A model generated the notes under the pieces. The model ran no database searches and was not told the origin of the DNA. It worked only from the letters and a program-made list of their open reading frames with translations. A stretch of 64,000 nt of DNA from contig CACIPW010000001.1 in assembly GCA_902588635.1 (NCBI GenBank), forward strand, positions 1 through 64,000, read 5' to 3'. Both the position numbers and the translations under genes were made by a program. Below are positions 1 through 64,000 of this stretch, in pieces; position 1 is the stretch's first letter, and every line of letters begins with the position of its first letter. This DNA comes from an uncultured Pelagibacteraceae bacterium (lineage in GTDB: Bacteria; Pseudomonadota; Alphaproteobacteria; Pelagibacterales; Pelagibacteraceae).

Positions 1-1
1 A

Positions 2-169
2 GTTACTGTAGATTTTGTTAGTGAAGTAATCACATGTATTAAAGATAAGGATAAGCAAATTATTTCGGGCGATCCTAAAAAAATAAAGAAAATTTATGAT
101 ACATGGGTTTTTTCTAGAGATATTCGATCCACTAATCCTAATTGGCAATTAGTAGATACATTAACTTAA
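2..169 (+). CDS. C-terminal fragment of a Tim44-like domain protein (truncated by window edge)
   Basis: Open frame 2 from the window edge to TAA at 167-169: VTVDFVSEVITCIKDKDKQIISGDPKKIKKIYDTWVFSRDIRSTNPNWQLVDTLT, matching the typical Tim44-like C-terminus (DxWxFxRxxxSxNPNWxL). Confidence 0.75.
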   Translation, partial: VTVDFVSEVITCIKDKDKQIISGDPKKIKKIYDTWVFSRDIRSTNPNWQLVDTLT

Positions 170-592
170 TTGATTAAAAAACTTTCAGATAAGGATAAAA
201 AAGATTGGGAAAGTTTCGTTAAAAGTAATGAGAAAATTTATAATAAAGATTTATCAGAAAAAATAAACTTCAATAAAAAAATACAAACAAAAAAAATTGA
301 TTTGCATGGATATTCTTTAGAAAATGCAAATAAAACTATTACCGAGTATATAAAACGGTGTTTTTATGAAAATATTAAAAGACTAGTTGTTATTACCGGA
401 AAAGGCTTAAGATCTAACACGCAAAATGATCCTTATGTTTCAAAAGATCTAAGTATTTTAAAAAACTCCGTTCCTGAATTTATTAAATCCAATTTGGATT
501 TAATGAAGTTTATAAAAGAAATTAAAATAGCTGACGAAGAAGATGGTGGAAGTGGAGCTTTTATTATTTATTTAAAAAATTTTAAAGAATAA
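170..592 (+). CDS. Smr/MutS2-type domain protein (putative endonuclease)
   Basis: ORF 140 aa, TTG start; [12 protein letters not shown]...[11 protein letters not shown] Smr signature. Confidence 0.85.
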
Positions 593-1952
593 ACTTGGAT
601 AAATCTGTATCTTTAACTAGTTCACCTAAATTTTTCTTAACATAATCTGAATTAATAGTAATTGTCTTTCCAGAGTTATCTGTAGCTGTAAAACTTATAT
701 CATCTAAAACTCTTTCAATAATAGTGTGAAGTCTTCTTGCGCCAATATTTTCAACTGTAGAATTTACTTCAGTTGCTAAGTTTGCGATTGTATCTATGCC
801 GTCATCCGAAAAATCTAATTCAACATTTTCAGTTTTTAAAAGAGCCTTGTATTGTTTTATTAAAGAATTATCAGGTTCTTTAAGGATTCTTTTAAAATCT
901 TCACTTGTTAAGGCATCAAGCTCAACTCTTATTGGTAAACGTCCTTGAAGTTCTGGTAATAGATCTGATGGCTTAGCAAGCTGGAAAGCGCCTGATGCTA
1001 TGAATAAAATATGGTCAGTTTTTATTGGTCCATATTTTGTGCTGACAGTTGTTCCTTCGATTAAAGGCAAAAGATCTCTTTGTACACCCTCTCTAGAAAC
1101 ATCGCCACCAACACGATCAGTACGAGCAGAGATTTTATCTATCTCATCTAAGAAAACAATTCCATTGTTTTCAGTAGAGTTTTTTGCTGCTTTAATAATT
1201 TTATCTTGTTCAATTAGTTTATCAGACTCTTCGTTAATTAAAATTTCATGAGACTCTTTCACGGTCATTTTTTTCTTTTTTGGTTTGTTGCCCATTGATT
1301 TTCCAAGCATCTCTCCTAAATTTATCATTCCAACATTTGCACCTGGCATACCCGGTATTTCAAAAGAAGGAACCGAGCCAGTCTCACTAACTGCGATTTC
1401 GATTTCATTATCATCTAAATCACCATTTCTAAGTCTTTTTCTGAAACTTTCTCTGGTTGCAATACTTGCCTTATTTCCTACCAAAGCATCAAGAACCTTA
1501 TCTTCAGCATTTTTTTGAGCCTGTGTAGACACTTCTTTTCTTTTTTTAACTTTTTCCATAGCAATTGCAATTTCTAATAAATCTCTTACAATTTGTTCAA
1601 CATCTCTTCCAACATAACCAACTTCAGTAAAACGAGTTGCTTCCACTTTCACAAAAGGTGCCTCAGCAAGCTTAGATAGTCTTCTAGAAATTTCTGTTTT
1701 TCCAACTCCAGTAGGACCTATCATTAAAATATTTTTTGGTAAAATTTCATCTTTCATTTCACCTTCAAGAGCTTGCCTTCTCCATCTATTTCTTAATGCT
1801 ATTGCAACTGCTCTTTTGGCTTTGTTTTGTCCAACAACAAATCTATCCAATTCTGACACTATTTCTCTTGGGGACAGAGAACTTATATAAGATTTATTTT
1901 TATCTTTATTTTTGTCTTTTGGAACAAGTGGCGTAACGTTTGAATTTTCCAT
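582..1952 (-). CDS. hslU: ATP-dependent protease ATPase subunit HslU
   Basis: 456 aa; [50 protein letters not shown]; adjacent to hslV. Confidence 0.97.
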
Positions 1953-2467
1953 TAAATTTTTTCTATACTTATGTTGTTATTTGTAAAAACACATATTTCA
2001 GAGGCGATCTTAATTGCTTTTTTAGCAATTTCTTCTGCAGATAAATTAGTATCCATTAAAACTTTAGCTGAGGCTAGAGCGTAATTTCCCCCAGAGCCAA
2101 TTCCAATAACATCTCCTTCTGGCTCCAAAACATCTCCAGTACCTGAAATAATAAAACTTTTTTCTTTATCTCCTATTGCCATCAAAGCTTCAAGTCTTCT
2201 TAAATATTTATCTGTTCTCCAATCCTTAGCCAATTCAACAGCTGCCCTTGTTAGGTTACCAGCATGTTTTTCTAATTTTGACTCTAGTCGTTCAAATAAG
2301 GTTAGAGCATCCGCAGTTGAACCAGCAAATCCAGCAATCACATTTCTTTTCTCAATCTTTCTAACTTTATTTGCGGTACTTTTTATTACAGTGTTGCCCA
2401 TGCTAACTTGTCCATCGCTAGCAACCACAACGTCTTTATTCTTTCTTACTAATACTATTGTTGTCAT
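1952..2467 (-). CDS. hslV: ATP-dependent protease proteolytic subunit HslV
   Basis: 171 aa; T-T-I-V-L-V-R active N-terminus, [21 protein letters not shown]. Confidence 0.97.
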
Positions 2468-2559
2468 AGTGGTTAGATGGATATTATTTTTTATAGTTCA
2501 AGAGCTTTATTAGTGTTATTGATATAAGGAAATAATGCATATATACCTACCTATAAATC

Positions 2560-3150
2560 ATGAAGCGGAAAGCAAAAGTCTCAAGAAAAACCAAAGAAAC
2601 ATCAATTAATGTAGAATTAAATATTGATGGAAAAGGAAAATATAAAATTGATACAGGCATTGGTTTTTTAAATCATATGTTGGAGCAGCTCTCCAGGCAT
2701 TCATCAATAGATATATCATTAAAGGCAAAAGGTGATACTCACATAGATCTTCATCACACAACAGAAGATACTGGAATTGCTATAGGGGAATGCTTAAAAA
2801 AAGCGTCAAAGAAATTTATTGGAATAAAAAGATATGCCCATGCAATGATTCCAATGGATGAAACTTTAACTAGAGTTGCAATTGACATGTCAAATAGACC
2901 TTATTTAATTTGGAAAGTAAACTTGAAAGTGGAAAAACTTGGAGAAATGGATACAGAACTTTTTAAAGAATGGTTCCAAGCTTTTTCACAATCTGCTGGG
3001 ATCACTCTTCATGTTGAAAATATTTATGGAGATAATAGCCACCATATCATAGAATCGTGCTACAAAGGTTTGGCTAGGTCTTTAAGGGCAGCTCTTGAAA
3101 TTGACCCTAAAAATAAAAAAACTATACCATCTACAAAAGGTTCTTTGTAA
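2560..3150 (+). CDS. hisB: Imidazoleglycerol-phosphate dehydratase
   Basis: [35 protein letters not shown]. Confidence 0.97.
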
Positions 3151-3162
3151 AAAAAAGAATTA

Positions 3163-3789
3163 ATGAAAATAGCAATTGTCGATTATAATTCAGGCAACAT
3201 AAGCTCTGTAATAAATTCATTTAGAGAGGTTGCTCAAAACAAAGTTAATATTGAAGTTACCTCTGATTTAAATAAAATTAAATTAAGTGATAAAGTTGTT
3301 TTGCCAGGACAGGGTTCATTTAAGAGTTGTATTGATGCTTTAAATAGAATTAATGGTTTAGTAGATAGTTTGAATGAATTTGCGATAAGTAATAAAAAGC
3401 CTCTTTTGGGTATTTGTGTAGGTCTTCAAATGTTTGCTGATACTGGGTATGAGGAAACAGAAACAAAAGGATTAGGCTGGATCTCGGGTAAGGTTTCTAA
3501 AATTGATAATCAAAATGGAAAATATAAACTTCCTCATATTGGTTGGAACCAAATAAATATTGTTAAAGAAAGTAAGATTTTTAAAAATATAGATAATAAT
3601 TCTCACATGTATTTTGTGCACAGCTACGAATTTATTCCAGAAGATAAAAATGTAATTTCTGCAACAACAGATTATTCATCAAATATTGTTTGTTCTGTTG
3701 AAAAGGAAAATATCTTTGGAACTCAGTTTCACCCAGAAAAGAGTGATAAAATTGGGCTTAAAATAATTGATAACTTTATAAATTTGTAA
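3163..3789 (+). CDS. hisH: Imidazole glycerol phosphate synthase, glutamine amidotransferase subunit
   Basis: VDYNSGNISSV, PLLGICVGLQMFAD, GTQFHPEKS. Confidence 0.96.
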   Translation: MKIAIVDYNSGNISSVINSFREVAQNKVNIEVTSDLNKIKLSDKVVLPGQGSFKSCIDALNRINGLVDSLNEFAISNKKPLLGICVGLQMFADTGYEETETKGLGWISGKVSKIDNQNGKYKLPHIGWNQINIVKESKIFKNIDNNSHMYFVHSYEFIPEDKNVISATTDYSSNIVCSVEKENIFGTQFHPEKSDKIGLKIIDNFINL

Positions 3790-3790
3790 A

Positions 3791-4516
3791 ATGAAAATAT
3801 TTCCAGCAATAGATATTAAAGATAAAAAATGTGTGAGATTATACAAAGGTGATTTTGATAATAAAACCGAATATAAAATGTCCCCAGTGGATCAAGCTTG
3901 TAAATATAAAGATCATGGTTTTAAAAATTTACACATCGTTGATTTAGATGGAGCTTTAACTGGAGAAACAGTTAACCTAGATATTATTCAAGAAATAGTA
4001 AGTAAATTTGACCTTAAAATTGAAATTGGTGGAGGAGTTAGAAACTTTGAAAGTATTCAAAAATATACCGATGCAGGAGTAGAAAAGGTTATTTTAGGCA
4101 GTGCTGCAATAAAAGACAAAAACTTTTTAAAAGAAGCATGTCAAAAATTCCGAAATAAAATTGCTTTAAGTTTAGATGCTAAAGATGGATATCTATCCGT
4201 ATCCGGATGGAAGGAAAACTCAAATCAATTGACTTTAGATTTTTTAAAAGAAGTCAATGATTATGGTGTTAGTAGATTGATATATACTGATATTAATAGA
4301 GATGGCACTAAAGCAGGCCCTAATTTTGAAGAAACGGTTAAGATAGCCAATATATCTAGCTGTCCTGTAATTATATCTGGTGGAGTTTCTTCAATTAAAG
4401 ACATTAAAAAAGCTAAAGAATTAAACAATAAGAATATTGAAGGAATAATAGTTGGCAAAGCAATATATGATGGCGATCTAAAATTAGATGAACTTGTGAA
4501 AGAAACAGATGCTTAA
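3791..4516 (+). CDS. hisA: ProFAR isomerase
   Basis: [27 protein letters not shown]; his operon position. Confidence 0.96.
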
Positions 4517-5264
4517 AAACAGAATAATACCTTGTCTAGATGTTAAAAATGGAAGAGTGGTTAAAGGTATTAACTTTGTAGATTTAAAAGATGCTGGTGA
4601 TCCTGTTGAACAAGCAAAAATTTATAGCGATGGTGGAGCAGATGAAATTTGTTTTTTAGATATAACCGCTTCAAATGAAAATAGAAATACAATTTATGAA
4701 GTTGTTAAGAAAACTTCAAAAAAATGCTTTGTACCTTTAACAGTAGGTGGAGGCGTTAGAAATGTTGAAGATATTAATAAATTATTAAATTGTGGTGCAG
4801 ATAAAGTATCAATTAATACAGCTGCTGTTCAAAACGCCGAAGTAGTTTTAGAGAGTTCAAAAAAATTTGGATCTCAATGTATTGTTGTTGCAATTGATGC
4901 AAAAAAAAATGTTAATAAGTGGGAAGTTTTTACTCATGGTGGAAGAAATAATAGTGGAATTGATGCATTGGAATTTGCAAAAAAAATGGAAGATAACGGA
5001 GCAGGCGAATTACTAGTTACTTCTATGGATCGAGATGGAACCCAAGTAGGTTATGATATTGATTTAATGTCAAAAATATCTTCCATAGTAAATATACCTG
5101 TCATTGCTTCTGGCGGCGTTGGCAATTTAGATCATCTGGTGGATGGTATTAAATTAGGAAAAGCTAGCGCTGTTTTAGCAGCATCGATATTTCATTATGG
5201 AAAACATTCCGTTAAAGAAGCCAAGGAATATTTGGACTCAAAAGGAATACCTGTTAGAATTTAG
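4509..5264 (+). CDS. hisF: Imidazole glycerol phosphate synthase, cyclase subunit
   Basis: [32 protein letters not shown]. Confidence 0.97.
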
Positions 5265-5265
5265 C

Positions 5266-5538
5266 ATGCTAAATACATTGGAAAATTTATTTAATCTTGC
5301 AAGAGAAAGAAAAAAAACTCCAGTAGAGGGGTCATATACAAATAAGCTGTTAAACGACAAATCTTTTAGCAAGACAAAAATTTTAGAGGAAATAAATGAA
5401 CTGATAGAGGCAGTAGAAAAAGATACAAATAAAATCCATGAAGCAGCTGATGTTTTTTATCATTTGATAATGTATCTTGAAGCAAATGATATTAAAATTG
5501 AAGAAGTAATGTTGGAACTAAATAAAAGAAAAAAATAA
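5266..5538 (+). CDS. hisE: Phosphoribosyl-ATP pyrophosphatase
   Basis: Start trimmed from track ORF 5197 to ATG 5266, right after the hisF stop; EEINELIEAVEKDTNKIHEAADVFYHLIMYLEAN. Confidence 0.9.
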   Translation: MLNTLENLFNLARERKKTPVEGSYTNKLLNDKSFSKTKILEEINELIEAVEKDTNKIHEAADVFYHLIMYLEANDIKIEEVMLELNKRKK

Positions 5539-5543
5539 AACAT

Positions 5544-5888
5544 ATGGGAAAGATAAAAATTGTTTTATATTTTATTATAGCATTTGTTATTTACAAAGGA
5601 GTAGTAGCATTCAAGAACTTTGAGATTGGAGTTGGTGATAGAGTTGCAGAAATTGAAGAACTAGCAGATTTTGAAAAAGAGGATGAAGTTATAGGTCTTA
5701 TGATGTATTTGGGCGATCCACCAGAATTGAAAGAACATTTTTTTACTGAATCAAGATCAAAATGTTTGAAACTTAAAAAAATTGCTGAAGAAAATTCTTT
5801 CGCTTATTATGAGTGTGCAAAAGTGAATGCAGTTATTAAGGGTAAAAAAATATTAAGTATAATAGAGGAAATAGAGGTCTTAGAATGA
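5544..5888 (+). CDS. Hypothetical protein with one N-terminal TM helix
   Basis: 114 aa ORF in operon between hisE and HIT gene; family not recognised. Confidence 0.7.
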   Translation: MGKIKIVLYFIIAFVIYKGVVAFKNFEIGVGDRVAEIEELADFEKEDEVIGLMMYLGDPPELKEHFFTESRSKCLKLKKIAEENSFAYYECAKVNAVIKGKKILSIIEEIEVLE

Positions 5889-6250
5889 AATACGATGACA
5901 GCAACATATTTGCAAAAATTTTGAGAGGAGAAATACCCTGTAAAAAAATTTATGAGGATGATTTTGTTTTGTCATTTCATGACATTAGCCCTCAGAAAAA
6001 AATTCATGCTTTAGTAATTCCAAAAGGAAAATATATTGATCTAGATGATTTTTCTTCTAGAGCAACCCCAGAGGAGATGGTTGGATTGTTAAAAGGCATT
6101 AATATTGTTGCTAAAAAACTTGGTATATCAGTAGATACTGGAAAAGGCTACCGCGCGTTAGCAAATGTTAGTGAAGACGGAGGCCAAGAAGTTCCCCACT
6201 TGCATTTTCATCTGTTTGGAGGTGAAAAAGTCGGCAAAATGGTTCAGTGA
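5885..6250 (+). CDS. HIT (histidine triad) family protein
   Basis: HLHFHLFGG triad motif; NIFAKILRGEIPCKKIYEDD. Confidence 0.95.
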   Translation: MKYDDSNIFAKILRGEIPCKKIYEDDFVLSFHDISPQKKIHALVIPKGKYIDLDDFSSRATPEEMVGLLKGINIVAKKLGISVDTGKGYRALANVSEDGGQEVPHLHFHLFGGEKVGKMVQ

Positions 6251-6759
6251 TTGAAAAAATTTTCAGAACTTATTTAGAAATAAAATCTATTAATGATTTA
6301 AATGAGATAAAAAAACCAGCAGAAAATTATTCAATTAATTTAGTTGATCCAATAGACTTTCAGTTAAATAAATTTTTTTATAAACAAATTGGTAAAAAAT
6401 ATTTTTGGAAAGATAGATTGGAGTGGTCAAATAAAACTTGGATCGAATATGTTTCAGACAAAAAACTTTCAACATATGTTTTAAAAAATAATGAAGAAAT
6501 TGTTGGATATTTTGAGTTAATTTTTCACAAAACTAAAGCAGAAGTTGAGATTGCATATTTGGGAATTTTAGAAGATTATTTTGGTAAAAAATTAGGTGGT
6601 TATCTTTTAAGCCAAGCAATTAAAAAAGCTTTTGAGCTAGATATCAAACGGGTGTGGCTTCATACATGTTCCTTAGATCATAAAAATGCTTTAAAAAACT
6701 ATTTATCAAGAGGAATGGTAATTTTTAAATCTGAAATTTTAAAAACAAAAATTGCCTAA
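6247..6759 (+). CDS. GNAT family N-acetyltransferase
   Basis: EIAYLGILEDYFGKKLGGYLLSQAIKKAFELDIKRVWLHTCSLDHKNAL. Confidence 0.85.
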   Translation: MIEKIFRTYLEIKSINDLNEIKKPAENYSINLVDPIDFQLNKFFYKQIGKKYFWKDRLEWSNKTWIEYVSDKKLSTYVLKNNEEIVGYFELIFHKTKAEVEIAYLGILEDYFGKKLGGYLLSQAIKKAFELDIKRVWLHTCSLDHKNALKNYLSRGMVIFKSEILKTKIA

Positions 6760-7319
6760 TTCATTTTCATTTTAGGAATTTTGAAAATTTTTTTATCAAT
6801 TTTTTGATTAGTTTTTACATTTGAAATGAAAGTAATCGCTAAATTTTGATAGATATCCTCAGTTTGCCATCCAATCAAATTATAATTTTTATTATTAAAA
6901 AAAATATTAATTTTGTTGTTGTTGTTAAGTATTGTAAAATTATAGTATTTATTATCTACATTTCTTCCGTTAAGACTTTCAATTTCACTAATTAAAAAAT
7001 CTTTATCTAATATTAATTCAAGTGGTGTTTTTTTAAGTGGGTAAAGATAATAATTACTTTTTTGTTTGTTAGTTATTACTAAAGTTTTGCCATTTGATAC
7101 CATAATTTTTTTCTTTTTATTATTATAAAGACAAAAAATTTTCTTTGGATACTCAATAGTGCATTCTCCTTGTTCTAAAATATTGTTTATAGTTTGTTCA
7201 AATTTAAAGGTAATATTTTTAGTATTTTTTAAATTTAAAATTATTTTTTCTTTAATTGAAGCTTGAAGTTGTTTTGTGATAAAAAAAAATATAAAAAAAA
7301 AAGTAAATATTTTTTTCAT
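6756..7319 (-). CDS. Outer-membrane lipoprotein carrier LolA-like protein
   Basis: Signal peptide; FKFEQTI...GECTIEYPKKIFCLY; next to ftsK as in other alphaproteobacteria. Confidence 0.75.
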   Translation of the reverse strand: MKKIFTFFFIFFFITKQLQASIKEKIILNLKNTKNITFKFEQTINNILEQGECTIEYPKKIFCLYNNKKKKIMVSNGKTLVITNKQKSNYYLYPLKKTPLELILDKDFLISEIESLNGRNVDNKYYNFTILNNNNKINIFFNNKNYNLIGWQTEDIYQNLAITFISNVKTNQKIDKKIFKIPKMKMN

Positions 7320-9430
7320 TAAAGAACATCTCTTTTGCCAACATGGTTTGCTTTACTTACTATACCTTCCGCTTCCATCATGTCGATTATTCTAGCTGCA
7401 CGATTATATCCAATTTGTAATTTTCTTTGTAAAAATGATGTGGAGGCTTTTCCTTCTGATTTTATTATTTCTACAGCTGTATTATAAAGGTCATCTTTTT
7501 CAGCCCCATCAGCAGAACTTCCAATAGTCTCTTTTTCATCGGCAAAATTTAATATTTCATCTATGTAGTCCGGCTCTTCTTGAGATCTTAAATGGTTGTT
7601 AACTTTTTCTATTTCATTTTCTGATACATATGGAGCATGAATTCTAATCATTTTATTTGCTGAAGTCATAAAAAGCATATCACCCTTACCAAGTAATTGT
7701 TCGGCTCCTTGCTCTCCTAGAATTGTTCTAGAATCAATTTTTGACGTTACTTGAAAGGATATTCTTGTTGGAAAATTGGCCTTTATAGTTCCAGTTATAA
7801 CATCAACACTTGGACGTTGAGTTGCCATAATAATATGAATTCCTGCCGCTCTAGCCATTTGTGATAATTTTTGTATATAATTTTCTATTTCTTTTCCCGC
7901 CACCAACATTAAATCTGACATTTCATCAACAATCACGACTATAAATGGCATTGGAAGTTTATGTTTAGAGTTGTATCCATCAATATTTCGAACACCTTCT
8001 CTTGTCATAAGTCTATATCTGCTCTCCATTTCTTTAACAACCCAACCTAAAACGGAAGCCGCTTTTTTTGCTTCTGTAATTACAGGACACAACAAATGAG
8101 GAATGCCTTCATATGTTGACAGTTCCAACATTTTTGGATCAATTAAAATAAATTTGCATTTTTCTGGAGTATGACGATAGAGCAAAGAAAGAATAATTGT
8201 GTTTATACAAACAGATTTTCCTGAACCTGTAGTTCCAGCTATTAATAAATGAGGCATTGACGCCAGGTCTCCTATTATGGGAGCGCCAGAAATATTTTTA
8301 CCTAACGCTATAGGTAATTTTATATCTCTTTTAAAAAAATCATTGTTAGATAATATTTCACTTAGATAAACATTTTCTCTAGTGGCATTTGGAAGTTCAA
8401 TACCAATTGTATTTCTTCCGGGTATAGTAGAGATTCTTGCTGATTCAGAGCTGGTATTTCTTGCTATATCTTCTGATAAATTTATTATTTTTGAAACTTT
8501 GACACCAGCCGCAGGTTCAAATTCATTTAAAGTTACGACTGGACCACTACTAATTTTTTTTATTTTACCCTCAACGCCAAAATCTAACAAAATTTTTTCT
8601 AAAAAATTAGAATCTAGACCTGTAGGATTTGAATCTTTATTTTTATCTTTATTAGATGGAGATTTTAATAAATCTATTGATGGTAAAATAAATATATTTT
8701 TTTTTACATTTTCTTTTTTAGTTTTTGAAAATGAAAAATTTTCTTGTGTTAAGTTTGTGCTTTCTTCTGGAAGTATTGTGTTTGTTTCACTGATTTTTTC
8801 ATCAAAGCTTTGTACTTGTTTTTTTCTTGTAAATATAATTTTGATAAAATTTTTAACAAACAACAAGAATTTTTTTGGATGAAAATTTATACTAAGTAAA
8901 AAAAGAATAAAAATTATTGCTATCAAAAAATAAAAATATAAATTTTGATTAAAATTAATTATCGCAGATATAAAACTTCCTTCTAAAAATTTTCCTATAA
9001 ATCCTCCATTGCCATTAATTGTTAACCAAAAAGATTCTGAATAAAAAATTGTAAAAAATAAAGATCCGCACAAAGAATATAAAACTATAAAAAATAAATT
9101 TTCTATCAAAATTATAGTATTTTTACTTCTTAATACATTAATGCCTGTTACAAAAATTGTAATTGCCACAAGAATTGAAATTAGTCCAATTGATTGAAAA
9201 AATATGTCAGATACAACACTTCCTTTAAAGCCAAGAATATTATTAATTTCATTTTCTCCAGTGAATATGAAATTTGGATCTTCCGGAGAATAGCTGAGCA
9301 GAGATATTAACAACATTAATCCTACAATACTCACACAAAACCCTAATAGTTCGATGAATCTATTAATTACAAAATCAAAGCTATTTTTAGCGATTTTTTT
9401 AAATTCCATAAAATGAATCAAATTAATCAC
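7319..9430 (-). CDS. ftsK: DNA translocase FtsK/SpoIIIE
   Basis: N-terminal TM segments; LLIAGTTGSGKSVCINTIILSLLYRHTP Walker A; C-terminal gamma domain. Confidence 0.96.
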   Translation of the reverse strand: MINLIHFMEFKKIAKNSFDFVINRFIELLGFCVSIVGLMLLISLLSYSPEDPNFIFTGENEINNILGFKGSVVSDIFFQSIGLISILVAITIFVTGINVLRSKNTIILIENLFFIVLYSLCGSLFFTIFYSESFWLTINGNGGFIGKFLEGSFISAIINFNQNLYFYFLIAIIFILFLLSINFHPKKFLLFVKNFIKIIFTRKKQVQSFDEKISETNTILPEESTNLTQENFSFSKTKKENVKKNIFILPSIDLLKSPSNKDKNKDSNPTGLDSNFLEKILLDFGVEGKIKKISSGPVVTLNEFEPAAGVKVSKIINLSEDIARNTSSESARISTIPGRNTIGIELPNATRENVYLSEILSNNDFFKRDIKLPIALGKNISGAPIIGDLASMPHLLIAGTTGSGKSVCINTIILSLLYRHTPEKCKFILIDPKMLELSTYEGIPHLLCPVITEAKKAASVLGWVVKEMESRYRLMTREGVRNIDGYNSKHKLPMPFIVVIVDEMSDLMLVAGKEIENYIQKLSQMARAAGIHIIMATQRPSVDVITGTIKANFPTRISFQVTSKIDSRTILGEQGAEQLLGKGDMLFMTSANKMIRIHAPYVSENEIEKVNNHLRSQEEPDYIDEILNFADEKETIGSSADGAEKDDLYNTAVEIIKSEGKASTSFLQRKLQIGYNRAARIIDMMEAEGIVSKANHVGKRDVL

Positions 9431-9472
9431 TTTGTATCATTTAATATTTATGGTTAAAATTAAATTTTAAAT

Positions 9473-10564
9473 ATGAATGTATGTTTAATAGGCAATGGTT
9501 TAACAACCTTATCTTTAGGAAAAAACTTAATAAATAAGAAAATTAAAGTTTTTAACTATACAACAGACAATAAAACGAAAGCAAGAACCAGAACAATTGG
9601 GATCTCTAAAGATAATTTAGATTTTTTTAATAAGGAAATTATACAACTAAAAAAAAATATGACTTGGGATATTAAAAAAATAAATATTTATACTGAGAAA
9701 TATAAAGATCAAAAAATTTTTAATTTTGAAGAGACTACAAAAAACTTATTTTCTATGTTTAAAAATAGTGAAGTTGAAAAATATTTAGAAAAAAAATTAA
9801 AAAAAAATAAACTTTTTAAAAAAATTTTAATTAAAAATGATCAGTCTTTAAAAAAAGTTATAAATATGAATTTTGACTTAATTATAAATTGTGATGCTAA
9901 CAATATTATTGCAGAAGAATTTTTTTTTAGAAAAATTAATAAAAATTATAAAAGCAAAGCATTTACTTGTATTATTGAACATAAAAAAATTGTAAATAAT
10001 ACAGCTGCTCAAATTTTTACAAAAATAGGACCAATTGCCTTTTTACCCTTATCAAATTTTAAAACTTCTATAGTTTTTTCAGCAAATCTTAAAAATAAAA
10101 AATTTCATGATATGGAAATTTTAAAACTAATAAAATTTTACAATTATAAATATGAAATAATAAATTTTAGTAAATTAGAAAAATTTAATTTATTTTTTTC
10201 ATTATCAAGAAATTATTTTTATAGAAACATACTTGCATTTGGTGATGTTATTCATAGGGTACATCCACTCGCAGGTCAGGGTTTTAATATAACTTTAAGA
10301 GACATTAAAGTTCTTTCTGAGCTTATACAAAAAAGGATAGATCTGGGACTTCCCTTAGACAGCTCAATTTTTGAAGAGTTTGAAAATAGAACAAAACATT
10401 TAAATTATATATTTACATCATCTATAGATTTGATTTATGAATTTTTTAAATTTGATAATAAAATTAATAATAATATTTCAAAAGGACTCTTTAAATTTAT
10501 GAGTAACAATAAAAATCTTAATAAATTTTTTACTAGACAAGCAAATAAAGGTTTAGTTTTATAG
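9473..10564 (+). CDS. UbiH/COQ6-like FAD-dependent hydroxylase (divergent)
   Basis: FGDVIHRVHPLAGQGFNITLRDI signature; N-terminal dinucleotide fold. Confidence 0.75.
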   Translation: MNVCLIGNGLTTLSLGKNLINKKIKVFNYTTDNKTKARTRTIGISKDNLDFFNKEIIQLKKNMTWDIKKINIYTEKYKDQKIFNFEETTKNLFSMFKNSEVEKYLEKKLKKNKLFKKILIKNDQSLKKVINMNFDLIINCDANNIIAEEFFFRKINKNYKSKAFTCIIEHKKIVNNTAAQIFTKIGPIAFLPLSNFKTSIVFSANLKNKKFHDMEILKLIKFYNYKYEIINFSKLEKFNLFFSLSRNYFYRNILAFGDVIHRVHPLAGQGFNITLRDIKVLSELIQKRIDLGLPLDSSIFEEFENRTKHLNYIFTSSIDLIYEFFKFDNKINNNISKGLFKFMSNNKNLNKFFTRQANKGLVL

Positions 10565-10566
10565 TT

Positions 10567-11211
10567 TTACTGAAGAGTATTATTATAAAAATTGTCAAAA
10601 ATATAAGTTTTAAGAATTTCTTCTAACTTTTCTTTTCTTAAATTTAAATTCTTTGTTTCTAATAATGTTTGCTTTTCTTCAAGAGAAAAAGGCGAAGCCA
10701 TAGCAAGTGTATTGATGGTTTGTTCTAAGTTTTGTTTTTTAAGTTCATTCCAATTAATTGAATAACCTCTTTTATCAAATAAATTTTTTAAGTCTTTAAA
10801 TATAAGTTGAAGATCTGAAAATTTTATTTCTTCTTTGTTTATTTTAATGTCATCTTGAAAATCATTAAAACTAATCTCACATTCACGGTAAGATTTCTCA
10901 TTTTTAATTTCTTTAATTATTTTAAATCTAGATAAACCATTTAATACAATTAGATACCTTCCATCTTCAGTTTCACTAAAACTGGTTATTTTTCCCAAGC
11001 ACCCAATATTATAAAGTTGATCTAAAGAATTTTCTAAATTTTTTTTTGGTTGAACCATACCAATTAATCTTGAGTCTTTCATGCTATCATTAACCATTTC
11101 AATATATCTTGGTTCAAAAATATTTAATGGAACATTAGTATTAGGAAAGAAAATAAAATTGGATAAAGGAAAAACAGAAATCTTATTGGGAAGTTTTTCT
11201 TTTTTATCCAT
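10567..11211 (-). CDS. LON peptidase substrate-binding (N-terminal) domain protein
   Basis: ISVFPLSNFIFFPNTNVPLNIFEPRYIEMVNDSMKDSRLIGMVQP. Confidence 0.9.
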   Translation of the reverse strand: MDKKEKLPNKISVFPLSNFIFFPNTNVPLNIFEPRYIEMVNDSMKDSRLIGMVQPKKNLENSLDQLYNIGCLGKITSFSETEDGRYLIVLNGLSRFKIIKEIKNEKSYRECEISFNDFQDDIKINKEEIKFSDLQLIFKDLKNLFDKRGYSINWNELKKQNLEQTINTLAMASPFSLEEKQTLLETKNLNLRKEKLEEILKTYIFDNFYNNTLQ

Positions 11212-11258
11212 AATATTTTTTACTAATTATAACATTAATGAATTTATTTTAATATTGC

Positions 11259-11287
11259 TTGCAATAAAAAAAACGTCTATTTATAAT
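11259..11287 (+). promoter_or_regulatory. Sigma70-like promoter for tRNA-Gly: TTGCAA (11259-11264), 17 bp, TATAAT (11282-11287)
   Basis: Read directly; 13 nt upstream of tRNA 5' end. Confidence 0.7.
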
Positions 11288-11300
11288 AACTTTTTAATAA

Positions 11301-11375
11301 GCGGGCATAGCTCAGTGGTAGAGCGTCTCGTTGCCAACGAGAAGGTCGAGGGTTCGACCCCCTTTGCCCGCTCCA
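11301..11375 (+). tRNA. tRNA-Gly (anticodon GCC), CCA encoded
   Basis: Acceptor GCGGGCA/TGCCCGC, anticodon stem TCTCG-TTGCCAA-CGAGA, T arm GGTTCGACCC, T + CCA. Confidence 0.97.
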
Positions 11376-11387
11376 TGAGCAAAATTT

Positions 11388-11726
11388 ATGAGCGATTTAT
11401 CTGAAAAAAAATGTATTCCATGTGAAGGTGGTACACTCCCATTTGATACAACTGAAATACATAAATATTTAAAAAAAGTAGATGGATGGGATGTAAAAGA
11501 AGATCAATCTAAAAATTTTTACTTAATGAAAGAATTCAAATTTAAAAATTTTTTAAAAAGTCAAAATTTTGTAAGTAAAGTTGGAGAAATTGCAGAAAAA
11601 GAAGGTCATCATCCTGATATATGGTTTGGGTGGGGATATGCAAAGATTAAAATTTTTACTCATGCAATTAAAGGTTTAGCAGAAAGTGATTTTATACTCG
11701 CAGCAAAAATTGATAAAATACTTTAA
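11388..11726 (+). CDS. 4a-hydroxytetrahydrobiopterin (pterin-4a-carbinolamine) dehydratase
   Basis: EKEGHHPDIWFGWGYAKIKIFTHAIKGLAESDFILAAKID. Confidence 0.93.
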   Translation: MSDLSEKKCIPCEGGTLPFDTTEIHKYLKKVDGWDVKEDQSKNFYLMKEFKFKNFLKSQNFVSKVGEIAEKEGHHPDIWFGWGYAKIKIFTHAIKGLAESDFILAAKIDKIL

Positions 11727-13264
11727 TGACGAAAGTGTCTTGTCTTAGAAAAAACTAAAATTGTACCAGTTTCATTTGCAAATTTGATTATTTCTTTATC
11801 TCTAATTGAGCCAGATGGTTGAATTATTGCTGATACCCCAGAATGAACTAAAGTTTCGATGCCATCTACGAATGGGAAAAATGCGTCAGAGGCAGCAATA
11901 ATTCTGCTGTTACTTTTAAAGTCTTGAAATTGTTTCATTTTGTTAATAGCAATTTTACAACTATCTAACCTGCTTGGCTGTCCTGATCCTATGCCAACTG
12001 CTGAATCATTATTAACTAAAACTATTGCGTTTGATTTTACAAATCTACAAACATTAAATGCAAACAACAAATTATCAAAAGTTTTATTGTCTGGTTTTGA
12101 TTTAGATACAATTTTAAAATCTTTTTTTGAAAAAATTTTATTGTCAGCTGACTGAACTAAAAAACTATTAAAATTTGTAATTATATTTTGAGTATCTTTT
12201 AATTTTAAATCTTTAGCATCAATTATTCTTAAGTTTTTCTTCCTTTTTAAGATTTTAAGAGCATCTTTATCTATTTCGTTTCCAATAACCACTTCCAAAA
12301 ATATTTTATTTAGCTCTACTGCTAACTTTTTATTAATTTTGAAATTACAAGAAACTATTCCGCCAAAAGCACTAACGGGGTCACATTTTAAAGCTAATTT
12401 ATAACTTTTTAACTTATCTTTATTTATTGAAACTCCACATGGATTTGCATGTTTTACAATTACAGTTCCTATATTTTTTGGTAATGATTTCGAAATCACT
12501 AGTGCAGAAAAAATGTCGTTATAATTATTATAGCTTAATTGTTTACCATTTAATTGTTTAATTTTTAAACTTTCTTCTTTTGAATAAATAGCAGATTCTT
12601 GATGAGGATTTTCACCATATCTTAATTTTTCTACTAAATTTCCATGTATCACTTTTTTACTAGGAAATTTATTTCCAGATATATTGTTAAAATAGTTTGC
12701 AATTATTGAGTCATAATATGCCGTTTCTACAAAAGCATTTTCGGACATTTTTTGTCTGAACTTTAAAGATGTTCCACCTTTGTTATAATTTAACTCATTA
12801 ATTAGATTTGAATATTGGCTAGGTTTTGTAATTACAGTTACAAAATTATAATTTTTTGCAGCTGCTCTAACCATTGTTGGCCCACCAACATCAATATTTT
12901 CAATTATCTTAAGGTGATTTTTTGTTTTTTTTAAAATATTTTCAAATGGGTAAAAATTCACAATAACTAAATCGATTTCCTTAAATTTATTTTTTAATAA
13001 TTGTTTTTTGTGTAATTTATTTTTTCTCTTGCTTAAAATTCCCGCATGTATTTTTGGATGCAATGTTTTAACTCTTCCATCTAAGATTTCTGAAAATTTA
13101 GTATAATTAGAAATTTCAGTACATTTATATTTAAGTTTTTTTATTTCTTTGTAGGTTCCTCCAGAGCTAATTATTTCTATTTTGTATTTATTTAGAGTTT
13201 TTAAAATAGAACGTAAATTTTCTTTATTTGATAAGGAAATTATTGCTCTTTTAATCTTTTTCAT
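11723..13264 (-). CDS. purH: Bifunctional AICAR formyltransferase/IMP cyclohydrolase
   Basis: RAIISLSNKENL...EISSGGTYKEI, DGRVKTLHPKIHAGIL, KHANPCGVS. Confidence 0.97.
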   Translation of the reverse strand: MKKIKRAIISLSNKENLRSILKTLNKYKIEIISSGGTYKEIKKLKYKCTEISNYTKFSEILDGRVKTLHPKIHAGILSKRKNKLHKKQLLKNKFKEIDLVIVNFYPFENILKKTKNHLKIIENIDVGGPTMVRAAAKNYNFVTVITKPSQYSNLINELNYNKGGTSLKFRQKMSENAFVETAYYDSIIANYFNNISGNKFPSKKVIHGNLVEKLRYGENPHQESAIYSKEESLKIKQLNGKQLSYNNYNDIFSALVISKSLPKNIGTVIVKHANPCGVSINKDKLKSYKLALKCDPVSAFGGIVSCNFKINKKLAVELNKIFLEVVIGNEIDKDALKILKRKKNLRIIDAKDLKLKDTQNIITNFNSFLVQSADNKIFSKKDFKIVSKSKPDNKTFDNLLFAFNVCRFVKSNAIVLVNNDSAVGIGSGQPSRLDSCKIAINKMKQFQDFKSNSRIIAASDAFFPFVDGIETLVHSGVSAIIQPSGSIRDKEIIKFANETGTILVFSKTRHFRH

Positions 13265-14895
13265 GAAATTTTATTTATTTCCCATTTTATATTCTGATTT
13301 TCATTTTGAGTCATGCTAGAAATAAATATATTTTTATTTTCTGTATAAGAACTTTTTTTTCCAAAATATAGACCGGTTTCTAAATTAATTTTATGATTAT
13401 TACATGTGAATTTCCAACCTTCATTACCTACTTCTATAAATATTGACTTACTATCTTGAGTTTTCATAATTTTTGAAGATGGTTGTAAATGAAAACGTAT
13501 TTCAAAATTTGTACTTTTATAATTTTTTTTCTTTATCAATGTATCCGTTCCAATAAATTTGTTATGTTCGGGGAAGAATTCGATTTTTCTTTCATGTATA
13601 ATACCGTATTTTTTAAGATATCCATTGTGTGAAGCTATAATATTCCAATAGTTTTTTTCAAATGCACTAGATTTATTCAAAATTTTTAACCCTTTTTCAA
13701 TTATTGAACTTTTGTTTCCAATTTTTCTTAATTTACAAGATGAATTGTTATCAATTATTAGCGTGCTATGAGTTGCGGTAGATTTTGATAATTCGTTTAG
13801 CTTATGGTTATAGTTTTGAAAATATCCTGAGTTACATATTATTTTTTTTCCATTCGATATAATTTCAAAAGATAAAGTTCCTGATTGATAATCTTTAGAA
13901 AATTTTTTTTCTGGACTTGAGCCAACATCCATTATTAATGCAATTTTTTTATTTTTTTGAATTGAATAGCCTCCTATTTCTTGATTTTCATTTTTAAATT
14001 TATAACCAAATCTTGAAAGATAATTATCAAAATCATTATTATTAATTTCATGATTTCCATTAAAAAGTATGCTTTGTTTTAAGCTTTGACAAATTAATGA
14101 GTAAGCATTACCCAAGTTATATATTGTTTCATCTATAAATTCGGGAATATCTGTTTGAGAGTCTTTTAGCCACTCTCTTATTAAAATACAATATTTATAG
14201 TAAAAATTTAGTTGTCTTATGTTTCTTGTTTTTGGAAAACCTTCCACATCTAAAGAATATTTAATTATTTTTTTAAAAATGCTTAAGCCAGATTCTAAAT
14301 ACTTCGAATTATCTTGATAAGATATGCCCACAAGAATAATAGATGCACAACCAATAATTTTATCATCAAAATTTTGTGATCTTTCAATTTCATTTATCAA
14401 ATGATTTGTTTGTTTTTGTACAATATTGTTAAATATTTTTTTATAATCTTCACTACTATCTTCATAAGTTAGTTTTGCATTTGATAACCAGGCTATAATT
14501 CTTTTAGAGATGATATCAATTTCCCAGTTTTTTGAATTATATTTGTTATTAGAATTTATCCAGTTAAGAATTATTGATTGTGTTATTTTTTTAGATGACT
14601 TCAAATCTAGTGTAAACAACCAGAAAAAATTATGCAATTTTTCATAGTCTTTTTTTGTAATATTTTTATTTTCCCAAATAGAGTTTAAATAAAAATCTTC
14701 AATTTTATTTTTCTTTTTTTTATATTTTATTATGCAGTCTATTAAACCAGGATCTGGTTTATATTCTAAATTTCTATTTTCAATTTTAGAAATTTTTTTA
14801 TTATAAATAATTGAATTTAAATAAAAATTTCGTGTTTTATTTGCAAAGAAAAAAAAAAATTGATTTATATAATTAAATGAATTTTTTAAAATCAT
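13261..14895 (-). CDS. Heparinase II/III family protein
   Basis: 544 aa; FNGNHEINN, ATHSTLIIDNNSSCKLRKIG, RIIAWLSN; neighbour of purH/rpe as in other alphaproteobacteria. Confidence 0.8.
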   Translation of the reverse strand: MILKNSFNYINQFFFFFANKTRNFYLNSIIYNKKISKIENRNLEYKPDPGLIDCIIKYKKKKNKIEDFYLNSIWENKNITKKDYEKLHNFFWLFTLDLKSSKKITQSIILNWINSNNKYNSKNWEIDIISKRIIAWLSNAKLTYEDSSEDYKKIFNNIVQKQTNHLINEIERSQNFDDKIIGCASIILVGISYQDNSKYLESGLSIFKKIIKYSLDVEGFPKTRNIRQLNFYYKYCILIREWLKDSQTDIPEFIDETIYNLGNAYSLICQSLKQSILFNGNHEINNNDFDNYLSRFGYKFKNENQEIGGYSIQKNKKIALIMDVGSSPEKKFSKDYQSGTLSFEIISNGKKIICNSGYFQNYNHKLNELSKSTATHSTLIIDNNSSCKLRKIGNKSSIIEKGLKILNKSSAFEKNYWNIIASHNGYLKKYGIIHERKIEFFPEHNKFIGTDTLIKKKNYKSTNFEIRFHLQPSSKIMKTQDSKSIFIEVGNEGWKFTCNNHKINLETGLYFGKKSSYTENKNIFISSMTQNENQNIKWEINKIS

Positions 14896-14901
14896 TTTAT
14901 G

Positions 14902-15561
14902 TTAACTTAACTTTAAAGTATCAATATTTTTTTTAATATCACCATTATTGCTTTTGAATATTGTTGTTCCCGAAACAAGTATATTTGCTCCTGCATTTAT
15001 TAAACTTTTGCTATTTTCAAAATTTATCCCACCGTCAACCTCAATATCAAAATTTAAATTATTTTTTTCTTTTATTATTTTTAAATCTTTAATTTTACTT
15101 ATGATATCAGGAATAAATTTTTGCCCACCAAACCCTGGATGAACACTCATAATTAAGATCAAGTCTATATCAGTTAAAAAATTTTTAATTAAATCAATTT
15201 TTGTATCTGGATTTAAAGAAACACCTACCTTTTTATTAAAACTTTTTATAAGATTGATTGAATCTTTTAAATTATCAGTTGCTTCTGGATGTATAGTTAT
15301 AATATCAGCCCCAGCATCTGCATAGTCTTTAATATATTTATGAACTGGAGATATCATCAAGTGAACATCAAAAATCAAATCTGTATACTTTCTTAAACTT
15401 TTAATTACAGGTGGACCTATTGTTAAATTTGGCACGAAGTGACCATCCATAACATCAACATGTATCATGTCTGCTCCTCCTACCTCTAATCTTTTGATTT
15501 CTTTTCCTAATTGACTAAAGTCACCTGATAATATTGATGGAGAAATTTTTATTTTTTTCAT
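14902..15561 (-). CDS. rpe: Ribulose-phosphate 3-epimerase
   Basis: SPSILSGDFSQLGKEI, HVDVMDGHFVPNLTIGP, VHPGFGGQKFI. Confidence 0.97.
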   Translation of the reverse strand: MKKIKISPSILSGDFSQLGKEIKRLEVGGADMIHVDVMDGHFVPNLTIGPPVIKSLRKYTDLIFDVHLMISPVHKYIKDYADAGADIITIHPEATDNLKDSINLIKSFNKKVGVSLNPDTKIDLIKNFLTDIDLILIMSVHPGFGGQKFIPDIISKIKDLKIIKEKNNLNFDIEVDGGINFENSKSLINAGANILVSGTTIFKSNNGDIKKNIDTLKLS

Positions 15562-15605
15562 TGATTGCTAGATTAACTAGTATCAATTTTAGTTTTTAAT
15601 TTGAA

Positions 15606-15956
15606 TTAATTTTTGCCGAAAATTTGGTAAATTTGTGCCGCTATTTCACTTTCTAGCGGAAAAGATAGCATACCCATGACAGAATACCCTAATAAATATG
15701 GCATTAGGTAAAATCTAAACATGAAAAAAAACCAAGCCACATAAAGTGGAATAATAGGTCTTATTATAAATGAAGGAGTTATTGGTTTGAATAAATTTAT
15801 TAAAGGATCTGTTAATTTTACAAATATTTTCATGAAAAAAAACTCAGAATCTTCTCTTTGGAAGATATTCATCGCTACTCTTCCAATTAATGTCCACATA
15901 ATCATACCCATTACATAATCAATTAAATAGACTAGAGGATGAAAGTTTGCAGACAT
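15606..15956 (-). CDS. Small membrane protein, possibly YggT-like
   Basis: 116 aa; hydrophobic with LTDPLINLFKPITPSF motif reminiscent of YggT family. Confidence 0.5.
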   Translation of the reverse strand: MSANFHPLVYLIDYVMGMIMWTLIGRVAMNIFQREDSEFFFMKIFVKLTDPLINLFKPITPSFIIRPIIPLYVAWFFFMFRFYLMPYLLGYSVMGMLSFPLESEIAAQIYQIFGKN

Positions 15957-15971
15957 TGAAGACTTTTAAAA

Positions 15972-15999
15972 TTAAAAGGGGCGAAATTTATCGCCCCTT
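15972..15999 (-). terminator. Rho-independent terminator of the symporter operon
   Basis: AAGGGGCGA-aattta-TCGCCCCTT stem (15976-15999); on the minus strand followed by TTTTAATTTT. Confidence 0.8.
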
Positions 16000-16013
16000 A
16001 AAATTATAATTAT

Positions 16014-17828
16014 TTAGTGTTGTTTGCCAAGTACTGTTTTACCGCTAGGTATACGTACTTCGTCAACCATTCTTTGAGTAGCAGCGTCTGGTGCTTTAGT
16101 CATTAAACTAACAACAACCATAGATACTAAACTAACTGCTGATCCAACTATTCCGAATGTAAGTTGAGTAACACCCCAGAATCCTGCTCCACCATTACGT
16201 ACCCAAATTAGATACGCAGTACCAGAGATTAGACCTAGAAGCATTCCTGCAACTGCGCCCGGTGCATTTGCTCTCTTCCACCATACTCCTAGTACAAGTG
16301 GGAAGAACAATCCTGACATCGCAAAGTCAAAAGCCCAGATAACCGAACCTAAGATACCTTGGATCTCTAATGCAGCAATAGAAGCTCCAGCAAAACCAAT
16401 TATGAAAAGTAGTACCCTTGCAACAATTAGTCTTTTTGCAGTTTCTGCTTTAGGGTCAATGATCTTGTAATACAAGTCATGAGATAAAGCATTTGCAATT
16501 GCTAAAACTAAACCATCAGCAGTAGACATGGCTGCAGCCATACCTCCAGCAGCAACTAGTCCTGAAATTACATAAGGTAGTCCAGCAATTTCCGGTGTAG
16601 CTAATACAACGGCTTTACCACCCATGAAAAACTCATTTAATTCAAGTGTTCCATTTCCGTTAAAGTCGCTTACAAACATTAAGTTTGCTTGATTCCAGTT
16701 TTGATACCAATCTATATTTTGAACATCAGCTATTGATTTACCAATAATTCCTGTTGAAAGTGTTGGATCCATCAATGATAGTTTTGATAATGTAGCTAAC
16801 ATTGGTGCTGAAGAGTAAAGTAGGAATATAAAGAATAATGACCAACCTACTGATCTTCTAGCAGTTTTTACACTTGGAGTAGTAAAATATCTCATCATAA
16901 CGTGTGGTAATGAAGCTGTTCCAGCCATCATACAAACCGCTAATGAAATAAATTTCCAAGGTGTAGTGTTAACTGACGAGTGAGCTTTAGTTATACCCGC
17001 TAAGCCTTTTGGTACTGTAGCTAAATCAGCTGCAGAGTTTTTAGTAAATCCAAATTGACCCTCTAGTTCAGCAATTCTAGCTACTTCATCTGCTAGCATT
17101 AAGTGCGGAAATACACCAGCACCCATTTTATTACTAATCCAGAATACAGGTAACAAGTACGCTATGATTAACACAATGTATTGTGCAACCTGCGTCCATG
17201 TAACTGCTCTCATTCCACCAAGCATAGAACAAAGTAATATACTTGCTAATCCAACGTACACAGCTAATTTAAAAGGAATATCTAGTGCTACCGAAGCAAT
17301 AGTTCCTGTTGCATTAATTTGTGCAGTCACATAAGTAAATGAAGCTACAGTTAAAACTATAACGGCACTTACCCTTGCTAAGTTACCACCATATCTTGTA
17401 CCAATGAAATCTGGAACCGTATAACATCCAAATTTTCTTAAGTAAGGTGCCAACAAAGACGCAACAAGTACGTATCCACCTGTCCATCCAACTAACAACG
17501 CCATATATCCGTAGCCTTTAAAGTAAATTCCACCTGCCATTGCAACGAATGAAGCACCAGACATCCAGTCTGCTGCAGTAGCCATTCCGTTAAATACAGT
17601 TGGTACTTGTCTACCTGCTACATAGTACGCATCTAGTTGAAGTGTACGAGATAAATAACCAATTATTGCATAGATTGAAACGGTAAAAGCAACGAAAAAG
17701 ATACCTATCAATTTCGCTGACATACCCGCCTGCTCTGCTATAGCCATTAAGATTATGAATACAAGGAAACCTCCTGTGTATATTCCATAAACTTTTGGCA
17801 GATTATCTATAAATTTTCCCTTAATCAT
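16014..17828 (-). CDS. Sodium:solute symporter (ActP-like, VC_2705-type subfamily)
   Basis: 604 aa; ADWMSGASFVAMAGGIYFKGYGYMALLVGWTGGYVL; paired with DUF4212 small subunit. Confidence 0.92.
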   Translation of the reverse strand: MIKGKFIDNLPKVYGIYTGGFLVFIILMAIAEQAGMSAKLIGIFFVAFTVSIYAIIGYLSRTLQLDAYYVAGRQVPTVFNGMATAADWMSGASFVAMAGGIYFKGYGYMALLVGWTGGYVLVASLLAPYLRKFGCYTVPDFIGTRYGGNLARVSAVIVLTVASFTYVTAQINATGTIASVALDIPFKLAVYVGLASILLCSMLGGMRAVTWTQVAQYIVLIIAYLLPVFWISNKMGAGVFPHLMLADEVARIAELEGQFGFTKNSAADLATVPKGLAGITKAHSSVNTTPWKFISLAVCMMAGTASLPHVMMRYFTTPSVKTARRSVGWSLFFIFLLYSSAPMLATLSKLSLMDPTLSTGIIGKSIADVQNIDWYQNWNQANLMFVSDFNGNGTLELNEFFMGGKAVVLATPEIAGLPYVISGLVAAGGMAAAMSTADGLVLAIANALSHDLYYKIIDPKAETAKRLIVARVLLFIIGFAGASIAALEIQGILGSVIWAFDFAMSGLFFPLVLGVWWKRANAPGAVAGMLLGLISGTAYLIWVRNGGAGFWGVTQLTFGIVGSAVSLVSMVVVSLMTKAPDAATQRMVDEVRIPSGKTVLGKQH

Positions 17829-18091
17829 TAATCATCTCCTTTTTCGGTATAGCCAAACTCTGCATCTATTTTTTCTTGTTGATTTGCAAACCAAAAAATA
17901 AGTATTACAAAAATTCCAAGTGACCCTTGGCATGTCATGTAGTATGACAATGGATATCCAAGAGGTCTAAAACTAGACGCTTCCATTTCGGCTCCGAAGA
18001 AAAAGATGCCAATTGAGAATACAAACCAAATTGCTAAAGTTACGAACAGCAAATTTCTGGTTTTTTCCCAGTGTTTTTCTTGTTTTGACAT
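17828..18091 (-). CDS. DUF4212 domain protein (small subunit of SSS symporter)
   Basis: 87 aa, two TM helices; HWEKTRNLLFVTLAIWFVFSIGIFFFGAEM; overlaps symporter start. Confidence 0.9.
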   Translation of the reverse strand: MSKQEKHWEKTRNLLFVTLAIWFVFSIGIFFFGAEMEASSFRPLGYPLSYYMTCQGSLGIFVILIFWFANQQEKIDAEFGYTEKGDD

Positions 18092-18209
18092 TTTTTATCC
18101 TCCCTATAGGTTAAAAAAAAAGGATTCATACATATTATACTGTAGATTGAAACCCCTAAAAATCTATAATAAATGGGAATTTTATATTATATAACAACCT
18201 GAGGTAGCA

Positions 18210-18836
18210 ATGACTTTAAAATACAGATTTAATTTAAAAGACATAAAGCTTGAGGATTTTAAGCTTTATTTATTTTCTTTGTTTAAAGCTTTCATACCTA
18301 AAAAAAAAATAAAAGATATGAAAGATCTTAAGGAGTTTATTCAAAAAAAATCAGCATGGGTATCTCAAGTAACTTTGTACAGTTATTTAAAAACAAGAAT
18401 GGGTACAAAGTATGTATTACACTTTGACGACGAGGTATTGTTAGGTTCTATTAACAAAGCTAAATGGAATATTTATTCAGTTGCTCTACAAGATCTTACT
18501 TTTTTTAGTTTTTCATATCTCAATGTTTTTTTTAATTATCAAGAAGTTGAAAATGCAAAAAAGATTTATGAAAATATTTTAGATGATGAAATTTCAAATG
18601 GAATGTCGGCTGATATCATAGAAAAAGGAAAAAAAACTTTTGAAGAACGTTTGCAAAAAATAAACTGGAAAACTCATTGCGGTTCTTTACCATTTAACGA
18701 TAGCGCTTTGTCGTTATATGAGTGGGCTCCTATAGCCGATGAATTAAAAACTTTAGATAGAAAAATAGTTTTAAATTCTATGATTTTAAAATGGGATAAT
18801 ATTCAGAAAGAATTTATAAAATTAATTAAATTTTAA
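18210..18836 (+). CDS. Hypothetical protein
   Basis: 208 aa ORF, convergent with acs; family not recognised. Confidence 0.65.
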
Positions 18837-20865
18837 TATTTTTTCTATTTTGGACTAAACTTTCGACTACTGTTGGATCTGCCAATGTTGTTGTGTCGCC
18901 CAATTGATCATGTTCGTTTGCTGCAATTTTTCTTAAAATTCTTCTCATAATTTTTCCAGATCTTGTTTTTGGAAGTCCAGGAGAAAAATGTATAAGGTCA
19001 GGTGTTGCAATTGGTCCAATTTGTTTTCTTACCCAAAGCTTCAATTCTCTTTCAAGATCATAATCTTCTTTTTCTCCAGCATTCAAAGTTACATAACAAT
19101 ATAAGCCGCTACCTTTAATATCATGAGGGTAGCCAACGACCGCAGCCTCAGCAACTTTTGGATGAGCAACAAAAGCACTTTCAATTTCTGCCGTTCCCAA
19201 GTTATGTCCAGATACAATTATCACATCATCTACTCTACCAGTAATCCAGTAATATCCATCCTTATCCCTCTTACATCCATCGCCTGTAAAATATTTTCCA
19301 TCAAATTGAGAAAAGTATGTATCAATAAATCTTTGATGGTCACCATAAACAGTTCTCATTTGTCCAGGCCATGATTGTGCTATGCACAATCTTCCTTTAC
19401 ATTCGCCTTTTAATGTTGCACCTTTTTCATCTACAATAACTGGTTTAATCCCATAAAAAGGTTTAGTTGCAGATCCTGGTTTCAAATTTATTGCACCGGT
19501 TTGTGGACTAATAAGTATTCCTCCAGTTTCTGTTTGCCACCAAGTATCAACAATCGGACATTTTGAATTCCCAACTGTTTTATAATACCACTTCCAAGCC
19601 TCTGGGTTTATGGGTTCTCCAACAGTTCCTAATAGTTTTAACGATTTTCTTGAAGTTTTTTTAACTGGATCTTCACCTTCTCTCATAAGCGCTCTTATTG
19701 CTGTAGGAGCTGTATAGAAAATATTTACTTTATATTTATCAACTATTTGCCACCACCTCGAACTGTCTGGATATGTTGGTATTCCCTCAAACATTATTGT
19801 TGTTGCTCCATTAGAAAGAGGTCCATAAATTATATAACTGTGACCTGTAATCCAACCAATGTCGGCAGTACACCAGTAAATGTCTTTTGGTTTGTAGTTA
19901 AAAATATATTGATGGGTCATAGAGGCATAAACCATATACCCGCCGGTTGTATGCAAAACTCCTTTTGGTTTTCCAGTTGAACCAGATGTATAAAGTATGA
20001 ATAAAGGATCTTCCGCATTCATTTCTTCTGGCTCGCAGTTAGTAGAAATATTTTTAATCATATCGTCATACCAAATATCTCTTTTACTATCCCAATTAAT
20101 ATAATTTCCGGTTCTTTTAACAACTATGCATTTTTTAATATCTCTACATTTAGAAAGAGCTTGATCAGTAATATCTTTAAGTGGAATAGTTTTTCCTCCT
20201 CTTATTCCCTCATCCGCAGTTATTACGTAATCTGATTTACAATCATCAATTCTTCCTGCTATTGAATCTGGTGAAAAACCGCCAAATATTATTGAATGTA
20301 TTGCTCCTATTCTCGCGCATGCAAGCATAGTAAAAGCTAATTCTGGAATCATTGTGAGATAAATAGTAACTCGATCACCTTTCTTAATGCCTAATTGTTT
20401 AAGTCCATTAGCAACTCTTGAAACTTCTTTATGCAATTGTTTATAGGAAATTTTCTTTGTATCTTTTGGGTTGTCACCAACCCATATTATTGCAGTTTTA
20501 TCTTTTTTATCTTTTAGATGTCTATCAATACAGTTTTCAGATGCATTTAAGGTTCCGTCCTCATACCATCTGATATAAACTTCATCTTTACTATATTTTA
20601 CGTTTTTAATTTTTTTATATGGTTTAATCCAATCTATTCTTTTACCTTCTTTTTTCCAAAATTCATCATTACTTTGGATTGATTTTTTGTATTTAGCTTC
20701 ATAACCTGATTTATTAACTATGGCCCTTTTGATCCACTCAGTTTTAGTCTTGATAGTTAAGCCGCCACTCTCACTTTTAGTTTTGTTATTTTTTTTATAT
20801 GTTTTTTTTTTGATTTTTTTATAAAATTTTTTTTTTTTTGATTTTTTTTTAGATCTTCTGGCCAT
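18826..20865 (-). CDS. acs: Acetyl-CoA synthetase
   Basis: [73 protein letters not shown]. Confidence 0.96.
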
Positions 20866-20877
20866 GATTTTTTTTTA

Positions 20878-21291
20878 TTAAATATTACCCATCTTATTTA
20901 TAATTTTCCAGCTTTTTGAATCTATTGGCATTACTGAAAGTCTGCTCTGTTTTACTAGAGATAAGTGCTTAAGTTCTTTATCTTTTTTAATATTTTCTAG
21001 TGTAACTGGTTTTTTCAGTTTATTTCTGAATTTAACTTGTACAGCAAAAAACCTTTTTTTTTTATCAGACGGATCAATAAAAGCCTCTTTAGTCACTTCA
21101 ATTATTCCAACAATTTCTTTTCCTATGTTTGAATGATAAAAAAAACAGAGATCGCCCTTTTTCATTTTTTTTAAATTATTTGCCGCCTGGTAATTTCTAA
21201 CACCATCCCACATAGACCCTTTCAAGCCTTCTTTTTTTTGTTGATCTATAGACCAAACATTTGGCTCAGATTTAAGTAACCAATAAGACAT
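20878..21291 (-). CDS. EVE domain protein
   Basis: YWLLKSEPNVWSIDQQ...WDGVRNYQAANNLKKMKKGDLCFFYHSN. Confidence 0.93.
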   Translation of the reverse strand: MSYWLLKSEPNVWSIDQQKKEGLKGSMWDGVRNYQAANNLKKMKKGDLCFFYHSNIGKEIVGIIEVTKEAFIDPSDKKKRFFAVQVKFRNKLKKPVTLENIKKDKELKHLSLVKQSRLSVMPIDSKSWKIINKMGNI

Positions 21292-21347
21292 TTTTTTTAC
21301 TAATAATGTTTTATCATCATAAAATAAAAATATATATTATAAATTAA

Positions 21348-23675
21348 ATGAAATCTAAATTTAATGAAGCTTTAAGCTTTTTTCAAAAAGGTCAGCTGGA
21401 TGAAGCAAAAAAAATTTGTTTAAAAATTTTAAAAGAACAACCTGATAATTTTAATGTTTTACATTTGCTTGGCGTAATTGCGTTTAAAGAAAAGGACTAT
21501 GTAAAATCGGAAGATTTAATAGAAAAAGCTATTAAAATAAAACCTAACCAAGTAGAAATTTATAACTTTTATGCTTTAATATTAGTTAATCTTAAAAAAT
21601 TTAATTTAGCCATCAAAAGTTGGGATGAAGCTATCAAGTTAAAACCAGATTATGCAGAAGCTTATAATAATAAAGGTAATATACTTTTTGTATTGAAAAA
21701 AAATGAAGACGCATTAGAAAGTTATGAAAAAGCAATTCAGATCAAACCCGATTACGCAGATGCATATAACAATCGTGGAAACCCTCTGCGGAAGTTAAAA
21801 AAAATCAATGCCGCATTAGAAAGTTATGAGAAAGCTATAGAACATAATCCTAATCATGCAGAAGCTTATAATAATAAAGGTAATATATTTCTTGAATCAA
21901 AAAGAACTGATTCTGCAATAAAAAGTTATGAAAAAGTTATAGAAATTAAACCAAATCATGCGCAAGCACATAATAACCTTGGCATTGCACTTCATAAATT
22001 AAAAAAAAATGAAGCTGCATTAGAAAGTTATGAAAGAGCGATTAAGATCAAACCAGATTATGCAGAGGCTCATTATAACAAAGCAAATATCCTTTATGAA
22101 TTAGAAAAAATAGATGAATCATTAAAAAGTTATGAAAGAGCGATTAAAATCAAACCAGATTATGCAGAGGCTTATTTTAACAAAGGTGGTGTACTTCTTG
22201 CATTAAATGTAAATGGAGAAGCGCTTACTAACTTTAAAAAAGTTTTGGAGATTAAACCAGATTTTGAAAGTTTGTCAGGCACAATGATGTATACTAAACT
22301 CAAACTATGCAATTGGGAAAATTTTAACAAAGATTTAGAAAATCTTAAAGATGTAGCTGCCGATTCTGAAAAAAAAGTAAACCCACATAATTTATTATTT
22401 TGTTATGATTCACTAAAAATACAAAGATCCGCAGCAAAAAAATGGTCAGATATAAAGTTTTCTTCTATTCCATTAAATCAACAGCAATATCAATCCCAAA
22501 ATCCATTGAATTCTAATGAAGATTTATATTTAACTCCAAAAAGAGAAATAAACAAAAAAATTAAAATTGGATATTATTCTGCCGATTTGCGAGAACATGC
22601 CGTTGGTCAATTGATAGTTAATTTATTTGAATTACATGATAAATCAAAGTTTGAAATATTTGGTTTTTATTTTGGTCCGGATGTGAATGATGATGTTTAT
22701 AAAAGAATTTCAAATTCTACGGATAAATTTATTAATGTTAAATCAAAAAACGAAACAGAAATAGTTCAACTCTCAAGAGACTTTGGGATTGATATTGCTG
22801 TTGATTTAATGGGATATACATCAAAAAATAGATTTAAAATTTTTGCTGAAAGATGTGCCCCACTACAAGTGAGTTATCTTGGTTATCCTGGAACTACAGG
22901 TGCAAATTATATTGACTATTTAATTGCTGATAAAATTTTGATACCCAAAGAAAGTCAAGAATATTATTCTGAAAAGATAATTTATTTACCAAATACTTTT
23001 TTAGTAAATGACTCAGCAAAAAAAATATCTAAAAAAATTTTTACAAGAGAAGAACTTAATTTGCCAAAAAATGATTTTGTTTTTTGTTGTTTTAATCAAA
23101 GTTATAAAATATTACCCAAAACCTTTGATATTTGGATGAGAATATTAAAAAGGGTTAAAGGTAGTGTGCTTTGGTTGTTTAATAGTAATGAAATATCTTG
23201 TAAAAATTTAAAACAAGAAGCTGTTAAAAGAGACGTAGATCCCAATCGAATTATATTTGCAAATCGTTTACCACTGCTTGAAGAACATCTAGCAAGATAC
23301 AAAGCTGCAGATTTATTTCTTGATACTTTGCCTTACACTGCACACTCTACATGCAGTGATTCATTGGAAGGTGGATTGCCAGTTCTTACTCTTCAAGGAG
23401 AAACATATGCAAGTAGAGTTTCTTCAAGTTTATTGAATGTGCTTGATTTAAAAGAATTAATTACACACTCTTCAAAGGAATATGAAGATGTGGCAGTAGA
23501 ACTTGCTAGTGATTTGTCCAAATTAAAAGATATAAAAAATAAATTAGATGTTAATAAAAATAAAACACCTTTATTTAATACAAAACTTTTTACCAGTCAT
23601 ATAGAAAAAGCTTATTTAGAGATGAATAAAAAATACATTGAAAATAAAAAACCAGAAAATATTGAGATAAAATAA
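21348..23675 (+). CDS. TPR-repeat O-GlcNAc-transferase-like (GT41/SPINDLY-type) protein
   Basis: About 7-8 TPR units followed by IGYYSADLREHAVGQLIVNLFELHD...YLGYPGTTGANYIDYLIADKILIP...FNQSYKILPKTFDIWMRIL. Confidence 0.9.
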   Translation: MKSKFNEALSFFQKGQLDEAKKICLKILKEQPDNFNVLHLLGVIAFKEKDYVKSEDLIEKAIKIKPNQVEIYNFYALILVNLKKFNLAIKSWDEAIKLKPDYAEAYNNKGNILFVLKKNEDALESYEKAIQIKPDYADAYNNRGNPLRKLKKINAALESYEKAIEHNPNHAEAYNNKGNIFLESKRTDSAIKSYEKVIEIKPNHAQAHNNLGIALHKLKKNEAALESYERAIKIKPDYAEAHYNKANILYELEKIDESLKSYERAIKIKPDYAEAYFNKGGVLLALNVNGEALTNFKKVLEIKPDFESLSGTMMYTKLKLCNWENFNKDLENLKDVAADSEKKVNPHNLLFCYDSLKIQRSAAKKWSDIKFSSIPLNQQQYQSQNPLNSNEDLYLTPKREINKKIKIGYYSADLREHAVGQLIVNLFELHDKSKFEIFGFYFGPDVNDDVYKRISNSTDKFINVKSKNETEIVQLSRDFGIDIAVDLMGYTSKNRFKIFAERCAPLQVSYLGYPGTTGANYIDYLIADKILIPKESQEYYSEKIIYLPNTFLVNDSAKKISKKIFTREELNLPKNDFVFCCFNQSYKILPKTFDIWMRILKRVKGSVLWLFNSNEISCKNLKQEAVKRDVDPNRIIFANRLPLLEEHLARYKAADLFLDTLPYTAHSTCSDSLEGGLPVLTLQGETYASRVSSSLLNVLDLKELITHSSKEYEDVAVELASDLSKLKDIKNKLDVNKNKTPLFNTKLFTSHIEKAYLEMNKKYIENKKPENIEIK

Positions 23676-23685
23676 ATTTAAATTT

Positions 23686-24756
23686 TTATAATTTAACACC
23701 AGCGCCTTTTAAAAAAACAGCATTTTCATCTAGAGCCCATCTTGGTTTTGCAGGATAGTCTAATTTGTTAAATTGTTTTTTTTTAAATTTTTCTAAACCA
23801 ACCATTGCTATCATAGCGGCGTTATCCCCGCATAAATTAACTGGAGGGAAAATTGATTCAAAGTTTTCTTCCTTGCATAAATTTTCTAGAACTTTTCTAA
23901 TTTTTTTATTTGCCGCAACTCCACCAGCTACTACAAATTTATTTCCATTATTATTTATTTTTCTAAATTCTTTGAAAGCTATTTTACTTTTTTTATATAA
24001 TATTTCTTCAATAGTTTTTTGAAAAGAAGCCGCAAGATCAAATTTTTCTTTTTTAGTTTTAATTTTTTTTGAAATTGTTAAAACTGCAGTCTTAAGACCA
24101 GCGAAAGATAAATTGCAGCCACCCCTATTAATTATTGGTTTAGGTAAATTAAATTTGTTTGGATCTCCTTGTTTTGCATACTCTTCAATTTGTGGACCTC
24201 CAGGAAATTCAATACCAATCAATTTTGCTGTTTTATCAAATGCCTCACCAACAGCATCGTCAATTGTTGTTCCTAATCTTTTGTACTTTCCTAAATTTTC
24301 AACACTAAGAAATTGACTATGCCCACCAGATATTAAAAGTAGTAAATATGGATAATTAAGTTTTGAATTAAGTTTTGGACTTAACGCATGTCCCTCAAGA
24401 TGATTAACAGCAATGAAAGGTTTTTTTAATGAAGCTGCAATAGCTTTTCCAAAATTAAAACCAACCGACAGGCAGACAATAAGTCCTGGGCCAGCAGTGG
24501 CAGCTACGGCATCAATATCTTTAATTTTTATTCCACTTTCACTAATTGCCTTTTTTGTTATTAAGTCAATTTTTTCTGCATGAGATCTTGCTGCAAGTTC
24601 TGGAACCACTCCTCCAAATTCTTTGTGAACATCAATTTGACTTGAAACAATGTTAGATAAAATTTTAACATTTTCATCTTTGTTTTGTTGTATTATTGAG
24701 GCAGCTGTTTCGTCACAGCTTGTTTCAATTCCTAATATTATAGGTTTTTTTTTCAT
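23686..24756 (-). CDS. tsaD: tRNA N6-adenosine threonylcarbamoyltransferase
   Basis: ILGIETSCDETAASI, NHLEGHALSP, GGHSQF, AVGEAFDKTAKLIG. Confidence 0.97.
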   Translation of the reverse strand: MKKKPIILGIETSCDETAASIIQQNKDENVKILSNIVSSQIDVHKEFGGVVPELAARSHAEKIDLITKKAISESGIKIKDIDAVAATAGPGLIVCLSVGFNFGKAIAASLKKPFIAVNHLEGHALSPKLNSKLNYPYLLLLISGGHSQFLSVENLGKYKRLGTTIDDAVGEAFDKTAKLIGIEFPGGPQIEEYAKQGDPNKFNLPKPIINRGGCNLSFAGLKTAVLTISKKIKTKKEKFDLAASFQKTIEEILYKKSKIAFKEFRKINNNGNKFVVAGGVAANKKIRKVLENLCKEENFESIFPPVNLCGDNAAMIAMVGLEKFKKKQFNKLDYPAKPRWALDENAVFLKGAGVKL

Positions 24757-24815
24757 TAAATTAGTTTTTATAAATATTAAAATCTCAATGTAAGGTATGG
24801 ATTATAAAAAATTAA

Positions 24816-25730
24816 ATGAAAAGTAAAAAAATTATTATTGGTTCTCGTGGTAGTAAATTAGCATTAATTTATGCTGAAAGAGCCAAAGCTGAACTTAAAA
24901 ATTATTCAAAAGAGCTTGATATTGAGATAAAAAAAATAACAACAAAGGGAGATGCAATTCAAGATGTAAGACTTTCAGACACTGGCGGCAAAGGATTATT
25001 TTGTAAATTAATTGAAGAAGAATTAATAAATAAAAAAATAGACATAGCTGTTCACGCTCTCAAAGATCTTCCGTCAAATGAAACAGAAGGTTTAATTACC
25101 AATTGTTTTTTGGAAAGAAATGATCCAAGAGAGATTTTAATTAGTAAAAATAATTTGGATTTTCAAAAACTTAAAAAAGATTCTATTGTAGGAACTTCAT
25201 CATTCAGAAGAGAATTTCAATTAAAAAGAATTAGAAATGATTTAAAATATAAACTTATAAGAGGAAATGTTGATACAAGAATTAAAAAATTAAATGAAAA
25301 TCTTTTTGATGCGATAATTTTATCTTATGCAGGAATTAAATCTTTGAATTTAACAAATAATATTTCTCAAATTTTTTCGGTTTCTGAAATTATTCCCAGT
25401 GCAGGACAGGGAATAATTGCGTTACAGTGCAGAAAAAATGATGATAATACTATAAAATTACTAAATGAAATAAATCATAAAGAAACACATTATTGTGTTC
25501 AGGCTGAAAGGAATGTTTTAAAGATTTTGGAAGGTGATTGCGAAACAGCAGTTGGAGTTTTGGCAAAAATCGAATTTAATAAAGTTGTTTTAGAAGCAGA
25601 GTTATTTTCTTTAGATGGAAAACAAAGATTTTATTTTAAATCTTCAAAAGATCTTAATTTGGCTTCTGAACTTGGAAAAGAAGTTGGTGAAATGCTAAAA
25701 AAAAAATCTAAAGATTCATATAAAAAATAA
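24816..25730 (+). CDS. hemC: Porphobilinogen deaminase
   Basis: IIGSRGSKLALIYAERAK, AVHALKDLPS, GDCETAVGVLA. Confidence 0.96.
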   Translation: MKSKKIIIGSRGSKLALIYAERAKAELKNYSKELDIEIKKITTKGDAIQDVRLSDTGGKGLFCKLIEEELINKKIDIAVHALKDLPSNETEGLITNCFLERNDPREILISKNNLDFQKLKKDSIVGTSSFRREFQLKRIRNDLKYKLIRGNVDTRIKKLNENLFDAIILSYAGIKSLNLTNNISQIFSVSEIIPSAGQGIIALQCRKNDDNTIKLLNEINHKETHYCVQAERNVLKILEGDCETAVGVLAKIEFNKVVLEAELFSLDGKQRFYFKSSKDLNLASELGKEVGEMLKKKSKDSYKK

Positions 25731-25732
25731 TT

Positions 25733-26431
25733 ATGCATATTTTGTTTACTAGACCTTTAGAAGACTGTCGGGAAATAATGATAAAATTTCAATTATTAGG
25801 TCATAAAGTTTCACATATGCCATTAATTTATGTAGAAAAAAAAAATTATGAAGAAATTAATTTTGAAGATTTTAAAGGAATAATTTTTACAAGCACTAAT
25901 GCGATTAAATTTTTAAATTTAAAAAAAATTAATAAAAAAATTAATTGTTTTTGTGTAGGAAATGCCACGGAAAAAAAAGCAAGAAATTCTGGCTTTCAAA
26001 ATACTTTTTCAGCCGAGGGAAATGTTAATAATTTGAAAGAACTTATTTTACAGAATTTTAACTCATCTGACGGAAAATTACTTTATGTTAGTGGAGAAAT
26101 TGTTTCTAATGAACTAGATAAAAAACTTATTTTTGAAGGATACGATGTTAAAAGAATAGTTAATTATACCACAAAACATGTTGAAAAATTAAATGAGGAT
26201 TTTGTAGAAAAAATCAAAATGAAAATGCCAAATATAGTCTACATCTATTCTCAAAATAGCGCAGCAAGCTTTTTAAATTTAATTAAAAACTATAATTTAA
26301 GTAATCTTTGGATGGACACTAATTTGATGTGTATAAGCGAAAAAACCTCATCTGTATTGAATGAAATTAAATGGAAAAAAATTTTTATTTTTAGCCCTGG
26401 TGAAGAAGAATTTTTACTATATAAAATTTAG
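25733..26431 (+). CDS. hemD: Uroporphyrinogen-III synthase
   Basis: ILFTRPLEDC...IIFTSTNAIKFL; follows hemC. Confidence 0.85.
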   Translation: MHILFTRPLEDCREIMIKFQLLGHKVSHMPLIYVEKKNYEEINFEDFKGIIFTSTNAIKFLNLKKINKKINCFCVGNATEKKARNSGFQNTFSAEGNVNNLKELILQNFNSSDGKLLYVSGEIVSNELDKKLIFEGYDVKRIVNYTTKHVEKLNEDFVEKIKMKMPNIVYIYSQNSAASFLNLIKNYNLSNLWMDTNLMCISEKTSSVLNEIKWKKIFIFSPGEEEFLLYKI

Positions 26432-26433
26432 TT

Positions 26434-27519
26434 ATGGAAATTTTTAATAATTTTAAAGAGCTTTTTTTGTCGGTATGGAGCAAGGGAATTCTTGGGGTAG
26501 ATATATTTCAAATTTTAATTGGAATTGGAATCTTTTTTATTTTTTTAATTTTTAGAGGTATTATAAGTAAAGTAATTATAAAAAGATTAGAAAGTATAGC
26601 TAAAAAAACTAGCAACAAACTGGACGATACTTTCGTTCAGGCAATGGAAGGTCCAGCAAGATTTCTTCCAATTGTTATAGGTTTTTTTATTGCAAGTTAT
26701 TATATGTCTTTTTCCGAAGATAGCAGAGCTATAGTAGACACAATAAATAGAACATTAATTACCATTTTTATTTTTTGGATAATGCATCAAATAATAGAAC
26801 CAATCTCATATATTTTAAGCGGTCTAGGCAAGGTTTTAACTAGAGAATTAATAGGCTGGATTATCAAATCATTAAAAATTTTAATTTTTATTCTTGGATT
26901 AGCGGCAGTGCTTGAACTTTGGGGAATAAAAATAGGACCAATTATAGCAGGATTAGGTTTGTTTGGTGTGGCCGTTGCACTAGGAGCACAAGATTTATTT
27001 AAAAATTTAATTTCTGGAATTTTAGTTTTAGTTGAAAAAAGATTTAAAATTGGAGATTGGATACTTGTAGAAGACATAATAGAGGGGATTGTTGAAAAAA
27101 TAGGCTTTAGATCAACTGTTATACGTAAGTTTGATAAATCGATTGCAATCATTCCAAATTTTCAATTTGCTGAAAATGCAGTAATTAATATTAGTCAAAC
27201 AACCAATTGGATTATTAGTTGGACAATAAATTTACAGTACGACACGACTGTTGAACAACTTAAAACAATAAGAAATGAGATAGAGGACTTTATAAAAAAA
27301 CACGAGGACTATAAGCCAGATCTTGGTTATGCAGTTAGAGTAGATAAATTTGCTGATAGTTCTATTGATATGTACATACGTTGCTTTACAAAAACAGATG
27401 ATTGGGACGAATGGTTAGCTGTTAAAGAAAGACTTGCTATTTCAATTAAGCAAATAGTTGAAAAAAATAAAGCTTCATTTGCTTTTCCAAGTCAGTCTAT
27501 TTATGTAGAGAAAAAATGA
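26434..27519 (+). CDS. MscS family mechanosensitive channel
   Basis: GLGLFGVAVALGAQDLFKNLISGILVLVEKRFKIGDWILVEDIIEGIVEKIGFRSTVIRKFD. Confidence 0.94.
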   Translation: MEIFNNFKELFLSVWSKGILGVDIFQILIGIGIFFIFLIFRGIISKVIIKRLESIAKKTSNKLDDTFVQAMEGPARFLPIVIGFFIASYYMSFSEDSRAIVDTINRTLITIFIFWIMHQIIEPISYILSGLGKVLTRELIGWIIKSLKILIFILGLAAVLELWGIKIGPIIAGLGLFGVAVALGAQDLFKNLISGILVLVEKRFKIGDWILVEDIIEGIVEKIGFRSTVIRKFDKSIAIIPNFQFAENAVINISQTTNWIISWTINLQYDTTVEQLKTIRNEIEDFIKKHEDYKPDLGYAVRVDKFADSSIDMYIRCFTKTDDWDEWLAVKERLAISIKQIVEKNKASFAFPSQSIYVEKK

Positions 27520-27809
27520 TTGCAATTTTTTATTTAGCTCTTCAAATCTTAAAGCTTTATTCTTACGTTGTAATCGCCAATGTAATTATTAGTTGGTTAA
27601 TTGCATTTAATGTTTTGAACACACAGAATAGATTTGTTTATTCTATTTTAGAATTAACCTATCGATTAACTGATCCAATTTTAAATAAAATAAGACGTTT
27701 TTTACCCAATCTAGGTAGTCTAGATATATCCCCAATTATATTACTTTTGTTGATTTGGTTTATAGAAATGTGTATGAAGCTCTACGTAGCACCAATGATA
27801 TTTAACTAA
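27516..27809 (+). CDS. YggT family protein
   Basis: YSYVVIANVIISWLIAFNVLNTQNRFVYSILELTYRLTDPILNKIRRFLPNLG. Confidence 0.9.
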   Translation: MIAIFYLALQILKLYSYVVIANVIISWLIAFNVLNTQNRFVYSILELTYRLTDPILNKIRRFLPNLGSLDISPIILLLLIWFIEMCMKLYVAPMIFN

Positions 27810-27812
27810 TTC

Positions 27813-28658
27813 ATGATATTAATAGACGGAAAAAAAATAGCAGCAGAATTAAGAGAAAAAATAAAGAAAGAAGTTTTCGAATTAAAATCAAAATATAATA
27901 AAGTTCCAGGATTAACTGTAATTTTAGTTGGTGAAGACCCAGCTAGTAAAATTTATGTAAAAAACAAAGAAAAATTTGCAAAAGAAGTTGGCATGAACTC
28001 CGAGGCTCTAAGATATCCTGCTGACTTAGAAGAAAAAGCATTACTAAACAAAATTGATGAACTCAATAAAGATGATAAAGTTTCAGGCATTTTAGTACAA
28101 CTGCCTCTTCCAAAACATATTGACAAAAGAAAAGTCATAGAAACCATAGATCATAAAAAAGATGTTGATGGTTTTCATCCTATGAATGTTGGGAACTTAT
28201 CTTCTGGCTATGATAGTAGTATTCCGTGTACACCTCTTGGATGTAGTTTATTGCTTAAAAAAGTTGAAAAAAATTTAAGTGGTAAACATGCAGTAGTAAT
28301 TGGGAGATCAAATTTAAACGGAAAACCAATGACGCAATTGTTATTAAAAGAAAATTGTACTGTAACTATTACTCACTCAAAAACAAAGAATTTAAAAAAA
28401 GAATGTCTTAGAGCTGATATAATTATTGCTGCAGTAGGAATACCTGAGTTAGTCAAGGGTGACTGGGTAAAAAAAGGTGCAATAGTTATAGATGTTGGAA
28501 TAAACAAAACAGAAAAGGGTATTGTAGGTGATGTTGCATTTGATGAAGTTTCTAAAGTTGCAGAAGCACTTACTCCAGTTCCTGGTGGTGTTGGCCCTAT
28601 GACAATTGCTTGTTTATTAAGTAATACCGTGGAATGTTTTAAAAAGACTCAAAAATAA
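27813..28658 (+). CDS. folD: Methylenetetrahydrofolate dehydrogenase/cyclohydrolase
   Basis: VGEDPASKIYVKNKEKFAKEVG, GILVQLPLPKHID, VIGRSNLNGKPMTQLLL, PVPGGVGPMTIACLL. Confidence 0.97.
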   Translation: MILIDGKKIAAELREKIKKEVFELKSKYNKVPGLTVILVGEDPASKIYVKNKEKFAKEVGMNSEALRYPADLEEKALLNKIDELNKDDKVSGILVQLPLPKHIDKRKVIETIDHKKDVDGFHPMNVGNLSSGYDSSIPCTPLGCSLLLKKVEKNLSGKHAVVIGRSNLNGKPMTQLLLKENCTVTITHSKTKNLKKECLRADIIIAAVGIPELVKGDWVKKGAIVIDVGINKTEKGIVGDVAFDEVSKVAEALTPVPGGVGPMTIACLLSNTVECFKKTQK

Positions 28659-28662
28659 AAAA

Positions 28663-29850
28663 TTATTTATTTAGTTTTTTTTTATGATAGTTAATAAATC
28701 TTTCAACGTTTGATTTATTAAATGTTTTGTTTTCCTCAAAAGACACTTTTTTCATTGAATAGGCATTACTTTTAGTTTGTCTTGATACAATTGTAATATT
28801 GCCTTTGTAGAGTTTAAGCTTAACAGATCCATTTACTTTATTTCTTTTTTTATCAACTACTTTTTGAAGTTTAAATCTTGCTTTTGAATACCAATAACCA
28901 TTATAAATGAGTTCTGCATATTTTGGCATTATCTCATCTTTTTTGTGCATCGTTTCTTTATCTAAAGTAACAGACTCAATTGCTCTATGAGCATTAATTA
29001 ATAAAGTTCCACCAGGGGTTTCGTAAATACCTCTTGATTTTATTCCAATGAATCTATTTTCAACCAGGTCGACTCTGCCAATTCCATTTTTTCCAGCCAA
29101 TATATTTAACTTTTTTAAAAGTTTTGAAGGTGTTAATTTTTTTCCATTAATAGTTATAGGATCACCTTTTTTAAATCCTATGGTTATAAAAGAAGCTTTA
29201 TTAGGTGCTTTTTCTGGAGCAATTGTTCTTTGAAAAATAAATTCAGGTGCTGAATTTTTTGGATTTTCTAGAACTTTTCCCTCAGTGGATGTATGAAATA
29301 GATTATCATCTACTGAAAATGGTGGAGCGCCCTTTTTGTCTTTTGGAATTGGTATTCCATTTTTTTTTGCATAATTAATTAAATCAGTTCTAGATTTAAG
29401 TTTCCAAATTCTCCAGGGAGCTATTATTTTTATTTTTGGTCCAAAGTAATGATAGCCAAGCTCAAATCTTACTTGATCATTTCCTTTACCAGTTGATCCA
29501 TGTGAAACCGCATAAGCTTTAAATTTTTTAGCAATTTTAATTTGATCTTTTGCTATCAATGGTCTTGCAATAGAAGTTCCTAGTAAATAAGCACCTTCAT
29601 AAATTGCATGTCCTCTTATTATTGGATAAACATAATCTTTTACAAAAGTATCTTTTAAATCTTTTATTATTATTTTTTTTACACCAAGTTTTTTTGCATT
29701 TTTATAAATTTTTTTTTTATCAATTTTTTGACCAATATCTGCAGTATAAGCGATAACTTCAGCATTATAATTTTCTTGAAGCCATTTTAGTATTATAGAT
29801 GTATCTAAACCTCCCGAATACGCGAGAACAATTCTTTTGTTAAATTTCAT
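28663..29850 (-). CDS. argG: Argininosuccinate synthase
   Basis: VLAYSGGLDTSIILKWLQENY, SHGSTGKGNDQVRFEL. Confidence 0.97.
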   Translation of the reverse strand: MKFNKRIVLAYSGGLDTSIILKWLQENYNAEVIAYTADIGQKIDKKKIYKNAKKLGVKKIIIKDLKDTFVKDYVYPIIRGHAIYEGAYLLGTSIARPLIAKDQIKIAKKFKAYAVSHGSTGKGNDQVRFELGYHYFGPKIKIIAPWRIWKLKSRTDLINYAKKNGIPIPKDKKGAPPFSVDDNLFHTSTEGKVLENPKNSAPEFIFQRTIAPEKAPNKASFITIGFKKGDPITINGKKLTPSKLLKKLNILAGKNGIGRVDLVENRFIGIKSRGIYETPGGTLLINAHRAIESVTLDKETMHKKDEIMPKYAELIYNGYWYSKARFKLQKVVDKKRNKVNGSVKLKLYKGNITIVSRQTKSNAYSMKKVSFEENKTFNKSNVERFINYHKKKLNK

Positions 29851-29858
29851 TTATTATT

Positions 29859-30365
29859 TTAGCTGCAGCTTTTTTTGGCAGAATTGTATGCTTTGGTAAA
29901 TCCTAAGAGCGAATAATGATCAATTGTTTGCGAACCTTTTTGATTATATCCAGTTACCATTATTCTCGATCCTTTTTTCATTGTTTTTATCATTTTTTTT
30001 TCTTTTTTATTATCAGCCATCCAAGCAAAATTTTCCTGAGCTATATCAAATTTGTATTTATACTTTCCCGATCTTGCCATAATTGAGTTTTTTTTATTAT
30101 ATTCATATCCAGAGGTAATACTTATTTCATCTGAAATTTTTTCATTAGGTCTAAAGGTTACAAAAAGTCTTGCCTCTCTTGGGCTTGCTTTTGGAGCTTG
30201 CAAAATAGGCATTGATTGGGCAAAACAAATTTTACTACTTTCATTTTTAATTATATAAGTTTCCCAATCTTTATTTTTTAAAATTTTTTTTACTTCTTCA
30301 GCGTTCACATTATTAATAATTATGAACGAAAATAATATTAATATTAGGTTTTTAATTATGGACAT
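29859..30365 (-). CDS. Invasion-associated locus B (IalB)-like periplasmic protein
   Basis: Signal peptide, WETYIIKNESSKICFAQSMP...RLFVTFRPNEKISDEISITSGY. Confidence 0.75.
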   Translation of the reverse strand: MSIIKNLILILFSFIIINNVNAEEVKKILKNKDWETYIIKNESSKICFAQSMPILQAPKASPREARLFVTFRPNEKISDEISITSGYEYNKKNSIMARSGKYKYKFDIAQENFAWMADNKKEKKMIKTMKKGSRIMVTGYNQKGSQTIDHYSLLGFTKAYNSAKKSCS

Positions 30366-31393
30366 GGATTTGGATATGTTTTTTGAACTTCATTAATTTC
30401 TTTAATAATTTCATCTGTTAATTTTAAATTTACACTTTCTATGTCAGTTTTCAACTGCTCCATTGTAGTTGTGCCAATAATTACACTAGTCATAAATGGT
30501 TGAATTTCGCAAAACTTTAAAGACATTTGTGTTAAATTAATATTATATTTTTTTGCTATTTCAAAATAAGCATCTACAGCCACATTAGTGTTTGGTTTAT
30601 CATATCTTGACCAAAACTTAGGATCTAAGGCAATTCTAGAATTTTTTGGCATTTGTTTATTTCTATATTTTCCAGTTAGATATCCACTTGCCAATGGAGA
30701 ATATGCCAGTAAACCAATTTGTTCTCTAATAGAAACTTCTGCAAGACCAACTTCATAAGTTCTGTTTAATAAATTGTAAGGATTTTGAATAGCCATCATT
30801 CTTGGTAAGTTATGATCTTTTGAAATTTCTAGATACTTTTTAGCACCCCATGCTGTTTCATTAGACAAACCAACATGTCTTACTTTTCCCTGGTCAATAA
30901 ACTTTTTAAGGTTTCCCAAAACATCTTCAAATTTATTCCAATCTCCATTATCATTATGCTCATAACCTAGTCTACCAAACATATTTGTATTTCTTTCTGG
31001 CCAATGAAGTTGGTATAGATCAATATAATCTGTTTGTAGTCTCTTTAAACTTCCATCTAATGCTTCGGTAATATTTTTTTTATCATATTGATTTCCACCA
31101 CCTCTTAAATATGGCCGCATTGGTCCTGCCACTTTTGTTGCCAGTATAACTTTCTCTCTTTTCTTTGTTTTTTTAAACCAATTTCCAATAATTATTTCTG
31201 TATGCCCAAAAGTTTCTTCTTTTGGAGGAACTGAATAAAGTTCTGCTGTATCCCAAAAATTTATCCCTTGATCTAAAGCATAATCCATTTGCTCAAAACC
31301 TTCTTCTTGAGTATTTTGCTCACCCCAAGTCATAGTTCCTAAGCAAATAGTGCTAACTTCAAGGTCTGTAGTTCCTAATTTTTTATAATTCAT
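30356..31393 (-). CDS. Aldo/keto reductase (Tas-like)
   Basis: YKKLGTTDLEVSTICLGTMTWGEQNTQEEGFEQMDYALDQGINFWDTAELYSVPP. Confidence 0.94.
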   Translation of the reverse strand: MNYKKLGTTDLEVSTICLGTMTWGEQNTQEEGFEQMDYALDQGINFWDTAELYSVPPKEETFGHTEIIIGNWFKKTKKREKVILATKVAGPMRPYLRGGGNQYDKKNITEALDGSLKRLQTDYIDLYQLHWPERNTNMFGRLGYEHNDNGDWNKFEDVLGNLKKFIDQGKVRHVGLSNETAWGAKKYLEISKDHNLPRMMAIQNPYNLLNRTYEVGLAEVSIREQIGLLAYSPLASGYLTGKYRNKQMPKNSRIALDPKFWSRYDKPNTNVAVDAYFEIAKKYNINLTQMSLKFCEIQPFMTSVIIGTTTMEQLKTDIESVNLKLTDEIIKEINEVQKTYPNPCP

Positions 31394-31430
31394 GAAATAT
31401 TAAATATTTTTTAAAGCTTTTTATGATATC

Positions 31431-31459
31431 TTGAAATAATAGTAAAAGACTATTATATT
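31431..31459 (+). promoter_or_regulatory. Sigma70-like promoter: TTGAAA (31431-31436), 17 bp, TATATT (31454-31459)
   Basis: Read directly, 8 bp upstream of the Bax-inhibitor-like start codon. Confidence 0.5.
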
Positions 31460-31466
31460 AAGGGTT

Positions 31467-32228
31467 ATGGAATTTAATAAAGAAAGTATTTTAAATAAAG
31501 TAAAAGCAGCACAACAGTCCACAGTAGTAATGGATGAGGGCTTAAGAGCCTATATGCTTAAAGTATATAATTATATGGCATCAGGCGTGCTATTAACTGG
31601 CATCATAGCATTTATTACTTTCAAATTATCAGCTGTTACAAATACTTCAGGAGATATCGTTGGATTAACTAGCTTTGGAAATGCAATTTTCTTTTCAGGT
31701 TGGAAATGGTTAGTCATGTTAGCTCCACTAGGTATAGTTTTTTATATGAGTTTTGGTATTAACAAAATGAGTGCTTCAAAGGCACAAAGCACATTCTGGG
31801 TTTTTGCAGTGCTTATGGGATTATCACTTTCATGGATATTAATGGTTTACACTAATACAAGTATTGCAAGAGTATTTTTTATAACTTCAGCAACATTTGG
31901 AGCAATGAGTATTTATGGTTATACAACTAAGAGAGATCTTACAAAGCTTGGATCTTTTTTATTTATGGGATTAATAGGAATTATAATTGCCTCTTTGGTA
32001 AATATTTTCCTTAAATCATCAATGATGTATTTTGTGATTTCAATTTTGGGCGTATTAATTTTTGTAGGTTTGACAGCATATGATACTCAAAAGATTAAGA
32101 ATATGTATTCAGCATCTGACAGTGGAGAGATAATAGGAAAAAAAGCTGTCATGGGCGCTTTAACTCTTTATTTAGACTTTATTAATTTATTTATTATGCT
32201 TTTAAGACTTTTTGGTCAAAGAAGATAA
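31467..32228 (+). CDS. Bax inhibitor-1/YccA family membrane protein
   Basis: LRAYMLKVYNYMASGVLLTGIIAF...GLTAYDTQKIKNMY...ALTLYLDFINLFIMLLRLFG. Confidence 0.95.
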   Translation: MEFNKESILNKVKAAQQSTVVMDEGLRAYMLKVYNYMASGVLLTGIIAFITFKLSAVTNTSGDIVGLTSFGNAIFFSGWKWLVMLAPLGIVFYMSFGINKMSASKAQSTFWVFAVLMGLSLSWILMVYTNTSIARVFFITSATFGAMSIYGYTTKRDLTKLGSFLFMGLIGIIIASLVNIFLKSSMMYFVISILGVLIFVGLTAYDTQKIKNMYSASDSGEIIGKKAVMGALTLYLDFINLFIMLLRLFGQRR

Positions 32229-32573
32229 TTATCCAGTTAGTTTTTTCCAATTAGTATTTTTTAACATATTATCCAAATCGTTTGAATTTTTTAGAATTTT
32301 ACCTTTAGAGTCGGTAACTAAATACTTTAAATTTTTGCTGCTTGGTTTAAAGTTTTTACAAATTTTGTACATGGCATTTTCAGTTGCATTTTTAAAAACA
32401 CTAAAACCAACTTGTCGATTTGATATTGTTAAACCATAGTCTTTCCAAGATCCTCTGGACACCATTTGGGCATATAAATTTAATATAATTTTTAACTCAT
32501 CTTTCTCAAAAAAATATTTTTCTTCAATATTTTTTGATGAATTATTAATTACTAATCTTAAATTTCTATTCAT
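32229..32573 (-). CDS. DUF2794-like protein
   Basis: FEKDELKIILNLYAQMVSRGSWKDYGLTISNRQVGFSVFKNATENAMYKI. Confidence 0.75.
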   Translation of the reverse strand: MNRNLRLVINNSSKNIEEKYFFEKDELKIILNLYAQMVSRGSWKDYGLTISNRQVGFSVFKNATENAMYKICKNFKPSSKNLKYLVTDSKGKILKNSNDLDNMLKNTNWKKLTG

Positions 32574-33117
32574 TAATTTTATATTTGTTTATTAAAGGGA
32601 TCTGAAATGCTGTAAAAATAAAAGTAATTGGCAATAAACCCCAAACTTTAAAGTTGACCCAAAATTCTTCTGATTGAGTTCGCCATACACATTCATTTAA
32701 TATTGCTATACCAAAGAAAAAATATACCCATCTTTTATTTAATAGGTCCCAACCTTTTGACGTTAAAGGTAAAGATTTGCCCATTATTTTTTTTAAAATA
32801 GGTTCATCTGTAAAAAATTTTCCAAAAAGTAAAGTTAAACCAAATAGAACATTAATGATTGTTGGTTTAATGTATAAAAAAATAGCATTATCAAAATAAA
32901 TTGTTAATCCACCAAATAAAGTTATTAAAATTCCACTAACCAGCGGAACCATTGGGATTTTTTTTTCTATTATCCACACAACAAATAAAGAAATTAAAGT
33001 TGCTATTATAAATGGAGGTATTGCTATTTTGAGATCTTTATCACTATTATAATAGAAGAAGAAAAAGACCACCAAAGGCCCAAAGTCTGTGACAAATTTA
33101 ACAAAAGATTTATTCAC
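32566..33117 (-). CDS. Inner membrane-spanning septation protein A (YciB/IspZ family)
   Basis: VKFVTDFGPLVVFFFFYYNSD...IAILNECVWRTQSEEFWVNFKVWGLLPITFIF. Confidence 0.93.
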   Translation of the reverse strand: MNKSFVKFVTDFGPLVVFFFFYYNSDKDLKIAIPPFIIATLISLFVVWIIEKKIPMVPLVSGILITLFGGLTIYFDNAIFLYIKPTIINVLFGLTLLFGKFFTDEPILKKIMGKSLPLTSKGWDLLNKRWVYFFFGIAILNECVWRTQSEEFWVNFKVWGLLPITFIFTAFQIPLINKYKINE

Positions 33118-33194
33118 AATTAGATATTAACAGATTAACAAAACTTTTATATTTTTTTATTGATTTTTTTTCTTAAATATTCATTATAAAAATA

Positions 33195-33515
33195 ATGGCA
33201 ATTCAGAAAGCAAAGTTTTCAATAGGAGATATAGTTAAACATAAGCACTTTGATTTTAGAGGTGTTATATATGATGTGGATTTTGAATTTAACAATTCTG
33301 AAGAATGGTACCAGTCCATTCCTAAAAATGTTAGACCAAGAAAAGATCAGCCATTTTATCATTTGCTTGCAGAAAATGATGAGATAACTTATGAGGCTTA
33401 TGTTTCAGAACAAAACTTACTTAATGATGATTCTGATGAGCCAATTAAACATCCTTTAATCAATGAGATATTTTCAGGAAGAAAAGGATCAACTTATTTT
33501 AAACCATCTAATTAA
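33195..33515 (+). CDS. hspQ: Heat shock protein HspQ
   Basis: KFSIGDIVKHKHFDFRGVIYDVDFEFNNSEEWYQSIP...QPFYHLLAEN. Confidence 0.93.
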   Translation: MAIQKAKFSIGDIVKHKHFDFRGVIYDVDFEFNNSEEWYQSIPKNVRPRKDQPFYHLLAENDEITYEAYVSEQNLLNDDSDEPIKHPLINEIFSGRKGSTYFKPSN

Positions 33516-33583
33516 ACTGTAAGTCACTTTTTAAACACATTTACCGCAAATCTTAGACATAACATTTTTTTAATATTAGCTAT

Positions 33584-33653
33584 ATTCTGATCAGGAATGC
33601 ATTCGTTTCCCTTATATTATCTCCCTCAGCATTCTTGATCGGAATTTTTTTTT
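33584..33653 (+). ncRNA. Candidate small RNA or terminator: 17-bp stem, 28-nt C-rich loop, U9 tract
   Basis: ATTCTGATCAGGAATGC (33584-33600) pairs with GCATTCTTGATCGGAAT (33629-33645), including two G-U pairs; T run 33645-33653. Confidence 0.5.
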
Positions 33654-33699
33654 AAATAATATTTAAAAAATCTTCTTTGTTAATATATATAATCTTCGA

Positions 33700-34407
33700 A
33701 TGTTTAACTTCTTTGATTTAGGAAAAATCTTTGAAATTTCTTCAAGATCAACAAAGTATGTATTTTTTTTATTTATAATTGTATTAATTATAGGTTTAAC
33801 TGAAGCTCTATTTTTATCTCCAGAAGATTATAAACAAAGCCATTCTGTAAGAATTATGTATGTTCATGTTCCAGCTGCCTGGATGGCTCTTGGCATATTT
33901 TCTATGATAACTTTTTTATCAGTAGGTACTTTTATTTTTAAAAATAAAAATTTTTTCTTAATATCAAAAAGCTTAGCGCCATCAGGATTTATTTTTAACA
34001 TAATTGCTTTAATAACAGGATCAATATGGGGAAAACCAACATGGGGAACTTGGTGGGCGTGGGACGCAAGAATAACGTCCATGCTTATTTTAGCTTTATT
34101 TTATTTTATGTATTTATTGTCATGGAGAATTATAGAAAATAAAAATAATGCTATTAAAATAAGCTCTTTAATTATAATAGTTGGAGCTATTAATGTTCCA
34201 ATAATAAAGTTTTCTGTTAATTGGTGGAACACTTTACATCAGGGCCCATCATTAAAAATTATGAGCGATACAACCATTCATTCATCTATGTTAATACCAT
34301 TAGGCATTATGACTGCGGCATTTGCTCTATTCTCTTTGTTGATTTTTTTGATGAAATTTAATACGGAAATGATAAGGATTAAAAATAAAGGATTAGATAG
34401 ATTATGA
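33700..34407 (+). CDS. ccmC: Heme ABC exporter permease CcmC
   Basis: HVPAAWMALG...GKPTWGTWWAWDARITSMLIL (WWD motif). Confidence 0.96.
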   Translation: MFNFFDLGKIFEISSRSTKYVFFLFIIVLIIGLTEALFLSPEDYKQSHSVRIMYVHVPAAWMALGIFSMITFLSVGTFIFKNKNFFLISKSLAPSGFIFNIIALITGSIWGKPTWGTWWAWDARITSMLILALFYFMYLLSWRIIENKNNAIKISSLIIIVGAINVPIIKFSVNWWNTLHQGPSLKIMSDTTIHSSMLIPLGIMTAAFALFSLLIFLMKFNTEMIRIKNKGLDRL

Positions 34408-34637
34408 TCAATGAGATAATTTCAATGAACGGGTACGGACCATATGTTTGGTCAGCTTTTATATTTACCCTTGTAAGTTTTGCATCATTATATTTGGTAA
34501 CGAAACTTCAGCTGCTAAAAGAACAAAAAAAATATATTGTTAAATTTGGCTCATTAAGCAAAGCTAAGACTGCTGTTGTTAGAGAACAAAAAATAAATAA
34601 AGAGATACTGCTAAATTCTGTAATTACTAAAATTTAA
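34404..34637 (+). CDS. ccmD: Heme exporter protein CcmD
   Basis: Small single-TM protein, [23 protein letters not shown]; located between ccmC and ccmE. Confidence 0.8.
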
Positions 34638-34653
34638 CTTTAAATCCCAAAAA

Positions 34654-35070
34654 ATGGTACAAAAAGTTAAATTAAGAATAGTATTTTTATTAGCACTTGT
34701 TTTATCTATAATTTTATCTGTTTTTTTAATTCTCAAATCTTTAGAAAAAGATGTAGTATTTTTTCTTTCTCCTACTGATATTAAAAATTTAGAAGAAATT
34801 GAATCAAAAAAAATTAGAGTTGGAGGAATGGTAAAAAAAAATTCTATAAGTATTAATTCTGAAAAAATTAATTTTATAGTAACTGACTTTAAAAATGAGA
34901 TTAACGTTAGTTATTCGGGATCTGTGCCAAATTTATTTTCAGAAAATAAAGGAGTTGTAGCCGAAGGATTTTTGCAAGATAGAAATTATTTAAGAGCAGT
35001 TAAAATTTTGGCAAAGCATGATGAAAATTATATGCCACCAGAAGTAAAAGAAGCTTTGGGAGATAAATAA
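34654..35070 (+). CDS. ccmE: Cytochrome c maturation protein CcmE
   Basis: C-terminal [13 protein letters not shown] heme-binding His motif. Confidence 0.95.
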
Positions 35071-35071
35071 A

Positions 35072-36952
35072 TTGTTAGCTAATCATATAGGTCACTATTC
35101 TTTGGTTATGGGGTTGATGGCTTCAATTCTAATTTTTTTGCTATCATTAAAAAGTTATAAATTAAAAACTATTGATAAGCGTATTTTTTCAATATCATTT
35201 TTACAACTTTTTTTTGTACTAATTAGTTTTACGAGTTTGGTTATTTGTTTTGTTATATCTGATTTTAGCAATGAAACAGTTTTTAATAATTCTCATACCC
35301 AGAAGCCTATTTTTTATAAAATTTCTGGCACCTGGGGCAATCATGAAGGAAGTTTACTACTTTGGTTATTGGTTTTAACTTTATTTTTGATTTTATTCTT
35401 AATTAATTCTAAGAAAGAATTAAAAAGATACAGAATTTTAACTATAACTTTTCAACAGATAATTATTATTGGTTTTTTTTTATTTGTTTTAATAACTTCT
35501 AATCCTTTTAACTATTTATTTCCCAGACCAATTGAAGGATTGGGTCTTAATCCAATTTTACAAGATCCGGCCTTAGCAATTCATCCTCCGATTTTATACG
35601 TAGGCTATGTAGGTTCTTCATTAATTTTTTCCGCGACACTTGCTGCAGTAATTGAAAATTATATCTCAAAAGATTGGGCAAAAAATATTAAAATTTGGAT
35701 TTTAATTTCTTGGGTTTTTTTAACTATTGGAATTATGGTTGGTTCGATCTGGGCTTATTATGAACTTGGTTGGGGTGGCTTTTGGTTCTGGGATCCAGTT
35801 GAAAATGTATCATTGATGCCATGGATTTGTTTAACTGCCTTACTTCATTGTGTTTTAGTACTTGAAAAAAGAGAACTTTTAAAGTCTTGGACGATTATTT
35901 TATCAATAGCAACTTTTACTTTAAGTATGTGTGGAACATTTTTAGTAAGGTCGGGGATATTAAACTCAGTGCATACATTTGCAAATGATCCATCAAGAGG
36001 TATTTTTATTTTATGTTTTTTATTTTTTTTAATAACAATTTCTTTAATTATTTTTTTTATTTTTAATAAGGAAAAACAAAAAGATTATAAAAAAATTTAT
36101 TTTTTTAGCAAGGAGGTTTCAATTTTAGTAAATAATTGGTTTTTAATGTATTTTTTATCTGTTGTGTTGATTGGAACTTTATATCCAATTTTTTTAGAAG
36201 TTTTAATTGATCATAAAATTTCTGTTGGTCCACCATTTTATAATAAGTTAATAGTGCCATTTTTAATATTTTTTCTTATTTTTATGTCTCTAGGACCTAA
36301 TTTAAAATGGATTAAAGAAACGAATGTTAAAAATAAATTTCAACTTATTATATTTTTTTTTATTTCCTTAATAATATCTCTTCTAATCTATAAAAAAATT
36401 GGTCAAACGAACTTAATTAACACTGCTTTAATAGCAGCGTCTTTATATTTATTTATAGTCACTATTAAAGATTTTTTTTCTAAAGAGTTATACAATTTTT
36501 CAAAAAAAATATCTCATTTTGGTTTTAGTTTATTAATTTTAAGCATTTTACTTAATGGAATTTTATCTAGTGAAGCTATAATAAATTTAAAAGTAGGTGA
36601 AAAATTTACTTTTAAAAATGAAAAAATATTCTTTAAATCTATTGAGAATAATAAAAAAGAAAATTATCAGTCAGTTGTTGGCTATTTTACAGTTGAGGAT
36701 GATAAAAAAAATATTTTTCTGTTTAAACCCGAATTAAGGATTTATGACCAACCAGCAGTAATTACTAGTGAAGCAGATATTAAAACGACTTTATTTAGAG
36801 ACAAATTTTTAGTTATGAACACAATTAAAGGAAATGAATATTTTAATGTAAGATATCAAGTTAAACCATTTATGATCTGGATTTGGATATCGACTTTGTT
36901 GTTGGCTATTGGAGGATTTTTAAGTTTATATAACAGGCTACATGAAAAATAA
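35072..36952 (+). CDS. ccmF: Cytochrome c maturation protein CcmF
   Basis: GWGGFWFWDPVENVSLMPW; TTG start. Confidence 0.96.
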   Translation: MLANHIGHYSLVMGLMASILIFLLSLKSYKLKTIDKRIFSISFLQLFFVLISFTSLVICFVISDFSNETVFNNSHTQKPIFYKISGTWGNHEGSLLLWLLVLTLFLILFLINSKKELKRYRILTITFQQIIIIGFFLFVLITSNPFNYLFPRPIEGLGLNPILQDPALAIHPPILYVGYVGSSLIFSATLAAVIENYISKDWAKNIKIWILISWVFLTIGIMVGSIWAYYELGWGGFWFWDPVENVSLMPWICLTALLHCVLVLEKRELLKSWTIILSIATFTLSMCGTFLVRSGILNSVHTFANDPSRGIFILCFLFFLITISLIIFFIFNKEKQKDYKKIYFFSKEVSILVNNWFLMYFLSVVLIGTLYPIFLEVLIDHKISVGPPFYNKLIVPFLIFFLIFMSLGPNLKWIKETNVKNKFQLIIFFFISLIISLLIYKKIGQTNLINTALIAASLYLFIVTIKDFFSKELYNFSKKISHFGFSLLILSILLNGILSSEAIINLKVGEKFTFKNEKIFFKSIENNKKENYQSVVGYFTVEDDKKNIFLFKPELRIYDQPAVITSEADIKTTLFRDKFLVMNTIKGNEYFNVRYQVKPFMIWIWISTLLLAIGGFLSLYNRLHEK

Positions 36953-37463
36953 AATTTTAATTATTTTATTAGTATTTTTTTTAAGCTTTTGTTTTTTTGT
37001 ATTGTTTAAAAGTTTAGAAAGTTCGAATGTTTATGTACCAGAAAAAAAAGAAGATAGACAACTAGCCGAATTTGTATCTGAAGATTTTTTTACTAAAAAA
37101 AAAATTACATCGAATGAAATATTTCAAGGTAGCGATTATTATATTTTAAATATATGGGCTAGTTGGTGTGCTCCTTGTAGGAAAGAACATCCTCAATTAA
37201 TGAAACTAAGTAAAAATTCTTCAATTAAACTTGTAGGTTTAAACTATAAAGATAATCCTAAAAATGCAAAAAAATTATTAAAAGAACTAGGAAATCCTTT
37301 TTCTATTATTATAGTTGATCAAAGTGGAGCCCTATCAATTGAGTTTGGTGGTTATGGCATACCAGAAACTTTTTTGATCAATAAAGATAAAAAAATAATT
37401 AAAACTTTTATTGGAAATTTAAGTAATGATTCGGTAAGACAAATTAATTCAATTGTAAAATGA
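36942..37463 (+). CDS. ccmG: Thiol:disulfide interchange protein CcmG/DsbE
   Basis: NIWASWCAPCRKEHPQL. Confidence 0.93.
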   Translation: MKNKILIILLVFFLSFCFFVLFKSLESSNVYVPEKKEDRQLAEFVSEDFFTKKKITSNEIFQGSDYYILNIWASWCAPCRKEHPQLMKLSKNSSIKLVGLNYKDNPKNAKKLLKELGNPFSIIIVDQSGALSIEFGGYGIPETFLINKDKKIIKTFIGNLSNDSVRQINSIVK

Positions 37464-37831
37464 AATTATCAAAAATATTTTTTGTATTATTTGTTATGTT
37501 AAATTTTTTTTCTATTTCTTTTGCAGAGAAAAATGATCAACTTACAATTAAAATTTCAAAAAATTTGAGATGTTTAATTTGTCAGGGACAGTCAATTTAT
37601 GACTCCCAATCTGATTTTGCAGTTAGCATGAAGATTCTGATAAATAAAAAAATTGAGCAAGGATTAAGTGAGAAAGAAATTTATGAGCTTCTCAAAGATA
37701 AATATGGAGAATGGATTGTTTATGACACAAGTTTTAACAAAAATACGTTTATTCTATGGGGATTGCCAGTATTGTTATTTTTTTTAGGAGGTGCAATAAT
37801 ACTTAGAAAATTAGTGTTTCGAAAGGTTTAA
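37460..37831 (+). CDS. ccmH: Cytochrome c maturation protein CcmH
   Basis: NLRCLICQGQSIYDSQSDFA (LRCxxCQ). Confidence 0.95.
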   Translation: MKLSKIFFVLFVMLNFFSISFAEKNDQLTIKISKNLRCLICQGQSIYDSQSDFAVSMKILINKKIEQGLSEKEIYELLKDKYGEWIVYDTSFNKNTFILWGLPVLLFFLGGAIILRKLVFRKV

Positions 37832-37861
37832 CTATATGCAGAAAAGATATAAAAATAATAT

Positions 37862-38389
37862 ATGAAACTAAAATTTATAAAAAAATATTTTTTTCTAGTT
37901 AACATTTTTTTATTAATGTCTTTACCTTTAAAAAGTGAAGAAGTTAAAAAAATTTCAGGTAATGAACATGAATTTAACTTTTATACTGGTATGTTCGATT
38001 TTAGTGACGCTGGTAAGAGATCTACAATATTTGGTTTTCAACATCAAAACGAAAACCTTATAAGAGAAAGTTTTTTAGGCACTCTTTCACCAGTTACAGG
38101 AGCTTTAATTACTCAGGATAGTGCTAGTTATTTTTATACAGGTATCCAAGCAATGTACAAAGTTGGAAATATTAATATAACACCAAGCTTCACTCCCGGA
38201 ATATACAACCAGGGCGACGGTAAAGACCTAGGACACATGGTAGAATTTAAAAGTGAAGTTCAGTTATCATTAGACTTACCAAAAGAAAGTCAATTTGGTT
38301 TTTCATATAATCATTTATCTAATGCAAGTTTAGGAGATAAAAATCCAGGAGCAAATAGTTATATGTTTAATTTTCTTAAAAAATTTTAA
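37862..38389 (+). CDS. Acyloxyacyl hydrolase / lipid A deacylase (PagL-like) outer-membrane protein
   Basis: Signal peptide; C-terminal FSYNHLSNASLGDKNPGANSYMFNF resembles PagL H-S-N/G-N motif. Confidence 0.75.
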   Translation: MKLKFIKKYFFLVNIFLLMSLPLKSEEVKKISGNEHEFNFYTGMFDFSDAGKRSTIFGFQHQNENLIRESFLGTLSPVTGALITQDSASYFYTGIQAMYKVGNINITPSFTPGIYNQGDGKDLGHMVEFKSEVQLSLDLPKESQFGFSYNHLSNASLGDKNPGANSYMFNFLKKF

Positions 38390-38397
38390 ACAAGACT

Positions 38398-39552
38398 ATG
38401 AAATTAAAGGACTGTCATAATTTTGATGACTTCCGTAAATTAGCAAAAAAAAAACTACCATCTCCAATTTTTCATTATATCGATGGCGCAGCAGATGATG
38501 AAATTACATACAAAAGAAATACCAGTTCATTCAATGATGTTGATCTAGTTCCAAATGTATTAAGAGGAGTAGAACAAGTAGATTTATCGACAACTGTATT
38601 TGGTAAGAAATTAGATCTTCCTCTTTATTGCGCACCAACAGCTTTACAAAGACTTTTTCATTACGACGGAGAAAGAGCAGTAGGAAAAGCGGCTCAAAAA
38701 TTTAATACTATGTTTGGAGTATCTGCTTTATCAACAGTAAGCGTTGAAGAAATAGCTTCATTAATTGATACGCCAAAAATGTTCCAATTTTATTTTCATA
38801 AAGACAGAGGTTTGAATGATGCAGTAATGGAAAGAGCAAAAGCAGCTAAGTTTGATGTAATGGCACTAACTGTTGATACTATTACAGGAGGAAATCGTGA
38901 AAGAGATTTAAGAACTGGTTTTACTTCACCTCCAAAACTAACATTATCTAGTCTTTTTAGCTTTGCTTCAAAACCTATGTGGGGCATTAATTATTTAACA
39001 AAAGGTAAATTTGAACTACCTCACCTTCAGGATTATGTTGGCGAGGGAACTAGCACCGCAGTATCAATTGGAAATTATTTTTCAACCATGTTGGATCAAT
39101 CAATGAACTGGAATGATGCTGAAAAGCTTTGTTCTAAATGGGGAGGTCATTTTGCGTTAAAGGGAATAATGAGTGTTGAAGATGCAAAGCGCGCAGTAGA
39201 TATTGGTTGTACAGGAATAATGGTTTCAAATCACGGAGGAAGACAACTTGATGGTTCAAGATCTCCATTTGATCAATTAGCAGAAATAGTTGATGCTGTT
39301 GGAGATAAAATTGATGTGATTTGCGAAGGGGGAATTCAGAGAGGTACTCATATACTTAAGGCATTATCAATAGGAGCAAAAGCATGTTCAGGGGGAAGAC
39401 TTTATCTTTATGCATTGGCTGCCGCAGGACAAGCTGGTGTAGAAAGAGCATTAACTCAATATCGTGCCGAATTAGAAAGAGACATGAAACTTATGGGATG
39501 TACTAAAATAAGCGAATTAAGTAGAAATAATTTAAGATTTAGAAAAAAATGA
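38398..39552 (+). CDS. FMN-dependent alpha-hydroxy-acid oxidase/dehydrogenase (copy 1)
   Basis: GIMVSNHGGRQLDGSRSPFDQLAEIVDAVG; KLPSPIFHYIDGAADDE. Confidence 0.94.
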   Translation: MKLKDCHNFDDFRKLAKKKLPSPIFHYIDGAADDEITYKRNTSSFNDVDLVPNVLRGVEQVDLSTTVFGKKLDLPLYCAPTALQRLFHYDGERAVGKAAQKFNTMFGVSALSTVSVEEIASLIDTPKMFQFYFHKDRGLNDAVMERAKAAKFDVMALTVDTITGGNRERDLRTGFTSPPKLTLSSLFSFASKPMWGINYLTKGKFELPHLQDYVGEGTSTAVSIGNYFSTMLDQSMNWNDAEKLCSKWGGHFALKGIMSVEDAKRAVDIGCTGIMVSNHGGRQLDGSRSPFDQLAEIVDAVGDKIDVICEGGIQRGTHILKALSIGAKACSGGRLYLYALAAAGQAGVERALTQYRAELERDMKLMGCTKISELSRNNLRFRKK

Positions 39553-40700
39553 AATTATCAAATTGTCATAATTATAATGACTTTAGAAAATTAGCCAAAA
39601 AAAAGTTACCATCACCAATTTTTCATTACATTGATGGGGGATCTGATGATGAGTCCACTCTAAATAGAAATACAGATTCATTTAATGATTATGATTTAGT
39701 TCCAAATGTTTTAGCTGGTGTATCTAATATTGATATGTCTACCACTGTACTAGGGGAAAAAATTGATTTTCCTTTGTTCCCTGCTGCAACAGCAATGCAT
39801 AGACTTTATCATCATGAAGGGGAAAGAGCTTCAGCAAAAGCCGTAGAGAAAGTGGGAACAATTTTTGGCCTGTCAACAATGAGTACAGTGAGCATAGAAG
39901 AAATTTCAACAATTAACAAAGGTCCAAAATTATTTCAGCTTTACATTCATAAAGATAGAGGGCTCACAGATAATTTATTAGAAAGATGTAAAAAAGCTGG
40001 TTTTACCAGCATGTGTTTAACCGTTGATACTGTTGTTGCTGGAAATAGAGAGAGAGACAGAAGAACAGGATTTACAACTCCTCCAAAATTAACTCTAGGT
40101 AGTCTTTTAAGTTTTGCACTGCATCCAGGCTGGACAATAAATCATTTAATTCACGAAAAATTTAAATTAGCAAACATTATTCACATGACTCAAAAAGGAA
40201 CCAGTATAGATAAATCAGTTATTGATTATATAAATGAACAATTTGATTCTGCAATGAACTGGAAAGATGCAGAGTATTGTGTAAAAAAATGGAATGGACC
40301 CTTTGCTTTAAAAGGTGTTATGAGTGTTGAAGATGCAAAAAAAGCAATTGATATTGGTTGCACAGCTATAATGATTTCTAATCACGGTGGCAGACAATTA
40401 GATGGTTCAAGAGCACCTCTTGATCAACTTTCTGAAATAGTAGATGCAGTTGGAGGTAAAATCGAGGTAATACTTGATGGAGGAGTTAGAAGAGGAACTC
40501 ATGTACTCAAAGCTTTATGTTTAGGAGCAAAAGCATGTAGTTTTGGAAAAGGTTATTTATTTGCTTTAGCGGCTGGAGGACAAAAAGGTGTAGAAAAAAT
40601 TTTGGAAAATATGAAAACTGAAATTAATCGTGATATGAAATTGATGGGATGTAAAAATGTGGGAGAGTTAAACAGATCAAAATTAATTCATAGAAAATAA
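39549..40700 (+). CDS. FMN-dependent alpha-hydroxy-acid oxidase/dehydrogenase (copy 2)
   Basis: Closely similar paralogue of upstream gene; AIMISNHGGRQLDGSRAPLDQLSEIVDAVG. Confidence 0.94.
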   Translation: MKLSNCHNYNDFRKLAKKKLPSPIFHYIDGGSDDESTLNRNTDSFNDYDLVPNVLAGVSNIDMSTTVLGEKIDFPLFPAATAMHRLYHHEGERASAKAVEKVGTIFGLSTMSTVSIEEISTINKGPKLFQLYIHKDRGLTDNLLERCKKAGFTSMCLTVDTVVAGNRERDRRTGFTTPPKLTLGSLLSFALHPGWTINHLIHEKFKLANIIHMTQKGTSIDKSVIDYINEQFDSAMNWKDAEYCVKKWNGPFALKGVMSVEDAKKAIDIGCTAIMISNHGGRQLDGSRAPLDQLSEIVDAVGGKIEVILDGGVRRGTHVLKALCLGAKACSFGKGYLFALAAGGQKGVEKILENMKTEINRDMKLMGCKNVGELNRSKLIHRK

Positions 40701-40701
40701 A

Positions 40702-41865
40702 ATGAAACTTGCGAAAAATCTTGATAGGTTAGGAACAGAGTCAGCTTTTAAAATTCTAGCAGAAGCAAAAAAACTAGAAGCAGAAGGAAAAAAAATAATT
40801 CACTTGAGTGTAGGTCAGCCAGACTTTAAATCACCCAAACATGTAGTAGATGCAACAAAAAAAGCATTAGATGAAGGCCATCACGGATATGTCCTTCCAA
40901 ATGGAATGATTGAATGTAGAAAAGCTGTTACAAGAAAAATCAAAAAACTCTATAATGTAGAAATTGATCCTGAGAGAGTAGTTATTATGCCTGGAGGAAA
41001 ACCGACAATATATTATGCTATTACATTATTTGGTGAACCAGGAGCAGAAATAATATATCCAGATCCAGGCTTTCCAATCTATGAGTCAATGATCAATTAT
41101 ACTGGAGCGAAAGCAGTTCCAATTGACATGCTTGAAAATAAAGATTTTTCTATAAATCCAGAAAAAATACTATCTTTAATTAATGATAATACGAGATTAA
41201 TAATATTAAATAATCCAAATAATCCTACTGGTGCATTTACTGAAAAAAATAAAATAGATGAATTGGCAAAAGGTTTAAAAAAATTTCCAAATGTAGCAAT
41301 TTTAAGTGATGAAATTTATTGTAGGCAGATTTTTGATGGAAAAAAAATGCCAACTTTTTTTGATTATCCTGATTTATATGACAGATTAATTGTACTTGAT
41401 GGATGGAGTAAAACTTATGCAATGACTGGTTGGCGTTTAGGTTGGGCTGTATGGCCTGAAAAATTGGTAGAACATGTAATTAAGTTTTGTATAAATAATC
41501 ATTCATGTGTAAACGCAGCAATTCAATTTGGAGGAATAGCAGCCCTTGATGGTCCAGACGACTCAATAAATTATATGATGGAAAAATTTTCAGAGAGAAG
41601 AAAATTAATTTTTAATGAACTAAATGATATTAAAGGAATTGAATGTAGTTTGCCCGGTGGTGCATTTTATGCTTTTCCAAATGTAAAAGGAACTGGAATG
41701 AATGGAGAAGAGTTTACAAAAAGATGTCTTCAAGAAGCGGGAGTTGCAATAGTTCCAGGAACATCTTTTGGCAAAAAAGCTATAGATTATGTTAGGTTTA
41801 GTTTTGCAGCTTCAGAAAATAATATTTCTCAAGCATTAGAAAATATAAAAAAGATGCTAGGTTAA
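40702..41865 (+). CDS. PLP-dependent class I/II aminotransferase
   Basis: HLSVGQPDFKSPKHVVDATKKALDEGHHGYVLPNG, NNPNNPTGA, SKTYAMTGWRLGW. Confidence 0.94.
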   Translation: MKLAKNLDRLGTESAFKILAEAKKLEAEGKKIIHLSVGQPDFKSPKHVVDATKKALDEGHHGYVLPNGMIECRKAVTRKIKKLYNVEIDPERVVIMPGGKPTIYYAITLFGEPGAEIIYPDPGFPIYESMINYTGAKAVPIDMLENKDFSINPEKILSLINDNTRLIILNNPNNPTGAFTEKNKIDELAKGLKKFPNVAILSDEIYCRQIFDGKKMPTFFDYPDLYDRLIVLDGWSKTYAMTGWRLGWAVWPEKLVEHVIKFCINNHSCVNAAIQFGGIAALDGPDDSINYMMEKFSERRKLIFNELNDIKGIECSLPGGAFYAFPNVKGTGMNGEEFTKRCLQEAGVAIVPGTSFGKKAIDYVRFSFAASENNISQALENIKKMLG

Positions 41866-41879
41866 GATTAAATTTTTAT

Positions 41880-43277
41880 TTAATTAAGATCAAAAACTTT
41901 GCCAGGATTCATTATATTATTGACATCAAGACTTCTTTTAATTGATTTCATTAATGGCAAATTGTCTGCATGTTCTTTTAATAAGTACGATTTTTTGTGA
42001 AGTCCAATACCATGCTCTCCAGTAATAGTACCTTCAAGTTCTAAAGTTTTATCAATAAGTTTATCGCTAAAATTTCTAATTTTTTCATACTCACCTTGTT
42101 TAGAGGGGTCATAAGCAAAAAGTGCATGAAAATTACCATCACCAACATGACCTAACATGGGAGCTTTTACACCAATTTTTTTTATTTCAGTCTCTGCAAA
42201 CTTAATACATTCAACAAGTTTAGAAATTGGAACACACACATCAGTTGAATATACTTTCGAATTATTAACTTGAGCTTTTACCGCATAATATATTTCATGT
42301 CTAGCTTTCCATAGCTTATTTCTTTCTTCAATAGATTCTGCCCATTTAAAATCACTTCCGCCGTTATTTTTTGAAAGTTCTTCAACAATATTAATAGATT
42401 CTTTATTACTTTCTTCGCTACCATGAAATTCAAAAAATAGAGTAGGTAAAGCTTCCACATTTTTTAACTCTGAATACTTAATACTTATATCCATTTGATC
42501 TTTATTTAACATCTCTACCCTTGCTATTGGAATTCCATATTGAATTATTTCTTGGGATGTTAATACTGCTGACTCAAGATCGGAAAATTGACAAACAGCG
42601 CTCATTATACTTTCTGGTATTGGAGATAATCTAAGTTGTACTTCAGTAATTACTCCCAAAGTTCCTTCTGATCCTATAAACAAATTTGTAAGGTTATATC
42701 CAGCCGAAGTTTTTTTTGTACGACTTCCAGTTTTTATAATATCCCCATTAGCTAAAACTACAGTTAGTCCAGAAACTACTGTACGCATTGTTCCATATTT
42801 AACAGCCATAGTTCCTGATGCAGAAGTTGATGCCATTCCTCCTAAAGCTGCATCCGCACCCGGATCTATTGGAAAAAAAACACCATCTTCTCTTAAGTAT
42901 TCGTTTAACTGTTTTCTAGTAACATTTGCTTGAACACGACAATCAAAATCGCTTGTGTTAACATTTAATACTTTGTTCATTTTTTCAAGTGAGATGGTTA
43001 TTCCATCTTCATTACCTACCGCATTTCCTTCTAATGAAGTTCCCGTACCAAAAGGTACTACAGGAATTTTGTGTTCATTACATAATTTTAGTATTTTTGA
43101 AACCTCCTCATTGGTTTCTGGAAAGACTACTGCTTGAGATAAAACTGGATTGTAAGTGTCTTCCCCTCTTGCATAGTTAGCTCTTGTTGATTCAGAAATT
43201 GAAAATCTTTCTTTTAATAAACTCGTAAGCTCTGTTTGTAGTTTGTTATTTTTCATTTTTTTAAAATAATATATCAA
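41880..43277 (-). CDS. FAD-binding D-2-hydroxyacid dehydrogenase (GlcD/D-LDH-like)
   Basis: IPVVPFGTGTSLEGNAVG, GGMASTSASGTMAVKYG, GEHGIGLHKKSYL. Confidence 0.93.
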   Translation of the reverse strand: MIYYFKKMKNNKLQTELTSLLKERFSISESTRANYARGEDTYNPVLSQAVVFPETNEEVSKILKLCNEHKIPVVPFGTGTSLEGNAVGNEDGITISLEKMNKVLNVNTSDFDCRVQANVTRKQLNEYLREDGVFFPIDPGADAALGGMASTSASGTMAVKYGTMRTVVSGLTVVLANGDIIKTGSRTKKTSAGYNLTNLFIGSEGTLGVITEVQLRLSPIPESIMSAVCQFSDLESAVLTSQEIIQYGIPIARVEMLNKDQMDISIKYSELKNVEALPTLFFEFHGSEESNKESINIVEELSKNNGGSDFKWAESIEERNKLWKARHEIYYAVKAQVNNSKVYSTDVCVPISKLVECIKFAETEIKKIGVKAPMLGHVGDGNFHALFAYDPSKQGEYEKIRNFSDKLIDKTLELEGTITGEHGIGLHKKSYLLKEHADNLPLMKSIKRSLDVNNIMNPGKVFDLN

Positions 43278-43421
43278 TAATATGTTTATGAGGATAATTC
43301 AATTTTAAGTTGAAATTGAATTATCAAAATTGATTTATATCGTTAGTTTTAATTTTTTTGATCAAGACTCTTCATGGTTTATATGCTTAAATATATGCAA
43401 GTTAATTAACTAAGAGGAGTA

Positions 43422-44570
43422 ATGATGATTAAAGAAAAAAAATCATTGAAGGGGAAAGTACCTTCAAGACGTAAGTTCTTTAAGACAGCAGCAATAGCGG
43501 GTGCAGCAGCAGTTGCAATGCCATATGTAAATGTGGGCGCGGCGCAAACGTTAAAAATGCAAGCTGCATGGCCAAGTGGTGCTAACATCTTTTTTGAAAT
43601 GGCAGGAGACTATGCAAAGATGGTTGGCGACATGTCAGGAGGATCATTAAAAATTGATCTTCAGCCCGTAGGAGCAATTGTTAAGACCAAAGAAATTGGT
43701 CAAGCAGTTAGTTCTGGTGCGGTAGATATGGGTCACTGGGTAACAGCCTACTGGTATGGAAAAAATCCAGCTGCTTCTTTATTTGGAACAGGACCATCAT
43801 ACGGCATGTCATCTCAAGAAGTTATGGGATGGATGGAGTACGGCGGAGGAAGAGCATTGTATGAAGAAACATTATCAAAAGTTGGTTTTGACTATGTAGG
43901 TTTCTTCCATATGCCGATGCCCGCACAACCATTTGGATGGTTTAAGAAAAATGTAACTAAAGTATCTGATGTTAAAGGCATGAAGTACAGAACAGTTGGT
44001 CTTGCAACTAACGTTCTTACTGCAATGGGAATGGTAGTTAGACAATTACCAGGTGGTGAAATTCAGCCAGCTATGAAAACTGGTTTGATTGAAGCTGCTG
44101 AGTTTAATAACCCAACTTCAGACTCTCAATTTGGTATGCAAGACGTATCTAAGCATTATCACTTAGGAAGCTTCCACCAATCACAAGAGATGTTTGAAAT
44201 CGCAGTTAACAAAAAAACATTTAACAGTCTGTCACCAGCAAACCAAGCAATATTAAAAAATGCTGCTTATGCTGCGAACACAGATAACTATTTCAAAGCA
44301 TTAGTTAGATATTCAGCTGACTTATCTAAATTAATGAATGAACATAAAGTTAATGTTTACCAAACTTCAGATGAGATTTTAGCTCAACAATTAAAAGGTT
44401 GGGATAAAGTTATTGGAGACTTCGTAGCTAAAGATGCCTTCTTCAAGAAAATCATAGATTCTCAAAAAGCATACGCTAAGAGAGTAATGAAATACTTGCT
44501 GATGAATCAGCCTAATTACAGATTAGCTTATGAAAATGAGTTTGGACCTTTAGGAAAAGTTAAAATCTAA
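43422..44570 (+). CDS. TRAP transporter substrate-binding protein (DctP family), Tat signal
   Basis: SRRKFFKTAAIAGAAAVAMPYVNVGAA signal; FYGKNPAASLFGTGPSYGMSSQEVMGWMEYGGG-like DctP core. Confidence 0.94.
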   Translation: MMIKEKKSLKGKVPSRRKFFKTAAIAGAAAVAMPYVNVGAAQTLKMQAAWPSGANIFFEMAGDYAKMVGDMSGGSLKIDLQPVGAIVKTKEIGQAVSSGAVDMGHWVTAYWYGKNPAASLFGTGPSYGMSSQEVMGWMEYGGGRALYEETLSKVGFDYVGFFHMPMPAQPFGWFKKNVTKVSDVKGMKYRTVGLATNVLTAMGMVVRQLPGGEIQPAMKTGLIEAAEFNNPTSDSQFGMQDVSKHYHLGSFHQSQEMFEIAVNKKTFNSLSPANQAILKNAAYAANTDNYFKALVRYSADLSKLMNEHKVNVYQTSDEILAQQLKGWDKVIGDFVAKDAFFKKIIDSQKAYAKRVMKYLLMNQPNYRLAYENEFGPLGKVKI

Positions 44571-44590
44571 ATTTTTTATCAAATTTTAAA

Positions 44591-44619
44591 AAAGGGGACC
44601 AGTTGGTCCCCTTTTTTTT
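44591..44619 (+). terminator. Strong intrinsic terminator/attenuator between dctP and dctQ
   Basis: AAAGGGGACC-AGTT-GGTCCCCTTT stem followed by a T tract. Confidence 0.92.
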
Positions 44620-44654
44620 GTTTGATTAAAGGTAATAGTTTAACATAGACTGTT

Positions 44655-45242
44655 ATGATGCGTTCTTACATAAAATTTGCTGATACTTTAAGTACATCAA
44701 TGGGAAAAGCTTTTTCCTGGTGCATTGTTATTTTGATGGGTGGAACTTGTTATGAGGTAGTCATGGCATATGTATTTAATAGCCCAACTTTATGGAACTT
44801 TGACTTTAGTTTGCAAATGTACGGCGCAATTTTTATGATGGCTGGAGCCTATACTCTTTCAACAGAAGCGCATGTTAGAGGAGACGTTATTTATAGACTA
44901 TTTCCAACAAAAGTTCAGGCGTGGATTGATTTAGTTTTATATTTTTTATTTTTTTTCCCAGGAATAATTGCTCTAGCGTTTTATGGATATGAGTATGCAG
45001 CATTAGCTTGGAAAATAAAAGAAACTAGTTGGAATAGTCCAGCTCAAATTCAAATTTATATGGCAAAATCTTTAATTCCACTTTCGGGAATTTTATTAAC
45101 TATTCAAGGAGTTAGTGAAGTTTTTAGATCGATTATTTGTATTCAAACAGGACATTGGCCAGCAAGAATGGTTAGTGCAGAAGAGACAGAAAAAATTTTA
45201 ATGAAAAAATCTCAGAAAGAAGACGAAACAGATGTTATTTAG
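44655..45242 (+). CDS. TRAP transporter small permease (DctQ family)
   Basis: 195 aa, 4 TM; MMAGAYTLSTEAHVRGDVIYRLFP. Confidence 0.93.
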   Translation: MMRSYIKFADTLSTSMGKAFSWCIVILMGGTCYEVVMAYVFNSPTLWNFDFSLQMYGAIFMMAGAYTLSTEAHVRGDVIYRLFPTKVQAWIDLVLYFLFFFPGIIALAFYGYEYAALAWKIKETSWNSPAQIQIYMAKSLIPLSGILLTIQGVSEVFRSIICIQTGHWPARMVSAEETEKILMKKSQKEDETDVI

Positions 45243-46593
45243 TTTAACAAATCCAGAAATAGCAATTTTAATGATGGGACTTTTCTTATTTATGGTCTTA
45301 TTAGGATTTCCAATCGCATTTACTTTATTGGCTATGGGAGTTGGTTTTGGATATTACGCATATTTTGATCCAACTAGAATGGAACATCTATTAGATAATA
45401 GGATCTTTTCATTACTTGTTTCTAATACCTACACCATTATGGATAATAATGTATTAACCGCTGTCCCCTTATTTTTATTTATGGGCTATTTGGTTGAACG
45501 TGCTGGAATAGTTTCGAGATTATTTTTTGCAATAAGACTTGCTTTACATGGACTTCCCGCATCTATGGCAGTGGCAGCGCTAGTAACTTGCGCATTGTTT
45601 TCGACTGCAACAGGTATAATTGGTGCCGTGGTTACTTTGATGGGACTTTTAGCTTGGCCAGCAATGGTAAAAGCAGGATATGACAAAAAATTTGCATCTG
45701 GAGTAATTTGTTCTGGAGGATGTTTGGGGATTTTAATTCCTCCAAGTATTATGCTTATTGTTTATGCTGTTATTGCACAACTTTCTCCTTTAAGATTATT
45801 TGCTGCAGCAATTTTTCCTGGATTAATGTTGGCCGGACTTTATATACTTTATGTTATTGTAAGAGCTTATTTAAATCCTTCAATTGCTCCAAAACCTCCA
45901 ACAGAAGAAATTCCTCCTAGGGCAAAGATATTGAAAGAGGTTTTGGTTTCTTTTTTACCTCTTTTTTCATTAATAATTTTAGTACTTGGTACAATTTTAG
46001 CAGGACTTGCTACACCTGCAGAGGCAGCAGCAGTAGGAGCTTTTGGTTCTTTGGTACTTTCATATTTTTATAAATCTTTAAAATGGAAAAATTTTAAAGA
46101 GTCAGTATTTTTAACAGCCAAAACAACTGCAATGATAATGTGGTTGTTTGTTGGTTCCTGGACGTTTGCTTCAGTATTTTCTTATCTAGGAGGCCATGAA
46201 GTATTTGAACATTTCTTTAAGTCAATGGATTTACAACCCTGGCAGTTTTTAGTGATTACTCAAATAATTATTTTTGTACTTGGTTGGCCACTCGAATGGA
46301 CAGAAATTTTAATTATTTTTGTTCCAATATTTTTACCTTTAGTTGAGTTCTTCGGAGTAAATCCTTATTTCTTTGCGATGTTGATTGCTTTAAATTTACA
46401 AACATCCTTTTTAACACCACCCATGGCCATGTCCGCTTATTATCTTAAAGGTGTTCAAAGTCAAAATGTTGAGCTTCTAGATATATTTAGAGGTATAATG
46501 CCCTTTTTAGGAATAGTGATATTAGCTATGGTTTTAATGTATGTTTTTCCGGGCATAGCTTTATGGTTACCAGAAACTTTATTTGCAAACTAA
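45232..46593 (+). CDS. TRAP transporter large permease (DctM family)
   Basis: FLFMVLLGFPIAFTLLAMGV, GGCLGILIPPSIMLIVY, LNLQTSFLTPPMAMSAYYLKG. Confidence 0.96.
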   Translation: MLFSLTNPEIAILMMGLFLFMVLLGFPIAFTLLAMGVGFGYYAYFDPTRMEHLLDNRIFSLLVSNTYTIMDNNVLTAVPLFLFMGYLVERAGIVSRLFFAIRLALHGLPASMAVAALVTCALFSTATGIIGAVVTLMGLLAWPAMVKAGYDKKFASGVICSGGCLGILIPPSIMLIVYAVIAQLSPLRLFAAAIFPGLMLAGLYILYVIVRAYLNPSIAPKPPTEEIPPRAKILKEVLVSFLPLFSLIILVLGTILAGLATPAEAAAVGAFGSLVLSYFYKSLKWKNFKESVFLTAKTTAMIMWLFVGSWTFASVFSYLGGHEVFEHFFKSMDLQPWQFLVITQIIIFVLGWPLEWTEILIIFVPIFLPLVEFFGVNPYFFAMLIALNLQTSFLTPPMAMSAYYLKGVQSQNVELLDIFRGIMPFLGIVILAMVLMYVFPGIALWLPETLFAN

Positions 46594-46602
46594 AATACAG
46601 CT

Positions 46603-47940
46603 ATGAGTGATTTTTTTTCTTTACCTGTCCATGAACTTGTTAAACAAGTTAAAGATGCAAAATTAACATCAGTCGAAATTTGTCAAGCATACATAGACAG
46701 AATAAATAAATTTGAAAAAGATGTTAAAGCCTGGGTGCATTTTGATAAAAAACTTTTACTAGAAAGAGCTGAAGAAGCAGACAACTATAGAAAATCAGGA
46801 AAACCAACCGGTCCTTTACATGGAATTCCAGTTGCTTTGAAAGATATAATTGGCACCTTTGATATGCCAACTGAATGTGGAACTGTTTTAAGAAAAGGAA
46901 AAACTCAGTCTCAAAATGCTGAAATAGTTGATCTATTAAAATCAGCAGGAGCAATAATAATGGGAAAAACCGCTACATCAGAGTTGGCTTATTTAGGCCC
47001 TCCCAAAACAAGAAATCCACATGATTACAATAGAACGCCAGGTGGATCATCTAGTGGATCTGCTGCAGTTATTGCTGCTCACATGGCTCCATTATCAATT
47101 GGTTCTCAAACAGGAGGATCAGTTATTAGACCAGCATCTTATTGTGGGGTTGTTGGTTATAAACCTTCTTATGGATTGATATCTAGAAATGGAGTTTTAA
47201 GAACTTCCTATGCACTTGATCACATAGGTGTGTTTGGAAAAACAGTTGAAGATGTTGCTTTATTAGCAAAAGTTCTTATTAAAAAAGATTCTTACGACGA
47301 AGCAACAGTTTATTATTCCGCTGAAGATATGTTGGAAGTTTGTAGAAAAGAACCTTTATTTGAACCAAAATTTATTTTTTACAAAACTGATAGTTGGAAA
47401 AAAGTTGATAAAAAATCAAGAGAGTCATTTGAATTTTTTATTAAGGCATTTAAAAAAAATATAGAAGTTTTTGATACTCCTTCATATTTCAAAGATATCA
47501 ACAAATATCACCAGATTATTCATGAAACTGATTTATCAAATAATTTTCAAGATTACTATAAAAAGTCAAAAAATAAACTTTCTAAAGAAATGCAATCAGC
47601 AATTTCTAGAGGCATGAAGTACTCAGCAAAAGAATATACAGAAGCAATAGATTTTATGAAAAGAAGTTATGAATCTTATAATGAGGTTTTTGAAGATTAT
47701 CATGGAGTGTTATCCCCGTGCAGCACTGGTGTTGCAGACAAAGGATTAAAAAGTACAGGAAGTGCAGACTTTAATAGATTTTGGTCTTTCATGGGCGTAC
47801 CAGCAATAGCCCTTCCTTTACTTCAAGGTGAAAATAATTTACCTTTAGGAGTTCAGTTAATTGGTGATAAGTACGATGATCAAAGGTTTTTAGGAATCGC
47901 TAGGTGGTTGGAAGAAAAAAGCAAGGAACACAATGAATAA
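46603..47940 (+). CDS. Amidase (amidase signature family)
   Basis: GPLHGIPVALKDIIGT, TPGGSSSGSAAVIAAHMAPLSIGSQTGGSVIRPASYCGVVGYKPSYG. Confidence 0.96.
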   Translation: MSDFFSLPVHELVKQVKDAKLTSVEICQAYIDRINKFEKDVKAWVHFDKKLLLERAEEADNYRKSGKPTGPLHGIPVALKDIIGTFDMPTECGTVLRKGKTQSQNAEIVDLLKSAGAIIMGKTATSELAYLGPPKTRNPHDYNRTPGGSSSGSAAVIAAHMAPLSIGSQTGGSVIRPASYCGVVGYKPSYGLISRNGVLRTSYALDHIGVFGKTVEDVALLAKVLIKKDSYDEATVYYSAEDMLEVCRKEPLFEPKFIFYKTDSWKKVDKKSRESFEFFIKAFKKNIEVFDTPSYFKDINKYHQIIHETDLSNNFQDYYKKSKNKLSKEMQSAISRGMKYSAKEYTEAIDFMKRSYESYNEVFEDYHGVLSPCSTGVADKGLKSTGSADFNRFWSFMGVPAIALPLLQGENNLPLGVQLIGDKYDDQRFLGIARWLEEKSKEHNE

Positions 47941-48109
47941 AATAACAAAAATAATAGGAATATCATTTGCAATATTTTTTTTAGTTGGTCTTGCAACTAC
48001 ACTTACAAAATCAATGATGATTACGTTTTGGGATGTGCTACCTGTATATATATTGATGGCTATTGCAATCTTTATGATGCTGTATGAATCTTTTTTCGAT
48101 AAAAAATAG
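47933..48109 (+). CDS. Small two-TM membrane protein, 58 aa (not in supplied ORF track)
   Basis: ATG 47933 overlaps amidase stop (AATGAATAA); MNKITKIIGISFAIFFLVGLATTLTKSMMITFWDVLPVYILMAIAIFMMLYESFFDKK, TAG 48107-48109. Confidence 0.6.
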   Translation: MNKITKIIGISFAIFFLVGLATTLTKSMMITFWDVLPVYILMAIAIFMMLYESFFDKK

Positions 48110-48121
48110 TTATTTTTTTGG

Positions 48122-48928
48122 TTGATGAAATCTACCAACATGTTCTTTAATATTTTTTTTGTTATATTTTTTGCTTATTTTTTGATAACTGTTTTTTTAT
48201 TCTTTTATCAAAGAAAATTACTTTATCATCCAAATATTAATAGTTTTGACTCTCATTCAATAAATCATAAAATAGAAAAAGTTTTAATTCCTTCAAAAAA
48301 TGATTTAGTGGCTTGGCACTATAAAAATAATGAAAATTATAAAACATTAGTTTTTTTTCATGGAAATGCAGGAGGTCTTTCAAACAGGATTTATAAGTTG
48401 AATGAACTTTCTAAACTTAAATTAAATTATCTAATATTTGCCTACAGAGGATTTAATGGCAATAATGGCAAACCAACAGAGGAAGGTTTGTATGAAGATG
48501 CAGGTAAAGCTATTGATTGGCTAAAATCAGAAGATATTTATGAAAAAGATATAATATTATATGGAGAGTCACTTGGAACTGCTATTGCGATTCATGCCGG
48601 ACAGTTCAAAAATTTTTCTGGAATAATTTTAGAGGCGCCATTTACATCAATGATTGATGTTGGTCAAAAATATTATCCTATTTTTCCAGTTAAGTTTCTA
48701 CTTAAAGATAAGTATGAAAGTAAAAAAAAACTTAAAAATTTAAAATCATCAGTATTAGTAATGCATGGAAAAAAAGATAAAATAGTTCCTTTTCATATGG
48801 GAAAAGAAATATTTGAAAATTTATCAGAGCCAAAATTTAGCTATTTTATTGATTACGATGATCACATGATGGATTATAATGAGGATTTGATTAAAACTAT
48901 TAAAAATTTTGTAGAAAGTTTAAGTTAA
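48122..48928 (+). CDS. Alpha/beta hydrolase (BEM46/ABHD13-like)
   Basis: FFHGNAGGLSNR, YGESLGTAIAIH, VMHGKKDKIVPF. Confidence 0.92.
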   Translation: MMKSTNMFFNIFFVIFFAYFLITVFLFFYQRKLLYHPNINSFDSHSINHKIEKVLIPSKNDLVAWHYKNNENYKTLVFFHGNAGGLSNRIYKLNELSKLKLNYLIFAYRGFNGNNGKPTEEGLYEDAGKAIDWLKSEDIYEKDIILYGESLGTAIAIHAGQFKNFSGIILEAPFTSMIDVGQKYYPIFPVKFLLKDKYESKKKLKNLKSSVLVMHGKKDKIVPFHMGKEIFENLSEPKFSYFIDYDDHMMDYNEDLIKTIKNFVESLS

Positions 48929-49842
48929 TTAGCGTTTATAAATGCATTAGCAAATTTTTCTGCTTCAAAAACTTGTAAATCGTCTTCTTTTTCTCCTAGA
49001 CCCAAACCAATTATTGGAAGCTTATATTTTTTTGCTAAAGCCAACAAAATTCCACCTTTTGCAGTGCCATCCAGCTTTGTCATTATTAGACCTGTAATAG
49101 GAATAATTTTATTAAATTCTTCAACTTGATTGATAATATTTTGTCCAGATGTAGCATCAAGAACTAAAACAACTTCGTGAGGTGCTTCAGGGTTTATTTT
49201 TTTAGTTACATTTGCAATCTTTTTATACTCTTCCATTAGATTTTTTTTATTTTGTAATCTACCTGCAGTATCTATTAAAACATGATTGAAATTATTTTTC
49301 ATAGCTTCTTCTACGGCCTTGTATGCAACAGATGCCGCATCAGAACCTTGATCAGATTTAGTAATTTCAACGCCTATTTTATTTGCCCAATTTTCTAGTT
49401 GTTCGATGGCTGCTGCTCTAAAGGTGTCACAAGCTGCAAACATAATTTTATTTTCGTTTGATTTCAAAATTTTTCCAACTTTGCCTATTGTTGTAGTTTT
49501 CCCAACACCATTAACTCCTGAGACAATAATAGCATTAAGCTTATTTTTTTTTTCAAAAAAAGATTTGTTCTCCAAAGGTTGCATTAAGGTAATGATGTAT
49601 TTTTTAAGTATATCATTTACCTCATTTAAAATATTTTTTTTTGGATCTATTTTTTCTTGTGCAATAATATCTTTTATTTCTGATGCTGCTTGAACTCCAA
49701 CATCTGACTGAATTAGAAAATCTTCAATTTCGCCAAGCGTTTTATCATCAATTTCTTTTTTGACTATTATGTCTCTTAACCCAGATGAGAAAGTAGAGGC
49801 ACTTTTTTTAAAACCTAGTTTAAATTTTTCAAATATTCCCAT
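48925..49842 (-). CDS. ftsY: Signal recognition particle receptor FtsY
   Basis: SGVNGVGKTTTIGKVGKI, DTFRAAAIEQL, LIDTAGRLQNKKNLMEE. Confidence 0.97.
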   Translation of the reverse strand: MGIFEKFKLGFKKSASTFSSGLRDIIVKKEIDDKTLGEIEDFLIQSDVGVQAASEIKDIIAQEKIDPKKNILNEVNDILKKYIITLMQPLENKSFFEKKNKLNAIIVSGVNGVGKTTTIGKVGKILKSNENKIMFAACDTFRAAAIEQLENWANKIGVEITKSDQGSDAASVAYKAVEEAMKNNFNHVLIDTAGRLQNKKNLMEEYKKIANVTKKINPEAPHEVVLVLDATSGQNIINQVEEFNKIIPITGLIMTKLDGTAKGGILLALAKKYKLPIIGLGLGEKEDDLQVFEAEKFANAFINAN

Positions 49843-50666
49843 TATAAATTTATTTCAATATTTTTAATATCAGAAACAGGCCCCTTCATGTGAATAATAT
49901 TTTTATCATCAATAAAAATTGATAATTTACCAAGTTCAAACTCGATGTCTGTATTTTGTCGGACTAATTTTTTAATATTTCCTGCTACCACTGTTGCGCA
50001 TGCAGCTGTCCCACAAGCTTTAGTAAGCCCAGCCCCTCTTTCCCAAACTCTTACTTTTATTAAATTTTTATTTATAACTTTAGCTAACGTAACATTGCAT
50101 TTTTCAGGAAAAAGTTCATGATTTTCAATATTGGGACCAATTTTTTTCAAATCATAGTCATCAATATTTTCTACAAAAAAAATAACGTGAGGATTGCCAA
50201 CGTTAATTGCTATGCCTCCAACATGTATATTTTCATTTTTATCTGAAATTTTTATTTCTAAATTTTTTGTATTTACATTTTTTTTTAATGGGATTTCTTT
50301 CCAACTTGTTTTTGGTTTATTAATCTCTGTTTCTATAATATTTTTTTCTAAAATATTCGATTTTAGTATTCCAGATGATGTCCATACAGTAATTTTTTTT
50401 TTGTTATTCTCTTTTGATAATAAATCAGCAACACATCTGGTTCCGTTACCACATGCACCAGAAGAACCACCATCTGAATTGTAAAATTCTAAACTAGCAT
50501 CAAATTCTGTATTTTTTTTTATAAGTATAAGTTGATCACATCCAATAAAATTTCGATCACATATTTTAATTATTTGATCTTTAGAAAGATCAAAAGTATT
50601 GATTCTTTGATCAATGATTACAAAATCATTACCTAAACCATCCATTTTAAAAGCTTTGATATTCAT
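49842..50666 (-). CDS. dapF: Diaminopimelate epimerase
   Basis: KMDGLGNDFVIID, SDGGSSGACGNGTRC, ERGAGLTKACGTAACA. Confidence 0.97.
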   Translation of the reverse strand: MNIKAFKMDGLGNDFVIIDQRINTFDLSKDQIIKICDRNFIGCDQLILIKKNTEFDASLEFYNSDGGSSGACGNGTRCVADLLSKENNKKKITVWTSSGILKSNILEKNIIETEINKPKTSWKEIPLKKNVNTKNLEIKISDKNENIHVGGIAINVGNPHVIFFVENIDDYDLKKIGPNIENHELFPEKCNVTLAKVINKNLIKVRVWERGAGLTKACGTAACATVVAGNIKKLVRQNTDIEFELGKLSIFIDDKNIIHMKGPVSDIKNIEINL

Positions 50667-50719
50667 ATACTGATATTTAACTTATTTATTGACTTTTTGA
50701 ACCTCTATTATAGGTTGAC

Positions 50720-50813
50720 GCAGTTTCCGCAAAAACATTAAATTTGCGGTGTCTTTGGCAACAAAGAGATCGACACTAGTCTGCGAGGGTTCGCCCACTA
50801 GTGCGATAACTGC
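50720..50813 (+). promoter_or_regulatory. Structured leader RNA upstream of ffh (closing stem plus three hairpins)
   Basis: GCAGTT/AACTGC closing stem; CCGCAAA/TTTGCGG; CTTTG-GCAA-CAAAG; CACTAGT-CT-GCGA-GGGT-TCGC-CC-ACTAGTG. Confidence 0.75.
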
Positions 50814-50827
50814 TGTGTGAAAGTATT

Positions 50828-52189
50828 ATGTTTGAAAATTTAACAAATAAATTTGAAGAAATATTTTCTTCGTTAAAAAAAGCACCTTCGCTTGATGAAA
50901 AACAAGTAGATGAAGGATTGAGAAATATTAGACAGGCTCTTTTAGAGGCAGATGTATCTCTAAAAGTTGCTAAAGAATTTATTGGCAATGTTAAGCCTAA
51001 AGTTTTAGGGCAAGAGATAATTAGATCAACTTCTCCAGGTCAGATGATAGTTAAAATAGTTTATGATGAACTCGTAAAACTTTTAGGAGAAAATAACTCT
51101 GATATAAATCTTAATGCAGTTCCTCCTGTACCTATAATGTTAGTTGGTTTACAAGGTTCAGGTAAAACTACAACAACAGCCAAACTAGGTAAATTTTTAG
51201 AAAAGAATAAAAAAAAGAAAATAATGATGGTTAGTTTGGATGTTTATAGACCTGCTGCGCAGGAACAGCTTAAATCATTAGGAGAACAAAATAATATTAC
51301 AACACTGCCAGTGATTGAAGGTCAATTACCAGCAGATATATGTAGAAGAGCGGTTAGTGCCGCAAATCTTAGTGGAGCAGAAGTTATATTATTTGATACA
51401 GCTGGCAGAACAGAAATTGATTTACAAATGATGAGCGAAATAAAACAAATTGAAAGCATTATTAAGCCAGCCGAAACGTTCTTGGTTGCAGATTCATTAA
51501 CCGGCCAAGTTGCAGCAGAAGTAGCTAAAGAATTTAAAAACACTGTAAATCTTACAGGTATTATTTTGACTAGAGCGGATGGTGATGCAAGAGGTGGAGC
51601 AGCTGTAAGCATGAAATATGTTTCAGACGTACCTATTAAATTTTTAGGAATAGGAGAAAAAATAGAAAATATTGAAGTTTTTCATCCAGATCGTATTGCA
51701 AACAGAATTTTAGGTATGGGAGATGTTGTTTCATTAGTAGAAAAAGCAGCACAAGATCTTGGAGAAGAAAATATTAAAAAGGCTGAAGAAAATTTAAAAA
51801 AAGGCCAGTTTTCTATGGAGGATTATTTAACACAGCTAAGACAAATGAAAAAAATGGGAGGCATAGAAGGAGTAATGTCATTTATGCCAGGAGTTTCAAA
51901 AGTAAAATCTCAAATGGATGCTGCAGGAATTGATGAAAAAATTATAATTCAAAATGAAGCAATAATTTTATCTATGACAAAAAAAGAGAGGCAAGATCCA
52001 AAAATAATTAATGGTTCAAGAAAAAAAAGAATTGCTAATGGCTCTGGAACAGATGCAGCCACTATCAATAAATTGCTTAAGCAATTTAAAATGATGTCTG
52101 AAATGATGAAAAAGATGTCAAAAGGAAATCTGAAAGGCATGACTGACAAAGGAATACCGCCAGAGCTTTTTAATCAACTAAAACAATAA
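50828..52189 (+). CDS. ffh: Signal recognition particle protein Ffh
   Basis: [40 protein letters not shown], Met-rich M domain. Confidence 0.97.
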
Positions 52190-52199
52190 AGGAGAAAAA

Positions 52200-52646
52200 A
52201 TGTTAAAATTAAGATTATCTATGGGGGGAACAAAAAAAAGACCCGTATATAAAATAGTGGTTGCGGACAGCAGATTCGCAAGAGATGGAAGATTTATAGA
52301 AAAACTTGGTTTTTTTAATCCGCTATTACCAAAAGAAAAAAAAGAAAGAGTTGGCTTAGAAACTGATAGAATTAAATATTGGCTAGGACAAGGAGCGCAA
52401 CCTACAACTAGAGTTGCAAGAATTCTTGGAGAAAACCAGCTAATGTCAATGCCAGCTAAAGGAAACAATCCTCAAAAGGCAATTCCAAAAAAAGATAGAA
52501 AGAAAAAAGATGAAAAAGCACCTTCTGGTGATGCACCTAAGGAAGAAGCCAAAAAAGCAGAAGCACCTAAGGAAGAAGCTAAAAAAGCAGAAGCACCTAA
52601 GGAAGAAGCTAAAAAAGCAGAAGCACCTAAGGAAGAAAAAAAATAA
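52200..52646 (+). CDS. rpsP: 30S ribosomal protein S16 with repetitive C-terminal extension
   Basis: [41 protein letters not shown]; ([10 protein letters not shown])n tail. Confidence 0.97.
52533..52637 (+). repeat. 30-bp tandem repeat, four starts (52533, 52563, 52593, 52623; last copy partial)
   Basis: GCACCTAAGGAAGAAGCYAAAAAAGCAGAA units, nearly identical. Confidence 0.95.
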
Positions 52647-52649
52647 TTT

Positions 52650-53336
52650 ATGTGGCAAGCGCAAATATTTACTTTGTATCCAGAATTTTTTCCTGGTCCT
52701 TTATCAAAAGGACTTTATGGAAAAGCATTAGAAAAAAAAATGTGGAATTTAAAAGTTGTAAATATAAGAGATGCTGCGGAAGACAAACATAAAACTGTTG
52801 ACGATACACCATTTGGAGGAGGAGCTGGAATGCTTTTGAAAGCTGATATTTTGGCAAAATCCATTGATAGTAATTTACAAGATGGAAGTAGAATTTTTTA
52901 TTTATCTCCAAAAGGAAAAAAATTTGATCAAAAATTTGCAAAAGAACTTTCAAAGGAAAAATCAATAAATTTAATTTGTGGACACTTCGAAGGAGTTGAT
53001 GAAAGACTATTATCCACAAGAAACATTGAAGAAATAAGCATTGGAGATTTTATTTTGTCTGGTGGAGAGTCTGCCGCTTTTGTAATAATTGATAGTATTC
53101 TTAGATTATTACCTGGAATTTTAGGAAATGATTTATCAAAAGAAAATGAAAGTTTTGAAAATGGATTATTAGAATATCCACAATATACAAAACCTCAAAT
53201 TTGGGAGAAAAAAGGCATTCCTGAAGTCTTATTATCAGGCGATCATGCTAAAATTAAAGACTGGCGTTTGTCTCAATCTGAGGCTATAACACGCGTCCGA
53301 AGACCAGATTTATGGCAAAAATATAAAAAGAACTAA
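52650..53336 (+). CDS. trmD: tRNA (guanine-N1)-methyltransferase
   Basis: [55 protein letters not shown]. Confidence 0.97.
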
Positions 53337-53337
53337 C

Positions 53338-53862
53338 TTGATAAATATTACAATGAAAACAATTGAAGAAATTAATAATTTGAATGTTAAAAAAATTCAG
53401 GCTGAGAAAAAATTACCACAATTTTTTCCAGGAGATATTGTTAAAGTTGGAGTTAGAATTACAGAAGGAAAGAGAGACAGAATTCAATATTTTGAAGGTG
53501 TTTGTATTGCAAAGAAAAGTCGTGATATTAACTCTTCTTTTACAGTAAGAAAAATTTCTTTTGGTGAAGGTGTTGAAAGAACTTTTGCTCTATACAGCCC
53601 AATAGTTGATTCTATAAAAGTTATAAGATCAGGAGAAGTTAGAAGAGCAAAATTGTATTATTTAAGAGATAGAACTGGAAAATCTGCAAGAATCACTGAA
53701 AAAATTAAAAAGAAAATAGGAATAGAAGTTGATACCAAACCTGAAACTGTAAATGAAGAAAATGTGGCTCCAGTTGCTTCTGGAACAGATTTAAAGGATG
53801 ATAACAAAAAAGCAGAAATTCAACCAGAGCCAAAGAAAGAAAGTTCTAAAGAAAAAAAATAA
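53338..53862 (+). CDS. rplS: 50S ribosomal protein L19 with C-terminal extension
   Basis: [47 protein letters not shown]; about 50-aa polar tail. Confidence 0.96.
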
Positions 53863-53873
53863 TTTTTTTTTCA

Positions 53874-55277
53874 ATGTCACTAACACTTTACGATAAAATT
53901 TGGAATGAACATTTAGTTCATCAACAAGACGATGGTACTGCTTTGTTATTTGTTGATAGACATTTAATACATGAAGTTACAAGTCCGCAAGCTTTTGAAG
54001 GCTTAAGAAATTCAAATAGAAAAGTAAGACAGCCACACTTAACATTAGCTGTTGCAGATCATAATGTTCCAACAACTGATAGAAGTAAAGGAATAGATGA
54101 TAAAGAATCTAAAATACAAGTGGATACTTTAGAAACTAACTGTAAAGAATTTGGTATTCAACTTTTTGGAATGAGCGATAAACGTCAAGGCATTGTTCAT
54201 ATAATTGGTCCAGAACAGGGCTTTACTCAGCCCGGTACGGTAATTGTATGTGGTGATAGCCATACAGCTACTCACGGAGCTTTCGGAGCTTTAGCTTTTG
54301 GCATTGGAACATCTGAGGTTGAACATGTATTAGCAACACAAACACTAGTTCAAAAAAAAGCAAAAAATTTTAGAATTAATGTAAATGGTAAGCTTCCTAT
54401 TGGAGTAACATCAAAAGATGTAATTTTACAAATTATTGGAAAAATTGGAACCGCCGGAGGCACAGGCAGCGTTATTGAATATTCTGGAAGTTTAATAACT
54501 TCTCTAAGCGTTGAACAAAGAATGACAATTTGCAACATGACTATTGAAGGTGGTGCAAGAGCAGGACTTATAGAACCTGATCAAAAAATTTTTGATTATT
54601 TAAAAGATAAACCAATGTCTCCAAAAAAAGAAAACTGGGACAAAGCAGTAGATTACTGGAAAAATTTAAAATCAGATAAAGATGCTAAGTTTGATAAAGA
54701 GGTTAATTTAAAAGCCGAAGAAATTATACCAATGGTGACATGGGGCACTTCTCCCCAAGATGTAATTACTATTGAAGGCAAAGTTCCTAATCCAATTAAT
54801 GAAAAAGATTCAGATAAAAAAAATTCAATGGAAAGATCATTAAAATATATGGGTCTAAAACCTGATACTGCTGCAAAAGATATAAAGATTGACAAAGTTT
54901 TTATTGGTAGTTGCACAAATGGAAGAATTGAAGATTTAAGAGAAGCGGCAAAAATATTAAAGGACAAAAAGAAAGCAGGTCACGTTCATGCAATGGTAGT
55001 TCCGGGATCAGGATTAGTTAAACAACAAGCCGAGCAAGAGGGATTGGATAAGATTTTTATTAACTCGGGATTTGAATGGAGAGAACCAGGGTGTTCTATG
55101 TGTCTTGCAATGAATGCTGATAAATTAAAACCTGAAGAAAGATGTGCATCTACTTCCAATAGAAATTTTGAAGGGAGACAAGGTCGAGGAGGAAGAACTC
55201 ATTTAGTTAGTCCTGGAATGGCAGCAGCAGCAGCTATATCAGGAAACCTTGATGACGTCAGAAAGTATCAAAATTAA
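53874..55277 (+). CDS. leuC: 3-isopropylmalate dehydratase large subunit
   Basis: [52 protein letters not shown]. Confidence 0.97.
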
Positions 55278-55889
55278 ATGCAAAAATTTACTTCCATAAA
55301 AGGTGTGCCTACATATTTACCAATTGTAAATATAGACACTGATATGATTATTCCGAAACAGTTTTTAAAAACTATAAAAAGAACAGGGCTGGGAAAAAAT
55401 TTATTTTTTGAATTAAGATATGATGAAAAAGGAAATGAGATTAAAGATTTTATTCTTAATCAAAAACCACACAATAATTCAAAAATATTAATTACTGGAA
55501 AAAATTTTGGTTGTGGATCTTCAAGAGAACATGCCCCTTGGGCGTTACTAGATTTTGGAATAACTTGCGTCATAAGTTCAAGTTATGCAGACATTTTCTA
55601 TAACAATTGTTTTAAAAATGGAATTTTGCCTATTATTTTAAAAGAAGAAAAAATAAAGGAACTATCAGAGTATTCCAGCAGAAAAGAAGAAATATCAGTT
55701 GATTTAAAAGAGCAAAAGATTATTTATGGTAATAATGCAGTTGAATTTGATATTGATCCATTTAAAAAAAAATGTTTATTAGAAGGATTGGACGATATTG
55801 CGCTTTCTTTAGAAAGATCAGATAAAATAACTTCTTTTGAAAAAGATTTAAAAAATAAAAAACCATGGATATTTAATGATCAAAGTTAA
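55278..55889 (+). CDS. leuD: 3-isopropylmalate dehydratase small subunit
   Basis: [44 protein letters not shown]. Confidence 0.97.
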
Positions 55890-56982
55890 AAAAAGAAAAA
55901 TTTTACTTTTGCCCGGAGATGGTGTTGGACCAGAGGTAATTCATGAGATCAAAAAAATTATTACATGGCTTAACTCAAAAAAATCTTTAGATTTTGAAAT
56001 AGATGAAGATTTAGCCGGAGGGGTATCTTATGACAAGCATGGAACCCCAATTACAGATGAAGTTTTTTATAAAGCTTTGGAGAGTGAAGTTGTAATGTTA
56101 GGTGCTGTTGGAGGTCCCAAGTGGGACAATCTTGAGTTTTCAAAAAAACCTGAAAGAGCATTATTAAAATTAAGAAAAGAATTAAAATTATTTGCGAATT
56201 TAAGGCCAGCAATATGTTTTAAACAATTAGTTGATGCGTCTACTCTTAAACCTGAAATTGTTTCGGGCTTAGATATCATGATTGTAAGAGAGCTTACTGG
56301 AGGAATATATTTTGGTGAACCAAGAGGAATTAAACCTATAGATAACGGTGAAAGAAAAGGAGTTAATACTCATACTTACACTAGTAGTGAAATTATAAGA
56401 GTGGCAAAAGTTGCTTTTGATTTAGCTAAAAAAAGATCAAATAAAGTTACATCTTGTGAAAAGTCAAATGTAATGGAAGCAGGCCAACTTTGGAAAGAAG
56501 AAGTTCAGGCACTACATGATAAAGAGTATAAAGAAATAGAATTAAATCATATGCTTGCTGACAATTGTGCAATGCAATTATTAAGAAACCCTAAACAGTT
56601 TGATGTCATTGTAACAGACAACTTATTTGGTGACATGTTGTCAGATCAGGCCTCAATGTTAACCGGTTCATTAGGCCTTTTACCTTCAGCATCACTTGGT
56701 GCAAAAAATAAAGATGGTGAAATGAGAGCAATGTATGAACCTATACATGGTTCAGCTCCAGATATAGCTGGCAAAGGAATAGCCAACCCAATAGCAACAA
56801 TTTTAAGTTTTGCAATGGCACTAAGGTATTCGCTAGACCTAGATAAAGAAGCGGATAATTTAGAAAAGGCAGTACAAGATGTGTTAAATGATGGGTTAAG
56901 AACAAAAGATATTATATCCAAAGGCAAGAAGGAAGTATCAACATCACAAATGGGCGATGCTATAATTTCAAAATTGCAATAA
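55876..56982 (+). CDS. leuB: 3-isopropylmalate dehydrogenase
   Basis: [49 protein letters not shown]. Confidence 0.97.
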
Positions 56983-57008
56983 TTAATCATTTATTCTAAA
57001 CTTCTGAA

Positions 57009-58775
57009 ATGCCAAATTACACTGCTCCAGTAGAAGATATGATGTTTCTTTTCGACAAATTAAGAAATAACAAACATTATAATGAAATTGAAAAATACAA
57101 AGAGGTTAACTCTGAATTGGTTAAAAATATTTTAGAAGAAGCGGCTAAAATTAATCAAAATTTAATCCTTCCTCTTGCAAAAACTGGAGACGAAAACCCT
57201 ACAGTTTTAGAAAATGGAGTTGTTAGGACTCCACCTGGCTATAAAGAGGCGTATAAAAAATTTATTGAGGGCGGCTGGACATCTTTATCTTGTGATCCTA
57301 AATATGGAGGACAAGGTATGCCTAGAACTGTAAGTGCATTTTTCGATGAAATGATATCATCGTCTAGTCTCGCATTTAAGCTTTATAGCGAATTAACACT
57401 CGGTGCCTATAATTGCATTCATTATCATGCAACAGATGAAATAAAAGACAAGTACCTCCCAAAAATGGTTGAAGGAAAATGGAGTGGGACAATGTGTTTA
57501 ACTGAGCCAGTATGTGGCACTGACCTTGGGCTGCTTAAAACAAAAGCAACAGAGCAACCTGACGGAACTTTTAAAATAACCGGACAAAAAATATTTATTA
57601 CCTCAGGCGATCATGATCTTACAGAAAATATTGTACATCTGGTAATTGCAAGAGCTTCAGACTCACCGCCAGGCACAAAAGGAATAAGTTTATTTTTGGT
57701 ACCAAAATTTATAGTTAAAGATGATGGAACAATTGGATCAAGAAATGGAGTATCTACAGGATCCATAGAAACAAAAATGGGAATAAAAGGGTCAGCTACT
57801 TGTGTGTTAAATTTTGATGAAGCAAGCGGTTATATGATTGGCCCAAAAAATAAAGGACTAAGCCAAATGTTTACAATGATGAATTTAGAAAGAATTGTTG
57901 TGGGCATTCAAGGCTTAGGATTGTCAGAAATTGCTTACCAAAATTCATTAAACTATGCAAAAGAAAGAAAACAAGGAAAAAGTAATAATAATAAATCACA
58001 AAATGGAGGTGCGGATTTAATTATTGAACATGCAGATATTAGAAAATCTTTGTTAAATATGAAATCAATAATAGAAGGAGAAAGAGCTTTGTGTTTCTGG
58101 TTATCACAACAAACCGAAGTTAGCTTGAATCATAGTGATCCAAAAATTAAGGAAGAAGCATCTGATTTGGTTTCATTAATGACGCCAGTTGTAAAATCTT
58201 TATTTTCAGATATGGGAATGGAAATAACAAGCGATGCAATGCAGATATATGGTGGATATGGCTACACCAAAGACCAAGGAATTGAGCAATTATATAGAGA
58301 TAATAGAATAACCCCGATTTACGAGGGAACTAACTCTGTACAAGCAATTGATTTAGTTTTTAGAAAATTAGTAAATAAGAACGGAGATGTAATTAATAAT
58401 TATATTAAAATGATCAAGGGCGATTTAAATGATAATAACGATAATTTAAAACCATTTATAGAAAAATTGAAAATATATATTGAAAAATTAAATATTTTTT
58501 CAAACTGGATGAAGGAAAAGATAAAAAATTCAAAAGATGATGCAAACGCAGCTTCAAATGACTATTTAAGAGTACTTGGTTATGTTGCAATTGGGTATTC
58601 GTGGCTTAAAGTATTGGAGGTTAGTTATGAGGATTATTCAAATAACAAAGATTTTTACGAAGACAAAATTCAAACAGCAAATTTCTTTTTTAATAGAGTA
58701 TTGCCCAGAGTAGAAAGTCATTACTTGTCTGCAACTACTGGAAGTAAATATATAATGGATTTTAAATTTAATTAA
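57009..58775 (+). CDS. Acyl-CoA dehydrogenase, probable 3-methylmercaptopropionyl-CoA dehydrogenase (DmdC-like)
   Basis: 588 aa; MCLTEPVCGTDLGLLKTKA, QIYGGYGYTKDQGIEQLYRDNRITPIYEGTNSVQAIDLV; two genes upstream of dmdA in same operon. Confidence 0.85.
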   Translation: MPNYTAPVEDMMFLFDKLRNNKHYNEIEKYKEVNSELVKNILEEAAKINQNLILPLAKTGDENPTVLENGVVRTPPGYKEAYKKFIEGGWTSLSCDPKYGGQGMPRTVSAFFDEMISSSSLAFKLYSELTLGAYNCIHYHATDEIKDKYLPKMVEGKWSGTMCLTEPVCGTDLGLLKTKATEQPDGTFKITGQKIFITSGDHDLTENIVHLVIARASDSPPGTKGISLFLVPKFIVKDDGTIGSRNGVSTGSIETKMGIKGSATCVLNFDEASGYMIGPKNKGLSQMFTMMNLERIVVGIQGLGLSEIAYQNSLNYAKERKQGKSNNNKSQNGGADLIIEHADIRKSLLNMKSIIEGERALCFWLSQQTEVSLNHSDPKIKEEASDLVSLMTPVVKSLFSDMGMEITSDAMQIYGGYGYTKDQGIEQLYRDNRITPIYEGTNSVQAIDLVFRKLVNKNGDVINNYIKMIKGDLNDNNDNLKPFIEKLKIYIEKLNIFSNWMKEKIKNSKDDANAASNDYLRVLGYVAIGYSWLKVLEVSYEDYSNNKDFYEDKIQTANFFFNRVLPRVESHYLSATTGSKYIMDFKFN

Positions 58776-58777
58776 TT

Positions 58778-60406
58778 ATGAGTCATTACGAAACAAATTT
58801 AAACAAGAATAATGCTAATTTTGTTCCATTAACACCTCTATCTTTTTTACAAAGAGCAAAAGATATTTATCCTAATTATGAAGCAATCGTATATGAAGAT
58901 AGAAAATATACTTGGAATGAGGTGTATAAGCGATGTATTAAATTTGCAAGTGCATTAGAAAAAATTGGTATTAGCAAAGGAGATACAGTTTCATTTTTAG
59001 GTTTTAATACTCCTGAAATTTTTGAAGCTCATTATTCTGTTCCTATGACTGGTGGAGTATTAAATACAATTAATATTAGATTAGATGCTAAGACTATTGC
59101 CTACATTTTAGATCACAGTGATGCCAAGGTGTTGGTTGTGGATAGACAGCTTCATACTGAAGTCAAAAAGGCATTAAGTACTATAAAAAAAAAAATTACT
59201 ATAATTGATATAAATGATAAATATGCAGATCAATCAAAATTAGAAAAAATCGGTGATTTAGAGTATGAAGAATTTTTAAATACGGGTGATGAAAATTATA
59301 TTTGGAAAATGCCAGAAGATGAATGGCAAGCTATTTCATTAAGTTATACTTCTGGAACAACGGGAAATCCAAAAGGAGTTGTTTATCATCATAGGGGATC
59401 ATATTTAATGTCTACTGGTAGTGCGGTGGCTTGGGATATGCCTAATAGATTAAATTTTTTAACTATTGTACCAATGTTTCATTGTAACGGATGGTGCTAC
59501 CCTTGGACCGTTCCCATGCTAAATGGAAGAACAATTTGTCTTAGAAATATTGATGTTAAAAAAATATTCGAACTAATTGAAAAATATAATGTAACTCATT
59601 TTGGAGGAGCACCAATTGTACTAAATATGATTACTGGAGCACCGGAAAGTGATCGTAAAAAATTAAAGCAAAAAGTTTATGTGTTAACTGCTGGAGCTCC
59701 ACCACCAAGTATTATTTTTAAAAAAATGAAAAGTCTTGGTTTCGAAGTAATGCATGTTTATGGTTTAACCGAAACTTACGGACATGTAACACAATGTGCA
59801 TGGAATGAGGCATGGGAAGAATTAGAAGAGGAAAAACAAAATGAGATTAAAGCTAGACAAGGAGTAAGATATCCTAATACAGAAGGTGTAACGATTATGG
59901 ACCCAGAAACTATGAAGGAAGTTCCAAGGGATGGCAAAACAATTGGTGAGATAATGATAAGAGGAAATGTAGTAATGAAAGGCTATTTTAAAGATAAGGA
60001 CGCTACAAATAAAGCAATGAAAGGTGGATGGTTTCACACTGGAGATTTGGCAGTAATGAATCCAGATGGTTATGTAAAAATACAAGATAGATCTAAAGAC
60101 ATAATTATATCTGGTGGCGAAAATATATCATCAATTGAGATAGAAAATACATTAGCGAAACATCCTTCCGTATCTATTGCCGCAGTAGTGGCAAAACCTG
60201 ATGAAAAATGGGGAGAAGTACCTTGTGCATTTATAGAAATGGTTAAAGATAAACCAGTTACAGAAAAAGATTTAATTTCTTTTTGCAAAGAAACTCTTGC
60301 AAGTTTTAAAGTTCCCAAAAAAGTTGAATTTTGTGAACTTCCAAAAACATCTACAGGAAAAATCCAAAAATTTGAATTAAGAAAAAAGGCTAAGGAGTTA
60401 AACTGA
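58778..60406 (+). CDS. AMP-forming acyl-CoA ligase, probable 3-methylmercaptopropionyl-CoA ligase (DmdB-like)
   Basis: SLSYTSGTTGNPKGVVYHHRGSYLMS, GWFHTGDLAVMNPDGYVKIQDRSKDIIISGGENISS; context. Confidence 0.85.
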   Translation: MSHYETNLNKNNANFVPLTPLSFLQRAKDIYPNYEAIVYEDRKYTWNEVYKRCIKFASALEKIGISKGDTVSFLGFNTPEIFEAHYSVPMTGGVLNTINIRLDAKTIAYILDHSDAKVLVVDRQLHTEVKKALSTIKKKITIIDINDKYADQSKLEKIGDLEYEEFLNTGDENYIWKMPEDEWQAISLSYTSGTTGNPKGVVYHHRGSYLMSTGSAVAWDMPNRLNFLTIVPMFHCNGWCYPWTVPMLNGRTICLRNIDVKKIFELIEKYNVTHFGGAPIVLNMITGAPESDRKKLKQKVYVLTAGAPPPSIIFKKMKSLGFEVMHVYGLTETYGHVTQCAWNEAWEELEEEKQNEIKARQGVRYPNTEGVTIMDPETMKEVPRDGKTIGEIMIRGNVVMKGYFKDKDATNKAMKGGWFHTGDLAVMNPDGYVKIQDRSKDIIISGGENISSIEIENTLAKHPSVSIAAVVAKPDEKWGEVPCAFIEMVKDKPVTEKDLISFCKETLASFKVPKKVEFCELPKTSTGKIQKFELRKKAKELN

Positions 60407-61185
60407 ATTTAAACGTCGATAATAAAGACGTATTCGTGTCCACTAGCGGCATGAATATTGATAAAAAAAAACCATCAATTTTATTGATGCACGGAAGTGG
60501 GCTTACGCATATAGTTTGGTCTCTTCATGAGCAATTTTATTCGGCTAATGGATTTAATGTTCTTTCTGTTGATCTGCCAGGGCATGGAGAATCTGAAGGA
60601 CCCTCTTTAAAATCTATTGAAGAAATTTCTGATTGGGTAAAATCTTTAATTAAAGTCTTAAATATTTCTAAAATTAGTTTTATGGGGCATTCACAAGGAG
60701 GCCTTGTAGGAATTGACTTTGCTTCCAGATATCCAGAATTAATTGATAAGTTGGTTTTGGTTGCTGGGTCAAATAAAATGCCAGTCAATAAGGATCTTAT
60801 AGATTTAGCTGAATCCGGAGATGAGAAAGCAGTTTTGCTAATGATGAAATGGGGCTACGAAGGTTCGAAAGCTTTTATAGGAGGGAATCCAGTTAAAAAA
60901 ATTGTAAATTCTGCAAGAGCTATCAGAGAAGTATTAGCAGTAGACTTAAATGCCTGCAATAATTATAAGGATGGCGAAAATGCAATTAAAAAAATTAATT
61001 GTTCAACATTATGTATTTTTGGAGATCTAGATAGAATGGTACCAGTTAAAGTTGGAGTTAAAATGTCAGAGCAGATACAAAATTGCGAAACTAAAATTAT
61101 TTCAGATTGTGGTCATATGATACTTTTTGAAAAAGCATTTGAAATGAGAAAATTAGTAAAAGAATTTATACAAAAAAATAAATGA
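60403..61185 (+). CDS. Alpha/beta hydrolase of the dmd cluster (probable CTG start at 60403; track ORF begins at GTG 60436)
   Basis: [39 protein letters not shown]...DCGHM; AAGGAG SD at 60392-60397. Confidence 0.8.
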
Positions 61186-62291
61186 AAAATTATTTTGTTG
61201 CAAAATCGAGAAGGCTTAGAAGCACTCCTTATACTTCAAGAATTGAGAATCAAGGCGTAACCGCATACTCAGTTTATAATCATATGCTTTTGCCCGCTGC
61301 GTTTGGGTCGCTAGAAGATTCTTATTATCATCTAAAAGAACATGTGCAGGTTTGGGATGTTGCTGGAGAAAGGCAAGTTGAAATTTCTGGAAAAGACTCT
61401 GGAAAATTAGTTCAATTAATGACTTGTAGGGATCTTTCAAAATCTAATGTAGGAAGATGTTATTACTGCCCAATTATTGATGATAAAGCAGGACTGATTA
61501 ATGATCCTGTAATTTTAAAGTTGGGAGAAGATCGCTGGTGGGTATCAATCGCAGATTCAGATGTAATATTATTTGCAAAAGGTTTGGCAATTGGAAATAA
61601 TTTTGACGTTAATATATTTGAGCCCAATGTAGATATATTAGCAGTACAAGGTCCAAAATCTTTCAAACTTATGGAAAATATATTTGGTAAAAAAATTACC
61701 CAAATGAAATTTTTTAGTTTTGATTATTTTGAATTTGCTGGAGCTAAACATTTGATTGCAAGGTCTGGCTGGTCAAAACAAGGTGGTTATGAAATTTATG
61801 TCGAAAATACAGAATCCGGATTAGTTTTGTATGACAAATTATTTGAAGCTGGGAAAGAATTTAACGTAAAACCCGGATGTCCAAATTTAATTGAGAGAAT
61901 TGAAAGTGCCCTACTATCATATGGCAACGATATGGACAATAATGACAATCCACTTGAATGTGGTTTGGATAAATATGTAAATTTAGATACAGAAGTAAAT
62001 TTTCTTGGAAAAGAAAAATTAAAAGAAGTTAGAAAAAAAGGTATTACAAGAAAGTTGATGGGAGTAATGATTGAAGCAAAAGAGATAAATGTATCAAAAT
62101 CGATTAATCTTACTAATGACAAAAATTCAAAAATTGGCGAGTTAAGATCAGGAGTTTATTCACCACATTTTAAAAAAGTAATAGGAATTGCAATGCTGGA
62201 TAAGCCCTATTGTGAAATTTCTCAAACATTTAAAATATCAATAAATGGTGATGTTTTTGAGGGAAAAGTTTGCGATTTACCTTTCATTTAG
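61182..62291 (+). CDS. dmdA: Dimethylsulfoniopropionate demethylase
   Basis: 369 aa; [88 protein letters not shown] recognised as SAR11-type DmdA (GcvT family). Confidence 0.95.
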
Positions 62292-62306
62292 TATAACTAA
62301 ATCATC

Positions 62307-63302
62307 ATGAATATAGCGATAGTAGGGGCAACAGGAAATGTTGGAAGAAAAATTATTGAAGTTTTAGAAAAAAAATTTTTTTCTATAGATAATTTATATC
62401 TAGTTGCATCATCTAAAAGCGCAGGATCAAAATTAAAATTCAAAGGTAAAGAAATTGAAATTGAAAATTTAGAAAGCTTTGATTTTTCAAAGGCCAAAAT
62501 TACTTTTTTTTCCGCAGGAGGAAAAATTTCTGAAAAATATGTTCCACTTGCAGCAAAACACTCAGTTGTTATAGATAATTCAAGTCATTTTAGAATGGAT
62601 CCTGATGTTCCTTTAATTGTTCCGCAGGTTAATTCAAATGATCTAAAAAATATAAAGAAAAATATAATTGCAAATCCAAATTGTTCAACGGCCCAACTTG
62701 TTATAATTTTAAAACCATTGCATGATTTATTTAATATTAAAAGAGTAGTCATTTCCACTTATCAATCTACATCTGGAGCTGGAAAGGCACCAATGGATGA
62801 ATTGATAGAACAAACTAAACTTTCATTAGAAAATAAAAAAATTAGTTCAAAAAATTTTACTAAACAAATAGCGTTTAATGCAATTCCTCATATTGATTCA
62901 TTTGTTGATGGTGGATACACTAAAGAGGAGTTAAAAATGGTAAATGAAACAAAAAAGATTTTAGATAATAAAATAGAATTGACAGCAACATGTGTAAGAA
63001 TTCCCGTATTAGTTTCACACGCTGAATCAATAAATATAGAATTTGAAAAAGAATTTACTTTAGAAAAAATTGTTGAAGCTTTAGATAATGCTGATGGATG
63101 CAAAGTTATTGATGATAGAAAAGATGGCGGATATATTACTCCAGTAGAAGCTGAAGGAAAAAATGAAACTTTCATTTCTAGGATTAGAAAAGATAATAGT
63201 AATAAAAATACAATTAATCTTTGGTGTGTTTCTGATAATTTATTAAGAGGAGCTGCTTTAAATGCCGTAGAAATAGCTGAAGCGTATATAAAAAATAAAT
63301 AA
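62307..63302 (+). CDS. asd: Aspartate-semialdehyde dehydrogenase
   Basis: IAIVGATGNVGRKIIEVLE, IANPNCSTAQLVIILKPLHD, STYQSTSGAGK. Confidence 0.96.
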   Translation: MNIAIVGATGNVGRKIIEVLEKKFFSIDNLYLVASSKSAGSKLKFKGKEIEIENLESFDFSKAKITFFSAGGKISEKYVPLAAKHSVVIDNSSHFRMDPDVPLIVPQVNSNDLKNIKKNIIANPNCSTAQLVIILKPLHDLFNIKRVVISTYQSTSGAGKAPMDELIEQTKLSLENKKISSKNFTKQIAFNAIPHIDSFVDGGYTKEELKMVNETKKILDNKIELTATCVRIPVLVSHAESINIEFEKEFTLEKIVEALDNADGCKVIDDRKDGGYITPVEAEGKNETFISRIRKDNSNKNTINLWCVSDNLLRGAALNAVEIAEAYIKNK

Positions 63303-63688
63303 TGAAAGATAACAATCCTTTATCACCTCATATTCAAATTTATAATTGGCATATATCATCTCTAGTTTCAATTTGTCATAGGATAACTGGAATTATAAAT
63401 ATAGCTATTATAACTCTAATTTGTTTTTGGGTAGCACTTTTGCTTTTAGGAAATTCAAATTATGAATTAATACAAAATTTTTTTGGGACTTTTTTTGGTA
63501 AATTTATAATTATAGGTACCGTTTGGTCTTTTTCTTTTCAAATTTTAAGTGAAATTAGACATCTATTTTGGGATCTAGGATTGGGATTTGAATTAAAAAC
63601 TTCAAATATAACTGGTCTTATAGTTATTTTTGGATCGTTTATTTTAACAATTTTTATTTTTATTTTAGGAAAAGGTTTTGTTCTATGA
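63302..63688 (+). CDS. sdhC: Succinate dehydrogenase cytochrome b556 subunit
   Basis: PLSPHIQIYNWHISSLVSICHRITGI, EIRHLFWDLGLGFE. Confidence 0.94.
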   Translation: MKDNNPLSPHIQIYNWHISSLVSICHRITGIINIAIITLICFWVALLLLGNSNYELIQNFFGTFFGKFIIIGTVWSFSFQILSEIRHLFWDLGLGFELKTSNITGLIVIFGSFILTIFIFILGKGFVL

Positions 63689-64000
63689 TTAATGCAACTA
63701 AGAAATGGATATTTTTAAAAATAGGCTCAGCCTTACTAGTTCCATTGATGCTGTGGTTTTTATTTAATCTAGTATCCTTCTACGATAAAAATTATGAAGA
63801 AGTGTTATTATTTTTTACCAGCCAACCAACAAAATTTTTATTTTCATTGTTTGTTATTTTTGCTTATTTTTATTCTGCACTGAGTATTAGCGAGGTTTTT
63901 GAAGACTATATTGAGAATGAAAAATTAAAAAATGTCGCAAATAGATTGCTTTATTTGTTTGCTATAATAATTCCAATATTAACAATACTTTTATTATATA
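63685..64000 (+). CDS. sdhD: Succinate dehydrogenase membrane anchor subunit, truncated at window end
   Basis: ATG 63685 overlaps sdhC stop (ATGA); MINATKKWIFLKIGSALLVPLMLWFLFNLVSFYDK...; position after sdhC. Confidence 0.75.
   Translation, partial: MINATKKWIFLKIGSALLVPLMLWFLFNLVSFYDKNYEEVLLFFTSQPTKFLFSLFVIFAYFYSALSISEVFEDYIENEKLKNVANRLLYLFAIIIPILTILLLY

Follow-up and report, generated by a model that had tools for sequence, protein, structure and literature searches.

Comparison of the hspQ-ccmC gap across SAR11 gives good support for a real RNA gene in this gap, which appears as a single long hairpin with a constant C-rich loop and a promoter-like block upstream. The joint reading favoured here is that of a stand-alone small RNA (sRNA) gene, likely to be trans-acting, independent of Hfq and switched by a response regulator, whose loop would pair with ribosome binding sites; we hold this reading to be moderately probable as a whole. 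SAR11 bacteria are among the most abundant cells on Earth and possess few transcription factors, and very little is known about their regulation by sRNAs. Hfq has been found in none of 31 SAR11 genomes, in a search that detects it in the controls E. coli and Caulobacter. A single-copy RNA found family-wide, whose loop is fixed and whose promoter is dedicated to it, is a concrete gene to be sought in metatranscriptomes and in cultured strains.

Structure and conservation of the hairpin

The stretch of DNA analysed, referred to as the window, is 64 kb long, and the gap between hspQ and ccmC occupies its positions 33516 to 33699. The length of 184 bp given for the gap in the original prediction agrees with the flanking genes as recognised by their Pfam matches (Table 1). 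The stem of 17 bp, which includes two G-U wobbles, and the loop of 28 nt are located exactly at the positions that had been proposed. The region 33560-33660 folds with an energy of -22.4 kcal/mol (z -4.5), none of 200 shuffled sequences being as stable, and the predicted RNA alone has a z of -6.2. Nine T, reported to follow the stem directly, are present at 33645-33653; the first of them is paired and hence eight unpaired T follow. Apart from the element and its orthologue, no CTCCC within a perfect hairpin of at least 14 bp has been found in about 464 kb of SAR11 DNA (the window and samples of the genome G012).

Table 1. Features of the hspQ-ccmC locus in window coordinates
Feature	Position	Strand	Basis and remarks
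hspQ (YccV-like)	33195..33515	+	PF08755, 1.6e-29; upstream neighbour, not obligatory
Array of four half-sites, invariant C every 11 bp (33525, 33536, 33547, 33558)	33523..33561	+	55 anchored elements; probable response-regulator site
-10 element TAATAT (TA...T)	33571..33576	+	Fixed spacing from CAAA in 55 elements
Predicted sRNA, ~70 nt, start at most 1-2 nt from stem foot	33584..33653	+	Promoter spacing; fold
5' stem arm	33584..33600	+	Fold and covariation
28-nt loop, 5' part variable with C patch	33601..33628	+	Alignments A1 and A4
Loop core TATCTCCCTC, candidate seed, best-conserved part of the RNA	33618..33627	+	145 unique elements; alignment A4
3' stem arm	33629..33645	+	Fold and covariation
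T8 tract, possible intrinsic terminator in this genome, unconserved among relatives	33646..33653	+	Sequence
ccmC	33700..34407	+	PF01578, 6.9e-34; downstream neighbour, not obligatory

Relatives of the gap sequence from the same genus have been extracted through the homology of hspQ and ccmC. They share a common order, in which a conserved block 3' of hspQ is followed by a variable spacer, the stem, a loop closing with TTATCTCCCTC and the opposite arm. The genus-level alignment of 40 sequences has 94.4% of its cells paired and double-sided changes at 12 pairs, and its covariation of 0.40 compares with 0.27 for shuffled alignments and at most 0.12 for slid partners. Changes on both sides are seen at all 17 pairs of the family-wide alignment of 41 sequences, with a covariation of 0.653 against 0.333 (sd 0.014) for shuffled alignments and at most 0.18 for slid partners; this alignment was fitted to the covariance model and leans towards it, whereas the genus-level one was not so fitted.

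In other genera the stems are spelled quite differently, as in GCCTAATTGGGAATT/AATTCTCAGTTAGGC or ACCTAACTGAG/CTCAGTTAGGT, but enclose an identical loop core; the CUCCC of this core is kept between genera while the stem sequence is replaced with compensation. CTCCC is present in 41 of the 41 rows of alignment A4, which were not picked by this motif, and the exact TATCTCCCTC in 106 of 145 unique elements, for which CTCCC served as the anchor. Thus both stem pairing and loop, whose conservation across SAR11 had been named as a check, are retained amid massive compensatory change, which supports the stand-alone sRNA suggested at the outset.

G-U pairs account for 267 of the 2057 pairs (13%) in the unique elements. 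Since these would be C-A mismatches on the opposite strand, the RNA is placed on the forward strand. The same pairs bear on the idea of a DNA-level signal, an inverted repeat bound by a protein, to which the near-palindromic GATC sequences in the stem of genus g1 might point. The many G-U pairs break the symmetry of the DNA, and between genera the stem is replaced in full with its pairing kept; because the covariation includes G-U pairs, such a signal is in practice refuted and we regard it as extremely improbable.

Distribution across SAR11 and INDEPENDENCE from neighbours

The covariance model built from the element has been run on 298 genomes of the order, and exactly one copy per genome is found in 215 of them. 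Among the genomes that are at least 90% complete, the element is found in 119 of 150. It is carried by all seven sampled genera of family f1 (Pelagibacteraceae, SAR11) and is present in all 81 further loci of the family that were inspected (80 hspQ loci and that of the genome G178). The genome G292 and the genomes of genus g5 also carry it, though the genome-mode search with the model missed them. The sister family f2 has a septation gene directly 3' of hspQ, and nothing similar to the element is found there.

Those genomes of f1 without the element that have been checked lack hspQ or retain no more than a piece of it at the end of a contig, and ccmC is also absent from nearly all that were tested; therefore the whole locus is missing from them, by loss or by an assembly gap. 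The joint absence of hspQ, sRNA and ccmC has been observed in G241, G257, G267, G306, G240 and others (95-98% complete), and represents either a lineage in which the complete locus has been lost or a gap that recurs among assemblies.

Outside the order the sole match lies on one contig of 4.9 kb (locus L091, contig C48) in the genome G599, which is assigned to another alphaproteobacterial family and has 3% contamination. The gene order septA-hspQ-sRNA-ccmC-ccmE of this contig is SAR11-like. Given this order and the contamination, the contig is probably a misbinned piece of SAR11, and we have rejected it as a true member in another order.

Nearly all genomes have the element some tens of nucleotides before ccmC and in the same orientation. 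This position would suit a cis-acting leader or attenuator of the ccm operon, which had been put forward as an alternative. The genome G434 (locus L096) speaks against it, as the element there follows hspQ, has a PagL-like gene downstream and is retained with ccmC on another contig. Neither a conserved alternative fold nor a terminator has been found, the T tract is unconserved, and the window has no purine-rich site before ccmC with which the loop could pair; the leader is thus an improbable explanation. The PagL-like gene (lipid A deacylase-like) that takes the place of ccmC downstream of the sRNA is encoded at 2425-2943 of locus L239 (G434, genus g10).

The upstream neighbour is likewise dispensable. 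The genome G249 (locus L108) has the element before ccmC and an ABC permease in the place of hspQ, which is found at the edge of another contig. G434 and G249 alike retain the element together with its upstream block. The linkage is therefore broken in both directions, which argues for a separate gene and against a ccm attenuator or an hspQ terminator.

An intrinsic terminator of hspQ, or an RNA derived from the hspQ 3'-UTR, is suggested in this genome by the terminator-like stem and T8. About three quarters of the relatives are without the T tract, only 26% of the 145 unique elements having four T's within 10 nt of the stem, and a conserved loop is not needed by a terminator; together with the persistence of element and promoter block behind the ABC permease, this makes an origin from hspQ hardly likely. 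An intrinsic terminator conserved as such would have a short stem-loop and a U tract, whereas here the loop is long and the U tract is confined to a minority. Few G occur 3' of the stem (0-9% at each position in the 145 unique elements). For the separate gene favoured here, intrinsic termination is plausible in this genome and in a minority of relatives, as judged from the sequence, and a Rho-dependent ending or processing may possibly operate in the others.

The upstream array and its candidate regulators

The block upstream of the hairpin has been analysed in 55 elements anchored on CAAA, one row of which (L115) is a stray. Counted from CAAA, the ungapped pattern comprises C at -22, AACA at -13 to -10, TT at -6 and -5, CAAA itself, T at 6, G at 9, CA at 11-12 and A at 14. 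Nine free positions follow, and then T at 24 and A at 25 (98%) and T at 29 (75%). The C is found in 100% of the elements at each of -22, -11, 0 and +11, and the next base is A in 64, 98, 100 and 95% respectively. The rows were selected partly by CAAA, G9 and C11, but independently of C-22, C-11, T24 and A25; alignment A1, which was made without this selection, likewise shows C-11, C0 and C11 to be invariant.

Members of the PhoB/OmpR family of response regulators recognise direct repeats with an 11-bp period that lie about 10 bp before the -10 element, and they stand in for the -35 box. Half-sites with this arrangement, 11-bp direct repeats about 10 bp before the -10, have been identified here, and the array is probably a site for a regulator of this type. 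The promoter block is matched in 11 of 25 genomes, with one match each, of which the match in G010 (one mismatch) is probably due to chance; aside from it, no second promoter-block locus within a genome has been found among the 25. A scan for sigma-70 promoters gave matches at chance level only.

The TATATT noted at the edge of the stem is not the conserved -10 element; this is TAATAT, which begins 13 nt upstream of the stem. The spacing of the promoter implies a transcription start at 33583/33584, which coincides with the foot of the stem, and an RNA of about 70 nt is therefore predicted. In 138 of the 145 unique elements the first base of the stem falls between -2 and +5 relative to this start, the lower bound being imposed by the fold window, which opens at -3. 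About 20 extra bases with a small GGUA...UACC hairpin are seen between promoter and stem in G365 (L094, 1501-1642), so the spacing between the two is not fixed. CTTAGAC is present at 33552-33558, 12 nt before the conserved TA. The same heptamer is given as the -35 of the rhizobial sRNA NfeR1 (PMC10746234). As it stands 12 and not 17 nt from the TA, the exact start is inferred.

ChvI-like and PetR/OmpR-like regulators are encoded in nearly all genomes looked at and are candidates for binding the array. PhoB, considered on account of the 11-bp phasing, is unlikely: the upstream regions of SAR11 pst genes read TGTAACA/TTTAAC repeats, unlike the half-sites of the array, and the array is retained in G178 (99% complete), in which no PhoB scores above the cut-off.

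The pst operon of SAR11 has the order pstS-pstC-pstA-pstB-phoU-phoB. A conserved 11-bp repeat, TGTAACAAAAC-TTTAACNTTCN-TTTAATA, precedes pstS (L218, 6327-7367; pstS upstream regions of L218-L230) and is a clear candidate for the SAR11 Pho box. A search with TIGR00975 (PstS) gave no match although a pstS-like gene heads the operon, and this model therefore misses the PstS of SAR11.

Possible function and known systems

The features expected of a trans-acting sRNA, namely a promoter of its own, a discrete structured RNA and independence from the neighbours, are suggested by the promoter-like pattern and the breaks in linkage. In the proposed mechanism the sRNA would be transcribed rightwards from its own promoter, starting at about 33584. 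Transcription would probably be switched by a response regulator, structurally of the PhoB/OmpR family, bound to the four half-sites that are phased by 11 bp and substitute for a -35 element. The RNA would form one long hairpin that keeps the C-rich loop open, and the loop core UAUCUCCCUC would pair with purine-rich ribosome binding sites (AGGGAG type) of selected mRNAs and so block their translation.

The C-rich loop core fits purine-rich Shine-Dalgarno sites, and its pairing with them, as originally envisaged, is putative. Before SAR11 start codons AGGGA occurs 9 times against 2.0 expected and AGGGAG 4 times against 0.3 (400-kb sample). A global excess of targets is absent, the loop scoring no better than shuffled loops against 538 start regions (0.059 vs 0.055); a general anti-Shine-Dalgarno action is therefore unsupported and any action would be selective. 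The longer seed complement GAGGGAGAT near ATG yielded no convincing gene start that recurs among 15 genomes.

The genes preceded by AGGGAG in a 30% sample of G012 resemble amtB, tmm, an ABC substrate-binding gene and sufC, their N-termini having been read by eye. These serve as leads for a more specific proposal, a SAR11-wide Hfq-independent sRNA whose response-regulator promoter is dedicated to it and precedes no other gene, controlling nutrient-uptake mRNAs, which we offer only tentatively and consider rather unlikely in full. If true, a single gene would form the regulatory output through which a streamlined bacterium converts one environmental signal into control over the mRNAs for nutrient uptake.

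The main rival sees in the open C-rich loop a ligand of an RNA-binding protein, such as a cold-shock protein, Rho or a ribosomal factor, and no antisense seed. A single loop motif that stays constant amid turnover is explained at least as well by one partner as by many mRNAs, and the absence of a target excess in the start regions agrees with this. None of the tests run suggested a protein partner, however, and CUCCCU also matches the enriched purine-rich ribosome binding sites, so that we give a protein ligand an appreciable but small chance.

The Rfam search called for in the original prediction matched no family at gathering or relaxed thresholds. With Rfam 15 and E-values up to 10, the gap gave nothing credible beyond one chance snoRNA match far below its cut-off, and loci from other genera gave no credible match either. 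Elsewhere in the window (50759-50812, forward strand) there is a match to RF01793, the ffh sRNA motif, known from SAR11 and Alphaproteobacteria as an element preceding ffh. Meyer et al. (2009; PMC2704228) have described the SAR11 candidate motifs rpsB, rpsL, ffh, SAM-V, rhtB, pntA, bablM and SAR11_0636, several of them limited to SAR11 and marine metagenomes and one a hairpin that carries poly-U in roughly every second member. The present element has been found by the same logic and is not among them: none is described at hspQ-ccmC, and a ccmC-flanked gap was not encountered in their text. It is rated as a new RNA family, with the possibility of an earlier unnamed detection in the early metatranscriptomes (Shi 2009, Weinberg 2009).

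ChvR of Caulobacter crescentus is an Hfq-independent sRNA under the response regulator ChvI (PMC6237742). A regulator of the same structural class is proposed for the SAR11 element, and a ChvI-like gene occurs in SAR11. ChvR differs in having three hairpins, in being confined to C. crescentus and in being dedicated to one target; the two share no relation in sequence or locus. The ChvI motif of Caulobacter, TTGC-N3-GCAA (PMC9731502), also differs from the pattern of the array.

The α-r14 (NfeR1) family of Rhizobiales comprises Hfq-independent alphaproteobacterial sRNAs of 123 nt with three hairpins, each exposing an unpaired CCUCCUCCC; their stems diverge widely, while the unpaired C-rich anti-Shine-Dalgarno motif is ultraconserved, and a conserved promoter stretch with a CTTAGAC box lies upstream (PMC10746234). 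The SAR11 element likewise has a constant C-rich unpaired motif, freely diverging stems and a conserved upstream promoter stretch with CTTAGAC, in bacteria where Hfq was not found. Unlike the rhizobial RNAs it has one hairpin, carries UCUCCCUC and is about 70 nt long, and its CTTAGAC stands 12 and not 17 nt from the -10. As the triple CCUCCUCCC hairpins are absent, the SAR11 RNA is not a member of α-r14; by analogy, it may work like that family.
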